The notes under the pieces: model-generated | Databases searched by the model: none | Told to the model about the DNA's origin: nothing | What the model saw: the letters and a program-made list of their open reading frames with translations, nothing else | Shown: positions 1-64,000 of the stretch, in pieces | How positions within the stretch are numbered: the first letter of the stretch is position 1 | Layout of the letters: each line of letters begins with the position of its first letter | Assembly (NCBI GenBank): GCA_950295325.1 | Contig: OX485807.1 | Span: 33,012,440-33,076,439, forward strand | DNA: 64,000 nt | Direction of reading: 5' to 3' | Origin: Polytrichum commune | Taxonomy: Eukaryota > Streptophyta > Polytrichopsida > Polytrichales > Polytrichaceae | Position numbers and translations under genes: made by a program

Positions 1-1
1 T

Positions 2-3000
2 TTGGACACAATGCTCAGGGAGTTAGAACAGCCAGTAGTTGTGTCCGAACCTCAAACTGACTCTGCGCAATTGCAAGAGCTTCAGCACCAACTTGAGTGG
101 TTAAAAATGGAGCTGCAGGTTCCAGGGGTTTCACAGCAAAGAACGGCGGATTTGCATTACCACTATGGCATTGTTGTTGGAAAGCTAAGGTAAAGCTGTG
201 TTGAGATTAGTTGTATCCCAGAGCTATAGTGCCCACTAGCAATATTCATCTCAGTAAACTTTTGGTTACATTTAATTTGGGATCTATATAGAACAGCTTC
301 TATAAAAACTGTGGCCCACATCAAATTCCATAGAAAGTGTAATTGTTACACATCACCAGGATATAGTATACGAAGCCCACCTCCTGAAAGATGACAGGAC
401 TACTTTATGTCCTTTTTGGTTGCAAACTTTAGAACTGAATATTTACTTCTGCAGGCGAGCTGAAAAACAACTGCAGGGAGATACATCTAAGCTACCAGTT
501 GTGGAGTGGATTCCCAAAGCTGCAGTTCTTGTGTTGGTGGACCTCATGTCTGTCATTTGCTCAAGGCCAAAGGGCATGTTTAAAGACTGTACATTACGAA
601 TCAATTCAGGCCTGAACCTTGTAAATGGTATTCCTACATCCCTAATTTATACAGTAATGTGCAAGTACTATCCATCTTGTAAGTACTTTCTGGCAAGTGT
701 TTACAACATTAGTCCTGATGTTGCCAAAAGGGAGTGCTTGGCTGTGCTGATTTTCTTGACCTTTTGTTGTGTGAAGGTGAATTGAAAATGCTTGGTATTA
801 CAATGAAAATATCAGGTATGTGGCATTTTCCTGTCCAGGCATACCAGACAGTCAATAACTCTACAGAGGGCTTGAAAACAATGTTGTAGGGAACATGGTA
901 TTCTTGGTCAATACATATGTACATATATATGAACATATTAACTTATTCTTTCTTTGGGGTGGCAGAGTCGGATTTGCAACACTGGGCAACATATACAGGG
1001 GGTGTGTATCTGTTCTTGTTGATGCAGTTACTGGAGAACAAGGCCATTATTGGTCTTACGCAATCAGATTTTGTTGAAGCTCAGAAGGTATGAAGTTAGG
1101 TGTTTTCTTTCAGTATTTCTTTCACTCATTTGCAGTTGTTCTGATATTCTAATACATGTTCAACACTTGAGACAGTTTGCATGTCTGAAATTTGTGCTGT
1201 AGGGTTCTACATTCATTGTGCATACCTCCACTCATTACATCACGTACTATCATAATGCAAGTTGGTGATTTAAGGGTGCCATTGGTAATCATTTTTGTGT
1301 CTGTGTGAATAATCAGTCTTTGGTTCAAATGCTGGACTGGCATAGGCGATTTCCCACAATGTTACGAGGCAACAAAAGCAACATGCAAATGCTTCTGGGT
1401 CACTATGCACAATCTTTATGCTGTTTCCATGAGTCAGCCCTTCATTTCTTGCAGGCGTCTAAGGTACAAAATGAACATTTCTTAAAGTTCTCTTAGCAGC
1501 TTTGTTCCACCTTAAGTGTGCATTTAAAGCTAATGTTAGCCAAGAGTTATTTTGGTGTCTGTGATGCTATGTTCTGCATGTTTGGAAATGTAATCTTAAT
1601 ATCATCAATTCTATGTGCATCTTGTTCTGGTTATGGTGCAACTGAAATGGTGCAAATGGCTAGCACTCTATTTATGCTTAAAAGTATTTGATCTTTGTGT
1701 GAAGCAGTAATTCCTTAGGCATGTAACAACTTAGAAACAACAGTGACCTGCATAGAAAACAGGAAGTTGATCATTTTTCAAACAGGTTACTGAGCACAAT
1801 CTTAAACCAAATATATTATCAGTCTGTAGAGTAGCTATTAACAAATGAAGTACAGGCAGTAATGAAAGAAAGCATGGAAGCTAATTTCGCTGAAAAGCAA
1901 GCTGGACTTTAAGCGGCCTAACAAGATTCAAGTCCTTTATTTTTGCCTGCAGATGACAGGAATCCCGAGTTTGGGAGCTACATTTCAAGTTAATGCTGCA
2001 ATATCATACATCTGTTTGGATGACCCAGATTCGTGCTCTCAGGTACTTGCACTAAAATCAATCTTCTCATCAATTCCCATGGCTTGAATCTCTTAAGAGT
2101 AGCTGAAGACAAGGCTTATGTACTAGAGTCATCCTCTAACTCAACATAACTTTGGTTGCGAGTTGGTTGTTTTGCACACAATACCTTCCATGTTCAGTAA
2201 AAATTTTGGTGCATCCTTGGAGGTAGCATGGAGGTTTGAACAAAGAACACTCTGTATCAGTTCATTGAGGCTCAAACTCACTTTTTCATGCCAAGTGATG
2301 CAAAAATGAGTTTGGCCCTCAATGAAATGCATTAGGTTGCAATTCTTTGAATTCAAAAGGATGCACCGCAAGTGGAAAGAATTTTTTTGATGTTATATGT
2401 AAAACAACCAATGAAAAGTCCCATTCAGTTAAAGGATAACTCTATTATCTTGGTAGCCAATAGTTATTCTGGCATGCAGCTAATGTACGTCTCATCAGCT
2501 TAGGTACCTTTTGCTGAATGTTTGTTTTTGCCCAACATGTGAGATTCTTCAGAGGCATGATAGGTGGCCCAACTCTTGAAGAAATATTGACCTCTTATGT
2601 AGTTCTATGGTTGCATGTTGATGATGAATTTTGATTTTTGATTGTGGAAGCTATTTTTCTGAATTGGTGGCATGTTAATGTGTGTGTGAGGGAATTGCAG
2701 GCACTAGACCTTATAACTCCTATTTACCGGGTAATGGACACCTATGTGGGTGTGCGAGAGAGGACATTAGTCCTCTTTGCCTCTGGTATTCTACAAATGA
2801 AGCAGCAAAATCTGCAAGAAGCACGGTATGCAATTTCCTGAACTTCTCATATTTAGCATTTATTCAACCTTTGTTTCCCTTGTTGATGATGTTTGTTCAA
2901 TTTTGATCAAATCAACATTATAAAAATTGTTGTGGGTGCAGAACACGATTAGCAACAGGTCTGAAACTCACTCACAAACAACTGGGAAACCATCAACTTG

Positions 3001-3571
3001 TTTCGCAGTATCTAACAGTTCTGGGAAACTTGGCTATTGCAATGCATGATACAACCCAAGCTTGTGACATACTCAAGTCTTCATTCACACTAGCAAAGTC
3101 ACTTCATGACATTCCCACGCAAGTGACAGTCCTTGCCGAGTTAAGAGGTACTTTCCTAGTAATATGCTTATGTTTGGCACATGTCACACTACCTGGTTCA
3201 TTATATTTGATGCCGAACAATGATTTCCACATGTGTCTTAACGTCTTAACCAATTTAAGACTGCCATGTGGCAAATTGGCAATTTTATTTGTTAAATGCT
3301 GATGCAGGCAGCACTCTATGTTATAGACAGTCAATGGTGAGTAGGTATGCACTTGCAAGAAAGACTACAATACTTCAATGTAATCAAGCTTTTTGAAATC
3401 ACTCAGGCCAATATGTCCCCTCCTGGATTGTTTTGTGTAGCTTTGTTTCGAGAGATGGGAGAACCTGGAAAAGAGGCAGAACATGCAGAAGCTGAAGCCA
3501 AAAAGCGTGAGGATCTAGAGCGACGCTTTGCAGAAGCTCAAGCATCCTCTAGTCATTCTTATCTAGTGCAG
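2..3571 (+). CDS. SCC4: Sister chromatid cohesion protein SCC4/MAU2, 3' part of gene (5' end outside window)
   Basis: SCC4 is the TPR-type partner of SCC2/NIPBL in the complex that loads cohesin onto chromatin in the nucleus. I read eight exons joined in frame with GT-AG borders: 2-189, 455-620, 968-1087, 1317-1463, 1953-2042, 2701-2825, 2942-3147 and 3441-3571. The translation has family-typical stretches: EWIPKAAVLVLVDLM then RPKGMFKDC, GGVYLFLLMQLLENKA, RRFPTMLRGNKSNMQMLLGHYA, ALDLITPIYRVMDTYVGVRE, QQNLQEAR, and HDIPTQVTVLAELR. The helical, Leu/Ala-rich repeat character fits TPR-like arrays. The N-terminal part lies left of the window. The 3' end is not settled. A small exon at 3658-3701 fits the phase, and a further exon from 4139 would end at a TAG near 4280, but neither shows clear conservation. 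Identification is from recognised conserved blocks; exon borders are by eye. Confidence 0.88.
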
Positions 3572-3701
3572 GTATGTGGGACAGTTCTATAGGTCATTAA
3601 AACCATCTTCTGATGATGGTAAATAATGCTGTTGTAGACAAACAGCTTACATTGCAGAGCAGGACACTCTTAAATATCAAAGAACAAATACGACCTGTGA
3701 G

Positions 3702-6456
3702 GTGCTTTTCCATTCTTTTCTGCTCTGGGTAGATCATAGGAACTTCACATGGGAGGATTAGAACATCCTGCAAGAATCCCCCAGTGATTAAGTGAACCAA
3801 AATTCACTGTGGCTTATTCACATGTCCTTACGACTTAATCCATCAGATCACTCTCTTGTCCAACAATAACAATCAATGTGAAGGGCATAAACTTTGTCCT
3901 TGTCTGGGAGACTAGGGTAAAGATTTGTTGTTAAAGACATAGTAACCAGTTTTTAAAATGGTTCTCACCCACTCTTATAAATGACCATGAAGTTTTTGTC
4001 TCCAAGAGCTTTTAACTTTCTACGTGTTTCACTCTTCAATCTCATGAGTTTCCCAATTGATTTCATTAGTTTGACCGATATTTACCACTGTAAATGTTTT
4101 ATAGAAGGTTTCTTAAGGACTTTCTTTGTTGGATGCAGTTTGGCTTGTCCAGGTAGTCCGCTTGTTGAGCATCTATATTCAACAACACTATTCACCACCT
4201 CACTTCGAGAGAGATGCGTTGAGCTGCTCTCTATTTCTTTTGGTTTTACCACAACCAACTGTGTACACTCTCCATTGTAGATATGAAGAAGGATGAAGGA
4301 TTGATATTGTCACATCCATGCATGTTTTTAAAGCGAAGTCCGACTCAATAGGTAGGACAACCAGCCCAGAAAATTGTGACCCTGCAGACTGGTGTTAGAG
4401 GGTGCAATAGGTTAAAGAGAAAGTAGAATAGTCTTAGAAGGATTCAGGGTTTTCTTCACTCAATTGAAATTGGTGTTCATATCCATAAACAACTTACAAA
4501 AGCAGGTGCAATTCATCTCTTTCGTTCAAACCAGATCTGTATCCTTGTTAGGGCCCAAAACCATGCTCAATATATAAGTCAGCTGTGGTTATCTTATTTG
4601 CTAAGTGTGACCTAGGTCATAATGTATCATCTATGTATTGCTTTATTGCATTCGAGACAAATTCCTGAAAAGTTGGTGGCAAGTTTAACTGCATGATCTT
4701 TTTCAGTTATTTCTGAGTGTTGAGAGGACACAATGCTAGATCCTTGCTTTCCCATTTCAGATAAGTTAGAATGTTTTTAACTGCTAATTAAATATTACCA
4801 CTGTAGTTGTGAGATTGATTGCTTGGGAAGTGGACAAGTGGTTACCAAGATATAACTTTGGCCCCAAAATTACTGCATAGACCAAGGTACCATTTAGGCC
4901 TTAGGATCACAGTCCCCTAGAACAGTCAGTGGTATCAACTTAAATTTGCATGCTGGTGAATTGAGCTGTTATGGGATTTGCAATCATGACAATCAATTTG
5001 CTCGCACATGTAATCAATACAATTTAAGCTTTTGCAGTGGCTAGAAATTGGGGCTCCATTGCTGGTGAGTTGGGAACTTGGTATCATTAAGTTACCTCTA
5101 GTGAAGTGGATGAGGTCTCATTTGACAAAAGTTTTTGGGTTTCTATTTGAAATTTACTATTCACAAAACAACTTTGTTTAGATCAACATCATGTTACAAT
5201 CTCACAAACAATCTAAAGCTTTGAGGAAGTGTGTAGTCATATTGGTCGTGTAATTTATGCAATGTAACTCCAATGAGAAAATCTCTTGTCCAACCATGTG
5301 GAGCACAAATGTGTCAATCCTTACAGGCCCAAGAGGCCTATTTTGGGCCTCACAACAACATACAAATGTTTGACAAAGGTAAGTGTGCCTAAAAGTGACA
5401 ATTCCAACAGCTTTTGCACTAGCAAATGAGTTTTAGAGCTCAGGCAAATTTTAAATGATTCCCAGAGATATGCAAAACTGTGAAGAGTTTGCAGAGATAT
5501 CATCAAAATTTTCAAATAAATAAACAAATAAAAATCATATATGTGACCTATGTAATCACAAAGGCGTCCAAAAAATAAGCGTGTTATTATATCTACTAAG
5601 GGAGTCCATTAATAATGAATTGTTAGGTGAAAATCACCACAAAATTATCCCCATAGTAGGTGAGAGTCTTCTATTAAATGAGGGTATTGTTCACCTTTTG
5701 TGGAACACTTTATACACCGTCTTGTTGAGTGGGTACATCCTAAATTAGCAATTATGATTATCCACAATTGGTACTCTTTTTATAGAGTTCTTACATTCAT
5801 TTACATTGCCATTATGATTGGTGAAAGTGGTGTTATTTTATATTCGATGCCACTTATGATTTATAGCTTTGACTTTCTTAATACACTGTCACAGTCACTG
5901 TTGATGGTTTTAAGTATAAAAAATAGGTGTTGCCAAAACTCTCATTGTTTTTAGGCACACTTATCTTATAGTAGATGTTGGCAAATCCATGTTCACATAT
6001 ATGGTCACTTTGATTCAAGTAAGTAACTACACTAAATATTTTATTTAATGTCACTTACTATTTGAAGTTACACAATGCTTTATCTTTTACTGTTGACGTG
6101 ATTTTTTACCAAGTAAAGTTCTTAGTGTTCTATAATGTCCAAAGAACCAATTTGACATTTCTTAGTAGGATATGAGATATGAAATATATAGATATAGCAT
6201 TGTGTAATTCCAAATAATAAGTGACACTAAATACATGAAAATAATGTAGTGTTCTTTAACTTAATTATGAATATATGAGGAGTGTTTGGGCGTATTAGTG
6301 AGGGCTGATGAGGTGGGGCCGGCATAGTTACTTGTCCAACAATGTGATTGGACCCGGGGGGGGGGTTAAATATTTTTGGAGTTGACAAGCTGGTTGACAA
6401 GCTAAGATAAGAAAAGAGTAAGATATCCAAGATAAGAGGACTTAGTAGTACACTAA
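3702..6456. other. Intergenic DNA 3' of SCC4 with degenerate inverted repeats
   Basis: No convincing coding exon was seen apart from a possible SCC4 tail at 4139-4280. The stretch is AT-rich. It holds an imperfect inverted repeat with arms near 6025-6080 and 6195-6250. A loosely matching inverted pair sits near 5375-5400 and 5935-5960, sharing the core AAGTGTGCCTAAAA. Both look like worn MITE-type remains. A G tract of about 10 lies near 6356-6365. Confidence 0.5.
6025..6252. repeat. Imperfect inverted repeat, MITE-like
   Basis: The left arm includes ACTAAAT, TGTCACTTACTATTTG and TTACACAATGC. The reverse complement of the right arm reads TAGTGTCACTTATTATTTGG then ATTACACAATGC. The arms are roughly 55 bases around a spacer of about 115 bases. 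No transposase and no clear target duplication was found, so the type is not assigned. Confidence 0.45.
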
Positions 6457-7580
6457 GGGCCGGTTTACACTATGGACCATGAAGTTGGACCAAGGCTCTG
6501 CAAGGCAGTTGATTGGTTGTTGCAGTTATCTCGAGACAACTTCGGTTTACACTAAGGAAAAAATGTCAGAGGAACCATAAAGGTCGAGGTCCCCAAAATA
6601 TAAATTTTAAGGCCTAATAAATGCACTGACATTGTTCACCAGGTTTTGCGGTGAGAGAGGCAAGAGAGGTGGTATGGTAGGAAAAGGCAAGGGCCCATGG
6701 CAAAGAAATACCATTTTAATAAAATTTTAATGAATCTACACTCTATTTGCCTTAATCATATCATAGCCCATGAGACGTACCATTATTAACTTGCCCTACC
6801 CTTTAAACCGGCTCCCACGAGTTTCACCAAACAACGTGGTACATCAAAAACTCAAGAATTTGAGTGCATATTTGTTTTTTTGCTCTACCAAGTGCAATGT
6901 TTGAAATTTGGGGGTGTGTAATATACCGTTGGAAAGGTCTTTAGAATGCCTTTCCAACGGTATATTACGCACTCTACAAAAATTTAAAATTACAGTTGAG
7001 AAACGAAAAAGAAAAATATGTAGTCATTTAGTAACTATAGATCAGGGTGGTCAAAAGAACCACAACGGGAAATCTTCTAACACTAATTATCAAAAAATTG
7101 AACTTTAGTGTTGAGCAAGGTAGGGTGGTAACAACATTAAATATAATCAAACACTCAATATCATATTTAGTGTAGTGACAACACAAGGTACGTGTCACCT
7201 GTAAATTACTTGAACATGTACAAATTAAATCGCTCATTTTTTTGTAAAAAATTTTGTGAGAAGATTTGCAAGCCACATCTTCGACACATTTAACAAGTGA
7301 AGACACGTGAAGCCCAAGAGAAGACAAGAGAATGGTCAAACTTTGTCTTTTCTTTTCAAAATTGCCCTTTTTGGGCATGTATCCAAAAAATCAATACCTT
7401 CACTTTTTGGTGCATGGTCATTCTTCTTGGTCCACATTCGGTTACACCTAGTGAGGGGCCCAAGGCTCTCAAAATTAATTTTTTATGAAGTCGGACCATG
7501 GAAGTCGGACCATGAACTCGGACCATTGACAAGGCCATCTTCCATGGTTGAACTTCATGGTCCATAGTGTAAACTGGCCC
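6457..7580. mobile_element. Non-autonomous TIR transposon (PIF/Harbinger-type ends, TAA target duplication)
   Basis: The left end reads GGGCCGGTTTACACTATGG and continues ACCATGAAGTT. The right end is its reverse complement with one change (GGGCCAGTTT...). The terminal inverted repeat is about 30 bases. The element is flanked by TAA on both sides (6454-6456 and 7581-7583), as expected for a 3-bp TWA target duplication of PIF/Harbinger elements. It is 1124 bases long and has no recognisable transposase, so it is non-autonomous. Near the right end the motif GAAGTCGGACCATG is repeated. A separate hairpin lies inside at 6914-6972. Its ends match those of the shorter element at 40741-41102. Confidence 0.8.
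6914..6972. repeat. 24-bp-arm hairpin nested in the TIR element
   Basis: The arms at 6914-6937 and 6949-6972 pair over 24 bases with one mismatch (core GTAATATACCGTTGGAAAGG) around an 11-base loop. It may be a foldback insertion or a structural part of the element. No transcript evidence is available. Confidence 0.75.
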
Positions 7581-7583
7581 TAA

Positions 7584-9332
7584 ATATGATTTTTTGTCAC
7601 TATGGTAACTTTTCGGATGACACTTCTTATGAATGAGTGAACAAATATTGTCATGGATGATGGATGAGTTCATGCATTGGTCAAAACCTTACCTTCTCTT
7701 GTCAGCAACTTGCGATGAAACATTATCATGGATGACTGAATTTTGGATGAAATCACTCAGTAAGTGATAGTAATTGCAACACTGTGAATATATAATCCCC
7801 ACAATTTTTTACAAGGAATGATAAATAATGTCGGGTTAACATTTAGTGTTGGTGACACTATATCGTGATTTACAATTAGTATTGAGCAAGACAATTAGAA
7901 TTGGTGACACTAAATATCTTATTTAGTTTAGTTAGCAAGATTACCATCAGTAGTTACAAATAATTAACTAGATTACAACCAATTCATTCTTATCCATTCA
8001 ACCTCATAATAGCCTAGCTAAGTGCACCCTTGAGGTTTTATAGTAATCTAGTTTCATCTTTGATTCATAATACCAAAGGTTGATAACATGTTTGGCAAGT
8101 TTTGTTCAATAATTTAAAAAATTCAATAAGAGGGCTTAGCAGTCCGTAAAAACATTTATTAAGACTTAGGCAAATATATACATGTATATTTATTCATTTA
8201 AGCTCATAGCATATCCTTCATACATAACCATGTATTGTAGCTTATTTTGCATTCATTCATGATGGCTAAGTACACGATGTCAGCCTTGAGGGTTTAGGTT
8301 AAGCCATCTTAGTATGCTAACTAGGGTTGTGAATAGTGGTTTTTTGTCATTGTGCTCATGTTCGGTAGAGGTTGTTCCAATGCACCCAATTTCCTAAATT
8401 TAGGCATTTAGATGATTATATTTTGTTTCATTAGGCCATCTAGCCCCATAATTTCCAAAAAGAAAATAGGGTTAATTATTTGAATTATTTGTCGCCCAAC
8501 ATGTTATTAGCCTATGGTCGTCTAATTATGTGCTCGTCAAGGGACTTAAATCTAAAAGCATCAAAGAAGCCCATGTGTGCTCTTAGGTTTTTTTTTATAG
8601 GTTTATATTTATAGGTTTTTTGACGTGGCTTTTTTTCTGCACTCCTTTTCACCCCCCCCCCCCCCCCCTCCCCCCTTTCCCCCAACAAAACAAATATATT
8701 TTTTTTGTAAAAACTCTCATTACACTCCCAACATAATAATGCCAAGGTCAGTTCAAACTCCATAGCTACACCAAATGTAATGCTTTCATGTAGTTTGGGA
8801 CTAAGCGAAGTTAACTAGAAGCCGAAGAGAGAAGCTAACTTGCAACGGCGTTGTGCTCGAGAGGAAGTTGCAATCTGCTTCATTACTTGGGTGGAGATGC
8901 CCATATAGTGGATGGAATTGTGCAAGAGGAAGGTGGTAACAAGTTACACAGCATTGAATCAAAACAATTTGAGAGAAGAGAAGACTCGCCGAACGGAATC
9001 TTGTGGAGCTGTTGCACGTCTGGAAGGTATGAATCGCCAAACATTTGTGGCCCTTGGCTTGCGCCACATTTTTGGTGCTTTTTGTAATGCAAAGTAAAGA
9101 ATTCTTCGCTTCTGGATACTGGGTTGATTACTGCGAAGGAAGGACGACCTAGGTTTAGTGTCTGGACCATTTTCGGGGTCCAATTGCACAGCTGGGAATG
9201 GTTCTGTGGATAAATTGTGTGTACTAATTCATCTTCTTTTTCTTCTTTTTAAAACTTTTTTCTTGCGATCTTGCAAAAGTCTTGTCACAATCCTGTCTTA
9301 ATTCCTAAACCCCACTAATTTCTCTTTTGCAG
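7584..9332. other. Intergenic DNA upstream of MurD
   Basis: The left part is AT-rich and includes a dispersed repeat at 8060-8540 that recurs inverted at 17.4-17.95 kb. A long C tract lies at about 8652-8677. From about 8820 to 9220 base composition is more balanced. Since a good acceptor (CTCTTTTGCAG) ends at 9332, this may include a non-coding 5' exon of MurD. Short overlapping reading frames on both strands here look like chance. Confidence 0.4.
8060..8540 (+). repeat. Dispersed repeat, copy 1
   Basis: Matches the reverse complement of about 17370-17950 with many small differences. Shared islands include GGGCTTAG then GTCCGTAA, TTAGGCAAATAT, GGCTAAGTACACGATGT against GTAGCTAAGTACGCGATGT, TTAGGTTAAGCC against TTAGCTTAAGCC, and TTGTGAATAGT. 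No reading frame is conserved, so this is an old non-coding repeat family of unknown type. Confidence 0.6.
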
Positions 9333-9346
9333 CACAATTTGGAGCT

Positions 9347-9370
9347 ATGGGGAGGTTGTTCACTGTATAG
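9347..9370 (+). promoter_or_regulatory. Short upstream ORF in the MurD leader exon
   Basis: The exon that carries the chosen MurD start opens at 9333 after an acceptor. It contains an earlier ATG with seven codons (MGRLFTV) and a TAG, ending 49 bases before the MurD ATG at 9420. If transcribed as drawn it would be an upstream ORF that could lower translation. This depends on the leader exon model being right. Confidence 0.35.
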
Positions 9371-9419
9371 TCAGCTCCAGAGGACTCTGATTCTCTCACC
9401 TTAGGCTAATTCTGCTGCA

Positions 9420-12400
9420 ATGGCTGGTGAGCCTATCAACCTCTCAATTTTGTTTTACTTTTTGACATTGTAAGTTGCTCAGCCGTTCCTTCTTTGCTTG
9501 CTTGTAATCACCAATGTTGTGCGGGTATCTAGGTTCAACATGGGTATCAATAAGGGTTACTTGGACAGATATAAACACTTAACCTGCGATACCCATACTG
9601 ATATCCACATGATATTTGCACATGTACCGTTGCAACATTCCATGGTTTCACTTAGATACCCTAGGACATGTCATGTATATTTTGAATACCATGACCCGCT
9701 GGGTATTAATTTTGAAGCATTTTTTTCACCTACTGGTGTATGATACCTGCACAATTATGGTAATCACAACCGTGTCCTGTGTGCTTTTATTGAAATGAAA
9801 ACACATACATATATGTGGCTTTGCTTGAATTCCATGTCCAACAGACAATCTCATCTGAAGGAATTGTCTGGAATTATAGTTCGTAGTTTATTAATGTGAA
9901 CCATCTTTGGAATGAATTTCAAGAAACTACAGGTGTTGAAGGCAATGTATTATTATTGCGGGTACCTAATTTGATGATCTGTAGAGCATTAAATGCACTA
10001 ATTCTCACTGATGTTCGATTGGTCAGGTTTGTGGATCAGGTGTCCAATTGGCTGCCCAACATCAACGGTGTGGAAAAACCGGAGTTTGAGCACAGAGAGA
10101 AGGAAAGCAGGAATAGTCCACATTGTGATGGAAGGACGACAAGATTTGGCAGGGGAGAATGTAGCTGTAAGTAGATGGCTGGTTGAAATTATGTATACTA
10201 TAGATTGGTGGAAAGTTGCAAGCTTGATATGATTTTGAAGTGATCAAACTGTCAAAATAATGTCTCTTGAGATGTGAGCACTTCATGAGGTATCAATGAT
10301 AACTATTTATGAAATTTTATGATGAACTTTTGGAGATGATAGTAAATTTCAATATCTACATATGGGAGAAAACAAATGCTGGAACATACTCAATTTTGAG
10401 GAAGATCCAGTCATTTGAAATGAGAGTCCCATTTTGGGACGTTTAGGCCATTTAGGGTTAAGAGGAGAAAATGCATCATGGATATCACACAGTATTTTCT
10501 AAAAGCTCAATTGTCTAGGGGCAACCTCAATTCGTCACTGCACGAACAAAAACTCCAAAGCCAGTGGAGCACCATAAAAGTATATTAGATATTGATTGCA
10601 GAAGCATGCCTTATAGACTGCCCAGTATATAGTGGGCAGAAAAACTCTGGAAGTACCAAAAAATTCTGCTTCCTTGTTTGATTATGTTGATATTGCAGGT
10701 GGTGGGTTTAGGTGTATCAGGACGAGCAGCTGTGAAATTGGCTTTGGCTCGTGGTGCAGATGTAGTTGCCTTGGACTCCAACCCCTTATATCTGCCTTTG
10801 GAGGTTAGCCATTTCTGTTTGCATGCCATTGGAAGATCCGTCCTTCAACCTGAACACTTCTTGTCATGATATTGTGAACATGGTAGTAGCAAAGATGGTT
10901 GAATTCTATGCCTTTTGCTGATTGTTGGATCAAGCTCCTCTTCATACCATGATGAGTGTCTAGGCATAGCTTCAATGTGTATCTTGAGTTGAAATGTTTG
11001 TTCAAACTCCAAAACAATCCAATACAACAAGGACTCTGAAATTTCTGTGGAAGCACTGGGCGACTATATTTGCTGTGCCTGTGACCTTGTTTGAAAACTA
11101 GGTGACAAGTCATTACACTAAATAGTCCTATTAGCGTGGGCGGAAAATCAATGTGGAAATAATTAATGTAGGCCATACTAATTATCTAGTCTTGAGTGGA
11201 AATAATGTGAGGCCAGAGACCCTGGGTCTTCCCATAAGTCTTCCTAGAGACTTCTGACCAACACCTTGAGTGATAGATCAAGGACAAAAGTAGCATAAAA
11301 TAAAATAGTCACCCACATCAATTTCCTAGACAAGCAATGAATGTGGCTTACATGAATTTTAGAGTAGAGAGTTGGCATGGGTTGAAAAGTAATGTGGATT
11401 CCAGAGAATTACTGTGGCTCACATTGTTAGGACAATGTTGTGTAGCTTTGAGGACTTTAAAGACTTGTCATAAGCTCCACTTGCAGCAGAGAGGTGCTAG
11501 ACCTGTGAAGTTGCTCTTCATGTGCTTGTAAATGAACAAGTAAGCCCCTCAGAAAAATATTATCATAATTTCAGTCACTATGGAGAAGGTTACTCTAATT
11601 CTAATTTGCATTTTTGGTGCCATTGCCGGAGTTATGAGTACATGTTTCCTTTTACTAATTTGTATGTAATTAGCAAAGCGTGGCAATCAAATTCTTGGTG
11701 GAAATCATCAACTTGCCCCACTAGGTACAGTTAACAGGACAAGGCTATCTATGCTTACAAAATTGACTATGAAAAATATTGCAGGAGGATCCAGCTTTTG
11801 AAGGTTACGATCTAAGTCGAGTTCGAACAGAGGTTGGTCCACACAAGAAAGACACCTTGCTCAATGCAACACAACTGGTTATTTCCCCTGGGATACCACT
11901 CACACAACCAGATATTGCTGCTGCCATTCAAGCTGTGAGTATTACTACCTATCACACAAATAATAATATAATAGTAACCTGCAGAATCATAGCTTTGTTT
12001 CTTTCTAAAACACTTTGTCATACTCAATGAACAAATGTTTGTTACAAGGAGCTTCAGTCTAATAACATGTTGCCTTTGGGGACCCACATCTTTACTTGAT
12101 TAATGGTAGATGGAACAAGACTGTCCAAAGATGGTCAACAATGTGTAGGCAACTAATGAGAGCTTGCCACTTGACTATGCTCAGCATTCTTGCGTGTACT
12201 CAAGGACCTTAAAATTTGTCCTTGAAGCTAGAATAGAAAGAGAACGTCCTTACACATGCTTAAGAATGTTTAGGTATGCTTTCTACATGTCAAAACCGCT
12301 AATCAAAAATACCATAGTACAATTTTTTGGTGATGTTTATGGCACTTGGAAATCTTTAAACTTTCATGTAGAGCTGACTGGAACTTACAGGGGGTGCCAG

Positions 12401-15400
12401 CTTTCTCAGAGTTGGGATTTGCAGCAGCTGCATTGCCAAAGCAAGTCAAAGTGGCAGCTGTGACGGGCACGAATGGCAAGTCTACAGTCACTACATTTAC
12501 TAGCCAGGTTGATAAAATAGCCTTAGTACACAGTGCAAAATTGTTGTGCATCTTAATTTGGTTCTACGTCCTGTTAACTTCGTACCTTATCTGTTTCAGT
12601 ACAGAACAATTATTATTATGAGTGAAGGTGCTACAAACCACGTTTGGTTGAAACATTTGGAAAGGTTGACATGGCATACTGTATGTGTTCATATTGTAAT
12701 ATATTGTGCCGTTCAATCCTCAGTTTCTGAAGAATGCAGGAGTCCGCACATTTGTGGGTGGTAATCTTGGCACTCCACTCTCAGAGGGTGTCTTACAATG
12801 CCTTGCATTTCCCGGTGACGATCCTCCATTTCATGTAACTCCCCTTTTACCAAATTATTCTTTTCTGTAGCCAATGCCCATAGGTTCACTAAAGACTTTC
12901 TACAAAACTGTAGGGTCACTTTAATAACAACACAAGTTCTTGGAAAACCATTTTTATTCTTCAGTTGTATTGAATAAGTTAGTCAATATGTAATCAGTCT
13001 TATGAGATTGTTTGCTAAACCAGGCAGCAGTGGTGGAGGTGAGTAGCTATCAGATGGAACTTCCTGGCTTGTTTCATCCAAAGGTAAAAACTGCTCTTCC
13101 CCGCAAACTTTTGACAGAGTTCAGACAAATGCAAGAATGAAATATCAAAATGAGTAATTGAATGCACATATCATTTGTGCCAGGCTGGCAGCCTGAGCCT
13201 TCCGATGTCTTTTTCAGGTGGCAGTGATACTCAACTTAACGCCTGATCACTTAGAGAGGCATAAAAGCATGGAGGCCTACGGAAAGACGAAATGTCGAAT
13301 TTTTTCCCGCATGGAGACTTCTGATGTTGCAGTCATTCCCCAACGTAATTATCCACCTTTCACACATCCTCGCAAGTTTGTGTAATTCACTTTGCTTTGC
13401 CTTTGTGCTACTAGGTATTGGTGGTGTACATACCAGAGAATTATCACATTATGTGTGGCTTTCATATAAGAAATATGTAGCTTGGTGTTCATGTGGACTA
13501 CTGTTCAAGGGCCAGATGCCATTTCAAATACTTGTGCAAAATCTTCACTGCCAGAAGTGTGTGAAGTGAAGGGCTCAATTTTTTGTAACCAAACTCAAGA
13601 AATATCTCTTTTTTTCTCCACAGAGGATGCTTTGCTAAGAAAGTTGGCTATCATGTCTGGATCACAAGCTTCCAGAGCATGGATGGGGGGCCTGCCTGGT
13701 GTTCAGGTGAGACTTCAGTTGCCTAATATGGATTCAAGTTGGTGGCCTGTGAAATAGAGGTTGAAGTGCACCATCACAAATTACCATAGGGTGGTGTGTA
13801 GTGTTAATTATTACTTTTAAATTCTACCTAGTGGTGTATAATGCAATTATCTTACACTATATTTACTATTTATATGTAACAACTTGCTTCGTTGCAGCAA
13901 AATGTGGGTTATGTTAGAAGAAAATTAGAGAATCATGCAATTGCAACGTATTAATGAGGATTTTATTATGTTATTTCAACATTTTAACAGGAGGTGTGAG
14001 GACTTTCCAGTAAAGGTGGCAGTCACAAAGGGACATTGATAAGGATCCTATATAAGGAATACAAAGATAAGGGCGCTGTATAAGATTGAGAATCTCTTTG
14101 ACTTGGGATGGAAGGTGTATTTGTCAACAATTTAACGTGTCTCTGGTTATTTTTGTCAATCCCAGTCATAGAGTCCACCACCGCAGGTGGCAGTAGCCAT
14201 TGGGCGAAGAGATTCTTCATTTAGGCTTGCCTCCTTAAAAAGCCGGCCTATCTATCTATCTATCTCTGGATAATTCAAATGTGAGAGGATATTGGTTACT
14301 TTTGGATCACTGAATGTGTTATCCAATTCTTGCTATTGGGTTCACGAATTTCAGATCAATTTTCCAAAGGAAATTCTCCAATGACTTATAGATGTAGGTT
14401 ATGTGGTTTGGAATGGATCAGTTACCCTTTGCCTGGTTGGTTTTTTGGTGTGTTGTGTAGTTGGACAAAGATGCACAACGGGCTATTATTGTGGTACCTA
14501 CCACAGGTACTGAGGCAAGACTATTTTTAAGTGGCCTACAAGCTGTGGGCACCCACAATGCACACAATGCAGGAACAGCAGCTTTACTTGCTCTAGCATT
14601 GGATGTTGGTTTGCAAGCAGATGATATTCAGGCAGCCCTTCCTATACTGAAGGCCCCTCCTCATCGCATGGAAATTGGTGAATGCCTTTTCAACCCTCAC
14701 ACAATAAGTACCATGTAGATTCCAACCTACTATTCTTTGAATTCTTCTTGATCTTTAAGGACAAAGGGATTAATATCTACCCAATTTTCTAGAAGCCTTA
14801 GGTCTTCACAAAACTGTACTGTTCATATTTATGGGTTCGAAACTTTATCTAGACTTTAATTGTTTGCATTTGCACTTGCATTGGAGGAATATGCACCAAA
14901 AGGTTATCTGACATAAAAGGGAAGTACCATTCAGCAACTTGTCAAATTAAAACGAGTTTATAGTTTAGCAATAATGCTTTAAAGATCTGGATTCAAGCAC
15001 ACGGCATAGTGCCCTTGGATGTAAATACGAACTTAGTATTTTGATCATCAATGTCCCATATGAGTATATTTTCTATCTTCTCCTTGACATGATAATGTAC
15101 TAGATATCTACAGAAGCTTGCTAGCATTCAACAATATTGAAGAAAACTGCAACTGATCCTTGAGAGGTACAGGCTGTTGCTTTAGTTAAATAGTTGGAAT
15201 CGATGATATAAACCACATGGTATCTTGTTTATTTTAATTGTGATGGGCCAGTTTGTCGTGATCGGCAAGGGGTGTTGTGGGTAAACGACAGCAAAGCCAC
15301 CAATGTGGATGCTACCTTGGTAGGATTAAAAGGCATTGTTGGCAGAAGAGCAGTGGTGTTACTGGGAGGTCTTGCTAAGGTTGCCACTTCACTTTTCATG

Positions 15401-16816
15401 TTTTCTTGTGAGATTGCAGTTTCATGTTGTGATCTATAAAAAATCAATTGAGGTTGCTCACTAAGATCCCTCTTTTGGAGATTAAAAGTATACACATCCA
15501 ACCGCTTGTTGAACTAATGAAAGAATAGCATGTGGGTGAGAAATCTACATAGTTGGGTACCAATTCACATATGATGCTTATCTTTCAACTCTGGGTTTTT
15601 AGGTAGGAGCAGGGGATAATGGTCTTGGATTCAAGCGCCTAAGAGAAGCTCTACAACCACATCGAGCTGTTATACTTGTGAGTAATAATTCCTTGATCTC
15701 TTCATTTAAAAAAATAGCTGCTAAATTCTAAATTCTTGACAATGTCTCTGGCAACATTTGGCTTTTCCTGTGTACATTTACATTGTTATCACCATGGATA
15801 CCTGTTGTTTCCTTATATTACACAGTTAGGTAATGGCTTAGGTAATGGGATCTAAGTCATTGAGCTTCTAAAATTTTCATTTGCATATAAGGTATTTGGC
15901 CCTGATGTAGTGACTCTTCTTAATTGAACACCTATGTTTGGGTGGTATATGGCAAGGCTTGTTGGTAAGGGCGGACATTTTTTGAAGGCACGTGTCAAAA
16001 GTAGATTGGCCTATGGGATCAAATTATAGACACCATTCTAAGTTGAATAGTTAACACAATTATGAGGACCTGTGCGATCTCTTTAAAATGAATGAGAAGT
16101 GTCATTTTGACCTCTTGTAGCATTTGCATTTCACCTCCAGATCTGAAACTTTGAGTGACAATTTTCGTGATTCACATTTTCTAACCAGATGAGACAATTC
16201 CCAAACTGATCCAACAGCCAAAACTGTATTTGGAGTTGGAAGTGCCCACAATAAGGTTGCATACCTTAACATTGTTGCATTATGGCATGTAGTTTGGAGC
16301 ATCAGGCCCTACAATAGAGGAAGAATTACGTACAGCAGGTTTGGACATTCCATGCAAATGCGTGGAGCATTTGGCAGATGCAGTTCAACTCGCTTGCTCT
16401 CTATCAGAACCTGGTATTTCATTTTGCAGTTTCCTATTCCTTGATTCTTCAGTAGGTCTGTAGAGATATACTGTTCTTGGCATTATGTTTATCAGCACCC
16501 GTGGTTGTCAGGAGTCACTCACTAAATTTTCAATTTGGATGCATAAATTTATCATGAGATGGACATTTGTAGACTTTCAGCACGTTTGGCACCTTGGTGC
16601 CGAAATGCTAAGGTGACACGTGGCACTTGGCTCAAAATTTGAATTAATTTTTGCCAACCCTGCTTATCACCTACAGATGCATAACATGAGGTATGCTTTT
16701 GTATGGCAGGAGATGCAGTTCTGCTAAGTCCAGGATGTGCCAGCTTTGATGAATTCAAGAATTTTGAGCATCGTGGCCAAGTCTTTTGTGATCTCGCGAA
16801 ATCGCTGTCAAGTTGA
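9420..16816 (+). CDS. MurD: UDP-N-acetylmuramoylalanine--D-glutamate ligase (MurD), nuclear, probably plastid-targeted
   Basis: Adds D-glutamate to UDP-MurNAc-L-Ala, an ATP-dependent step of peptidoglycan precursor synthesis. Fourteen coding exons join in one frame to 515 residues: 9420-9426, 10027-10166, 10699-10803, 11785-11934, 12391-12507, 12724-12834, 13024-13083, 13218-13344, 13624-13706, 14461-14677, 15252-15379, 15603-15677, 16293-16413, 16710-16816. Motifs in order: N-domain [11 protein letters not shown] (50-60), ATP loop TGTNGKST (159-166), EVSSYQME (215-222), [10 protein letters not shown] (236-245), a YGKTK segment where MurD has its carbamylated lysine (255), PHRME, NDSKATN (384-390), and [10 protein letters not shown] near the end. 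About 40 extra N-terminal residues, rich in R/S/T, precede the bacterial-type start and fit a plastid transit peptide (inference). The start is chosen because the 7-base first exon splices in phase onto 10027. Thirteen spliceosomal introns rule out bacterial contamination. Confidence 0.93.
15895..16085 (+). repeat. Dispersed repeat inside a MurD intron (related to 18567-18755)
   Basis: The core AACACCTATGTTTGGGTGGT then ATATGGCAAG resembles AACACCTATATATTTTGAGT then GGTGTATGGCAAG at 18.6 kb, with further weak matches on both sides. It is a degenerate non-coding copy within intron 12 of MurD. Confidence 0.4.
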
Positions 16817-17369
16817 GTTGTTTTAGAAGGCCTCCCAGTTATGTGGCCAACCCCATGACAGTATCCCTATTCAAGCTCACAGTGTTGCATAAATTTGGAT
16901 CCAGTGGGATGGATCAGTTCTAAATGACATGAGAGATGGAAATCTAAGATTCTCCAACTCCAACCACTGATGACAAACTGAACACTGCACAAATTTCCAT
17001 CATAAAATGAGATCATAAAGGCATCAGTGACCAGCATGGTGTCTATCATCTCTTCGCAGACCTATATTGTTACCTGTGAACCCTCCATTCAGGGAAGTGC
17101 AACATTTCTTCGCAGTAGAAGTGATGATGAGGTAAATCATTCATGGAAATCTTAGAATAGACATGTGATGACACATTCAAATATGTCCAACGTCCACCTC
17201 ATTTGAGCTCATAAGGCTTCTTCAAATTTGATGTGTGGAGCCCATAGAGTTTCAAATGTGGAAACTTGTGAAGAAAATGTGTAGATTACATTCTTATCTG
17301 TCATCAGAGGGTGCCAAATGTTGGTGGATGTCTACCAACAAGTTCGGTCTTCATGAACATTTACATCAA

Positions 17370-17950
17370 CCGTTCACATTTAATCCCATAGGCTGATAGC
17401 AGGTTGAGCAGAAAATAGTTTTTTATTAAAAATAAATTATAAAAAATAAATCCTAATTTTTTGGGAAATTAATGAGTCAAATGGCCTAAATGGAAGGAGA
17501 AATATTCCTAAATTTTTTAAATATTAGGAAATTTCTCAACACACAAATAATCTCTCATCCATGTCATTGGGATGGAACATATGATTGATTTGCCTTATGT
17601 CTCTTAGCCATGCTTGTAAGGTCTCAAACAATCTCTACTAAACATGACCACAAAGTAATAGAAAAGACTATTCACAATCCTAATTAACACAATAAGAAGG
17701 CTTAAGCTAAACTCTAAAGGTTAACATCGCGTACTTAGCTACCATAGACAAATGAAAAATAAATTTCATTAAATGAGTTGTATGTAGGATATTCTATGTG
17801 CCTAAATAAAAAATTATATTTATGCATATTTGCCTAATTTTTCATGAATGTAATTACGGACCATCTAAGCCCTTTTTTGAAACTACTTGATTAGTTGGCA
17901 TTTCTTACCCAACATGCTATCGATCTATGGTAGAGATTTTTAGAAAACGT
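17370..17950 (-). repeat. Dispersed repeat, copy 2 (inverted relative to 8060-8540)
   Basis: The reverse complement aligns with the 8.1-8.5 kb copy over several hundred bases. Aligned pairs include GATCGATAGCATGTTGGGTA against GTTGATAACATGTTTGGCA, and CCTTTAGAGTTTAGCTTAAG against CCTTGAGGGTTTAGGTTAAG. Divergence is high, so both insertions are old. Confidence 0.6.
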
Positions 17951-18566
17951 AGATGGGTCTTAAATGGTTACTTTTTCCAACTAGCCCACTTCGCCTTGTA
18001 TATGAAGCATGCAATTAATAAGAGATGGTTAGCATATCCAAATCAAGGTTGTAACATTTTTTCTCATGGTTTTTGGAACTCATACGAAGATCTCATATAT
18101 TACCGGCATGAAAATTCTCAAGCTCTTTAAATGGTCATACAAGAACTCCAGTTATGTTGATTATTGAACCTAGAATACTTAGCATATTATGAGCATGCAA
18201 CCCAATTTCTCATGAACACATGTCTTTTTGATATCATATCTTGAAGCTGCCCCAAACCACATCTAAGGGCTAGGGCATACATGTCAACACCAACAAGAAT
18301 TGGATAATTACTTGATGATTTTGTAATTGAATTGTTGACCATAGGGCATGCACACTCAAAAAAAAAAACTAACGGAATTAGTCTCCTTTTCTCACGTTGT
18401 CCCAAATTGTTCTATTGTATTCTTCTCTTCTTAATGGAAGATTTAAGATATGGTACTGCAGCTCAATAGGCACATTAAGAGGTTTTTCTAAGTTCTTGGA
18501 ACTTGTTATTGTTAGCCCTACAATAGCTATCTCCTTACAATAATCGGGTCAGTGCTTGTATGTGTG

Positions 18567-18755
18567 GCACCTAACGTGGTCACTATCTTATTCAAACACC
18601 TATATATTTTGAGTGGTGTATGGCAAGATTGTAGTTAAGAACAAACACCAAATAGACATGTGTTACATTGAGAATGGATTGTGTGCTCAAGATATATTAA
18701 CCATTTTAGGTTCAATACCAAACACAAATAGATAGGGAGGACCCCAGGTAAGTGC
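18567..18755 (+). repeat. Dispersed repeat related to 15895-16085
   Basis: Shares the AACACCTATAT and GTGTATGGCAAG cores and their order with the copy in the MurD intron. No coding content was seen. Confidence 0.4.
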
Positions 18756-21700
18756 ATAATATATTTAATTTTGTGACCTATTAATGAAAACCCTAAATTA
18801 AGGATGCATGTTACAAGTCCAACAACCAAACTTTCAAAAAAAAAAGTAAATGGATGCACACACACAACATGTAGCACACTCTGGCCTAACAAGCGAGTGG
18901 AGGCTCCAACATAGGCATGGCCATAAATTTCTCGATTTTACATTGCAATCAACTTTATAGAACCATAGTAGGCAAGCGTGGCATGTCAATTGTGGTCTTA
19001 GATTCTCACAATCATGAGGTGTTAGGCCATATCATAATAGCTTATTCAAGAAGCATGTTATCCCTTGCAAAAGGTGGGGCACAACCAAGATGGATAGCAC
19101 AAATTACCCATGTGTGACAACAATAGGTTTTGGAATAGTTTGAACTAGAAGTCAATTTTAAAATTCACTTTGAAAGGCTAATCCAATGAGACAATCAACA
19201 CGTGTATAAATTGGATCACTCTCAAGTACCCAAACTTGCCAAAGTGTCAAGAATAGACGCACTCTCCTCATGCAACCAAATAAGGCCCACATAGTCACAT
19301 ACATGTATAATAAACACAAGAAAGAAAAACCAAAAAGTTGAACTTGAGAAGGAATCAACAAGGTAAGCAGGTCTTAAATTGGACATTCTTGTCTTTGCAC
19401 ACACTTCTCTTAAGACATGAAACATAAAATTAGTGCAAGATGATTGACAAATTCAAATTGTGCCCGTAGACATTTCCCTCAAAATGTTTGGAGCTCATGT
19501 GCATATCTTATTCAATATCAAAGTCGAGATGTTCTTTCTAAGAATCAATTGATCATACATTCCCCCCCCCCCCATTGTGTTCACTATTGAGCCTAGAATG
19601 GTTGATAAAAATTGAGTAGATAATCCAATCTTTGTCAAACACATGTCTTCTTGTTGTTCGTTCTTAGATCCAACCACCCATGCATCACTCAAATACACCC
19701 TAACCTTTGTAATGTCATCCTCCATAATCTCACTTCTTCTCTTACATTCCGAAACCATGGGGAATGGATGTGCTCAATCTAAATCTCCCTCCTTAGTGTC
19801 ATATTTTCCTCCCATATATCATGGATTTTGAATCAAATAATAAAATAATCCACCAAAGAATTCAAACCATATGCTCACATGCATCACGTTGTCATCATTG
19901 TCATTGTTGTCGTTAATGCAATGTTGACTTTGTGTTATTCCATAATGTCACATGCTGCACTAATTATGTATTGTAATGCATCCAAGTTAACACTAAAAAC
20001 CTCCTTAATATCAGGGGCACTTTGGTTGCCACATGCATGATATTAGAGAGGCTAGAGTGTATAGGTGTTTGTTTGAGATGAGTAATCAATAAACTACATG
20101 GTCAAAATTTGGTAACCATCCTAAGGTCAATAGTCAACATAAATGTTTTCCTAGTCTGTAGAAGCCTTTTGGCTTCCCAAACTCTAAAATCAATGTCATT
20201 GGGAAGGAAGTGGGGGGGGGGGGGGGGGGATGTGGTCTTCTTATAGCTTGTTGTCAATGAAACTTTGATATTTCATAGCAATTTGAAATTAGCTCCCAAA
20301 CTTTATGGGATTGATCCTAGCTTTCTTCATATACATTTGCGGACTCACATAGATTTCAACCTTGTGAATCTACATAGAATACATGTGCCCAATTACATGT
20401 TTGAACTAAATTTGAGTATATGCTTGGGTGTGAATCTAAGAATGGGCACCAAAAGGATAGATATTGAAAAGAGGTTGGACCATGAGCTCTATAATCATTT
20501 GTTAACTGTCCTAGATGCAATAATTAATATGATTGAGAGAGCCTATAAGATCATCTAATAACTAAGATAATCTTCACTTCGACAATGAGTAGCATATTCA
20601 TATGAGCTCTAAACCTTATGAGGAAAGTGGGTACAGGCATAATTTGGATTTTCCTAATTATCTCGCACTAATTTTGCACTTCGTATCCTACGAGAATTGG
20701 TCGCAGAGAAAAAAAAATGTCCATTTAAAACCCTCTTACCTTACTGTAAGCCCACCTACAGTTGTATCCACATAACAAACCTCCCTCATTTGTTTGCCGA
20801 TGCAAATACAATCTTTCTCCCACTAGTTGTTGCATCTATATATGCATTTAGGAATATAATTTATTCACATTGTTTTGCAAAATGACATGATAAAGAGCTC
20901 ACGAATCAAAGTATCCTAGGCTATTTTAGGTAAAGAACACACCTTTAGATGAAAATGAGTCACTTTTAGAAGATGATACATTGAATAAGGACATTGATTA
21001 TTCGTCTTATTCTGTATGTGCCAAATTTGCAGTGGCAACAAATATGCTCATTTTGTTGCAAAATATGAATGACGTGTATCTGCTTTCCACAAATATTTGC
21101 AAATATGACAATGGGTGGAAGCCTCACCACAAATCATGTGCATATTATGTTGGAATATATGTAACCAGTGGTGGATTCTTCCCGTTTGATGGCTTGCATA
21201 CGCTAATTCCGTCACTCCCAAAAAGAGAGAGAGACAGTTGGAACTTGAGCCTAAGGAATCATCAGTACAGTGGGTAGAGTGTTAGAGTCACATATTAATA
21301 TTACTGAATTGTTAACCCAAAAGGGAACCTGGCAGAGTTGCCGCCAAAACCCAACGTTTCCCTCCCTCTAGGCTTGCTGTGCATCGGCTTGATCTTCTCT
21401 CTCCCTCGGAAGAAGTTAGTCTTCCGCAACCCTGCGCACATATCACACGTTCAAATTTTGGTTTCTCATCATCTCACCATCTCCAACATCCCCTCAAACG
21501 TCACCTCAAGCGCAGCTCACTCCATCAATGTGCTCCATATCCACTTCTCTCCCAAATTCCTGTTGGGCATTTGCAGGTTGATGGAGATCAGTCTCCAACT
21601 GCATCATCACCTTAGCTCACGAACTCATTTGGACTTGACTCAACATCCCAATTTCCGTTCTACCCATGAGGGTTAAGTCCCGGATTTAGTGAGACCCAGT

Positions 21701-21967
21701 GCAGGTTGGCTTCAGCAACGATGCTCTCTGTCCATTGGTTTGTTGAGGCAAATGAGGGGCACTCTGTTTTTAGCGTCGGAAATCAGGGTTAGAGGATTCA
21801 ATATTGAAGAAGATGTGGCAGAGTAGGTCGATCTGTATGTGGTAGGGTAGGAGGTTATGGTAATGGTTATGGTTGTTTCCCGATGTATCATCAAGCTGGG
21901 AAGATCATCATGGGAAGCTCACAATCACAATCCTTAAGCTTGGGAATAGCAAGATTTTGATGACAAG

Positions 21968-24900
21968 ATGGGCAAGGAACAAGATGGCAATGGTGGGTTG
22001 AATTCGGGTGGCTCCAATAAGCAGAAACAGCCGCCAAAAGCCATGGCCAATTTCTTCATGCCCATCTCCAAACGAAGTAAGGTGGCTACTGAGGTAGTTG
22101 TGGGCGCCAAGAAAGAAGAAATGCCAGCCAGCGAGGTAAAGTGGTGAATGAAATCCAGGCATCTCAATTTCATTGTATTGAGATTGTTCCGAGTGTAGCA
22201 ATGTGTGCGGGGGCGTTGTAGTCTATAATAGACGAACGGGCGTGCATGGGTTATGGAACCGGGAGCTGACTGGGTGAGTGTGAGGTTAAGCTACGAGGTT
22301 GTGAATAAGGAATTGTTGTTCATGTTCTGTGAGCATTAGAATGAAATTAATTGATTGATTGGGTGATGTATGAGAGTGGCGTGTGTATATGACAACTTGG
22401 AGGAAGAGTTTTGAGAGGAGAAACAATCGGCATGTGCTACCGATTGTTTAGGGTTTGTGCAATGTTATTAGGCTTCACCTCAGGTAAAAGAATGGAGGAG
22501 TTGTTTGTGTCTGGGATTATTTTGCAGTTTGAAGGAAGGGATGGCATTCGATCGAAGGCAATCAGTATCGGGTATGTGTTGGTTAATTTCTGCATCAACT
22601 TGAATGTGCAGGAGCCCAATGCGTCAACGATCTTGGCAACCATCTTCGATAGAAAGTCTGGAAAGAAGAAGAAGGCGAAGAAAGGGAAAGAGGAGTCACA
22701 GGAGCCAGAGGGTTCTCTCTCTCAGCCAGATACGGAATTCGGCGGGTCCCAACCTGCCATTCCAATTGGTACGATCTATCTTGTATCCTGCCCCAAATTT
22801 CTGCCTGCTTCTTTTTCTCTACTGCTTTTTAAAAAAAAAATTGTACTGAAAGCTCCAGAAATTTCACCTGTGTATGCTAAATTTAGCATTATGATATCGT
22901 TCTTCAATTGAAACCATGTCATCATACTGTGCAAAAGGCCAAGTGGAGCATGTGTTGCTCACCGGGCCTAAGAATGTTCGCTTGTATCTTTTTGAGAGGT
23001 ACATCTGCAGGTGGGTTTCAATAACCAAGGCCACTTATGCGCTCTTTTGTTTCTGCAGAACAAAAGCGAGAGAATGAGTCTCCAGCTAAGGACAAGAAAC
23101 AATCTAGGCCCTCTCCAGCAAAGAAAAAACGCAAGTCAGGTGGGCTTGAGACTAAACCCATGGTTGGAGTTCATGGCTCTGATCTGCGTTTGCAAGCGAG
23201 ACTTGCAGCTGAGGTATTGCTCTGATTCTTATCGTTGATGCATGGCTAAATCTGTCTCTTGTCTCCCAGGAATTTATACTCAGAGCCTTAAGAAGTGCGT
23301 AGACAATTAGTATGCTTTCGAACCATACAGAGCTCCTGAAATTGAATTTCTCAATGATCAGGTAGAGAGTGCTCAACACTTAATTATATGGTAGGCATAT
23401 AGGGACTATGATGTGGGTGTTTCAGCTCAGCTTTCCTCTCTCTACTACTTCAACACAGTTCTCCAGTGAGTATCTGATGTCTCGTCTACAGGAGAATGCA
23501 AGGTTGAGTGCAGGCAAGGCACCACATCCCTTCTTTGCCCGACCGAAGGTAGGTGGTGCAAGATCATTATTTGGAGATGAGCCTTCCCAGATTCCAGAAG
23601 TTCGGAGTGTTGTACAAGCTTCAAATTGCTCAGAGGTATGCATTCCAACCTTATTCAATAGGCAGGGCCTTATCTGTTCAAAATGACCACTTCACTTTTC
23701 AAATTTCTGACTATGGTATGACATGGTTGCCATTAAAAGCTTTGTACTTCGAGCACATGGAACTGATGACCTATGTTCTTGTTCTTGTTTTGCTGTGTGG
23801 AGCTTCTAACATTATGTCCTCTGCCTTTGTGTGCATGTGAGCATGTATTGCAACATATCTATCATGTAGGTTGTAGTAGTGAGCTTGATGAGACGGGTTT
23901 AATATACTACATTTGAACTTGAAATTTCACTTACAATTGACAATCCAGTGAAGCATGTTGTATGATGACCAATTTATGAGGGTAAGAGAAAGACTCGTTG
24001 TGTTTGTAGGCTATTGGTGTTTGAAGGTGAAGAGCCACAATCTTCTCTGAAGGAGGCTAGAGTAGCAAGATTGTATGCATGGCTTTCTTCATTTCTGGTT
24101 CTTCCAGCTTGGGTTTGTGTTAGAGTGCAGGACTGAACACAGATTTTTGTGAGCCGCTTGTCATCAGTTAGTCTTATAATGAATGATTCAACTTGCTTGC
24201 AGGATACTATGCAGACAAGCCCTCTTAAAGCACCTCATCCTTCAATTGTTCGACCAAAACTGGGCAGTGCTAGGTCCTCTGGAGTGGATGAGGCATCGAA
24301 CATCTTTGGAAATAGGAGTTTGGTCCCATGTCCACCTATTCATGTTACACAGAATAATCTGGTAAGATGATTTTTGTCCTTCAGCCAACAAAATAAGTTG
24401 ATAGAAATGTAATTTACAATGTCAATATTAAGGACTAGGTTTTAGTAGGTTGCTTTCCCAAACTTGCCACTGTAGATCTGCTAGATTTTGATGATTATTT
24501 GGGGATGTGAAGGAGGAAGAGGTAGAACCAATATGGAGCCCCAGATGGACATGGCAGAATGTGGCGGAGAGAAGATGCGAGCATGGCAAGGTGGAGGTGA
24601 AGTTGCACTTAGGTTGCCGCCCTTTATCCAGACAGAAGTGGCCATCTTGGGGTGGGGCAAATAAATGGAGCCAATCAATTTCCGATAATGTTGCTCTTCA
24701 ACAACTTGTACATTACTTGTTGGTAAGATTTTTACACCAGTTGTGCGTCCTGAGGAGTAGTTTATATTCATGTCTTGTGCTAAACTTTTTCCCTTTTCTC
24801 CTTATTGTTTAATTCTTACAAGAATATAAAGGGAAGTATGTTGATACGTGAGAAAGATTTCTGTGTTGTACATGTTTGATAGACTGTAGACTTTGGCAAA

Positions 24901-27900
24901 TTGCCTATTTTTTTTCAAAACACTATATCCTCATTAGTTTCTGGGCATGCCAAGAATTGTACAGAAGGAAGCAGAGATATTTTAAGGAAATGATCCTTAT
25001 CAAATCCAGTACATTTTGTTTGTAACAATTCTGCTGCTTCATATTGTAGTGAATTGCAAAGATTAAGAAAGATGAGACACTCGAGGGAATATTGTTATGA
25101 AGACTTATGGGTTGATTTGAGTTGGATACTTTAATCCTCATTTTCAGGTGATAAATATTATTTTTGGCAGACAACCTCTTGAGAAGCTGTTTTTCAAAAT
25201 TCTATTTTTTGTGTTCACATAATCCTCTAAGCTCGTGGTTATTGACCCTCTACAGGATAGCAGATCAGGCTCACAATATGTTCTTGGGGAGGAGGTGCAA
25301 TTTGAGGTCGGTTACATAAAGAAGCTAGTGGAAAGGTGAGCCCCCTCCAGTTTCTTGTCTCATTTTCTGGGCACTGAGTTGATAGTGTTTGTTCCCAATA
25401 TGCTCTCTTGAAACTTGTAAGTTCTGCAGCAATTGCCTTTAGTGAAAATTGGTGTAAATATATACTGCTGATGACTGTCAAATTTTAAGTTCCTATATTC
25501 CTCATGTACTTGACAGACAAGTCACATGCTCCATATTAAAATTCGTTGATTAGTATTAGAGATCCACATAAGTACAGAGTATAGTTCATCTAGGTGAAAC
25601 GTCTATCATTACCATTGTTCTTAAGCACTTGTTTACTTGGTGCAGGTTCATCTTGCACTACTATTCCCATCCTCATGGGACACATTTTGAGAATAGCTTG
25701 GCACTTCATGTAATAGAAGGATCAGAGAAGGATGGCAGTAACACTCAGAATTTGTTATGGACGGACCGGTACCAACCCCAAACCTCACAGGAGGTTAGTC
25801 TTCACGTTTTAGTTGCTATTACTACCTTCCAGGTCAAATATTTTAGAAGTCTGTACATCCAATCATGTAGAGATATGCTTCATATGAGATCTTGAGTTCC
25901 AGGTTTTGGGTGTCTCTGCTATTATTTTTGTGAATTAATTGCACAAGCTTCACATTGAGAGCTAATGTGTAAGTATATATGAGATGCAAGTATGTATAAA
26001 AAATCTTGAAAATTTGTGATCCTGTAGGTATGTGGAAATAAGGAGGCCGTTAAGTCTTTGAATGGCTGGCTTCAGAGCTGGCGAGAGAAGATTCTTTCCC
26101 AAAAAGTTGCTGTGAAAAAAACAGAGGCAGAGGGTGGCAATGATGATGATGATGATGATGAAAGTGACTTTGATGATCCACCTTCTGATATCGATGATGA
26201 TAGTGAAGACCTGTATAATTGTCTTGTGATCACTGGACCTGTTGGGGTGAGTTGAACTGTTCCTTAGGACATTTGACATTTGACATTGGACAGTGCTTGT
26301 GGTTTTTGCCACATTTAAAAAATGAGGACTCACCTGATCAGTTATTTCTGATTATTCTTTAGAATAGAGCAGGTGACTTACCTCATTGACCAACACCAAG
26401 TGACTTGCAGCTATGTAGCTAATTGGGAAGGATCCTATATTCTTAGTTATATATAAATGTATTGTGCTAGATTTGGGCTTATTCTTATTTGATGTTCTTT
26501 TTGCTCTGGTTACGTTACATATCAGCAGGACTACTGCAACATGATTTTGGGTTGTGACTGGTCTACAAACTTGTTCTTGTTCCCATTAACTCTCTGATAG
26601 TTGATAGTGTTGGTCTGGATTGTGTGCAGTGTGGCAAATCTGCAGCAATTTATGCATGTGCAATGGAACAAGGTTTTACAGTCATTGAGGTGTGAATTTC
26701 ACCAATGTACCTGTGAGAAATTCTTGTAATAATACTTTTGAGGGTACCTTAAGTTTTCAGTCATATAGAGGTGACGTTGTGTATGCAATGATTTGGTCTA
26801 TATAATCTAGAAGTTGGCAGATCATGGGGTCCTTGAGATTGTCATAGATGTAAAGAAAATGGCCAAGTCTGTTACAGTTTGTTCAGATAAAAATCTATTG
26901 TTCTGCAACCTGTGGTACCTTAGCAATGTAGTGGAACATGTGTCAAAGAAGCCAAAACTCTGGGCAGATACCTTAGCACTTGTAGTGGACAGGTGTGTCA
27001 AAGTAGCCACATGAAAAACTCTGGGCAGCATCTCATAGTTTACCCACTCAATTGATTTGCAGGTAAATGCTTCAGAGTGTAGAAATGGAGCTTTAATCAA
27101 GCACAAGTTCAAGGAGGCTATGGAATCTCATGGGCTTAGCAACAGGTTTGACCTGCTCAAAACATGTACCCTCGAGCTGTACACATATTGTCACCTTAGT
27201 TTCTTATTTTGAACCATAGATTGTAGTCTCCTGACCTTAACCTTCTGGATATCATTGTTTACTGTTGTCAGGTGAGCCAACACCTGAAAATGATAATCCA
27301 GAGTCTGAGCTGGATAGTTGCAATGATTTTGAATACAACATGATAGTGTGAAACACAAGTTTATATAGAGAAGGGAATTATACTAATACACAGTTTCCTA
27401 TTCAGCAGGTCTTCAACTGCTCCAGTGGATAGTTTTGATGGAGAGGAGGATGATGAACACATGTTCAAAGTGGCAGAGGTTAATGGGGGAAGCTCATTTC
27501 AAGAGGAAATTTCTCAAAGTCAGCCAGTGCTATCGCAGGGTGGTTCACGAAACAATCCCCCTCCACCTGCTCTTCGTCGACTGAGAGTCATCCTCTTTGA
27601 AGATGTAGATACAGTTTTTGAGGAAGACTCTGGTTTCATGGGAGCACTGGGCCTGCTAGCTAGGACATCTAAATGCCCCATCATATTCAGTAGCAACAGT
27701 AAGACTCAAGTCAATTTTCTACTCATTTCTCCACTTTATTGTGTAAGCTTCTTTGTTGCTTCTGGACACCAATCACAAATCACATGAACTTTGAGTTAAA
27801 TGTTGGATTGAATGGTTGTGATCAGGTCAAGATCCGGCACTGCCACAAGTTAGGAAATTAGAGTCAATCAAGTTCGAGCAACTGTCTACTGTGGAGCTTG

Positions 27901-30900
27901 TATTACATGCATTCATGGTAAGAACCACACCTTCCTATCAACCTCTTTGCTTCATCAGAGAAGTTTCGAACAAACAAGTTCATTGCTGGCCAGTTTGTGT
28001 AACTTTTTGCATTATTTTGCCAGTGTTAACTTCTGTTGGGAGTGGTAAAGTTTATTAAAAGTTGATATGGAAGAATATGCTCATACTCACAGTTCCATTG
28101 CAACATCTGTTCTTACTCTTGTCTGCAGTCAGTCTAGTCAGCAGTGTTGGCACATTGTTTCACAGATACATATATCATTATGTTTAGTTGTTCATGCTTA
28201 TTTCAGAGGGTATCCATCATTGTACCTGTTGTTTTGTGCAGAACAACTGAACTCAAGTAATTATACTCTTTTGAATGCAGGTGTGTATGGCAGAGGGAGT
28301 AGTGTGCAGTCCAGACATAGTTGAACACATTGTGCAGGCTAGTGGGCATGATCTACGAAAACTCCTCATGCTACTCCAATTCTGGAGTCAGGGCTTACCT
28401 GTTGGTACAAAAAATTTGGACTGTGACCCAGTGCTGGAAATGAAACAGGTCAATAGAAACCGCATTCCTGATTTGATAAATTGTCTGTTGCAGTTAGATG
28501 GCTGTCCTCAGGTTTTTGCCACGAGAACACATGAATCTGATCAAAAGCCATTATTTGCTAGATGTAGTAGCAGAGCTCATGAAAGCCCCTGGGAGAGGTT
28601 GAATAGCACAAGTGAACGGGGGAACTCAAGGAAGAGTTCTTTGAGAGAAGGAGAATCAACCAGGAAGATAGAAGAGGGGGTCTTGGATCCAGAATGGCTG
28701 TTTGCATATGATTCTCAACACCGTGTACTACCTCTCCTGTTCTCAAGCAGTCAGCCTTGCAAGTCAACAATTCAGATTTCTGAGCATCTCAAAGGCATGG
28801 GAGAAAAAGCTATGGAATTGGCTGACATTACTGTGGCCACATGGGAGCGTCACAGATTTAATGAGCTTCAGGCTAAAGCCGAGGAGGCCACTCAAGCTCG
28901 CAAGGCTCTAAGGAAGCTGCAACTTGCTGCTCGGAAAGAGGCGAGTGCCAAATCAGGCATGACAAATGTAGTCACAGATGATGTACCAGAAGAGATTTTG
29001 TTAGAGAGAATTGCTAACAATAGTTTAAGCATTGGCGACAGATTAATTCTAAATGAGAGATTTAATGTCATTCAACCTCTTGGACATGGCAGTCATGTGT
29101 CCAGAGGCATTTTCAGTCCTACAATACTGAGTGAAGGGTTTGACACATTAAAAGGTGCACCTGCAGAGTTCATGAATAGGCAGGATGACAGGTTAGACAG
29201 CTGTTTTACAACAACAAACATTTCTGAGAGCGAACATAGGTTGCTATATAGAAACAGTATGCTCCAAAACCAGCCAGGTTTGTGGTCTCAAGTTGTCAAT
29301 GAGACAGAACAACCTGTAGACTTCTCCTTCACCAAGCTCATGCAGAGTTCTTATGATAGTCCTGCAGCTCAGACTGCCATAAAGGAATGTAATGAGGATA
29401 CGTGGTCACTGCTGCAAGGAGATTGTGAGGAGGATTCTCCATTTCCAGATCTGTCAATGGGTCACGATGCCGCCATTGATGAAATGTATCAATCAGGAAT
29501 GACAATGACTGCATTGCCAGTAAATGACAATGAGTGGATGAAATCTGTGCAGGAACCTACAGCATTTCTAACTCCGGATATGGACAGTGCTCCACATCTG
29601 CATGGAACTGGATTGGTGCTTCCTCAACGGCACTTTGGCCTTGAAGTTTGTGCCAACAGAGGTGTTTCACATCTCAAAAGGCTGGGTTTCCCTCCTCTCC
29701 AACAAAATGTACAATTAGTTGCAGCTGAGAATTCGTCTCTTCTCTTCCCTATATTTATTCCACAGGAAAGTCCTGTTGAACTAGGAGCAGTCGTTCCTAG
29801 GTGTACAGACACCTTGGCCAACAAAGATAGAGAACAACTGAATCAGAATCCCACTTCTGATCTTACTGTGTCTGATAATACCAAAGCCCTAGACAAAAAG
29901 GTTGAACCTCCCCCCAGTGTTGATACATTAGCAAGTAATTTAATGAAGCAGGTATGGGTGAAGTTACGAAAACTCAAGCTACAGGATCCTCTGACAGATG
30001 TAACACATGAGAATGTGCTACTGGAGAATGTTTTGCATGACCTTTCAACATGTGACATCCTATCTACCCGAAATGTGGCAACAGCACAGGTATTTTCCTT
30101 TCCACCCGCTTCTGCTATAGTGAAATCAAATGATTTTGTGAGGGATGCAAATCACATTCTTCCAAAACCTCAACCTTGTGAACAATTTTAATTCTTAATT
30201 TTGCATAGCGTCTTATCATGGATTCTTGTATCCATCCTTGGGATCTAAACTATGAGAGCTGTCAAATGAACTAACAAAAGAGGTGTATGTCCAATGTTTT
30301 GTAGGATTCACTTATATCTGTGCAGCTAGGCAATTTAGCGAATCAAGAACACAGTTATGGTGGTAGCAGAGACAGCTGTACAGAATCAGCTGCTTTGCTT
30401 GCACAGCTGTGGCTAAACCAAGCCCTGGATCAAATGACCACCTCAAGTAGCTTTTCATCCAAAGCTTGTCAAGTGCACCCTCCCCTTTCTCAGCAGGAAT
30501 CAAAGAGGTGACCACAGTAGCACTTTTAATTATTAATTGATTACATATATTTATGTATGAATTGGTTGACAAACATCTCAAAATGAGAATAAACAGAGTT
30601 CAATGTTGAGTTGCCAGTGTTGTGCTCAATGATTCCCTATGTTGAGCTAATCATTCATTCAACATTGATTGAGCTCATAATTCAAGTTTTTGGTCTTTTG
30701 AAGAAAGAAGTGTAGAAAGAAAGATGAAACCGCAGCCCTATGTTTAGTACGCAGTGGTTCAATGATGTAGTTTAATGTGATTAAATCAACGTGAAAATCA
30801 GTGTTGATGTAATATGAATTAGAGGTTTGTGATGAAGGTGCTCGAGCTGGTGCTCATTTGTCCCCTTCATCTCTGATTTTGACACTAAATTATTTATGTA

Positions 30901-31120
30901 AGTGTCTGAATACTGACTAGTGACCACATTGTATGACAGACAAGAGAAGCAAGCCTGCAAGGATGAGCTTGTAGACACACTTCTGCCACAGCGTTGTAGG
31001 ATCCTGGGAGGAGTAGCCCGATTAGACTATGCATCATTCCATTCTCAAATGACAACTGCGGCCAATCGAGGGGCTGTTAATAGAACAGGCCCTTCAACAA
31101 GACAGCGCAAGCTTATTTGA
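21968..31120 (+). CDS. ATAD5: ATAD5/ELG1-type AAA+ ATPase, PCNA-unloading RFC-like complex large subunit
   Basis: ATAD5/Elg1 replaces RFC1 in a clamp-loader-like complex that removes PCNA from replicated DNA in the nucleus. Fifteen exons join in frame to 1316 residues: 21968-22135, 22612-22768, 23059-23213, 23492-23635, 24203-24361, 25256-25335, 25646-25793, 26028-26246, 26630-26689, 27063-27145, 27406-27698, 27826-27917, 28281-30089, 30305-30507, 30940-31120. Features in order: a PIP-like PKAMANFF near residue 30, basic NLS-like KKKRK, two KAPHP...RPK blocks in exons 4 and 5, WTDRYQP before the ATPase, VCGN...WLQSW, a strongly acidic insert, Walker A GPVGCGKS (407-414) split by an intron, VNASECRNG, Walker B VILFEDVD (519-526), sensor-1 PIIFSSNS, then a lid region ending in HDLRKLLMLLQFW. 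Exon 13 is very long (603 codons) and mostly low in recognisable domains. The start ATG is the first with an open exon to a good donor. Confidence 0.92.
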
Positions 31121-33158
31121 TTTGATTGATACCTTATATTTGTCCCTGTGACTAGATTTTCAGACTGCCATAAGTTTTCGAAAGCTCAGCAATACTTGAT
31201 CTGGAAACCCCTGTGCTGATAATACCAGGAATTTGTAACTGTCTCATGACGTCATTTGACAATTCCCTGATTTGGTTACAATTTTTGTGAACACACTGCA
31301 GGAAACAAAGGATTCCTAACAATCTAGAGCTTAAGAAATATCCTCATTTTTACTTGACTTTTTCCTGCCCATGGCTAAGCTACTGTTATACCCATTGGTG
31401 TGGTGGGTAGTAGGATAAACTTAATATCTAATTTCCTCTGCTAAATAGGTACTTGGGTATAACTTTGCCAAACTCTAGGTGCTGATGTTGTCATAGCTAC
31501 TTGAAGTTTCTGAGCCTCCTTCCTATCAGATCTTCATTCAGTTATTGTGTGCTCATCCTTGAGAATATTTGGTGATGCTTGTTGGAAAGCGCATCAAGAT
31601 AGGCTCTTCATTTGTTTTAGTAAGAAATGAGTACCACTTGAAACAGTGCATATCTGAACTTCGGAAGACATTTGAAGTGAGATTTGATGGGTGAGTTTGT
31701 TGGAAAGCTCTTTAGAAGGCGAGCAGAGATACACTCTTCATTTGCTTCATTGCGATAAGATTTGAGCATGGTATGAACATAAGAAGAATCCAAACTTCAA
31801 AAGCTTTTAGCATGCCAAATGTGAGATAATTTTGAGTGCTAGCTGTTGAAGAAACCTCTCAAGGTGTTCTACAAAATTGACTCCGTGGCTTGCTTCATTT
31901 GACTTACAACTGAGTATGTGATGAACGATTCAAACTTTGGGAGTTCACCATATTCAAACAGCTGGGAAATTTGATAGGTGTTCCTCAGCGTTTTGAAATG
32001 TCAAATTGTAATCTACAACTAAGCTTAAACAACAATGCTTGTACTTACAACACAAGTTTGCAATTGTGTTGCAAAGATGTGGAGAGCCTTGAGTGGATTT
32101 CATATAATGATGACACCTCTGGTTACCGGAGCTATTTGTGCCCCTCATTACGATGTAAATTTTCTAGTACAAAATGTACTGTCTAATTCTCTCCATTGAG
32201 TGTGCACTAATTTGCTGTGTTTCTGGCCGTGAAGCAACGAAACAGATATTACTGCAGGTAAGTTACACACGATGCAGTATGAAGACTTCAAAGTCAAACA
32301 GGAAGGACAAAATCAGATTTGGTGTCCTTCGCCAAGAGAGCACTCCTGATCTTGTAAGTTAAATGCAACAAACTATTGGCATTGTACAAACAGGTTAGCT
32401 AACTCGATTGTCTCTTATGATTAAGGTTAGAATATGGGTACCTGGTACAGTTATAGGAGTGCCACAAATAATCTGAGGGTCTGTCAACGTCAAGAATGAA
32501 TTAAGGAGCAAGAAGACACGCACTTGGGAAGGAAGGCGAATCCCAATTTAATTGCACTACAAACATTAGCTGTTGAGAATCCTAAAGCAATATTACTGTA
32601 GTGTTCCTCATATAGTGGCAGGTATGCAGTATCACCCATCTAAACTTAGCCCACTCATTCATTGTCCAATCATATAGTGTAAGGTAATTGGGTTCAATAT
32701 GGACACTTTTGGCATTGTACCCATTTCTCCCAGGATTTAAATACGTAATTAGTTTAAAACGATTACTAATTAGCAAATCCAAATTGAAACCGAAGTCATT
32801 TTCGTCAAAAATTGAAGAGTTTTTATATTCTCTGTCAATGCAAGGATTCTCTCTTTTGAAATGACCACATAGGTCCCTCTACTCATCTTGACTTTTGAGC
32901 CTAAAAATTTGTCACAATGTTGGCATTTTTAGCATGTAGTGGTTAGTCTATTTTTTAATTTAAAAATGAGGTTATTTTAATCCACATTCTCAGATCCACA
33001 GTTTTCCACAAACACTCAAATACAAGTAGGTCCTGACTCCTGATTAAGATATTTGAGATTAAGATATCATGATTTAGGCTTTGACCACTAAATATATTTG
33101 AGGGCCCAAAACCGGTGTCTCACTTGAAATTACACATTGTTTGTGAATGAAATACTTG
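31121..33158. other. Intergenic DNA 3' of ATAD5
   Basis: No gene recognised. Two related segments near 31570-31640 and 31690-31760 share TTGTTGGAAAGC and CTCTTCATTTG in the same order, a short degenerate direct duplication. The rest is AT-rich, with short reading frames only. Confidence 0.45.
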
Positions 33159-34026
33159 TACTGTTCTCCCTCTTTAATATGACACGTTTGGGAAACACAA
33201 AAAAAGTCGTATTATCGAGGTGTCGTCTTCGCATTAATATGACAAATGGCATAAAGTTGTTGTATTATTGAGGGTATATGAAAACATAAGTAATATGAGC
33301 TTAAAAATACATATGACTTTAAGCAATATACATGGTATGAAACAATAACTTATAATTCCAAACAAATACAATTATTCTCATGAAAGCTTGAAATTTGAGT
33401 CCAAAGATCTCCGGTGTTGCTTATCCAAGTTAGCAGCTGCCATCTTATCTAAATTCCCTACTAACTTTTGAAAACTAATAATTCATTAACACCAAAATAT
33501 AAAGAATTTTCTGATAAGAAACTAGACAACAAGGATGCATGACGTTTAGCATCACTAAGCTATATTGTAGGTGGAGCAACATCATCCACATCTACGGAAT
33601 CTAGACAACATTAAGACAAAAGGAAATTGGAGAATGCAAGAATGTAGGAGAGTGCAGAAGATATTGGTGATACTATATCACCATGAGTACAAGGCAACAC
33701 ACTAGGCAAGAGGCCACTCTAACCCTAACCATGTCCATTCTACACTAGTAACCTTAATTCTCATTAAGTTCCCAATGATAAGTGAAGTTTTTAAGTTGTT
33801 CCCAACTGAAAATGGATGTATTTTAGATGTACATAACATAGATGATTTTTTTTTTAGCATTAACTACCTCTTTAATATGACAAAACGGAGATTCTAAATG
33901 TCACATTATCGAGTGTCGTAGTCATATGAAAGGAGTTTTGAACTAAAAAGTTTAATCTCACAAAAATGTGTCGTAATATCGAGGGTGTTGTATTAATGAG
34001 TGTCATATTACCAAGATTAGACTGTA
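33159..34026. mobile_element. Degenerate pogo/Tc1-like element (weak TIRs, TA ends)
   Basis: The left end reads TACTGTTCTCCCTC then TTTAATATGACAC. The reverse complement of the right end reads TACAGTCTAATCTTGG then TAATATGACAC. About two thirds of the first 27 bases match, both ends start at TA, and motifs of the kind AATATGAC and TATTATCGAGG recur inside, which resembles non-autonomous Tc1/pogo families. No transposase was seen. The call is tentative. Confidence 0.4.
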
Positions 34027-34143
34027 GTATTCTTGTCCTTAATGTATTAATCGTATTTTGCATCTACTTTCAAGGTTTCATACCAAACTTATTTTGAAAT
34101 AAAAATAAAGAATTATTTAAGGTTATAGAGGCCCTTTTATGAA

Positions 34144-35618
34144 GGCCAGGGATTCATGGCACTCAAGTACAGTCATCCCGTAACAAAAATCGGATGAGTT
34201 CATAGAAGCTCAGATGGAGCTTACTTTAGTGAAACGCCTCCGAGTTGGCATGTAAGACCTATTTTCTCCCTAAGAGCTATTGTGAATTACTAGCTATTTT
34301 GTGAGTATCAATTAGTTGGCAAGGGGCAATGATGTGGCCTTGGATGCTCTAAGCCTATTTTCTAACCTCCCATAAGTTGTTTCCAAGGCCATGATGTGGC
34401 TTTGAATTCCACATGGTTATTTTGATAAATATTGTAAGATATCAACGTGTGCAACAAATAATTATGACGTGTTGTCATAGACATTTTTTCTTTTTATAAT
34501 TCATTTATTTTTCACGGGTGTGATTGCTCAAACATTTGTAATATGTCAAAATAATATATATCACCTTATGAAAATTAATTCAATATATATATATTTTTTG
34601 TATGATGAAATTTATTTGATAATAATTAATATACACCATGTGATTTTAAAGATAATATAATAAATGATGAGGATAAAATATTACAATAATTCAGATAGGC
34701 TATAATTAGAAACTTATGATTTTCTGAGTATACCCCATCCATAACGTTATCCCACACGTCTAATTCCAAATAACATACCATTTACTTATACCTCATATTA
34801 TATCACCTAAAAAATAAAAATAAAAATAACTATTTTTTTGTTATATGTTTTATATTCTATCTTCATTGTTTCATTTCAGTCATCTTATGAACACTTGCAC
34901 TAATCTATCATTAGAATGACAAAGATAATTTTAAATGGTAAGTCACAAATTTATAACTTCAATGTTAATGAGGATTTTGTAATGTTTTTGACCTCCAAGT
35001 TAATTACGTGCTTCATTGATGGTTTCACTTCCGGAATGAAATCCCAATCAACTAGTTCTTTACTAATTGGAAGTGCACATATATATTGGATTTTAGACCT
35101 TGAAGGTGAAGTGCATTCATTTTGGGATTTGTAGTAAAGCGGCCTTCAAGAATGCAAGGGCAATGTTTTTTTCAAAGTAGGGTGGGATGGGCAACAATTT
35201 TTGGTCGGTCTCAGAAATTTCTTTAGAGGGTTGTCCCAACCCAGATCTGACACCCCCGAAAGTTCGTGAGGGGATATTTAACGCGTGCCCATATTAATTT
35301 CTTAAAAAGTTAAAAATAACCGGACTAATAATGATAGGTTGTTAACACATGATGCACCCACTTGCTTCTATATGAGGCGTTTTTTATTTTTATTTTATTT
35401 TAAATTTGATGTCTAACCATCTTTATATTATTGCCTTAAGTGTTAGATTAGACTAGGATCATTTAGAACTACTAAAACTTGGAATTTTTGAAATCCTTGA
35501 GACAAGGAACCCACAACGTAAGGTAGTGTCTAAAGTGGATCATCTCATCCGCAAAGATGAATGAACTCTCACTACTGTAGTGAATTTCAAAATATATGAA
35601 TGCCACGAATTCCTGGCC
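34144..35618. mobile_element. Mutator-like non-autonomous element (9-bp target duplication)
   Basis: The left end is GGCCAGGGATTCATGGCAC. The right end reversed is GGCCAGGAATTCGTGGCAT, 16 of 19 matching. Further in, TACAGT and CGGATGAG occur in the same order from both ends, so the inverted ends run to roughly 80 bases, as in Mutator-like elements. The flanks carry a perfect 9-base direct repeat TTTTATGAA (34135-34143 and 35619-35627). The 1475-base interior is very AT-rich, with no transposase or captured gene recognised. Confidence 0.78.
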
Positions 35619-35627
35619 TTTTATGAA

Positions 35628-37846
35628 GTATATGTGCATTTGTACCATGGATTTGACATACTAATACATCTCAGAAGATGTGAGTGAAACGAACACAAGA
35701 AGGTACAAAAAGTAAACAATAGTACTGTTTGGTTTCTCTATTATGCATAAATTTTTGGGCTGAAAGCATTTTGGGGTTAATGCAAAAATTGGCCCAAGTA
35801 TTTGTGGCAGTCACGCTAAGTTGAAGATGCAAGTGGCAGGTGAAGTAGCACTTAACTTAGGGGTGCCAATTTCCGTGCGGGTCCTAAAGTCGACCCCTAG
35901 GGTCGGAAGCACCTATCTAGGTCCTTTAACCTGGGTTTACAAAAGCACCTATCAAGGTGCTTTTAGAGTTCACAACGCTGCCAGCATTTCATTGGCTGCC
36001 AGCGGTCGGTTTTAGAAATCCACCCTGTGGATATACCACGTACCCTATGTGCGAGTGTTGGTCACTCTACAAGGTTTCCTTTAAAAATTTGTAGGAAATC
36101 ATAGACATGCTGATTTTTATTTATTTTTTCATAGTTGCTCTTGCACCAGCTTTGCGGAGCGCTCAAAATTTATAATAAAATAGTTTCAGCATCCCAACTA
36201 GGCACATCTGAAATTTGGACGGAAATTGGCACCGCTACCTTAGTGGTAGAACTTTTTTGTGCTCACTATGCTTGCATGTCGCTTTGATGGATTCCATGTG
36301 AAACTTTGACACACTGTCAATCAAATCCGAAAGAGATGTCCATGAGGTAGCTTAGAAATAAGATCAAGCCTCTTGTATTGTGGCTTGAAGGCTATGGGCT
36401 TCGAATCACTCTTTGGTTTGTCATGGCTGCTTTTTGTACGGTATTTTTACCCTCATATTTCACTTGGAGCATGTCAACTTTGAAAATTGGTCAAGTTTTC
36501 AAACTAATGGTTTGAGGACAATGTAGAGCTTTGCAAGAAGGCTTGTAAACTTGAAGTATCAAGCTCCCTAATTGCAAGTACATCAAACCCCATTTCCCAA
36601 CATGAGCTCCATTGTGAAGGGAACCTAAGCTATGGGTTTTATGTGCTAACTTCATGGTGGACACCTATATTTGAGTGCCTGGCATATGCAAACTTGGCTC
36701 GTAATTAGTGAAGGAGGAACACTAGAACGATATGTGATATTATGAGATTCACCATGACAAACTAGACACTACTGGCGTTTTGATTGCATGAATGTCAACT
36801 TATTGTGCAATATAATGTAGCAAAGTGAAGAAGCTTGGGAAGAAGGTCTCCGCCAGTCTTGGAGCTTTCAAGCTTAGAAGTGTAAAGAAGGCCTCCAAAC
36901 AACTTCAGGCGCCAATGAGATCCATTGTTTAATAACTGTGAAGATTTGCACAAGAATGCCTGGCAATGTAAAGTGTGGACAATCACAGGCCAGGAGTGGA
37001 ATTATTATTGCACCAACTTACACCCAACTCACATATATAGCTGAGAAGAGTACGCTAGGAACCACAGCACTACAATGAAGTGAGAAAAGAGGAAAGAATT
37101 TTGTTCAAAACTGTAGAAACATTGCTGATTGATCAGGCCCACGCATGATGGGGCTTGTAAGAAATCTAAAAAACTCGCTAATATCTTTCTTAAATGACCT
37201 ATGTCAAACACTCTGGGGCTTTAAGTAATCGACCCAGACTCCAAGGACATCCTCTGCACAAGAGAAACAAAAAGAAATGTGTTTGAGATCCTCGGAAATG
37301 CATAATTGATGTACAATTTAACTGGGCAGCTGCATTGATGGGAATGATGGAAGAGGTCGGCAGAGTGAGTTTTCACCTGTGTTTCTGGTTTTGTCCGTAG
37401 AGCAGAGAAACCATGTGTGGCTGGAATCCAATCTCCTCAACAAAGTTCACCTTCCAAAATAGCTCGAAACAAGCGGAAAACCCGACCAAACTTGAAAGAA
37501 GAGACACAAAAATGGCAGTTTCCTTCCAAACGATGGATTACGATCATCTCTTTACTTCAGAAGGTGCAGATCGGTTGTATGGAAATTAGGGCTATTGGAC
37601 TCGGCTGGGGATGGGACATGTAATGTATGGGAGATCCATCTGGTTCTCTTGCACGTCCCAGCACAACTTCGGCATGGATCGATCCAACACGGCCGTGTAT
37701 GCCTACAACGAAGTTATAGCCAAACCACAAGCGATTCAGACAAGCATTTACCACAAAGGCAGATGATTAGAAGAGTCTATCCCACTCATACTGATACTTT
37801 TTCATTGACAGAGTCGTAGCATTGATGGATATTAGCGAGTACCAGT
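35628..37846. other. Intergenic DNA between the Mutator-like element and LOG
   Basis: No recognised gene. The part at about 37410-37800 has balanced base composition and an open frame (37410-37586) containing MDYDHLFTSEGADRLYGN followed by a stop. I do not recognise this protein, and it may be chance or a gene relic. The LOG 3' untranslated region should lie just below 37847. Confidence 0.35.
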
Positions 37847-39173
37847 TCATTGTAAAGGGACGATATGCAACATGACGGGGTAAACTACCTCAAGTTTGTC
37901 GAGAAGCTCGGCCGGCGTAGGGGCCGACACAACTAAGGTTCGTGCGTTGAATTTCAGGAAACCTTGAGCTTGCATGTTATCGAAGAGTGTGAGAAGCGAG
38001 TCGTAGTATCCGTCCACATTCAGCAGACCAATCTGCCACCAGAAAGTGTGAATGTCAGAAGATCTTCATAATTTCACATTTTTTCTCAAGTGCTCTAGTA
38101 GTTCTGCCTGCCGATGGATCAATCGCACACCAAAGAAGAGTCTGTAGTGGACTTACGGGCTTGTCGTGAATTCGGAGCTGAGACCAAGTGATGACCTCCA
38201 GTAGCTCCTCTAGAGTGCCAAAGCCACCTGTACAAAGAAATAAGCAGATTAAGACATCCCAACCAATCAACCTTAACTTGTAAACCATCCACATTTCGAC
38301 GAGCTTCGGCAATTGAAGCCTTCCAGCCACAACGCTGCACAGTATGCACTATGTAGCTAGGATTGGACAATGCCTTGAAGGTGCAAATGATCAAGCAACA
38401 TGTGGTCTGTAACATGAAAGGAGCTAAATTATTCAATCTTCGTGGCAAACCTGGGAGGGCGATGAAGGCTTCGGAGCGGCGTGCCATCTCCGCCTTGCGT
38501 TGATGCATGTCGTTGACGATGATCGATGCGCCAACTGTGTGGCCAGCGAGGTCGGGGCCGATGAGGGCCTTGGGGATGACGCCCACCACATCGCCTCCAG
38601 AATTGTGCACCATCTGTGCCACCTGCCCCATGAGCCCAATGTTCCCTCCTCCGTATACTAGGTTGATGTTGCGCTCTACCTGCAGGACAAACCACCGCAC
38701 AGTCCTAATTAATTGCCTCCGTCCACGCTTGTGCATCCAAACATCAGCAGATAGTGTCGAAGATTATTCACTGAGAAGTCATTCATAGACGTGTACATCT
38801 CAACCTGAAATCACTTATGGCTACCAAGGTCATGGTGGGGTATTTGAGGTTCGGACTTAATTGAATGTTTGATCCCGCCAATGCTGTCGATCATCATTAC
38901 AGCAGCTACGATCGGTTGAGAATAACGAGTTGATTAGAACCGATTTAATCTTGAAATTATGAGGATGCATACCAATTCTCGACCCAGGTCCAGAGCCACG
39001 TTGGAAAAGACGGTCCCATTGCCACTGCTACTTCCGCAGAACACACACACCCTCTTAAACCGCTTAGACGCCTTTGGGTTCGTGGCGAAGAAGGTGGAAC
39101 TAGTCGACTTCAATTGGGCAGAACCCTCCACTCTTAGGTGGAGTTCTTCCAGCTGCTGTTGCAACTTCCCCAT
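37847..39173 (-). CDS. LOG: LOG-type cytokinin riboside 5'-monophosphate phosphoribohydrolase
   Basis: LOG enzymes release active free-base cytokinins from nucleotide precursors in one step in the cytosol. Four exons on the minus strand join in frame to 228 residues: 39173-38973, 38679-38451, 38227-38157, 38032-37847 (TGA). Signature motifs: CGSSSG (46-51), [11 protein letters not shown] (75-85), [20 protein letters not shown], and the catalytic PGGFGTLEE (143-151), which is split by an intron after its first G base. [13 protein letters not shown] follows. The length fits the family (about 210-230 residues). The ATG at 39173 is the first in the open exon and gives a short N-terminal extension before [11 protein letters not shown]. 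The sequence shows plain LOG, not the longer bacterial PpnN type. Confidence 0.93.
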
Positions 39174-39477
39174 GTTGCTTCTTGCAGACTCTCGAGGAAC
39201 AGCCACCACCTGCGGTGATGATCTCTCGAGCTTCGAAATGTACTAAGGCGCTTCAATCCCCACTGCTGCCCGAAGTTCAACCCAGCGCACCCCGAACCTA
39301 GCTAACTATTAGAGGAAACAATCCTGATACAAAGAAATTACTTATAATCAGTCCACCCGAAATCTTGCGACTCAAAGTCCTCTGTATACAAGAACTTGGA
39401 AATCAGAAAAGGAAAAAATAAAATCTTAGCAAAACTGACCTCAAGAGAGAAACAAAATGTGCATTGAAACAACTTCC

Positions 39478-39830
39478 AGGATAGGACGACAAAATACACA
39501 AGAAATGGGAAGCCCTTAAACTGAAAGCCTGGCTAAAGACCATGAAAACTAGACCTTAAAAGTGGGGAATTATCCCTTCAGATACAAAGACCTGCTGAGT
39601 ATAACCAAGGTAGTAACCCAAGTGAGAATCCATGGGTTTCGGTTCGGTGATTGACACGACAGGGACAACGAAGAATACTGAGGACAGAACGACGAAACAC
39701 ACAACAACTGGAATAAAGTCCTCAAACTAGAATCTAGCTAAAGAATTCTCCAGTCAACACCTCCAAATGTTAAGACCTCTTATCTTAGTCCGACTTATAC
39801 CTTCAGATCAGAGTAACACCTGCTTTGTGA
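39478..39830. repeat. Degenerate tandem duplication upstream of LOG
   Basis: Two blocks starting near 39484 and 39687 share, in order, GACGACAAAATACACAA against GACGAAACACACAA, CTTAAACTG against CTCAAACTAG, GGCTAAAGA against AGCTAAAGA, CCTTCAGAT and ACCTGCT. The offset is about 200 bases. It lies in the probable LOG leader or proximal promoter. Confidence 0.5.
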
Positions 39831-39920
39831 GAGACGAAAGAGCTCAAATACTAGGCACCAATCAACCCGATGCAGGACCGAATGAAGGATGGTGATCAAG
39901 GCTTTGGATGTTCTACAACA

Positions 39921-39930
39921 TTATATATAG
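39921..39930 (-). promoter_or_regulatory. Candidate TATA box for LOG
   Basis: On the minus strand the sequence reads CTATATATAA, a good plant TATA match, about 750 bases upstream of the LOG ATG. The region between is fairly GC-balanced. If used, the leader would be long (about 700 bases). No other support is available. Confidence 0.3.
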
Positions 39931-40737
39931 CCGGTCAGCCGGTCCTGACTCTCGATTGAGCCGAAGCTGTGGTTTCGATGTCACTGCAGGCAAGCCCAAT
40001 TGCAAGAAAATGAATGAGTCACCCCCAGAGCAATTAATGAAGCCTCACCTGCAGAATATCCACACTTTTTACTGCTGCCGCCACCGGGCTTTTGATCCGA
40101 TTTTTCCAATCTCTCACCCGATCCAGATTCCAGACGGATCGTTACCCGGGTAATAATAGGCATTTCCACCGCTTTAATACTCCACCTGCCCCATCCCAAG
40201 CCGTCGATCCAATATGGAGGGTGCGGCTAGCGTCCACGTCAATTGATCACCGGCTGCCTTCTTCTCCTCGAGATTATGCCCCCGGCTGCTGCTGCTCTGA
40301 TTCATTATTATGACTGCAGGCTGCCTGCATTACTTCATTATTAACTTAAAGTCTCAGAACTTAGCACTTCAAGGAAGCCTGCCACAATGACTCAAGCTTC
40401 CCTCCTTATTCACTGGGTTAAGTTTGCAGATTGCAGTCTGATCAGTAGGTTAAGTTACTATGTAGATTGAAAGCTTAATCCAGGAAAATTTGTCAGGCTC
40501 TCTGAAATCTATGAAAAGTGCAAGACTGCGCATTGGGAGTTGCGCTGACTCATTGCTCCAATGACTAACGACATCTATTTTGAGACATGTCCCGTCCCAA
40601 CAGGTCGACCAGTTTACTGGACATATAATTTCAAGTAAAACTCTGATAAACTTCTGCTGTAAAATAATATCATGTAGCATTCTCTGAGTCCACCAGTGGA
40701 CTGGCTCGGCAACCTGTTTCACCAAAACTGAATCTAC
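39931..40737. other. DNA upstream of LOG, no gene recognised
   Basis: Mixed base composition, slightly GC-richer than its surroundings to about 40300. No coding exon or RNA gene was identified. It is probably the LOG promoter region. Confidence 0.35.
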
Positions 40738-40740
40738 TTA

Positions 40741-41102
40741 GGGCCGGTTCACACTATGGCCAAACTTCGAGAGGAGAAGCGTTTCGACCAATGAAAATGC
40801 ATAAATGTCCAAAGTTTGTCCTCTCGGCCTTCACACTAGAGGCCGAAGTCCAAAGGACGTCGCCTCCAAAAGAGCCTAGGTGGCAACACTTTTAGGAAAA
40901 TATGGCGGGAAGAGTTCGGCCTCTCGAGCCAAGTTTGGGTCGAGCAAAATGCTCGACCCGAACTTCCGTCGAGAGGCCGAACATTTTTAGCCGTGGATTA
41001 TTTTAATATACTTTTTCAACCCAAAGGCTTCTCCTCTCGACATAGTTTGGTCTAGAAAAGTGACGCTTCTCCTCTCGACTTGGGCATAGTGTGAACTGGC
41101 CC
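40741..41102. mobile_element. MITE with PIF/Harbinger-type ends (TTA target duplication)
   Basis: The left end GGGCCGGTTCACACTATGG is mirrored at the right as GGGCCAGTTCACACTATG. Inverted similarity goes on through CGAGAGGAGAAGCG, giving about 45 bases of TIR. The 362-base element is flanked by TTA at 40738-40740 and 41103-41105. The first 17 bases match the ends of the 6457-7580 element almost exactly, so both belong to one superfamily although their interiors differ. It is non-coding. Confidence 0.85.
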
Positions 41103-41105
41103 TTA

Positions 41106-44100
41106 GACTTGGTGGTGGCTTCAAAGTTTGAAGTTGCCACAAATTTCTAAAATGGATAACAACATAAGTAGTGTGCGGTTGCCGCTATTAGCCGTACCTG
41201 CTAAAGTGACTTTGGTTATTTTTGGTATATCACCACCATTCTGTGTTGTGGGGTTAAAGGCTACATGGTAAGGAAGACATGCCTATATTTTGGATGTAGC
41301 CTCATCTACTTGTTTTTAGAATGCAAATCTTAGATCATAGTCGTACATTGATAACCAAGGGGGGGGAAAGGGAATTGTTCATACCACTCAAATACAGGAG
41401 TCCAGAATACTTTCTATGTTGGTTTAATACATGTCTGCCTTAGAGGGGGTTTAGACTTTAGAGTGAGTTCAATGGCTTGCGTCCAAGACATGAGCCCTTA
41501 GAAGTTGGGAATTTGGGATCTGGGTTGGGGTTTTGGCTGATATAATAGGGGGGTTGTGTTCCGTGGACCATGGCAAACTTTCAAGATTGGTGTATAATAT
41601 AACAATAATAATAATAAAAAAGATTGCTTTGTGATAGTAAAATGTGACGTACAATAAAGGAGGATAACACAATCATGATCATCACCATATTTACTGAAAT
41701 TATGGGTGTTGTTTTAATGATTTATTCCTTTTTACATAAATTTGCCTCTGGAAGTTTTGTGATAGGGGATAGCGGAGAATGCATGTGAACCAATGAGAAG
41801 ATATGTTCAAAGAGAGGTGCCACCAAAAACTTACGAGATATACGATCGCTCATAAAACTCAATTTTCTGAACTAAAGAAATTAACATTCTTGGACAGTGC
41901 ACATTGCGAATCAGCTGTGAAGTCTTTTAGAAACTTATCAAGGGAGCCTACAGGAATTCAGTCCTTGTGATTGAGTGGCAAGAGACAAGTATGACCATAA
42001 TTAGCCAAAATAGATCTCACATTAGACTCCTTTTCGTTTTCTTGTGCCATATTTTGGCTTTTGACTGCCTGGGTATCCGGCTAGAATATGCGGCGGTGCA
42101 GTTTCTCAGTAAGGACAAATGACTGCAGATTCTCTCATACTTACTTGCACGGAGCTCATTCATTGCAATTTTCTCTCATCAGGAATCAGGACTTTTGATC
42201 CTGGAGCTGTGGGTTTTAGCGACTTGATCAATTTTGACCGTCCGCTAAAATTCAAATCTGAGCTCATGTGTACATTATAACTTACCCTTCAGCCTCACAA
42301 TTTTCAACCTGCTTGGAGTAAGTACAGGTCTCCTAATTACCATATTCTCACAGCTTGTGGATATCAATGAGGAGGCCTTGGCAAGATCAACAAAAAATCC
42401 ACTGAGTACAGATGTACGTGTTGATTTGCAGAATGTCATGTGCACTGCGTACTTCCAAAACGCCGATCTTTTGATCTACAATTGCATGCGCCGCTTCAAC
42501 GTATCAGACTCCAGAGTATCACTAAGACAAGATGAAGTTACGTCTGAAGTATTACTACCGATCAAGTACCGTAGTAGTGTTTGCGATTTACTTTCAATTC
42601 CATGGCCATTCTATGTATGATCAGTCGATGCTACGAAACTATTTCTTAATCTTCAGTGACACGTCTTGGAGATCCAGTACTATTACCACTGCAAATTAGT
42701 TATTGAGACGAGTTCTCAGGATCAAATAGTATTCTTGCCTGCAATTTCAAATTATGCATTAGGTCACGGTCGTGAGAAGTTTGTACAATTTGTGACAGGA
42801 AGAATATTCACTTCTTATATGTCCTCTCTGAACAAAGTATCTGTTCAACAAACATGAGCCTGGCCTTTACAAACGAATTGAGAGGTAAATCTCTAAAGAT
42901 GACCGATCTATCGATCTACCGATTTATAACTTATACAGTTTCCTTAGTATAAGTTATAACCGATCTATGATCTGTTAGGAAACCGTCACCTCAACCCACA
43001 AGCTGGGGAATAAGAGTTACTCACTCCGCAGAGGATCAGAATATCTGTCTGAGTGATGATCCAGATCAGGTCAACTTGGTGCATTGGTGAAATTGTATTA
43101 GTGATCATATCGACAAGCCTTTGAGTGACTCTTTCAAATGGAACTTTCATTAGCGAGGCTTATTATGTACACCTCTTAACCTGAAAGAGCCTCGGCTCAG
43201 TCGATAATACATATATACTCGGCCAAGACATATCCAGTCGATGCAATGGTTATATTCAAGGGCTAAATTGATCTGTAAAGTTATATAATTTGCAAGAAGT
43301 CATACCTCGGTGACTCTTATTATATAAGCTGGATTGACAAGGTTGGCATCTTGCCAGGCACAAGACATCCAGATGCTTACAGTGACAACCTTCAGAAACA
43401 GAGACGTGAATTTCATTACGAAGGATCGTGCAAGGTATCACGCGATTTACAACAATGTCTACAAGCTGGCTGATTCAGGTAGGTTTGCATGGGGTTTGCA
43501 AATAAGTATCGGACTCCAAAAAAATCATAAAAAAATGGGTAAGGTGGACTCATCCAGCGAAAGCCAACTCCCAAGTACCTAGTCAGTGGAAGTACTGACA
43601 ACCTCAAAAGGGCAGATCTAGGATCAAAGGTCGGTAAGCAGGATCAGGCTTTTCTTCTTCTACTTCTACTTCTAATTCCTCTTCTTCTCTTGGCCAGAAA
43701 ACTGATTGCATCTCTAGCTGGCAAGTAGAATCTAATCAGACTTCCTCACACGAACAAGCTATCCACATGCGAATGGCGGCGACTGATGATCCCACCCAAA
43801 CTGCAAATCTAGGCTGCACATGAAGTGGGTGGGGTTCCCAAGAGCCGCCACCTCCGAGATCCACATGGCTAACCTCCCAGGCTTCCACATAACCTCGAGT
43901 ATCGACAGGAATATCCTTCACACAAAATAGTGTCCCTCTTTCCGAACGTTTCAAATTACTTTCATCATTAACCTATTCAGTAACCTAGTCCCACTCAAGT
44001 GTGCATGCATGCTGATTAGTCCAGGGTTAAGTGAGCAGCATTCATCTAACCTTTAAAACCAGTTCCAGGTTTTCAAAGACGGTACCTAGAGGAGGAAGAT

Positions 44101-47100
44101 CATCAGAGAAAGGAAGAAAAAACAAAACAAAATAAAAAAACAACGCACGCCACAAGATGCTGGAGCGCCAATGATTTCCTTCCTCGGGAACTCAATATTT
44201 TATTATAAACTTGCATATGGTGCTGGCATGGCAAATTTAGTCAATGTCAGCGATGATAGCCTCATAATCTAATGGAATTGGGACATGAGTACTTACCACT
44301 TGGCCTGTGCCACTAGATTGCATTGGGTTCCACACCTCACAACTTAGGTTATGGTGACGTATACTGAGTTAAGATGAGTCATAGCAGCTCAGCTGCCAAA
44401 TCCCTTTTCAATTAGACGACTTGTAGGAAGGAATTGGTACTCCTGATTCATTAAGTTAACGGCTCTGATTAATTAACTTCTACTTGACCTTGTGAATCGC
44501 TTAGCCTGTGAATTAGTCTGCATTGAACTAGCGTTGCTCCGCAGCTATCTTATGACTACTAAACATGTGCGTTGGGATCTGGGCATAGGCTCCAGCAAGC
44601 TATAAGCACACCTAAGTAGTACCAACTTGAAATCATCATGGGTTTATGGCATAACTTGAACCAAGTCTGTGAGAGGAAATTTCTATCAAGCAGAGAGTAG
44701 ACAACTGCACGCTTGAGGATATCTTATCTTTCAAACAAGGAAATCATTCACACACCTTAGATCTGTGCAGCGACAGGATCTACTGTACTAAATTAAGAGG
44801 AAGAACTAGGCCCAAGATTAATATTGGTGTCTCACAAGGATTATTGTAGGAGTTCATCAGTAACGGGTGAGGTAAGCAATATTCTAGCGGCTGCCACATT
44901 ATCTGAGGTTGCACAATGCTGTCAAACCCATGAAAGCTAAGCTACATTCCAGCTCAGCTGACTTAACAAAGGATGAACCTCATATGAGCAGATTCTAATT
45001 TGTATTTGGTGTCACGTGTTAATCACCAAGGAGACCTGTTATATTTAAGTCATTTAGCTATTTCAAGTTCCAGAGCTGGAGTAGAGATCCAGAGGTATGT
45101 GAAGTCAGGACAATTGAACACAACTCATCAGCTGAGTAATGTTATGCAAAAATGTAGGTGTTTAGTTAGAAGAGTGACCAGAATAAGCCCGTACCGTACA
45201 TGAGGTTGAATTGAGACAAAATCATTCCCACAAAGCTTGATGAAACTGTGAGCAGATTTGAGTTTGTTGCAGTACCAGCAGCTTCACATGTCACGTTTCA
45301 ATCACCAAGCACACCAATTGCAAGTAGACTTGGATGCTGTAATTTCCAAGTCATCGTGGATGCTGCAATTTTCACACCAGCTAATTAATTGCAATTTGCA
45401 ACCTTGATCTTATTATACCTATCAAACTTGAATTCATGGAATTTGGTGGCAGCGGTACTTTCTATACATAGTCAGGCAGTTTGGAGAGCAATTTGGAAAG
45501 CAATAAGTAGAATGGACGCTGCAGTATCTTGTTGATATTCTATGCCTAAGTTTAATTTCTAGAAAGTGGCGCAGCTAGGGGTTAAATGATCAAAGGCTAT
45601 TTCTGGATCCGGCATTGGAATTCGGTGCAAACTACTTTACAGGAGCATAAATGCCTCATTATTGATTATGAGCTGGAACCTTCCACATACCCACAGCTTT
45701 CCAACTTGAACCGCCCAGCTGATCAATGAATTCTAAGATGAATGCCATGCTAATTGGGTCCACCTGCATCAAATATCTCATGATCTCCTCATGCCTGCGC
45801 CAGTTCCCAAGGCAGAATTAAACTTGAAATCGGAATCTGGGCTACCTTAGCTTCCTTCAAATATTTGAGGTTGAAAGAATGTGTGTAACTTATGACCCAA
45901 TATGACTCAGTATTCATGAATATATAGGTATTGTATTGATTTCTTGTGGAATTGATGAAAACCACCTGATCATGAGTCCTCTTCCCTAAACCTTTCTACA
46001 GATAAGTTAGTGCAGTCAGAAAAAGGCAGATGCAGGCAGGTGTACTTTCTGTTTATTCTTCTGTTTCCAATGTTCTGTAAGTACTAATTATCACTAGTAT
46101 GGGAATACGAATCACGAACATTGTGATTTTGAGAAGTTGGTGGGCATTTTTGGAAATGTGGGTGATATGCACTTGAACCTTGGACAGCTAAGCAGATCAA
46201 CTCATGCAATTAGATGAAAACTCAGTCAAGTCACCAAGTTGATGTTTGGAGATAAATTAAGCTACAAAAGTACACAAGTGGTAGCTACATGACACGATCA
46301 TGTAACATGAAACCACCAAAATGGTATGTTTTGGTGTCATTTTGGCCATTTTGTGTAAGATACTTGTGTCATTTAGATACCATGTCTGTACCAGTGTTAT
46401 ATTCTCGAAGATTTGTTCGAATGGATTGGCAGGGAGGTGAAAATTTCCAGAATGAACTGACGCTTGAGAATGTCATGTATTTCAAAAGCGTATCTAGACT
46501 CTAGCATTTAAGTATATTTGAACAAGCCACTTGTCCAAACATAACAGGGGATGTGCACTTGTGGGGACAAAAACAACAGACGACAACAACAAAAACAACA
46601 ACCATAACTTTGAATGTTTGTTCGCCAACCACCATATTCATGTAGATTTGCAATCTACTATACGTCATATTGGCGGTTGAAATTATCCAAAATTCATGCA
46701 TACATCCAAATATACTTAAACCCTAGTTTAGTGCAATTCTGCATTCCAAAGTTATCAATTGAAACGATACTAGACACAAATGGTTAATTCTCATTTACCT
46801 AGCATCACAAGTGGGTAAATATGCAACTCATATTTCAACTGCCAGATTGTTCTGGTATCTCCATTGATTCTCCCGTCAACCAGTGTTTTGTAATGGGGCT
46901 TGGGGCACCAAATAGTGCATTTTTTTGGGGTCAAAACCATTGGATGTAAGCTTACTTACGGATTGCTGAGTTCACGAAATGTCCATACTCACATTTCAGC
47001 AAAAACCTATTCTAAACTTTGACTCTCACGCCATCGCATTCCAATACATGTAACTATTAAATCGAGAGTGGTGGGACAATTAGGTATATGGACCACGCTA

Positions 47101-48556
47101 TTTTGAAAGTATTCACTTATAGAACTCATTATGAAATGTGCGTTAATGTGCGTTAGTCATTATGAAATCAATATCATGATATATATACATATGAAGGTAA
47201 AAAATATTAGGCTCGTGTATGTATCTTCTCAACTTCAATTTTTGATATATAAAATATATTTCACATGTACACATTTTGAATCGTTCCTTGCATAGTTGTA
47301 GTTGATTTTTTTTTCAAATACCTAAGGACGGAATGCATGGGATATGCCCCGCTATGAGATGCCCCAGCACCAACAATATTTAGAGTCGAGAGTCACACTA
47401 ATTGGAGTCCGACTCATGGTCCTATAGACATGCACCCAACTCCTTGTACACTACCATTACCACACACTACCCTCAGAACTTTAGATTGGGTTAGTGTGGT
47501 CTTTAGTGCACAAATGCACTTAGCCACCCTTCCATATGGGTGGCCATCACCTTATTGTCTTACAAGACTTGGGCATCACCCCAGGTTCCACCCCTGCAAG
47601 TGGCGTGTTGAGTCACTCCAAATTAGGGGCATTGACCATAAGCCTATCGACTATTGTGTTTTTGTACATATTTAGTTTGTCCACTCTTTAAAACAAAATC
47701 CTAGAGACCCTACATGTAGACTCACCAACTCGATTGAAAGTTCACAACAACTTATTTAATATTACATATGGGTGCAAATATGGTAAATGGGACCAAAAAA
47801 GTGCTATGGTACACTAAACACGTTCTTTTTTTGGTCAAACACCTAAAAGTAGTAGCAAAATGTTGTTTAGATTGGGGGTTCTTCCATGATACCCTCTATT
47901 GTAGTGTTAAGTACTCAAATCCAAAATATCAAGATGAGAATTATAAAATCTTATCATCAAAAGTAATCCTCAAAAGAAAATGACTAAATTTTGTGTGAAC
48001 GCAAATTTCATTATACTATGTTTGGACCCATTTTAATAGAATAAAAAACCACAACCTATATGCCACATGGGTTGGAACGATTGCATAGAGCTCTCCAACC
48101 AAAGGAGAGGGGGAGATGCAAAAAAACAAATCCCTTATATTATGTGTGTGAATATATATAAGGTATGTCAAGTGTTTTTTAAGGTTTTGAGCCATATTTG
48201 TTTTACCTTGGGAAGGCCTTGAGTCACACGAGAAGTTGGTGGAGAGGTTTATGATTTGGTGGCTATAAGGACCCCCAACACTTTGATCAGCCATAGCATG
48301 ATGCCCGTTTCTTTGTCAAATCAAGCATGTAATATAGCATAAGCTCTTACAAATACAATCCAATGTTAATATGTAACATGCCTCCCAAATCAATTTAACA
48401 GTATACCACACAAAGCCCTTGAAGTTGATTGCCTTAGTTTAGTGGGCCTTGAGAGACTTGAGAAAGAGGGATGGGAACGAGCAAGAGGGAGCAATGGTAG
48501 CAAATGAGATAAGGTTAAGACAGGACGAGACTTGTATGCGAGCAATGGGCGGAGAG
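41106..48556. other. Long stretch without a recognised gene
   Basis: More than 7 kb in which I find no exon with recognisable protein features. Longest frames are under 100 codons and overlap on both strands. Seen inside: a 13-bp-arm hairpin at 42924-42959, a TAA/ATA run near 41600-41620, and a CTTCTTCTTCTAC-type tract near 43650-43690. The last 560 bases are the target in which the Copia element landed. Confidence 0.4.
42924..42959. repeat. Perfect 13-bp hairpin
   Basis: Arms TTATAACTTATAC (42924-42936) and GTATAAGTTATAA (42947-42959) around a 10-base loop. The arms are flanked by CCGAT on the left and CCGATC on the right, partly direct. Function unknown. Confidence 0.7.
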
Positions 48557-48561
48557 CGGAG

Positions 48562-48753
48562 TATTGGGAAATGAGAGGAAGAAGCAAAGAGATCAGCGTA
48601 GCAAGCAAGAACACAATACACAATGGTTGCATACAATGGAGAGAGTGATTAGCTCCTCCCCTTATGCCTTTATTTATATGTATGGGTTAGGACCAGCGTA
48701 GACAACCCATATGGGACAATGTCACCGATGCAACCTAACACTATCTTGCAATA
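48562..48753 (-). repeat. Copia 3' LTR
   Basis: 192 bases, identical to 53963-54154. Outer border next to target duplication CGGAG; inner border next to the polypurine tract. The first four codons of the polyprotein's C-terminal tail and its stop fall inside this LTR (coding frame ends at 48741). Confidence 0.95.
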
Positions 48754-51700
48754 CTCCCACTTTGCGAGGTGGCATTGTACTCCAACCCCATTATTTTACT
48801 TAACCCCTCATGCCTATCTCTCGCTAAAGCCTTTGTTAGAATGTCCGCTACCATATATTGCGTTGGACAATATTCTAACTCTACAATTTTGTTTTCAATC
48901 TTTTCTCTAATGAAATGGTGTTGCACATCTATATGCTTCGACCTATCATGGTTGGTTGGGTTCTTAGCTAATGCCATAGAACCTTGGTTGTCGCACATGA
49001 TGGTCGTGGCCTCCTCTTGTACACAACCTACATCCTCCATTAATTGCCTTAGCCAAATGGCCTCCCTCGTGCATCGGTTCATGGCCATGTACTCCGCCTC
49101 CATTGTTGATTGTGCCACCGTTTGTTGCCGTTTGCTATTCCACGAAACGGCTCCCTCTCCGACAAAGAATACGTACCCGGACGTGGACCTACGGTTTTCC
49201 ACATCGCCGGCCCAATCCGCATCCGAATACCCTTTGACGTTAATATGATTGCCTCCGATGCGCAACTTCATATCTAAGGTGCCCTTCAAGTAGCGCATGA
49301 TCCGTTTGACCGCCATCCAATGCATCGGACCCGGTTTCGACATATAGCGGCTTACCACGCTTACCGCAAATGCGAGGTCCGGTCTTGTGGCCACCATTGC
49401 GTACATCAACGACCCCACCGCCTCTTGGTATGGAACGTCCTTCATTTCATGCAAATGCTCTTCGTGCTCGTCATCCGAAAGCTTCGGCAACGATGTCTTG
49501 GTGTCGAGCGGGGTTGCGATGGGCTTGCAATCACTCATGCCGAATCGCTCCAAAATGGTTTCGATGTAGCTTCGTTGATGCATGGTGATGGTGCGCGACC
49601 TCCTATCCCTCTCGAAATGAACGCCGAGGAAGAAATGCAACTCGCCGAGGTCGCTCATCTCGAATTCGCGCTCGAGGCTAGCCTTCAACTCGTTGATCAT
49701 GTCCACGTCGTCCGACAAAATCACGAGGTCGTCCACATATATGATGACAATCACAATGTAGTTGCAAGTTTGCAAAACATACAACGAGTGATCCGCATGG
49801 CTCCTCGTAAAGCCTTTGTTCACGAAGAACACGTGAATGCATTCGTACCATGCTCGTCCGGATTGCTTCAATCCGTAGAGCGTTTTCCTCAACTTGCATA
49901 CGAGATGCTCTCGGCCTTTTTGCACGAACCCCTCCGGTTGCTCTATGTAGATGACCACGTCCAATTCGCCGTTCAAGAATGCGGTCTTCACGTCCATTTG
50001 ATGTATCTCCAACCCCATGGCCGCTGCCAATGCGAGTATGACTCGAATGGTGTTGAATTTGGCCACCGGTGCAAAGGTTTCGCTAAAGTCTACGCCTTCC
50101 ACTTGCGAGCACCCCTTTGCTACTAACCTTGCTTTGAAACGAACCACCACGCCTCTCGCATCTTTTTTCGTTTTAAACACCCATTTGCACTTCACGGCCT
50201 TGCGGCCCTTCGGCAACGGAGTTAACTCCCACGTGCCGTTGGCAATGAGAGATTCGAACTCCTCTTGCATAGCCAACTCCCACTCGCTCGCATCACTCGA
50301 TTCAATGGCCTCTCTCACATTTCTAGGTTCCCCGATGGTTGCCATGTTTGCATGCTCTTTGTCTTGGGGCGGCGGAATGTGGTTCTTCCACCATTCCCCG
50401 AGCGGTTTGCGTGCCCTATCCGGATACCTAGAATGGCCCATGGTTTCATTGCTATGTTGCGGTGGTGGAGGTGCTTTGGTTGCGGGTTTCTTACCGTAGT
50501 CAAGTTTCGATGCCTCCGCGCTACGAGTGGATTTCGTGGCCGGAATGTTGGCCTCCGCATCCTCCTCCTCCTCGATGTCGAGCTCCTCCAAAGGATCGTC
50601 GCCGTTGGCCTCCGACTCGTCCACGTCCGATTTGGCGGATATGTCCACCTTGACCGCCGGTGTTTCGTCAACGCTCCCACTTGGACAATCCTCCAAATGC
50701 GTTTTGTCCTCGAAAAACACCACGTCCGGACTCTTGATGATTTTCTTCGTCTCCAAGCAAATGAGCCGGTACGCCTTCGTGCCTTCGCAATATCCGAGGA
50801 ACAAACACTTGACGCCCTTGGCGTCCAACTTCATCCGCCGTTGATCCGGCACCTTCGCATAAGCCACGCAACCGAACACGCGCATGTGGGACACGTGCGG
50901 CATCCTCCCGCTCCACGCTTCCTCGGGCGTCTTACCTTCCACGGCCTTCGTGGGACACCGGTTGCGCACGTACACCGCATTGCACACCGCCTCCGCCCAA
51001 AATTCGTGGCCGAGGCGTTGGGCATGAATCATGGACCGTGCCATCTCCACGATGGTGCGATTGGCCCGTTCGGCCACCCCGTTTTGTTGCGGCGTGTAAG
51101 GTGAAGAATTTTGGCGTGCGATGCCATGTTTGCTTAAAAAATCATCGAATGCCTTAGAAATGTATTCCCCGCCGTTATCCGTCCTAAGGACCTTCACTAC
51201 GTGTTCCGATTGCCTCTCCACCAAGGTTTTCCATTCTTTGAACCTTGCCAACACCTCGCTCTTGGATTTGAGCACATACACCCAAATCTTGCGCGAAAAA
51301 TCGTCAATGAAGGTGAGAAAATACCTTGCGCCTCCGATGGACGGCGTTTTCATCGGCCCGCATACGTCGGAATGCACGAGCTCCAAGATCTTGGTGGCGC
51401 GGGTGCCTCCCTCCGTGGGAAACGGACGCCTCGCTTGCTTGCCTTGGACGCATCCTTCGCACGCGAACGAATGCACGTCGTTCGGCACCGCTTGCACGTC
51501 CATGCCGCTCATCATGGTTTGGAGCGATTTCACGCTATTGGCGTTGAGATGCCCCAACCTCTTGTGCCAAAGCTCCAAAGGATGCGAGTTGGCCTCCGAA
51601 TGCGCCAAAGAACTCGTTTCGGCCTCATGCATCACCTTCGTGTCCAATTGGTACAAATTGGACTCCAACGACGCCACGGCCAACATCTCGCCGTTGCTCG

Positions 51701-52802
51701 CCCTCACCACGCATCCCAACGAGTTGAAATGCACTTTCAAACCCCGCGATATGAGTTTGCTCACCGAAAGCAAGTTGGAATGCAAGTCGGGCACGTGAAG
51801 CACGTCGTGCATTCTAATGCTCCGTGCACGACCCTTCACACGTGTTTCCACTAGGATGGAGCCTTTGCCTAGGACCTCTACGATGCCATTGTCACCCATA
51901 AACACTTTACGGCCCGAAATGGATTCGTACGTGTCGAAAAATTGCTTATGCGGTGTCATGTGGTTCGAGGCCCCCGAATCAACTATCCATCTAGTGGTGG
52001 AGGTTTTAGACGCCCCATCTCTCACAACAAATGCAAAATCATCGCTCGACCTCGCGACGTTGGCATTCACCTTGCGTTTCAATCGACAATTGCGAGCGAG
52101 GTGGCCCAACTTACCACAATTGTAGCACCTCGGGCCCTCACCTCGCCTCTCGTTGTTGTCGAACGTGCGAGGTTGGCGGGACAACATGGCCGCATCGTCT
52201 CCTTGAGGCTCCTTCTCCTTCCTCTTGGACACCTCGTGCATGAAACGTGCGGTGATGAAATCCAACGTGAGCTCCTTCATGGGGCGCGTCTCCAACGCCG
52301 TGATCAAATGGTCGAATGAAGGCGGTAGGCTATCGAGCAAGGTCATGACCACATCCTCGTCCTTCATTGGCACCTCCAAGCATGTGAGTTGGTCGGCGAG
52401 AGATTTTACCTTGTTGATGTGGTCGAGGATGTCGGCGCCTTCGTCCATCTTGATGGTGAAAAACTTGCGCCTAATGAACAAGATGTTGGACAAGCTTTTG
52501 GTTTCATGGATGTTGCACAACGTCTTCCACGCTTCCGCCGGTCCTTTACACCCTTTGATGTGCGCCAACTCCTTGTCCACCAAGCTCGTGGCAATGATGG
52601 CGAAGGCTTTCTTGCATCGACGCTCGTACGCCTTCTTCACCTCGTCGCTCGCCGTGGACGGTGGCGGCAACTCCGAACCCTTCACGATCTCCCAAAGGTC
52701 TTTGGTGGACATCACCATCTCCAACTTGAACTTGTAGAGGTTGAAGTTGTCGCCGCCGAACTTGTCGAGCGTGATGTGGCCATCACCCTCACTAGAAGCC
52801 AT
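48741..52802 (-). CDS. Copia gag-pol polyprotein
   Basis: Single open frame of about 1353 residues from the ATG at 52802 (MASSEGDGH). An upstream in-frame ATG at 52832 would add 10 residues. Order, numbered from the upstream ATG: gag, zinc knuckle CYNCGKLGHLARNC (about 236-249), protease DSGASNHM (285-292), GAG-pre-integrase LWHKRLGHL and zinc finger end CEGCVQGK, integrase with catalytic D489, D552 and E588 (HSDVCGPM, RTDNGGEY, GVAERAN), reverse transcriptase with KCKWVFK, QMDVKTAFLNGEL and YVDD (1032-1035), and RNase H with YSDADWAGD and TMEAEYMA. Protease-integrase-RT order is Copia type. No stop or frameshift was seen. Codons are clearly GC-richer than the flanking DNA and host genes, as common for mobile elements. 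Confidence 0.96.
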   Translation of the reverse strand: MASSEGDGHITLDKFGGDNFNLYKFKLEMVMSTKDLWEIVKGSELPPPSTASDEVKKAYERRCKKAFAIIATSLVDKELAHIKGCKGPAEAWKTLCNIHETKSLSNILFIRRKFFTIKMDEGADILDHINKVKSLADQLTCLEVPMKDEDVVMTLLDSLPPSFDHLITALETRPMKELTLDFITARFMHEVSKRKEKEPQGDDAAMLSRQPRTFDNNERRGEGPRCYNCGKLGHLARNCRLKRKVNANVARSSDDFAFVVRDGASKTSTTRWIVDSGASNHMTPHKQFFDTYESISGRKVFMGDNGIVEVLGKGSILVETRVKGRARSIRMHDVLHVPDLHSNLLSVSKLISRGLKVHFNSLGCVVRASNGEMLAVASLESNLYQLDTKVMHEAETSSLAHSEANSHPLELWHKRLGHLNANSVKSLQTMMSGMDVQAVPNDVHSFACEGCVQGKQARRPFPTEGGTRATKILELVHSDVCGPMKTPSIGGARYFLTFIDDFSRKIWVYVLKSKSEVLARFKEWKTLVERQSEHVVKVLRTDNGGEYISKAFDDFLSKHGIARQNSSPYTPQQNGVAERANRTIVEMARSMIHAQRLGHEFWAEAVCNAVYVRNRCPTKAVEGKTPEEAWSGRMPHVSHMRVFGCVAYAKVPDQRRMKLDAKGVKCLFLGYCEGTKAYRLICLETKKIIKSPDVVFFEDKTHLEDCPSGSVDETPAVKVDISAKSDVDESEANGDDPLEELDIEEEEDAEANIPATKSTRSAEASKLDYGKKPATKAPPPPQHSNETMGHSRYPDRARKPLGEWWKNHIPPPQDKEHANMATIGEPRNVREAIESSDASEWELAMQEEFESLIANGTWELTPLPKGRKAVKCKWVFKTKKDARGVVVRFKARLVAKGCSQVEGVDFSETFAPVAKFNTIRVILALAAAMGLEIHQMDVKTAFLNGELDVVIYIEQPEGFVQKGREHLVCKLRKTLYGLKQSGRAWYECIHVFFVNKGFTRSHADHSLYVLQTCNYIVIVIIYVDDLVILSDDVDMINELKASLEREFEMSDLGELHFFLGVHFERDRRSRTITMHQRSYIETILERFGMSDCKPIATPLDTKTSLPKLSDDEHEEHLHEMKDVPYQEAVGSLMYAMVATRPDLAFAVSVVSRYMSKPGPMHWMAVKRIMRYLKGTLDMKLRIGGNHINVKGYSDADWAGDVENRRSTSGYVFFVGEGAVSWNSKRQQTVAQSTMEAEYMAMNRCTREAIWLRQLMEDVGCVQEEATTIMCDNQGSMALAKNPTNHDRSKHIDVQHHFIREKIENKIVELEYCPTQYMVADILTKALARDRHEGLSKIMGLEYNATSQSGSIAR

Positions 52803-52920
52803 TTTGCAACTCAAATGCAAGCTCCCACTCACTTAATGTACCACGAGGGCTAAAAAACCCTCGAAAATTTTAGAATTTGATTTTAAACTTTGGAATTAAT
52901 TCAAGGTTCTCACACACTCA

Positions 52921-53735
52921 AGTCAGCACCTTTCCACTCCAAAGCTAAGCCAAATGACTACATAACCATCAAAAAGCCAAAACTAAGCCTTTTGGAACTC
53001 AAAACACCTCAAAGTTAGTTTTGAATGGATGGATCTCTCAAGTCAGCACCTTTCCACTCCAAAACTAAGCCAAATAACTACATAACCATCAAAAAACCAC
53101 AACTAAGCTTTTTGGAACTCAAAACACCTCAAAGTTAGTCTTGAATGGATGGATCTCTCAAGTCAGCACCTTTCCATTCCAAAACTAAGCCAAATAACTA
53201 CATAACCATCAAAAAGCCACAACTAAGCCTTTTGGAACTCAAAACACCTCAAAGTTAGCATAGAATGGATGGATCTCTCAAGTCAGCACCTTTCCACTCC
53301 AAAACTAAGCTTAATAACTACATAACCATCAAAAAGCCACACCTAAGCCTTTTGGAACTCAAAACACCTCAAAGTAAGCATAGAATGGATGGATCTCTCA
53401 AGTCAGCACCTTTCCACTCCAAAACTAAGCTTAATACCTAAATAACCATCAAAAAGCCAAAACTAAGCCTTTTGGAACTCAAAACACCTCAAAGTTAGTC
53501 TTGAATGGATGGATCTCTCAAGTCAGCACCTTTCCACTCCAAAACTAAGCTTAATAACTACATAACCATCAAAAAGCCACACCTAAGCCTTTTGGAACTC
53601 AAAACACCTCAAAGTTAGCATAGAATGGATGGATCTCTCAAGTCAGCACCTTTCCACTCCAAAACTAAGCTTAATAACTACATAACCGTCAAAAAGCCAC
53701 ACCTAAGCCTTTTGGAACTCAAAACACCTCAAACC
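52921..53735 (-). repeat. 120-bp tandem array in the Copia leader (about 6.8 copies)
   Basis: Near-identical units start at 52921, 53041, 53161, 53281, 53401, 53521 and 53641, exactly 120 bases apart. Each has CAGCACCTTTCCACTCCAAA, ACATAACC, CCTTTTGGAACTCAAAAC and ATGGATGGATCTCTC. Copies differ by a few substitutions (for example GTTAGTCTTGAA versus GTTAGCATAGAA) and no indels. The array sits between the primer-binding site and gag, so it would lie in the 5' untranslated part of the genomic RNA. Confidence 0.95.
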
Positions 53736-53948
53736 CTCAAAATGCGAATCGATCTCACATAAACATTCAAGATACAATGAACCTCAACCTAACGTGTCCT
53801 CCACGCTGGTCCAAGTGTCCAAGAATGCTCCAAGGCGCTCCAAAACTCCAAAACTCCACCAAAAGCTTGAAACACCTCCAAATCGCCTCCGATCAGATCC
53901 GGCTCTCTCCTACCTCTTCCTAAGTTGATCTCTAAGCTCTAAAGCAAA

Positions 53949-53962
53949 GTGGGCCCATAACC
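53949..53962 (-). other. Copia primer-binding site, half-tRNA type
   Basis: On the plus strand GTGGGCCCATAACC abuts the LTR. This equals the anticodon stem-loop of plant initiator tRNA-Met as I remember it, not its 3' end (whose PBS would read TGGTATCAGAGC). A primer made from the 5' half of the tRNA, cut in the anticodon loop, would pair here, as described for Drosophila copia. Confidence 0.65.
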
Positions 53963-54154
53963 TATTGGGAAATGAGAGGAAGAAGCAAAGAGATCAGCGT
54001 AGCAAGCAAGAACACAATACACAATGGTTGCATACAATGGAGAGAGTGATTAGCTCCTCCCCTTATGCCTTTATTTATATGTATGGGTTAGGACCAGCGT
54101 AGACAACCCATATGGGACAATGTCACCGATGCAACCTAACACTATCTTGCAATA
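53963..54154 (-). repeat. Copia 5' LTR
   Basis: 192 bases, identical to the 3' LTR at 48562-48753. It would carry the element promoter. On the minus strand CATATAAATAAAGGC inside it is a possible TATA region. Confidence 0.95.
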
Positions 54155-54159
54155 CGGAG

Positions 54160-54760
54160 AGCAGAAAATGGAGACCAGAATCCAAATATAGACATTTTCG
54201 CTAAATTTAGCAGTTTGGAATATATTTCAGAAATATTCCAAGAATATTATTATTTTTGGCCAATTTTTGAGACCTATAACCGTGGACCGAGGGGGTTTAA
54301 AGATTGAGAAATTCCTATTTTTTGCTTATTACTGTGCTCTCACTTTCCAGTAATAAACACTATATTCGTTAATCGGAGACTTTTGAAAGTCTTAAAATAA
54401 AATATGCCCATAGTTTGGGATGCCAATATTGTGGGCATATGGAATGTTGGGAACATCAAGAACATGACAATTTAAAAATTCGCACATAAAGAATATTCCT
54501 AATACTAAAAATAGAAAATTGCAATTATAATGAAAACGTGAACTCCATGTGGAAAATAACAAGCGAATCTAAAAAACAAATGGTTTATGTCATTATAGAG
54601 TTTGGGGTGCGCATCCCATAAGTAAGGTTCTTATGGTTTTGGATGGCACATCCCAAACGTATACCACAATGGAGTGTGACAAGTCTACTAAGTCTATTAA
54701 AAACCAAGACTACTAAGCACTAATGTTTTTTCCCGCCGTTAACTTTCACCTATGTTATGT
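54160..54760. other. Non-coding DNA between Copia and the DUF7869-type gene
   Basis: AT-rich, no gene. Short inverted matches of GTTTGGGATG (about 54413, and reversed at about 54650) suggest a small worn repeat. The 3' untranslated part of the minus-strand gene probably lies here. Confidence 0.4.
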
Positions 54761-57700
54761 TTACCCATCTCCATCTTCCGCTTCATATCCATTCTCGGCG
54801 TCATTTTCCGCAGCTGCAATACGTGCCAAGTTGTCTTTGGCAAAATCTATATGTTTTTGGGGGATGGTCATTGCTTCTGTGTTGGAACCTTTGTGCGGCT
54901 TCCAAGCACAAAGTATAGTATCCGTGTTTATCCAAACTGGTGTGTACGCTGAGTCCACTGTCCACTTAAAATTCTTTTTGGTGTCCCAACCTAAATAAAT
55001 GCGGAGCACGTTCTGGTCTTTAGTGCTTGGACGACAATATTCCACCTCAATTTGACGAAAGTTGGGACTAGTTCGAACAAAATTGGGTGAAGACAATGCT
55101 TTTACCAACCAAATTGGCTTGGGATGCTCCTCATCCCCTGCTCGTACGAGGACCAAATACCCTTCATGGCAATCAACACCTACACGAAACGACGGTGCCG
55201 GTCGATTGCGGGCAGGGCCAACGTAATGCTCGTCCATTGCGAACTCTTCACGAACGTCTCCATTGCTGAAAAACATAGTATTGGACTCGACAACCGTCAA
55301 ACGACTTTGTGGCCAAAATCCTTGTGTCAAAGTCGTACGGGTGTCGCCACCAAGTGTCATCAAGGCTGAGTGAATGCGATCCCAATACGCGATCAACGGT
55401 TCATGGGTATCTCTAACACGTCTTGTGATGTCCTCCTCGCACAACTCTTTCCAATATTCAATGAATCCAGATATGCCTTTGATGATTTCCGGCCCATTCC
55501 TCATGGATTCGGGTTTGCAAGGCTTTGGTTCCCCATCCGGGACCAAACATTTCCCATCATTGTCTTGACGCCATACGAGTATACCATCATCCGGGCCCCA
55601 ATTAGGAGATGTGCACAAAAGCTTGAATTGCATGGCCGGGAGACCATCGTCCCTCATATAAAATCGGAATTGTTGTGCTTTGGTATGCCCCACCAAACGG
55701 TCCCCTCCCTTCAACATGTATGGCTTGATGAAGGCCTTGAAATCTGGTACTTCCTCAATCAAGTGCGGAATTACTGGCATATGGTCCAAATCCATATACG
55801 ATTTCATAAGAAGAGGTATGGTTGGAAAATCTTCTTCATGCAACTTTATGCTCCACCGTCCGAATGATGCATCAATGTCGTCGTGTGTATGTCCCACCAT
55901 CAAGAAAGACACAAACACCTCCTTGAAGATTCCTTTCGCCACGAGCAATGACCAAAAACAAAATACGTATCGACATTTGTTGTCCTTCGCACAATTATCA
56001 AGTTGAACGTGGAGAGTTGGAGGCAATGGTTTTACACAAATGGGTTCTCCGGGTGGTTCTGGCAATGACGACATACAAACCTCCTTCCCCGCAAGCACTG
56101 CCTCATAAAGGGATGTGGTTCCACAACCATCAAAAAGTGCACGGGAAGAATGTACCGGTGGCTTCTCAAGATCGCGCAACAGTTTTACAAATGAACCCAC
56201 TGTGTGGTTAGCATCCCCAGGGTAAAAATCCAAACCATAATGGGCATACTTTACGTCCCCATGGCCGTGGGCAATCATACCTGGAAAAAACAAACGATGC
56301 GTGACCAAAATAATCAAAAAACCACTAAACGGATGTATGATTTTGGACATTTGCCAAACACACCCAAGAAAATTGGATAGACTTTAAACACGTAGTTGTG
56401 ATTTCATACAAACCTGTGACAGCTACGGGCAACTTGAAGAGACCATCCGTAGCCTTTATTTTACGTGCATAACAAGGGCATGCGGTTTTGGCGTGGTCCA
56501 TTTTATCATGGATGACTGTTAGAACCTCTATGGGCCTCATTATGGATAGAGCACGATTCTTATAGTAATCTTGACGGTGTGCCTCTTGATTGTTGACATG
56601 CTCAATGGGATGGGCGTCTCGAAGACCTTTGTATTTTTCACACGTCGTACATCTAGCGAACTTGTCCCCGAGTCTTTTAAGAATGTATTCCGCAAACTGC
56701 TGGTTTTTAATCACACTCAACTTGGACAAAGAAATGGGCCCACATCCCGCTATGCGACCCACTTCATTGATGTCCGTTAAGATGTTCTTCCATTTTGTGC
56801 CCGTGGGCAACACCATTTGAACAACCTTCTCCCCTGACGACAATGTCCTCGTCTTGTGGGGCATTGCATCGGCCAATGGCACTATGATGGTGGATAGTGT
56901 CGCAGACGCTTGCAGTGTAGCCTCCCTAGGTTTCTTTGTGCCCGAGTTGCCATGAAATCGAGAGCGGCGACCCAACGATGAATACTTTCGAAACCTATAA
57001 AAGTCAGCCTTGGAGACGGCGTGGATGGTATACCACGCTGTACAACACACATCAACATTCTCAAGTGTCACCACCTTATACCCATGGATATCAAGGTGCA
57101 AATTTCTGTGGACCTCGAGTTTCTTAGCCGACCTCATACGAAAATCCGCAAGCCACATCTCTTGACGCAGAGATCTAATTTTCTCCCGCGGGAAAAATTG
57201 GCAACATTTCCTCGCGCAACAATCCTTGCCGGACACTAGACGGATAGATTCGTCCCCCAAAAGCCGATCCCGTCAACGCTCCTTATCTCCGCGAGGCACA
57301 CGGTTTGAATCATATCTACGGAGGCCTTTGCGAGGACGTGTTGTGGCCAACAAAGCTAATTGTGTTTGCTTATGCCGCCGCTCATGATCCCACAAACTCA
57401 CTTCCTCATGTAGAACTTGACGAAGCGGCCATCGATGCAAGGAAAATCTCCATGTCACCGGGACCTCTACCGGAAGCAAAGAGTTCAAGATGCACACGCC
57501 AACATCATCGAGATCTAGGGCGTTGGCATCGACACAATCACGGGGATTGAAGTTTCTACATATGCCATCTGCCACCGGGACACCAACCTCGTTGAGTAGA
57601 ACGACATCAAGGCCAACCCATTGCTCCCTCCCGAAACCGGCACACAACGGAATGTCATCGTGGTCATCTCCGGAATGCAGAGATTGTTCGTGGACTTCCA

Positions 57701-57851
57701 AAGATTCATGCGAGGATGTATCCACAAACACCCCCCTCACGTTTGGCACACCATTACTATCTGCCAACGGGGAAGACAGTTCACATTCAGCATCGGATGA
57801 CGATGCATACGTCGACAACTCCAATGAACTATCACCCACATGCAACGCCAT
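54761..57851 (-). pseudogene. Transposon-like gene of the DUF7869 type, one in-frame TGA
   Basis: Two exons on the minus strand: 57851-56414 and 56280-54761 (TAA), joined in frame by a GT-AG intron, 985 residues. Features: an acidic, poorly conserved N-terminus; CCARKCCQFF then REKIRSLRQEMW, a block common in these proteins; CTTCEKYKG and CPCYARK cysteine pairs that could bind zinc; and a C-terminal domain with HVQLDNCAKDNKCRYVF and MVGHTHDDIDASFGRWS, which I recall as DUF7869. This family occurs in many copies in plants, algae and fungi and seems tied to mobile DNA; its reaction is not known to me. Codon 193 (57275-57273) is TGA while the frame is open on both sides, so I call it a pseudogene. 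CGA to TGA by deamination would explain it. The start ATG at 57851 is uncertain, since an acceptor-like TTGCAG lies just upstream at 57895. Confidence 0.72.
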
Positions 57852-58172
57852 ACCGCCTAGACCAACCACTAGGAAATGATCAACCCAACCACCACTGCAA
57901 TGCATACAAGAGAGGATAGAATATATGTGGAGATAAATGGCCCAAAATTGACAAACAAATTTTGGTGCACCATTGGAGAACCTCACGCACAAAGACGAAC
58001 GCGCATCCCAAAAAAACGTTTTAAGCATACGTCTAGGTTGTACACTAATGTAAACAATACATGGACAAAGAGGAGAACAATCGTTAGTCGTCCAGGAGGG
58101 CCCTGCTGTTCGGACCAACGCCTGTCCCCATACAACCGACGACGAAATCAGAAATCCGAGAACGCCACATGC

Positions 58173-59234
58173 ATTTACGAACGCGCGTTCGTAACCTCAG
58201 TAACTTCTCCATGTGCATCCGGCGGCCTTCGAGATCCCTCATCTGAGAGTACCCTCAGGAATATCGGTTTTGTAGGTCAAAGTACCATGTTGACTTAGGA
58301 ACCTGCGCGATATACTATCACAAGAGAACACTTGTCCATAAGCACAAAAGTAGTAAATCTGCAGATGATGCCTGAATCAACTCCAACAATGTTTTGAACA
58401 CTGAGCACCTCCATATTGTGAATTTGATTATGTTGACTTTTGCGTACCCACCCATTTACGAACGGACATTCGTAAATGGGTGCGACCCCGTGTTCACATC
58501 CTTCACGGACGAGCGATGAGCATATTTTTCTTGCTAATTTGTGTTCGTAAATTACTGCCATACTGATGTGCATGAATGAAGATGTGTTGCTGGATGCGTA
58601 GACAATAATGACATGTATTTACGAACGCACGTTTGTAAATTCCCGACCATCAGGTACCAATAGATACGGGTCAAATAAGTATGTATGATCCTCGAAGGCA
58701 TATTTACGAACGCACGTTCGTAAATGACTGTCATGAATTAAGTGCATGTGACTAACCATATGAGTAGCTCAATCCAGAACATGCTCTCATGTGGGATTTA
58801 CGAACGCACGTTCGTAAATTACCGACCATCAGGTACCAATAGACACGGGTCAAATATGTATGTATGAACCTCGAAGGCATATTCGTAAATAAATGCCATG
58901 GATGATGTGCATGTGACTATCCATGAGTAGCTCAATCCAAAACATGATCTCCTGTGGGATTTACGAACGCACGTTCGTAAAATTACCGACCATCAGGTAC
59001 CAATAGATACGGGTCAAATATGTATGTATGATCCTCGAAGGCATATTTACGAACGCACGTTCATAAATAACTGACATGGATTACGTGCATGTGACTATCC
59101 ATGAGTAGCTCAATCCAAAACATGCTCTCAGGTGGGATTTACGAACGCATGTTCGTAAATCCTTGCCATGTACAGGTCCGAATCGTTTGTCTAAACCTGA
59201 AGCTCCTCATCTTTACGAACGTGCGTTCGTAAAG
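58173..59234. repeat. Palindrome array 1 (9 copies)
   Basis: Nine copies of a 24-base palindrome with arms ATTTACGAACG and CGTTCGTAAAT around two variable bases start at 58173, 58454, 58617, 58702, 58796, 58959, 59045, 59137 and 59211. Half-sites remain near 58546 and 58881. Central pairs are CG, GA, CA (six copies) and TG. The copy at 59211 has C and G at its outer ends, still pairing. Every arm mismatch that keeps the alignment, apart from outer-end changes, is a CpG transition. The array lies upstream of the DUF7869-type gene. Confidence 0.95.
58611..59163. repeat. Tandem repeat of about 163-179 bp carrying two palindromes per unit
   Basis: Three and a part units. Each unit is palindrome, CCGACCATCAGGTACCAATA with about 40 further bases to CTCGAAGGCATA, a second palindrome, then about 70 bases containing GTGCATGTGACTA and GAGTAGCTCAATCC. 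The palindromes opening the units start at 58617, 58796, 58959 and 59137. In the second unit the inner palindrome has lost its left arm. Confidence 0.9.
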
Positions 59235-59282
59235 TTCCGGTATTTACGGCGGTATATGTGGTAGGTACAGCCTGTACTGTAC

Positions 59283-59490
59283 CTGGGTGGTGTAGGGTTG
59301 GCGCACACCAAATGGCTTGAGCGCGTTCGGTGAGGTCTGTAGAGCGCACACTTGCATGTGCCGCTGAAAAGACCTTTGTTGTGGGGGGAAGAGCTTTAAG
59401 TACTTCACCCCGCTGGTTCAAAATCCCTTGGATGCTCTTTAAAAAGCGGATTCCCGCCGCCTTCTTTGACCTAACAATCTCCCATTCCAT
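59283..59490 (-). other. Open frame of unknown status (possible upstream exon)
   Basis: An ATG at 59490 opens about 70 codons (MEWEIVRSKKAAGIRFLK...) in GC-rich sequence unlike its AT-rich flanks, with a donor-like CCCAG/GTACAG near 59283. It could be a first exon of the minus-strand gene, but the phase does not join simply to the next acceptor at 57894, and I do not recognise it. Confidence 0.2.
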
Positions 59491-59737
59491 CCATGTGGAA
59501 TTATATAAATAGCACTGTCATGTATGGAACATGCCTTGCATGCACGCCAACATATTGAAAATATATATATCGGTTGCACACCTTAGTTGTGACCAAGGTC
59601 TCATCGAAATATATATATATACATAATGTCTAAATATGGAGATGGTTAACATTGAATATTTAATGATTTGCGACTAAGGTATGAAGTCCAAGTTAATTGA
59701 CAATTGATGCCTAATAAAGTTATGAATGTCGAAGTCA

Positions 59738-59814
59738 TAGATATATATATATATATATCTATCTATCTATATATCTATACATATATACACATATACACAC
59801 ACACACACACAATG
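59738..59814. repeat. Compound TA/TCTA/CA microsatellite
   Basis: Runs of TA, then CTAT, then CA pairs follow one another without interruption. A shorter TA run lies near 59612-59625. Confidence 0.9.
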
Positions 59815-60789
59815 AGGTCAGAGTGGCTAAGAACATGTTGCGGACGCCCCTAAAATTATAGGTATCATATGTTTCACATCAAAAAATGACCGTAATATGG
59901 TCACCAAGTGCATGAATACAACTAAAAAATCGGGTTAATCCATAATGGCTTGCACTAGGGTAGATTGAGGACACTATGAACTAATTATACCTAATAATAT
60001 ATGTAAGTTAGGTCTTCTTTCAAATGGTATCTAGGTGTGAAAATAAGGAATTAAAATGGCATGAGTAGGAAGGATTAATCAATTTGTAATGCTGCATAGT
60101 ATGATAGCGTAATGATCATTGAGACTTGAAACCATACTAGCTACCGTAACGTTGAATCATAGTTACAATTATTATGTGTTTGATGTCCTATTGGAAATTG
60201 AATTTTCGTCCACTTGTTGTAAGGGTACAGATACACATTGGTTAAATGTTTATTAGATCATTGGTGATATTTATAGTTGAATGCATTGTTCGATTGTTAG
60301 TTTAAGTTGACACATGATTAAATGAGTTGAGGTCCTATTGGAAATAGACTTTTAGGGTTTGGGGAAATGCACTATTAATTTGGAATGGTGCATACAATAG
60401 TATGTACTTACAATTAATATATGTTTTGCATCCTATGAGAAGGATGTGCATCATCATAGCTTAAAGTGTTGATATAAATTGAAGTCTTAAGACATGCATG
60501 TTATTATAATAAGATCGTGGATTATGTGATGAAATTTCACTCAGAACTATTAAGGTGAAAGAGGGAATATTTGAAATTTCACTTATCACCTAAACCAAAG
60601 TTTTATCTCAAATCTATTAATTTGGAATGTGAAAATGACAATTGGCATCATTATCAATTATTATAGTTGTTATGAACGGAATTAAGCATTCTCCATCCAA
60701 CCAACATTGGTAGACCAATTTGACCTGCCCTCAGAAAACAACATGGCCACATATAAGAAAGGTTGGTAAGATAAAAATATGCAGGGATG

Positions 60790-60852
60790 TAGGGTTTGCG
60801 GTTAGGGTTTAGGGTTAGGGTTTGGGGGTAGGGTTTAGGGGTTTAGGGTTTG
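60790..60852 (+). repeat. Interstitial telomere-like repeats (TTTAGGG type)
   Basis: Several TTTAGGG, TTAGGG and GGGTTT units in a row, with irregular spacing and extra G residues. TTTAGGG is the plant telomere unit. The block is short and degenerate. Confidence 0.8.
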
Positions 60853-61440
60853 TGAAAGTTGTGTATGTGGTATTTGGGTTTAAGTTTTAGATTGTTACTA
60901 GGATACATTACACACACAAACAATATTGACTCCTCAAAAACCCTTGTAATTGCACTAACTTCATTCATCGCAAGCTCGTAGTTGATGCTAGCAAAATAGT
61001 TGACCACTCCAGAAATGCATTAGTTCAAGCTAACACCTAATATTGGAACTTGAATTGACATCCTATCGTATAGCAACTCTGCGCAATCTCATATTATTAT
61101 GAATTCATTTTTGCATGTAATATTTATTTGAGGAACCATCGAATTAATTGAAAGATATCTAGCTCTTACATAAACTATATTTAAAAACACCATATACATA
61201 TCTTTGGGGGTGGATTCTACATTGACAACCTAGGAAATGACATGCATTGTTTATTACGAATTAACTGAGTATATTTTTCTAAAATATGTTTACAAGGAAT
61301 CCAAATGTAGAGGTACTAAGGAAATAAAACGAGTAAAATTCATGTATTTGAACTAAGCTTTTCAAGATAATGCCCTAAATGCGTCCATTACATATAAATA
61401 TGTCAAAGCATGAGAATAACATGAAGGGTTGCAATATACA

Positions 61441-61527
61441 ACCATCTCCCATCTCCCATCGCATCCCATCCCATCCCATCCCTTCCCATCACCTCCCATA
61501 CCATCCCATCCCATCTCCCTCCCAGCC
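61441..61527. repeat. CATCC-rich simple repeat
   Basis: Many units of CATCC, CCATCT and CATCCC in a row on the plus strand; pyrimidine-rich. It may be part of the promoter or leader of the downstream plus-strand gene. Confidence 0.85.
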
Positions 61528-61689
61528 CTAGCCAGTGGAGTTGTGCCACGTGGCAGGTGCTGGGAAACCCTAGCGGCGCACCTACCTCCCCGTGCCCCTT
61601 CCTCTTCTCCTCATTTGTCATTTCGAGGAGAGGAGCGGAGCGCTTAGAGAGCGAAACTCTTGCTATTTTTAGTCTTGAAGTTTTAAATT

Positions 61690-62045
61690 AGTTTTGTTGC
61701 AAGTTTTGAGAGATTTCAGATTGAGAGCTTGTGTGAAAGCTTTTGAGTTTGTGAAAGCTTTCATTGTGAAAGCTTTCATTGTGAAAGCTTGTGAGTTTGT
61801 GAAAGCTTTCAGTGTGAGAGTTTGTGAGTTTCAAAAGCTTGAGAGCTTGAGTAGGAAAGCTTCAGAGTTTCGGATTGAGAGCTTGAGGGTGATCTTTAGA
61901 AGCTTGAGAGTTTAAGGAAGCTTCAGAGTTGAAGCTTGAGAGTTTAGGGAAGCTTCAGAAGTGAAGCTTGAGAGTTTAGGGAAGCTTGAGAGTTAAGGGT
62001 TTGCTTAAGAGTTCAGAAGCTTGAGAGCTACAAGCTTGTGAGTTT
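61690..62045 (+). repeat. Degenerate short tandem repeats built on AAGCTT
   Basis: Repeated GTGAAAGCTTTCATT and later GAAGCTTGAGAGTTTAGGG then AAGCTTCAGAG units, roughly 15 and 35 bases long. The frame through it gives repeated KAF and KAS-type peptides, but stop codons and low complexity argue against a protein. Confidence 0.8.
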
Positions 62046-62515
62046 TGTGTACATGGGAGTATACTAGGGTTTGTATATAAGCTGTGAAGGCTTGAGGTCT
62101 GCATTATAGAGTTATTTGAGTGTGCATTTGAAAGGCAATTGAGTGTGCAGTTGTGAGGATTTCTGGGATTTTCAGAAAGAGAAGAAGCAGGGTTTGAAGT
62201 CTGCAGCATTTCAATGTAATTTGTTATCCTTTCCAACTCCTCTCACATTCTGAAAATGTTGCTTCTTGAATTCAATTTGTTTTGTTACATGCAATGTGAA
62301 TTATCACTTTCTTCTTCATGTTTCATTCTACATCTCATTCTGCATCTCAATTGCTTTATGATTCAAGATTTGCATCATTCTGACCAAAATTTTGCAGGCA
62401 CGGCTGCAAGAAGAGTAGCTAATAAGTCAGTTATATACATATATATGTATATGTATATGTATTCGTATATATACGAATACATATATGTATGGACAGGGGA
62501 TCCCAAAACCATCAC

Positions 62516-63149
62516 ATTTACGAACGCTCGTTCGTAAATGGACATACACTGCATACCCACCTCCATTTACGAACGCTCGTTCGTAAATGGACATACACTG
62601 CATACCGAACCTCCATTTACGAACGTGCGTTCGTAAATACGTACTCCACGTTCTTTGAAATGATCTATATTTACGAACGCACGTTCGTAAATATACTCAA
62701 AATATCACTCAGATGGAACCTTAACTTTAATATGAACCTCTACGAATATCTAAAGAACAAATATAAAATTGCGAACACCAATAAAACAAATCACATGTAC
62801 TTACGAAATATAAATCAACCAAATGTCCGACAAGATAGACCAAATGGACATACGTACGAACGCACGTTCGTAAATAAAACCAAATCTATAAAACCTATAT
62901 CTTTTACGAACGATCGTTCGTAAAAATAACCAAATATATTACAAATACATTCATGACAAGTAGTCTCTTTGATCTTCATATCTTTTACGAACGCTTGTTC
63001 GTAAATTCAATACTAAAAATTTATATGATCTTGCAACCCCTCATTTACGAACGAACGTTCGTAAATATAATTACATCAATTGCAAAGACGCATTAACACT
63101 GCGTAATATGTGGGATATGCATGTCATTTACGAACGTTCGTTCGTAAAG
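62516..63149. repeat. Palindrome array 2 (9 copies)
   Basis: Same palindrome as in 58173-59234. Copies start at 62516, 62565, 62615, 62669, 62852, 62902, 62983, 63043 and 63126. Central pairs are CT, CT, TG, CA, CA, AT, CT, AA and TT. Apart from the first three copies (about 50-base period), the sequences between copies are unrelated, unlike array 1. The copy at 62902 has T and A at its outer ends, a paired change. The array ends 29 bases before the ATG of the next gene. Confidence 0.95.
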
Positions 63150-63177
63150 TCACTAATTGTTTATATTCTGTTGCAGA

Positions 63178-64000
63178 TGGCAAGATCAAGCAGAAGCGCC
63201 ATTGAGATGTTCGCGGTGAAGGTCGATGGCCTCCCAGAGTCGGTGTTAGACGATAACGGCAACGACAACTATGTCCCCAAGGAAGACTTCATGGGGGAGT
63301 GGACGGCCTCTTCTGCATGCGCTTCACCTACGAGCTGGAGACAAGACCGGACCAACCCGAACAGTGGGTTCAAATGAAGACGTGGGAGATAGAGTCCATA
63401 GAGGCCCAGGGGGAGTATGTAATTCTGGACATGAAGAACAAAAAGGATCATATCAACCTCTTGTTGCATTTCCAGAAAAATACCTTCTCCTACCAATACG
63501 CCACCAATAACGTAGCGGAAGATGCCAAGCACTCCGACCTGGAGGGCCTCTTCTCCAAATATGCGTTGAGCCCATACTGGACGGCAAGGAAATTGACCGC
63601 CCTGGCATTGAACATCTCCAAATACAACAGTGTGGTCATTGAGGCAAACAAGAAGAAGAAGAGCCCCAAGAAACCATCCACATCAGGGGCAGGAGGATCT
63701 AGAAGTGCACCCAGGCCTGTGCCTTCCGCTAGCAGGGCGACGGAGGGCCCCAGTAGACACTCCACGCCATCGAAGAGGACAAGGGAGGAGATGGAGAAAT
63801 CGGGAGTAACAGAGACCGCGGAGGTGACCTCGCCTGTCGTAATGCCCACCCCCTTGAAAAAGGGCGAGAACCCTGACGCTGTGAAGGCCACGAGGATCCT
63901 TCGAGACTTCAACAACTACTCGAAGGATTGCTGGCCCATGGGACGCCACTTCACATTCAACGTGGCCTGCTTCAAGTGCGAGATGTCCCCCAACAAATGG
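63178..64000 (+). CDS. Unrecognised GC-rich gene, probably frameshifted, runs off the window
   Basis: I do not recognise this protein. An ATG at 63178 sits directly after an acceptor-like TTCTGTTGCAG, so it may be the first coding part of a later exon. The first frame (MARSSRSAIEMFAVKVDG...) is sensible to about 63297, then becomes arginine/serine-rich and stops at 63377. Another frame is open from about 63297 to the window end: an order-prone part with aromatic and charged residues (FCMRFTYELE, ALSPYWTARKLTALALN), then a basic KKKKSPKKP stretch, then a Pro/Ser/Thr-rich linker, then RHFTFNVACFKC with a possible zinc pair. One base missing from the G run at 63293-63297 would join them. Strong GC codon bias, like the Copia and DUF7869-type genes, suggests mobile-element origin (inference). 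Confidence 0.5.

Follow-up and report, generated by a model that had tools for sequence, protein, structure and literature searches.

The window (the whole 64-kb stretch of moss DNA that was analysed) contains the left part of a large DNA transposon with two genes and two arrays of a short palindrome. The limits of the element come from comparison of its copies, the left gene from open reading frames (ORFs), a Pfam scan and comparison of copies, and the palindromes from a motif scan.

54352-54355, no strand: left copy of the 4-bp target duplication AATA (its counterpart outside the window, coordinate 74495-74498)
54356-64000, + strand: DNA transposon, left part (right end at window coordinate 74494, C5:33086933)
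54356-54390, + strand: left terminal inverted repeat, AACACTATATTCG...
54761-58196, - strand: left gene (probable transposase with DUF7869), made up of three stop-to-stop ORFs; interrupted in the window copy
63177-64000, + strand: first coding exon of the right gene, which continues with further exons beyond the window; interrupted in the window copy
58173-58196, no strand: palindrome, array 1
58454-58477, no strand: palindrome, array 1
58617-58640, no strand: palindrome, array 1
58702-58725, no strand: palindrome, array 1
58796-58819, no strand: palindrome, array 1
58959-58982, no strand: palindrome, array 1
59045-59068, no strand: palindrome, array 1
59137-59160, no strand: palindrome, array 1
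59211-59234, no strand: palindrome, array 1
62516-62539, no strand: palindrome, array 2, within a right-gene intron predicted in the 5' UTR
62565-62588, no strand: palindrome, array 2
62615-62638, no strand: palindrome, array 2
62669-62692, no strand: palindrome, array 2
62852-62875, no strand: palindrome, array 2
62902-62925, no strand: palindrome, array 2
62983-63006, no strand: palindrome, array 2
63043-63066, no strand: palindrome, array 2
63126-63149, no strand: palindrome, array 2

We identified 18 palindrome sites in the 64-kb window, nine in array 1 (58173-59234) and nine in array 2 (62516-63149). Each site has 0-2 mismatches over 22 fixed bases, and the central two bases are variable. 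The original prediction had counted the same 9 + 9 sites and seen none elsewhere in the 64 kb; both points hold, as the window has no further site at ≤3 mismatches, and 100 dinucleotide shuffles of the window gave zero sites. Its claim that the DNA between the copies of array 2 is unrelated stands for most of the array, the exception being units 1 and 2, which share 43 identical bp. Its view that the arrays are not the product of simple tandem growth agrees with the mostly unrelated spacers of array 2 and fails in part for array 1, which includes longer tandem units; tandem growth thus did occur there.

Both arrays belong to one large DNA transposon

The two palindrome arrays are parts of one large DNA transposon that ends 10.5 kb past the end of the window. 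Copies A, C, D, E and F share its left end, which has an inverted match at the right end. Target duplications of 4 bp and AACACTA termini are present in all copies with both ends read (5/5). A search with the AACACTA terminus located no ends for the GTG and GCG elements.

Eleven more palindromes lie beyond the window end, for a total of 29 in the window copy. Full transposon copies contain 29-30 palindromes, located upstream of both genes, in right-gene introns and, for two sites, in right-gene coding sequence, and these places are the same across copies. Copy D, for example, has 30 sites (18 in predicted right-gene introns, 10 upstream of the left gene, 2 in coding sequence), which extend from 3.9 kb inside its left end to 2.4 kb inside its right end. 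Such fixed places within the transposon leave the tiny mobile palindrome that had been proposed without support, and we rejected it. Hairpin-forming units, also proposed, are less likely because the innermost base pair is kept though it cannot form in a hairpin with a 2-base centre (30/30 sites in copy D; in the window copy, 29/29 for G11 and 27/29 for C14).

The left gene probably encodes a transposase. Pfam scans of its ORFs identified DUF7869 and no MULE family, and a scan of viral contigs recovered no relatives of the left protein. D-D-D/E-like motifs are present in four families. A literature search returned no paper on DUF7869, a weak negative given that most subscription papers and bioRxiv were outside its coverage. 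The right gene has a predicted 1607 codons and a NIF (CTD-phosphatase-like) end. Domain searches detected no known DNA-binding domain in it, and the VANC domains DUF1985 and DUF287 had no match at E ≤1 in four right-gene ORFs. A sequence search of solved structures gave only E 0.66 for the DUF7869 ORF and E 0.82 for the first right-gene ORF, with no match up to E 0.01 for the NIF-like ORF. Single-sequence structure models reached a mean pLDDT of 32.7 (DUF7869 part) and 41.6 (a piece of the right gene).

Palindrome classes of the sister families

The window-family palindrome has 1234 exact copies in the genome and is common beyond this locus. Sister families carry palindromes of other sequence (9231, 1147, 644 and 177 exact copies) that always keep the 10+2+10 geometry. 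Together, the five palindrome classes in this one genome comprise more than 12,000 exact sites. Sister-family palindromes occupy equivalent places, upstream of each gene and between corresponding right-gene exons, and many palindromes in four families lie deep in introns. Of 121 sites in four elements that were read at length, 114 belong to the class of the element that carries them.

Left-gene homology was detected at 9 of 13 sampled loci, all nine of which carry a palindrome class. At three other loci (L035, L040 and L041), both left-gene homology and repeated palindromes are absent. The remaining locus (L039) lacks left-gene homology and has three sites of another palindrome; it was left out of the class count.

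Right-gene sequences were compared across four families. Right-gene identity between the ACG and TCG elements is 28-44%, against 58% and 75% for two aligned parts of the left gene and 65% over the longer DUF7869 ORF. By this sequence comparison, the right gene diverges faster than the left gene.

Palindrome arms are kept where their surroundings are not. Flank information is near zero in both copy D and the window copy. L043 is a diverged relative with 78% identity in exon 1 and 58% in the array flanks; even so, seven palindromes there retain the consensus base at 93% of arm positions. L043 and L044 appeared as lone sites in the genome-wide list; both sit in diverged arrays. Among close copies of the window copy, the arms did not change significantly more slowly than other non-coding DNA (2.4% vs 2.8%, p 0.75). 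Satellite DNA was rejected because the flanks are not conserved and, of the two window arrays, only array 1 is partly made of head-to-tail units. Neither outcome that the original prediction had named as refuting it, such a satellite or absence elsewhere, was seen.

Candidate role in sequence-specific anti-silencing

These observations favour protein-binding sites, one of the readings originally offered. We give an about even chance to the palindromes being family-specific recognition sites of this large DNA transposon, bound by an element-encoded dimeric protein that probably serves in anti-silencing. The dimer would grip one 10-bp half-site on each side of the two free central bases, and we infer that its most likely source is the right gene, which evolves fast. 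Counting against this reading are the two coding sites of copy D, the negative domain searches of the right gene and the statistically indistinguishable change of arms and other non-coding DNA among close copies of the window copy. Since the sites are mostly non-coding (upstream of both genes and in introns), the proposed protein would mark its own element family. The most likely effect would be sequence-specific anti-silencing, with host silencing lost on the family's own copies only, by analogy with VANDAL/VANC.

The accessible parts of the Arabidopsis VANDAL/VANC descriptions (PMC5735166, PMC10398659) suggest several likenesses, among them arrays of short motifs in introns, upstream regions and other non-coding parts. 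VANC21 and VANC6 have different motifs, which occur as tandem repeats in introns and upstream regions (PMC5735166); here, related families likewise carry different, family-specific palindromes. VANC is also more diverged than the transposase (PMC5735166), as the right gene is relative to the left gene between ACG and TCG (28-44% vs 58-75%). In contrast, VANC21 has a 9-base motif whose copies are arrayed in a single orientation, and VANC proteins contain DUF1985 or DUF287 (PMC5735166), whereas the moss element has 22-bp palindromes, a candidate protein with a NIF phosphatase-like end and no detected MULE transposase (VANA) or VANC domain. As neither was detected in the left-gene ORFs and the four right-gene ORFs scanned, we rejected membership of VANDAL.

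Other readings would account for part of these data. The sites might bind an element protein for ordinary transcription control or transposition, like TnpA of maize Spm, and not for anti-silencing, which we regard as unlikely but by no means negligible. The arrays upstream of both genes are consistent with this, as are three weak TCG sites (4 mismatches) within ~1 kb of the right end of the TCG element. However, the sites of copy D start and stop kilobases from its ends, unlike the subterminal TnpA sites of En/Spm, and the sites deep in introns in four families also argue against it. In the accessible part of PMC10398659, TnpA activates Spm, accompanies its demethylation and, as a protein encoded by the element, relieves that element of silencing, so overlap of the two roles is possible.

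It is less probable still that the palindromes work in RNA, as hairpins or long-range intron pairs that aid splicing or yield small RNAs. Most sites do lie in predicted right-gene introns (18/30 in copy D), and arm complementarity survives sequence change between families. On the other hand, 10 of the 30 sites in copy D precede the left gene, where they may belong to its 5' UTR. The innermost pair, which is invariant in that copy, could not form in a 2-base loop. No palindrome is present within the left-gene intron in ACG or TCG elements, although GTG and GCG elements have one between their two left ORFs. Functionless tandem growth of a palindromic unit within the transposon would explain the regular tandem repeats of the TCG arrays and L023 and those of array 1. 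Scattered sites with unrelated flanks, a geometry kept while the sequence changes, recurrence in equivalent introns and the arms of L043 make this the remotest of these readings.

At a little under an even chance, we propose that sequence-specific anti-silencing evolved a second time, independently, in the moss element, which is a non-MULE transposon. Here, a NIF-ended dimer would recognise a family-private palindrome, and the two would have switched jointly several times in a single genome (five classes), with 10+2+10 kept. A literature search found no title or abstract opening describing such a system, a weak negative because subscription papers and bioRxiv were mostly outside its coverage. 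Sequence-specific anti-silencing has already been worked out for Arabidopsis VANDALs; the same layout with unrelated proteins, if true, would mean that counter-defence evolves repeatedly. The same-geometry classes offer a natural data set on how protein and site change specificity together, and the protein-site pairs could be tried as tools for removing DNA methylation at chosen targets.

CACTA (En/Spm) elements end exactly in CACTA and duplicate 3 bp of target sequence. The accessible part of PMC12730594 likewise gives 5'-CAC..GTG-3' ends and a 3-bp duplication. The moss termini contain CACTA, but the 4-bp duplication and AACACTA terminus rule out membership of this group. Sola elements, in the accessible parts of PMC10741241 and PMC3627910, have 4-bp target duplications, in some cases exceed 15 kb and are present in moss; those parts describe no palindrome system. 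By these descriptions, the present element resembles Sola in its 4-bp target duplication, large size, moss host and D-D-D/E-like motifs.

Palindromic sites within a DNA transposon

We identified 18 sites of the palindrome ATTTACGAACG-NN-CGTTCGTAAAT in the window (up to three mismatches) and none in 100 dinucleotide shuffles, matching the 18 copies of the original prediction. The genome-wide arm search that it proposed established that the motif is common beyond this locus, with 1234 exact copies (408 Mb, 64 contigs) and no copy of the reversed control pattern in the same 408-Mb genome.

Both arrays lie in one long repeat common to the window and three other array-bearing places. The left end of this element, AACACTATATTCGTTAATCGGAGACTTTT at window position 54356, is identical in copies A, C, D, E and F elsewhere in the genome, and its right end, CCGAATATAGTGTT, falls at window coordinate 74494, past the window end. 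In copy D (C5:44632885-44648988, 16.1 kb), 26 of 35 positions pair between the ends as a terminal inverted repeat, counting from CACTA. A perfect 4-bp target duplication surrounds all five copies with both ends read, a count that leaves out copies A, B and C and the GTG and GCG elements of related families:

Window copy: AATA
Copy D: ATGT
Copy E: ATAA
Copy F: CTAA
TCG-family copy: TACT

The left-terminal 26-mer has 213 exact occurrences (112 + 101), and two element pieces gave 234 and 298 first-look candidates, 40 of each being scored.

The element encodes two genes. The left gene (minus strand) matches DUF7869 (Pfam accession PF25273, E 4e-40), a domain with 1491 first-look candidates in this genome (150 of 150 scored were above cut-off) and no matches in 14 control genomes. 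The motifs HDKMDxxKT, DNCxKDNK and GHTH[DE]D[IV]D occur in the left gene of four of four families compared, and we infer from sequence that they are D-D-D/E transposase motifs. The right gene (plus strand) comprises, in copy D, four predicted coding exons with GT-AG introns, giving 1607 codons and one terminal stop; its splice sites are predictions. The last exon encodes an NIF phosphatase-like domain (PF03031, E 2.9e-16, above cut-off), homologous to ends in three other families (43.7%, 36% and 37% identity), and Pfam returned no further match to the right gene at the curated cut-off. Both genes are interrupted in the window copy. The left gene has a stop and a 37-bp length difference; the right gene has a 25-bp deletion and carries an insert of ~4.1 kb between 64276 and 68396 (past the window end) that copy D lacks.

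Allowing up to 6 mismatches in 22 positions, copy D contains 30 sites:

Array 1, upstream of left gene: 10 sites, the first overlapping a stop-to-stop ORF end
Predicted 5' UTR intron of right gene: 9 sites
Predicted right-gene intron 1: 2 sites
Predicted right-gene intron 2: 2 sites
Predicted right-gene intron 3: 5 sites
Coding sequence: 2 sites

The window copy has 29 sites in total, 18 of them inside the window. Across these two copies, information is ~2 bits in the core, 0.3-0.6 bits at the central two bases and ~0 to 0.4 bits in the 12 bases on each side; some core conservation is built in by selecting sites on similarity, whereas the contrast between core and flank is not.

Sister families and their palindromes

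Perfect palindromes were sought, blind to the first motif, in the upstream DNA of other DUF7869 genes at four loci. In places equivalent to that in the window element, L016 and L017 (99.6% alike) carry arrays of CCCACGGGTG-NN-CACCCGTGGG, L018 an array of CCCACGGGCG-NN-CGCCCGTGGG and L019 an array of GTTTGGGTCG-NN-CGACCCAAAC. The far sides of these sister elements contain a second array and extra sites between homologous right-gene exons, and the GTG and GCG elements also have one site between two left-gene ORFs.

We sorted sites into five palindrome classes by best match, tolerating up to 4 mismatches in 20 positions. Own-class sites accounted for 30/30 in the ACG element (the window family), 43/43 in TCG, 19/19 in GTG and 22/29 in GCG, with approximate boundaries for the GTG and GCG elements. 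The remaining 7 of 29 GCG-element sites are closer to the GTG class, which resembles GCG. Identical assignment of 12 base-shuffled elements gave no sites. Exact genome counts are 9231 (TCG), 1147 (TTTACGGACG), 644 (GTG) and 177 (GCG), with zero for each reversed control genome-wide.

Left-gene homology was found in 9 of 13 further upstream loci, and a palindrome class is present in all nine:

Fifth class, TTTACGGACG-NN-CGTCCGTAAA: four loci
TCG: two loci
GCG: two loci
GTG: one locus

L036 and L042 contain a single perfect site each. A repeated palindrome is absent from three of the four loci without left-gene homology. The fourth, L039, which precedes a more distant DUF7869 gene, has three sites (2636-2841) of a further palindrome, GGGTGAGGCA-CA-TGCCTCACCC, also 10+2+10. 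Descent of the five classes from a single ancestor would require no fewer than four changes.

Identity between the ACG and TCG families is 58% in one part of the left gene and 75% across 106 residues of another (65% in the longer DUF7869 ORF), and 34, 36, 28 and 44% in four parts of the right gene. Compared with GTG and GCG, identity is 39% and 51-52% for the left gene and 21-27% for the right gene where alignable (36-37% at the NIF-like end).

The diverged relative L043 is 78% identical to copy D over 315 bases of exon 1. In its array intron, 113 of 149 aligned palindrome positions are identical versus 241 of 418 in flanks (p 8e-5), and seven palindromes there agree with the consensus at 93% of arm positions. 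Among close copies the arm-conservation signal is weak: copies A-C differ from D at 19/968 positions in arms versus 157/4014 elsewhere in non-coding DNA (p 0.0025, from non-independent comparisons), and the window copy differs from D at 11/462 versus 63/2258 (p 0.75). In that copy, CpG decay amounts to 2/85 in palindromes versus 10/115 in other non-coding sequence (p 0.07), and 25/500 in coding sequence.

A putative element-encoded binding protein

The symmetric site, its fixed spacing, whole-site change between families and the retention of geometry and places suggest that a dimeric, sequence-specific DNA-binding protein encoded by the element would recognise the palindrome. The binder would probably be the product of the right gene, the faster-evolving of the two and the likelier source. 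The third right-gene ORF has a coiled-coil-type match to HAUS-augmin3 below cut-off (E 8e-4), which would be compatible with a dimer but is no proof of one.

Among known systems, VANDAL/VANC is the nearest. According to two reports, YAGTATTAY is the motif bound by VANC21, in introns and in intergenic and terminal non-coding regions, VANC6-affected sequences have motifs other than that of VANC21, VANC motifs form fast-changing tandem repeats, and the VANA transposase is far more conserved than VANC (PMC5735166; PMC10398659). The elements described here have the same layout, whereas their proteins are not alike so far as Pfam shows. This combination suggests, by analogy, that the present system may work like VANDAL/VANC without belonging to it.

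Transposon classification and neighbouring sequences

The element's 4-bp duplication, size and motifs fit published descriptions of the Sola superfamily, which has been reported from moss (PMC10741241, PMC3627910). Membership of CACTA as defined is excluded by the 4-bp duplication and the terminus.

Several other features were observed. A telomere-like TTTAGGG-type run (60790-60853), which gives the impression of a plant host, lies within the transposon between arrays 1 and 2. A ~975-bp repeat occurs three times (two direct, one inverted) beside or within copy A (joined loci L001 and L002, 14761-18202; C1:2276760-2280201). L023 (C1:644500-646500) has a 160-bp tandem array, different from the window array, with 25 sites of the ACG class at 483-1805 (up to 6 mismatches); a left transposon end lies ~5.4 kb away, at C1:639070. 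The ORF at 28275-30191 weakly matches an RFC1-type AAA-lid (below cut-off), and that at 38119-38736 encodes a LOG-type lysine decarboxylase domain. A young copia-type LTR retrotransposon (48562-54155, minus strand) has 100% identical 193-bp repeats, an open gag-pol and a 120-bp unit repeated near 52797-53816, and stops 196 bp short of the DNA transposon's target duplication.
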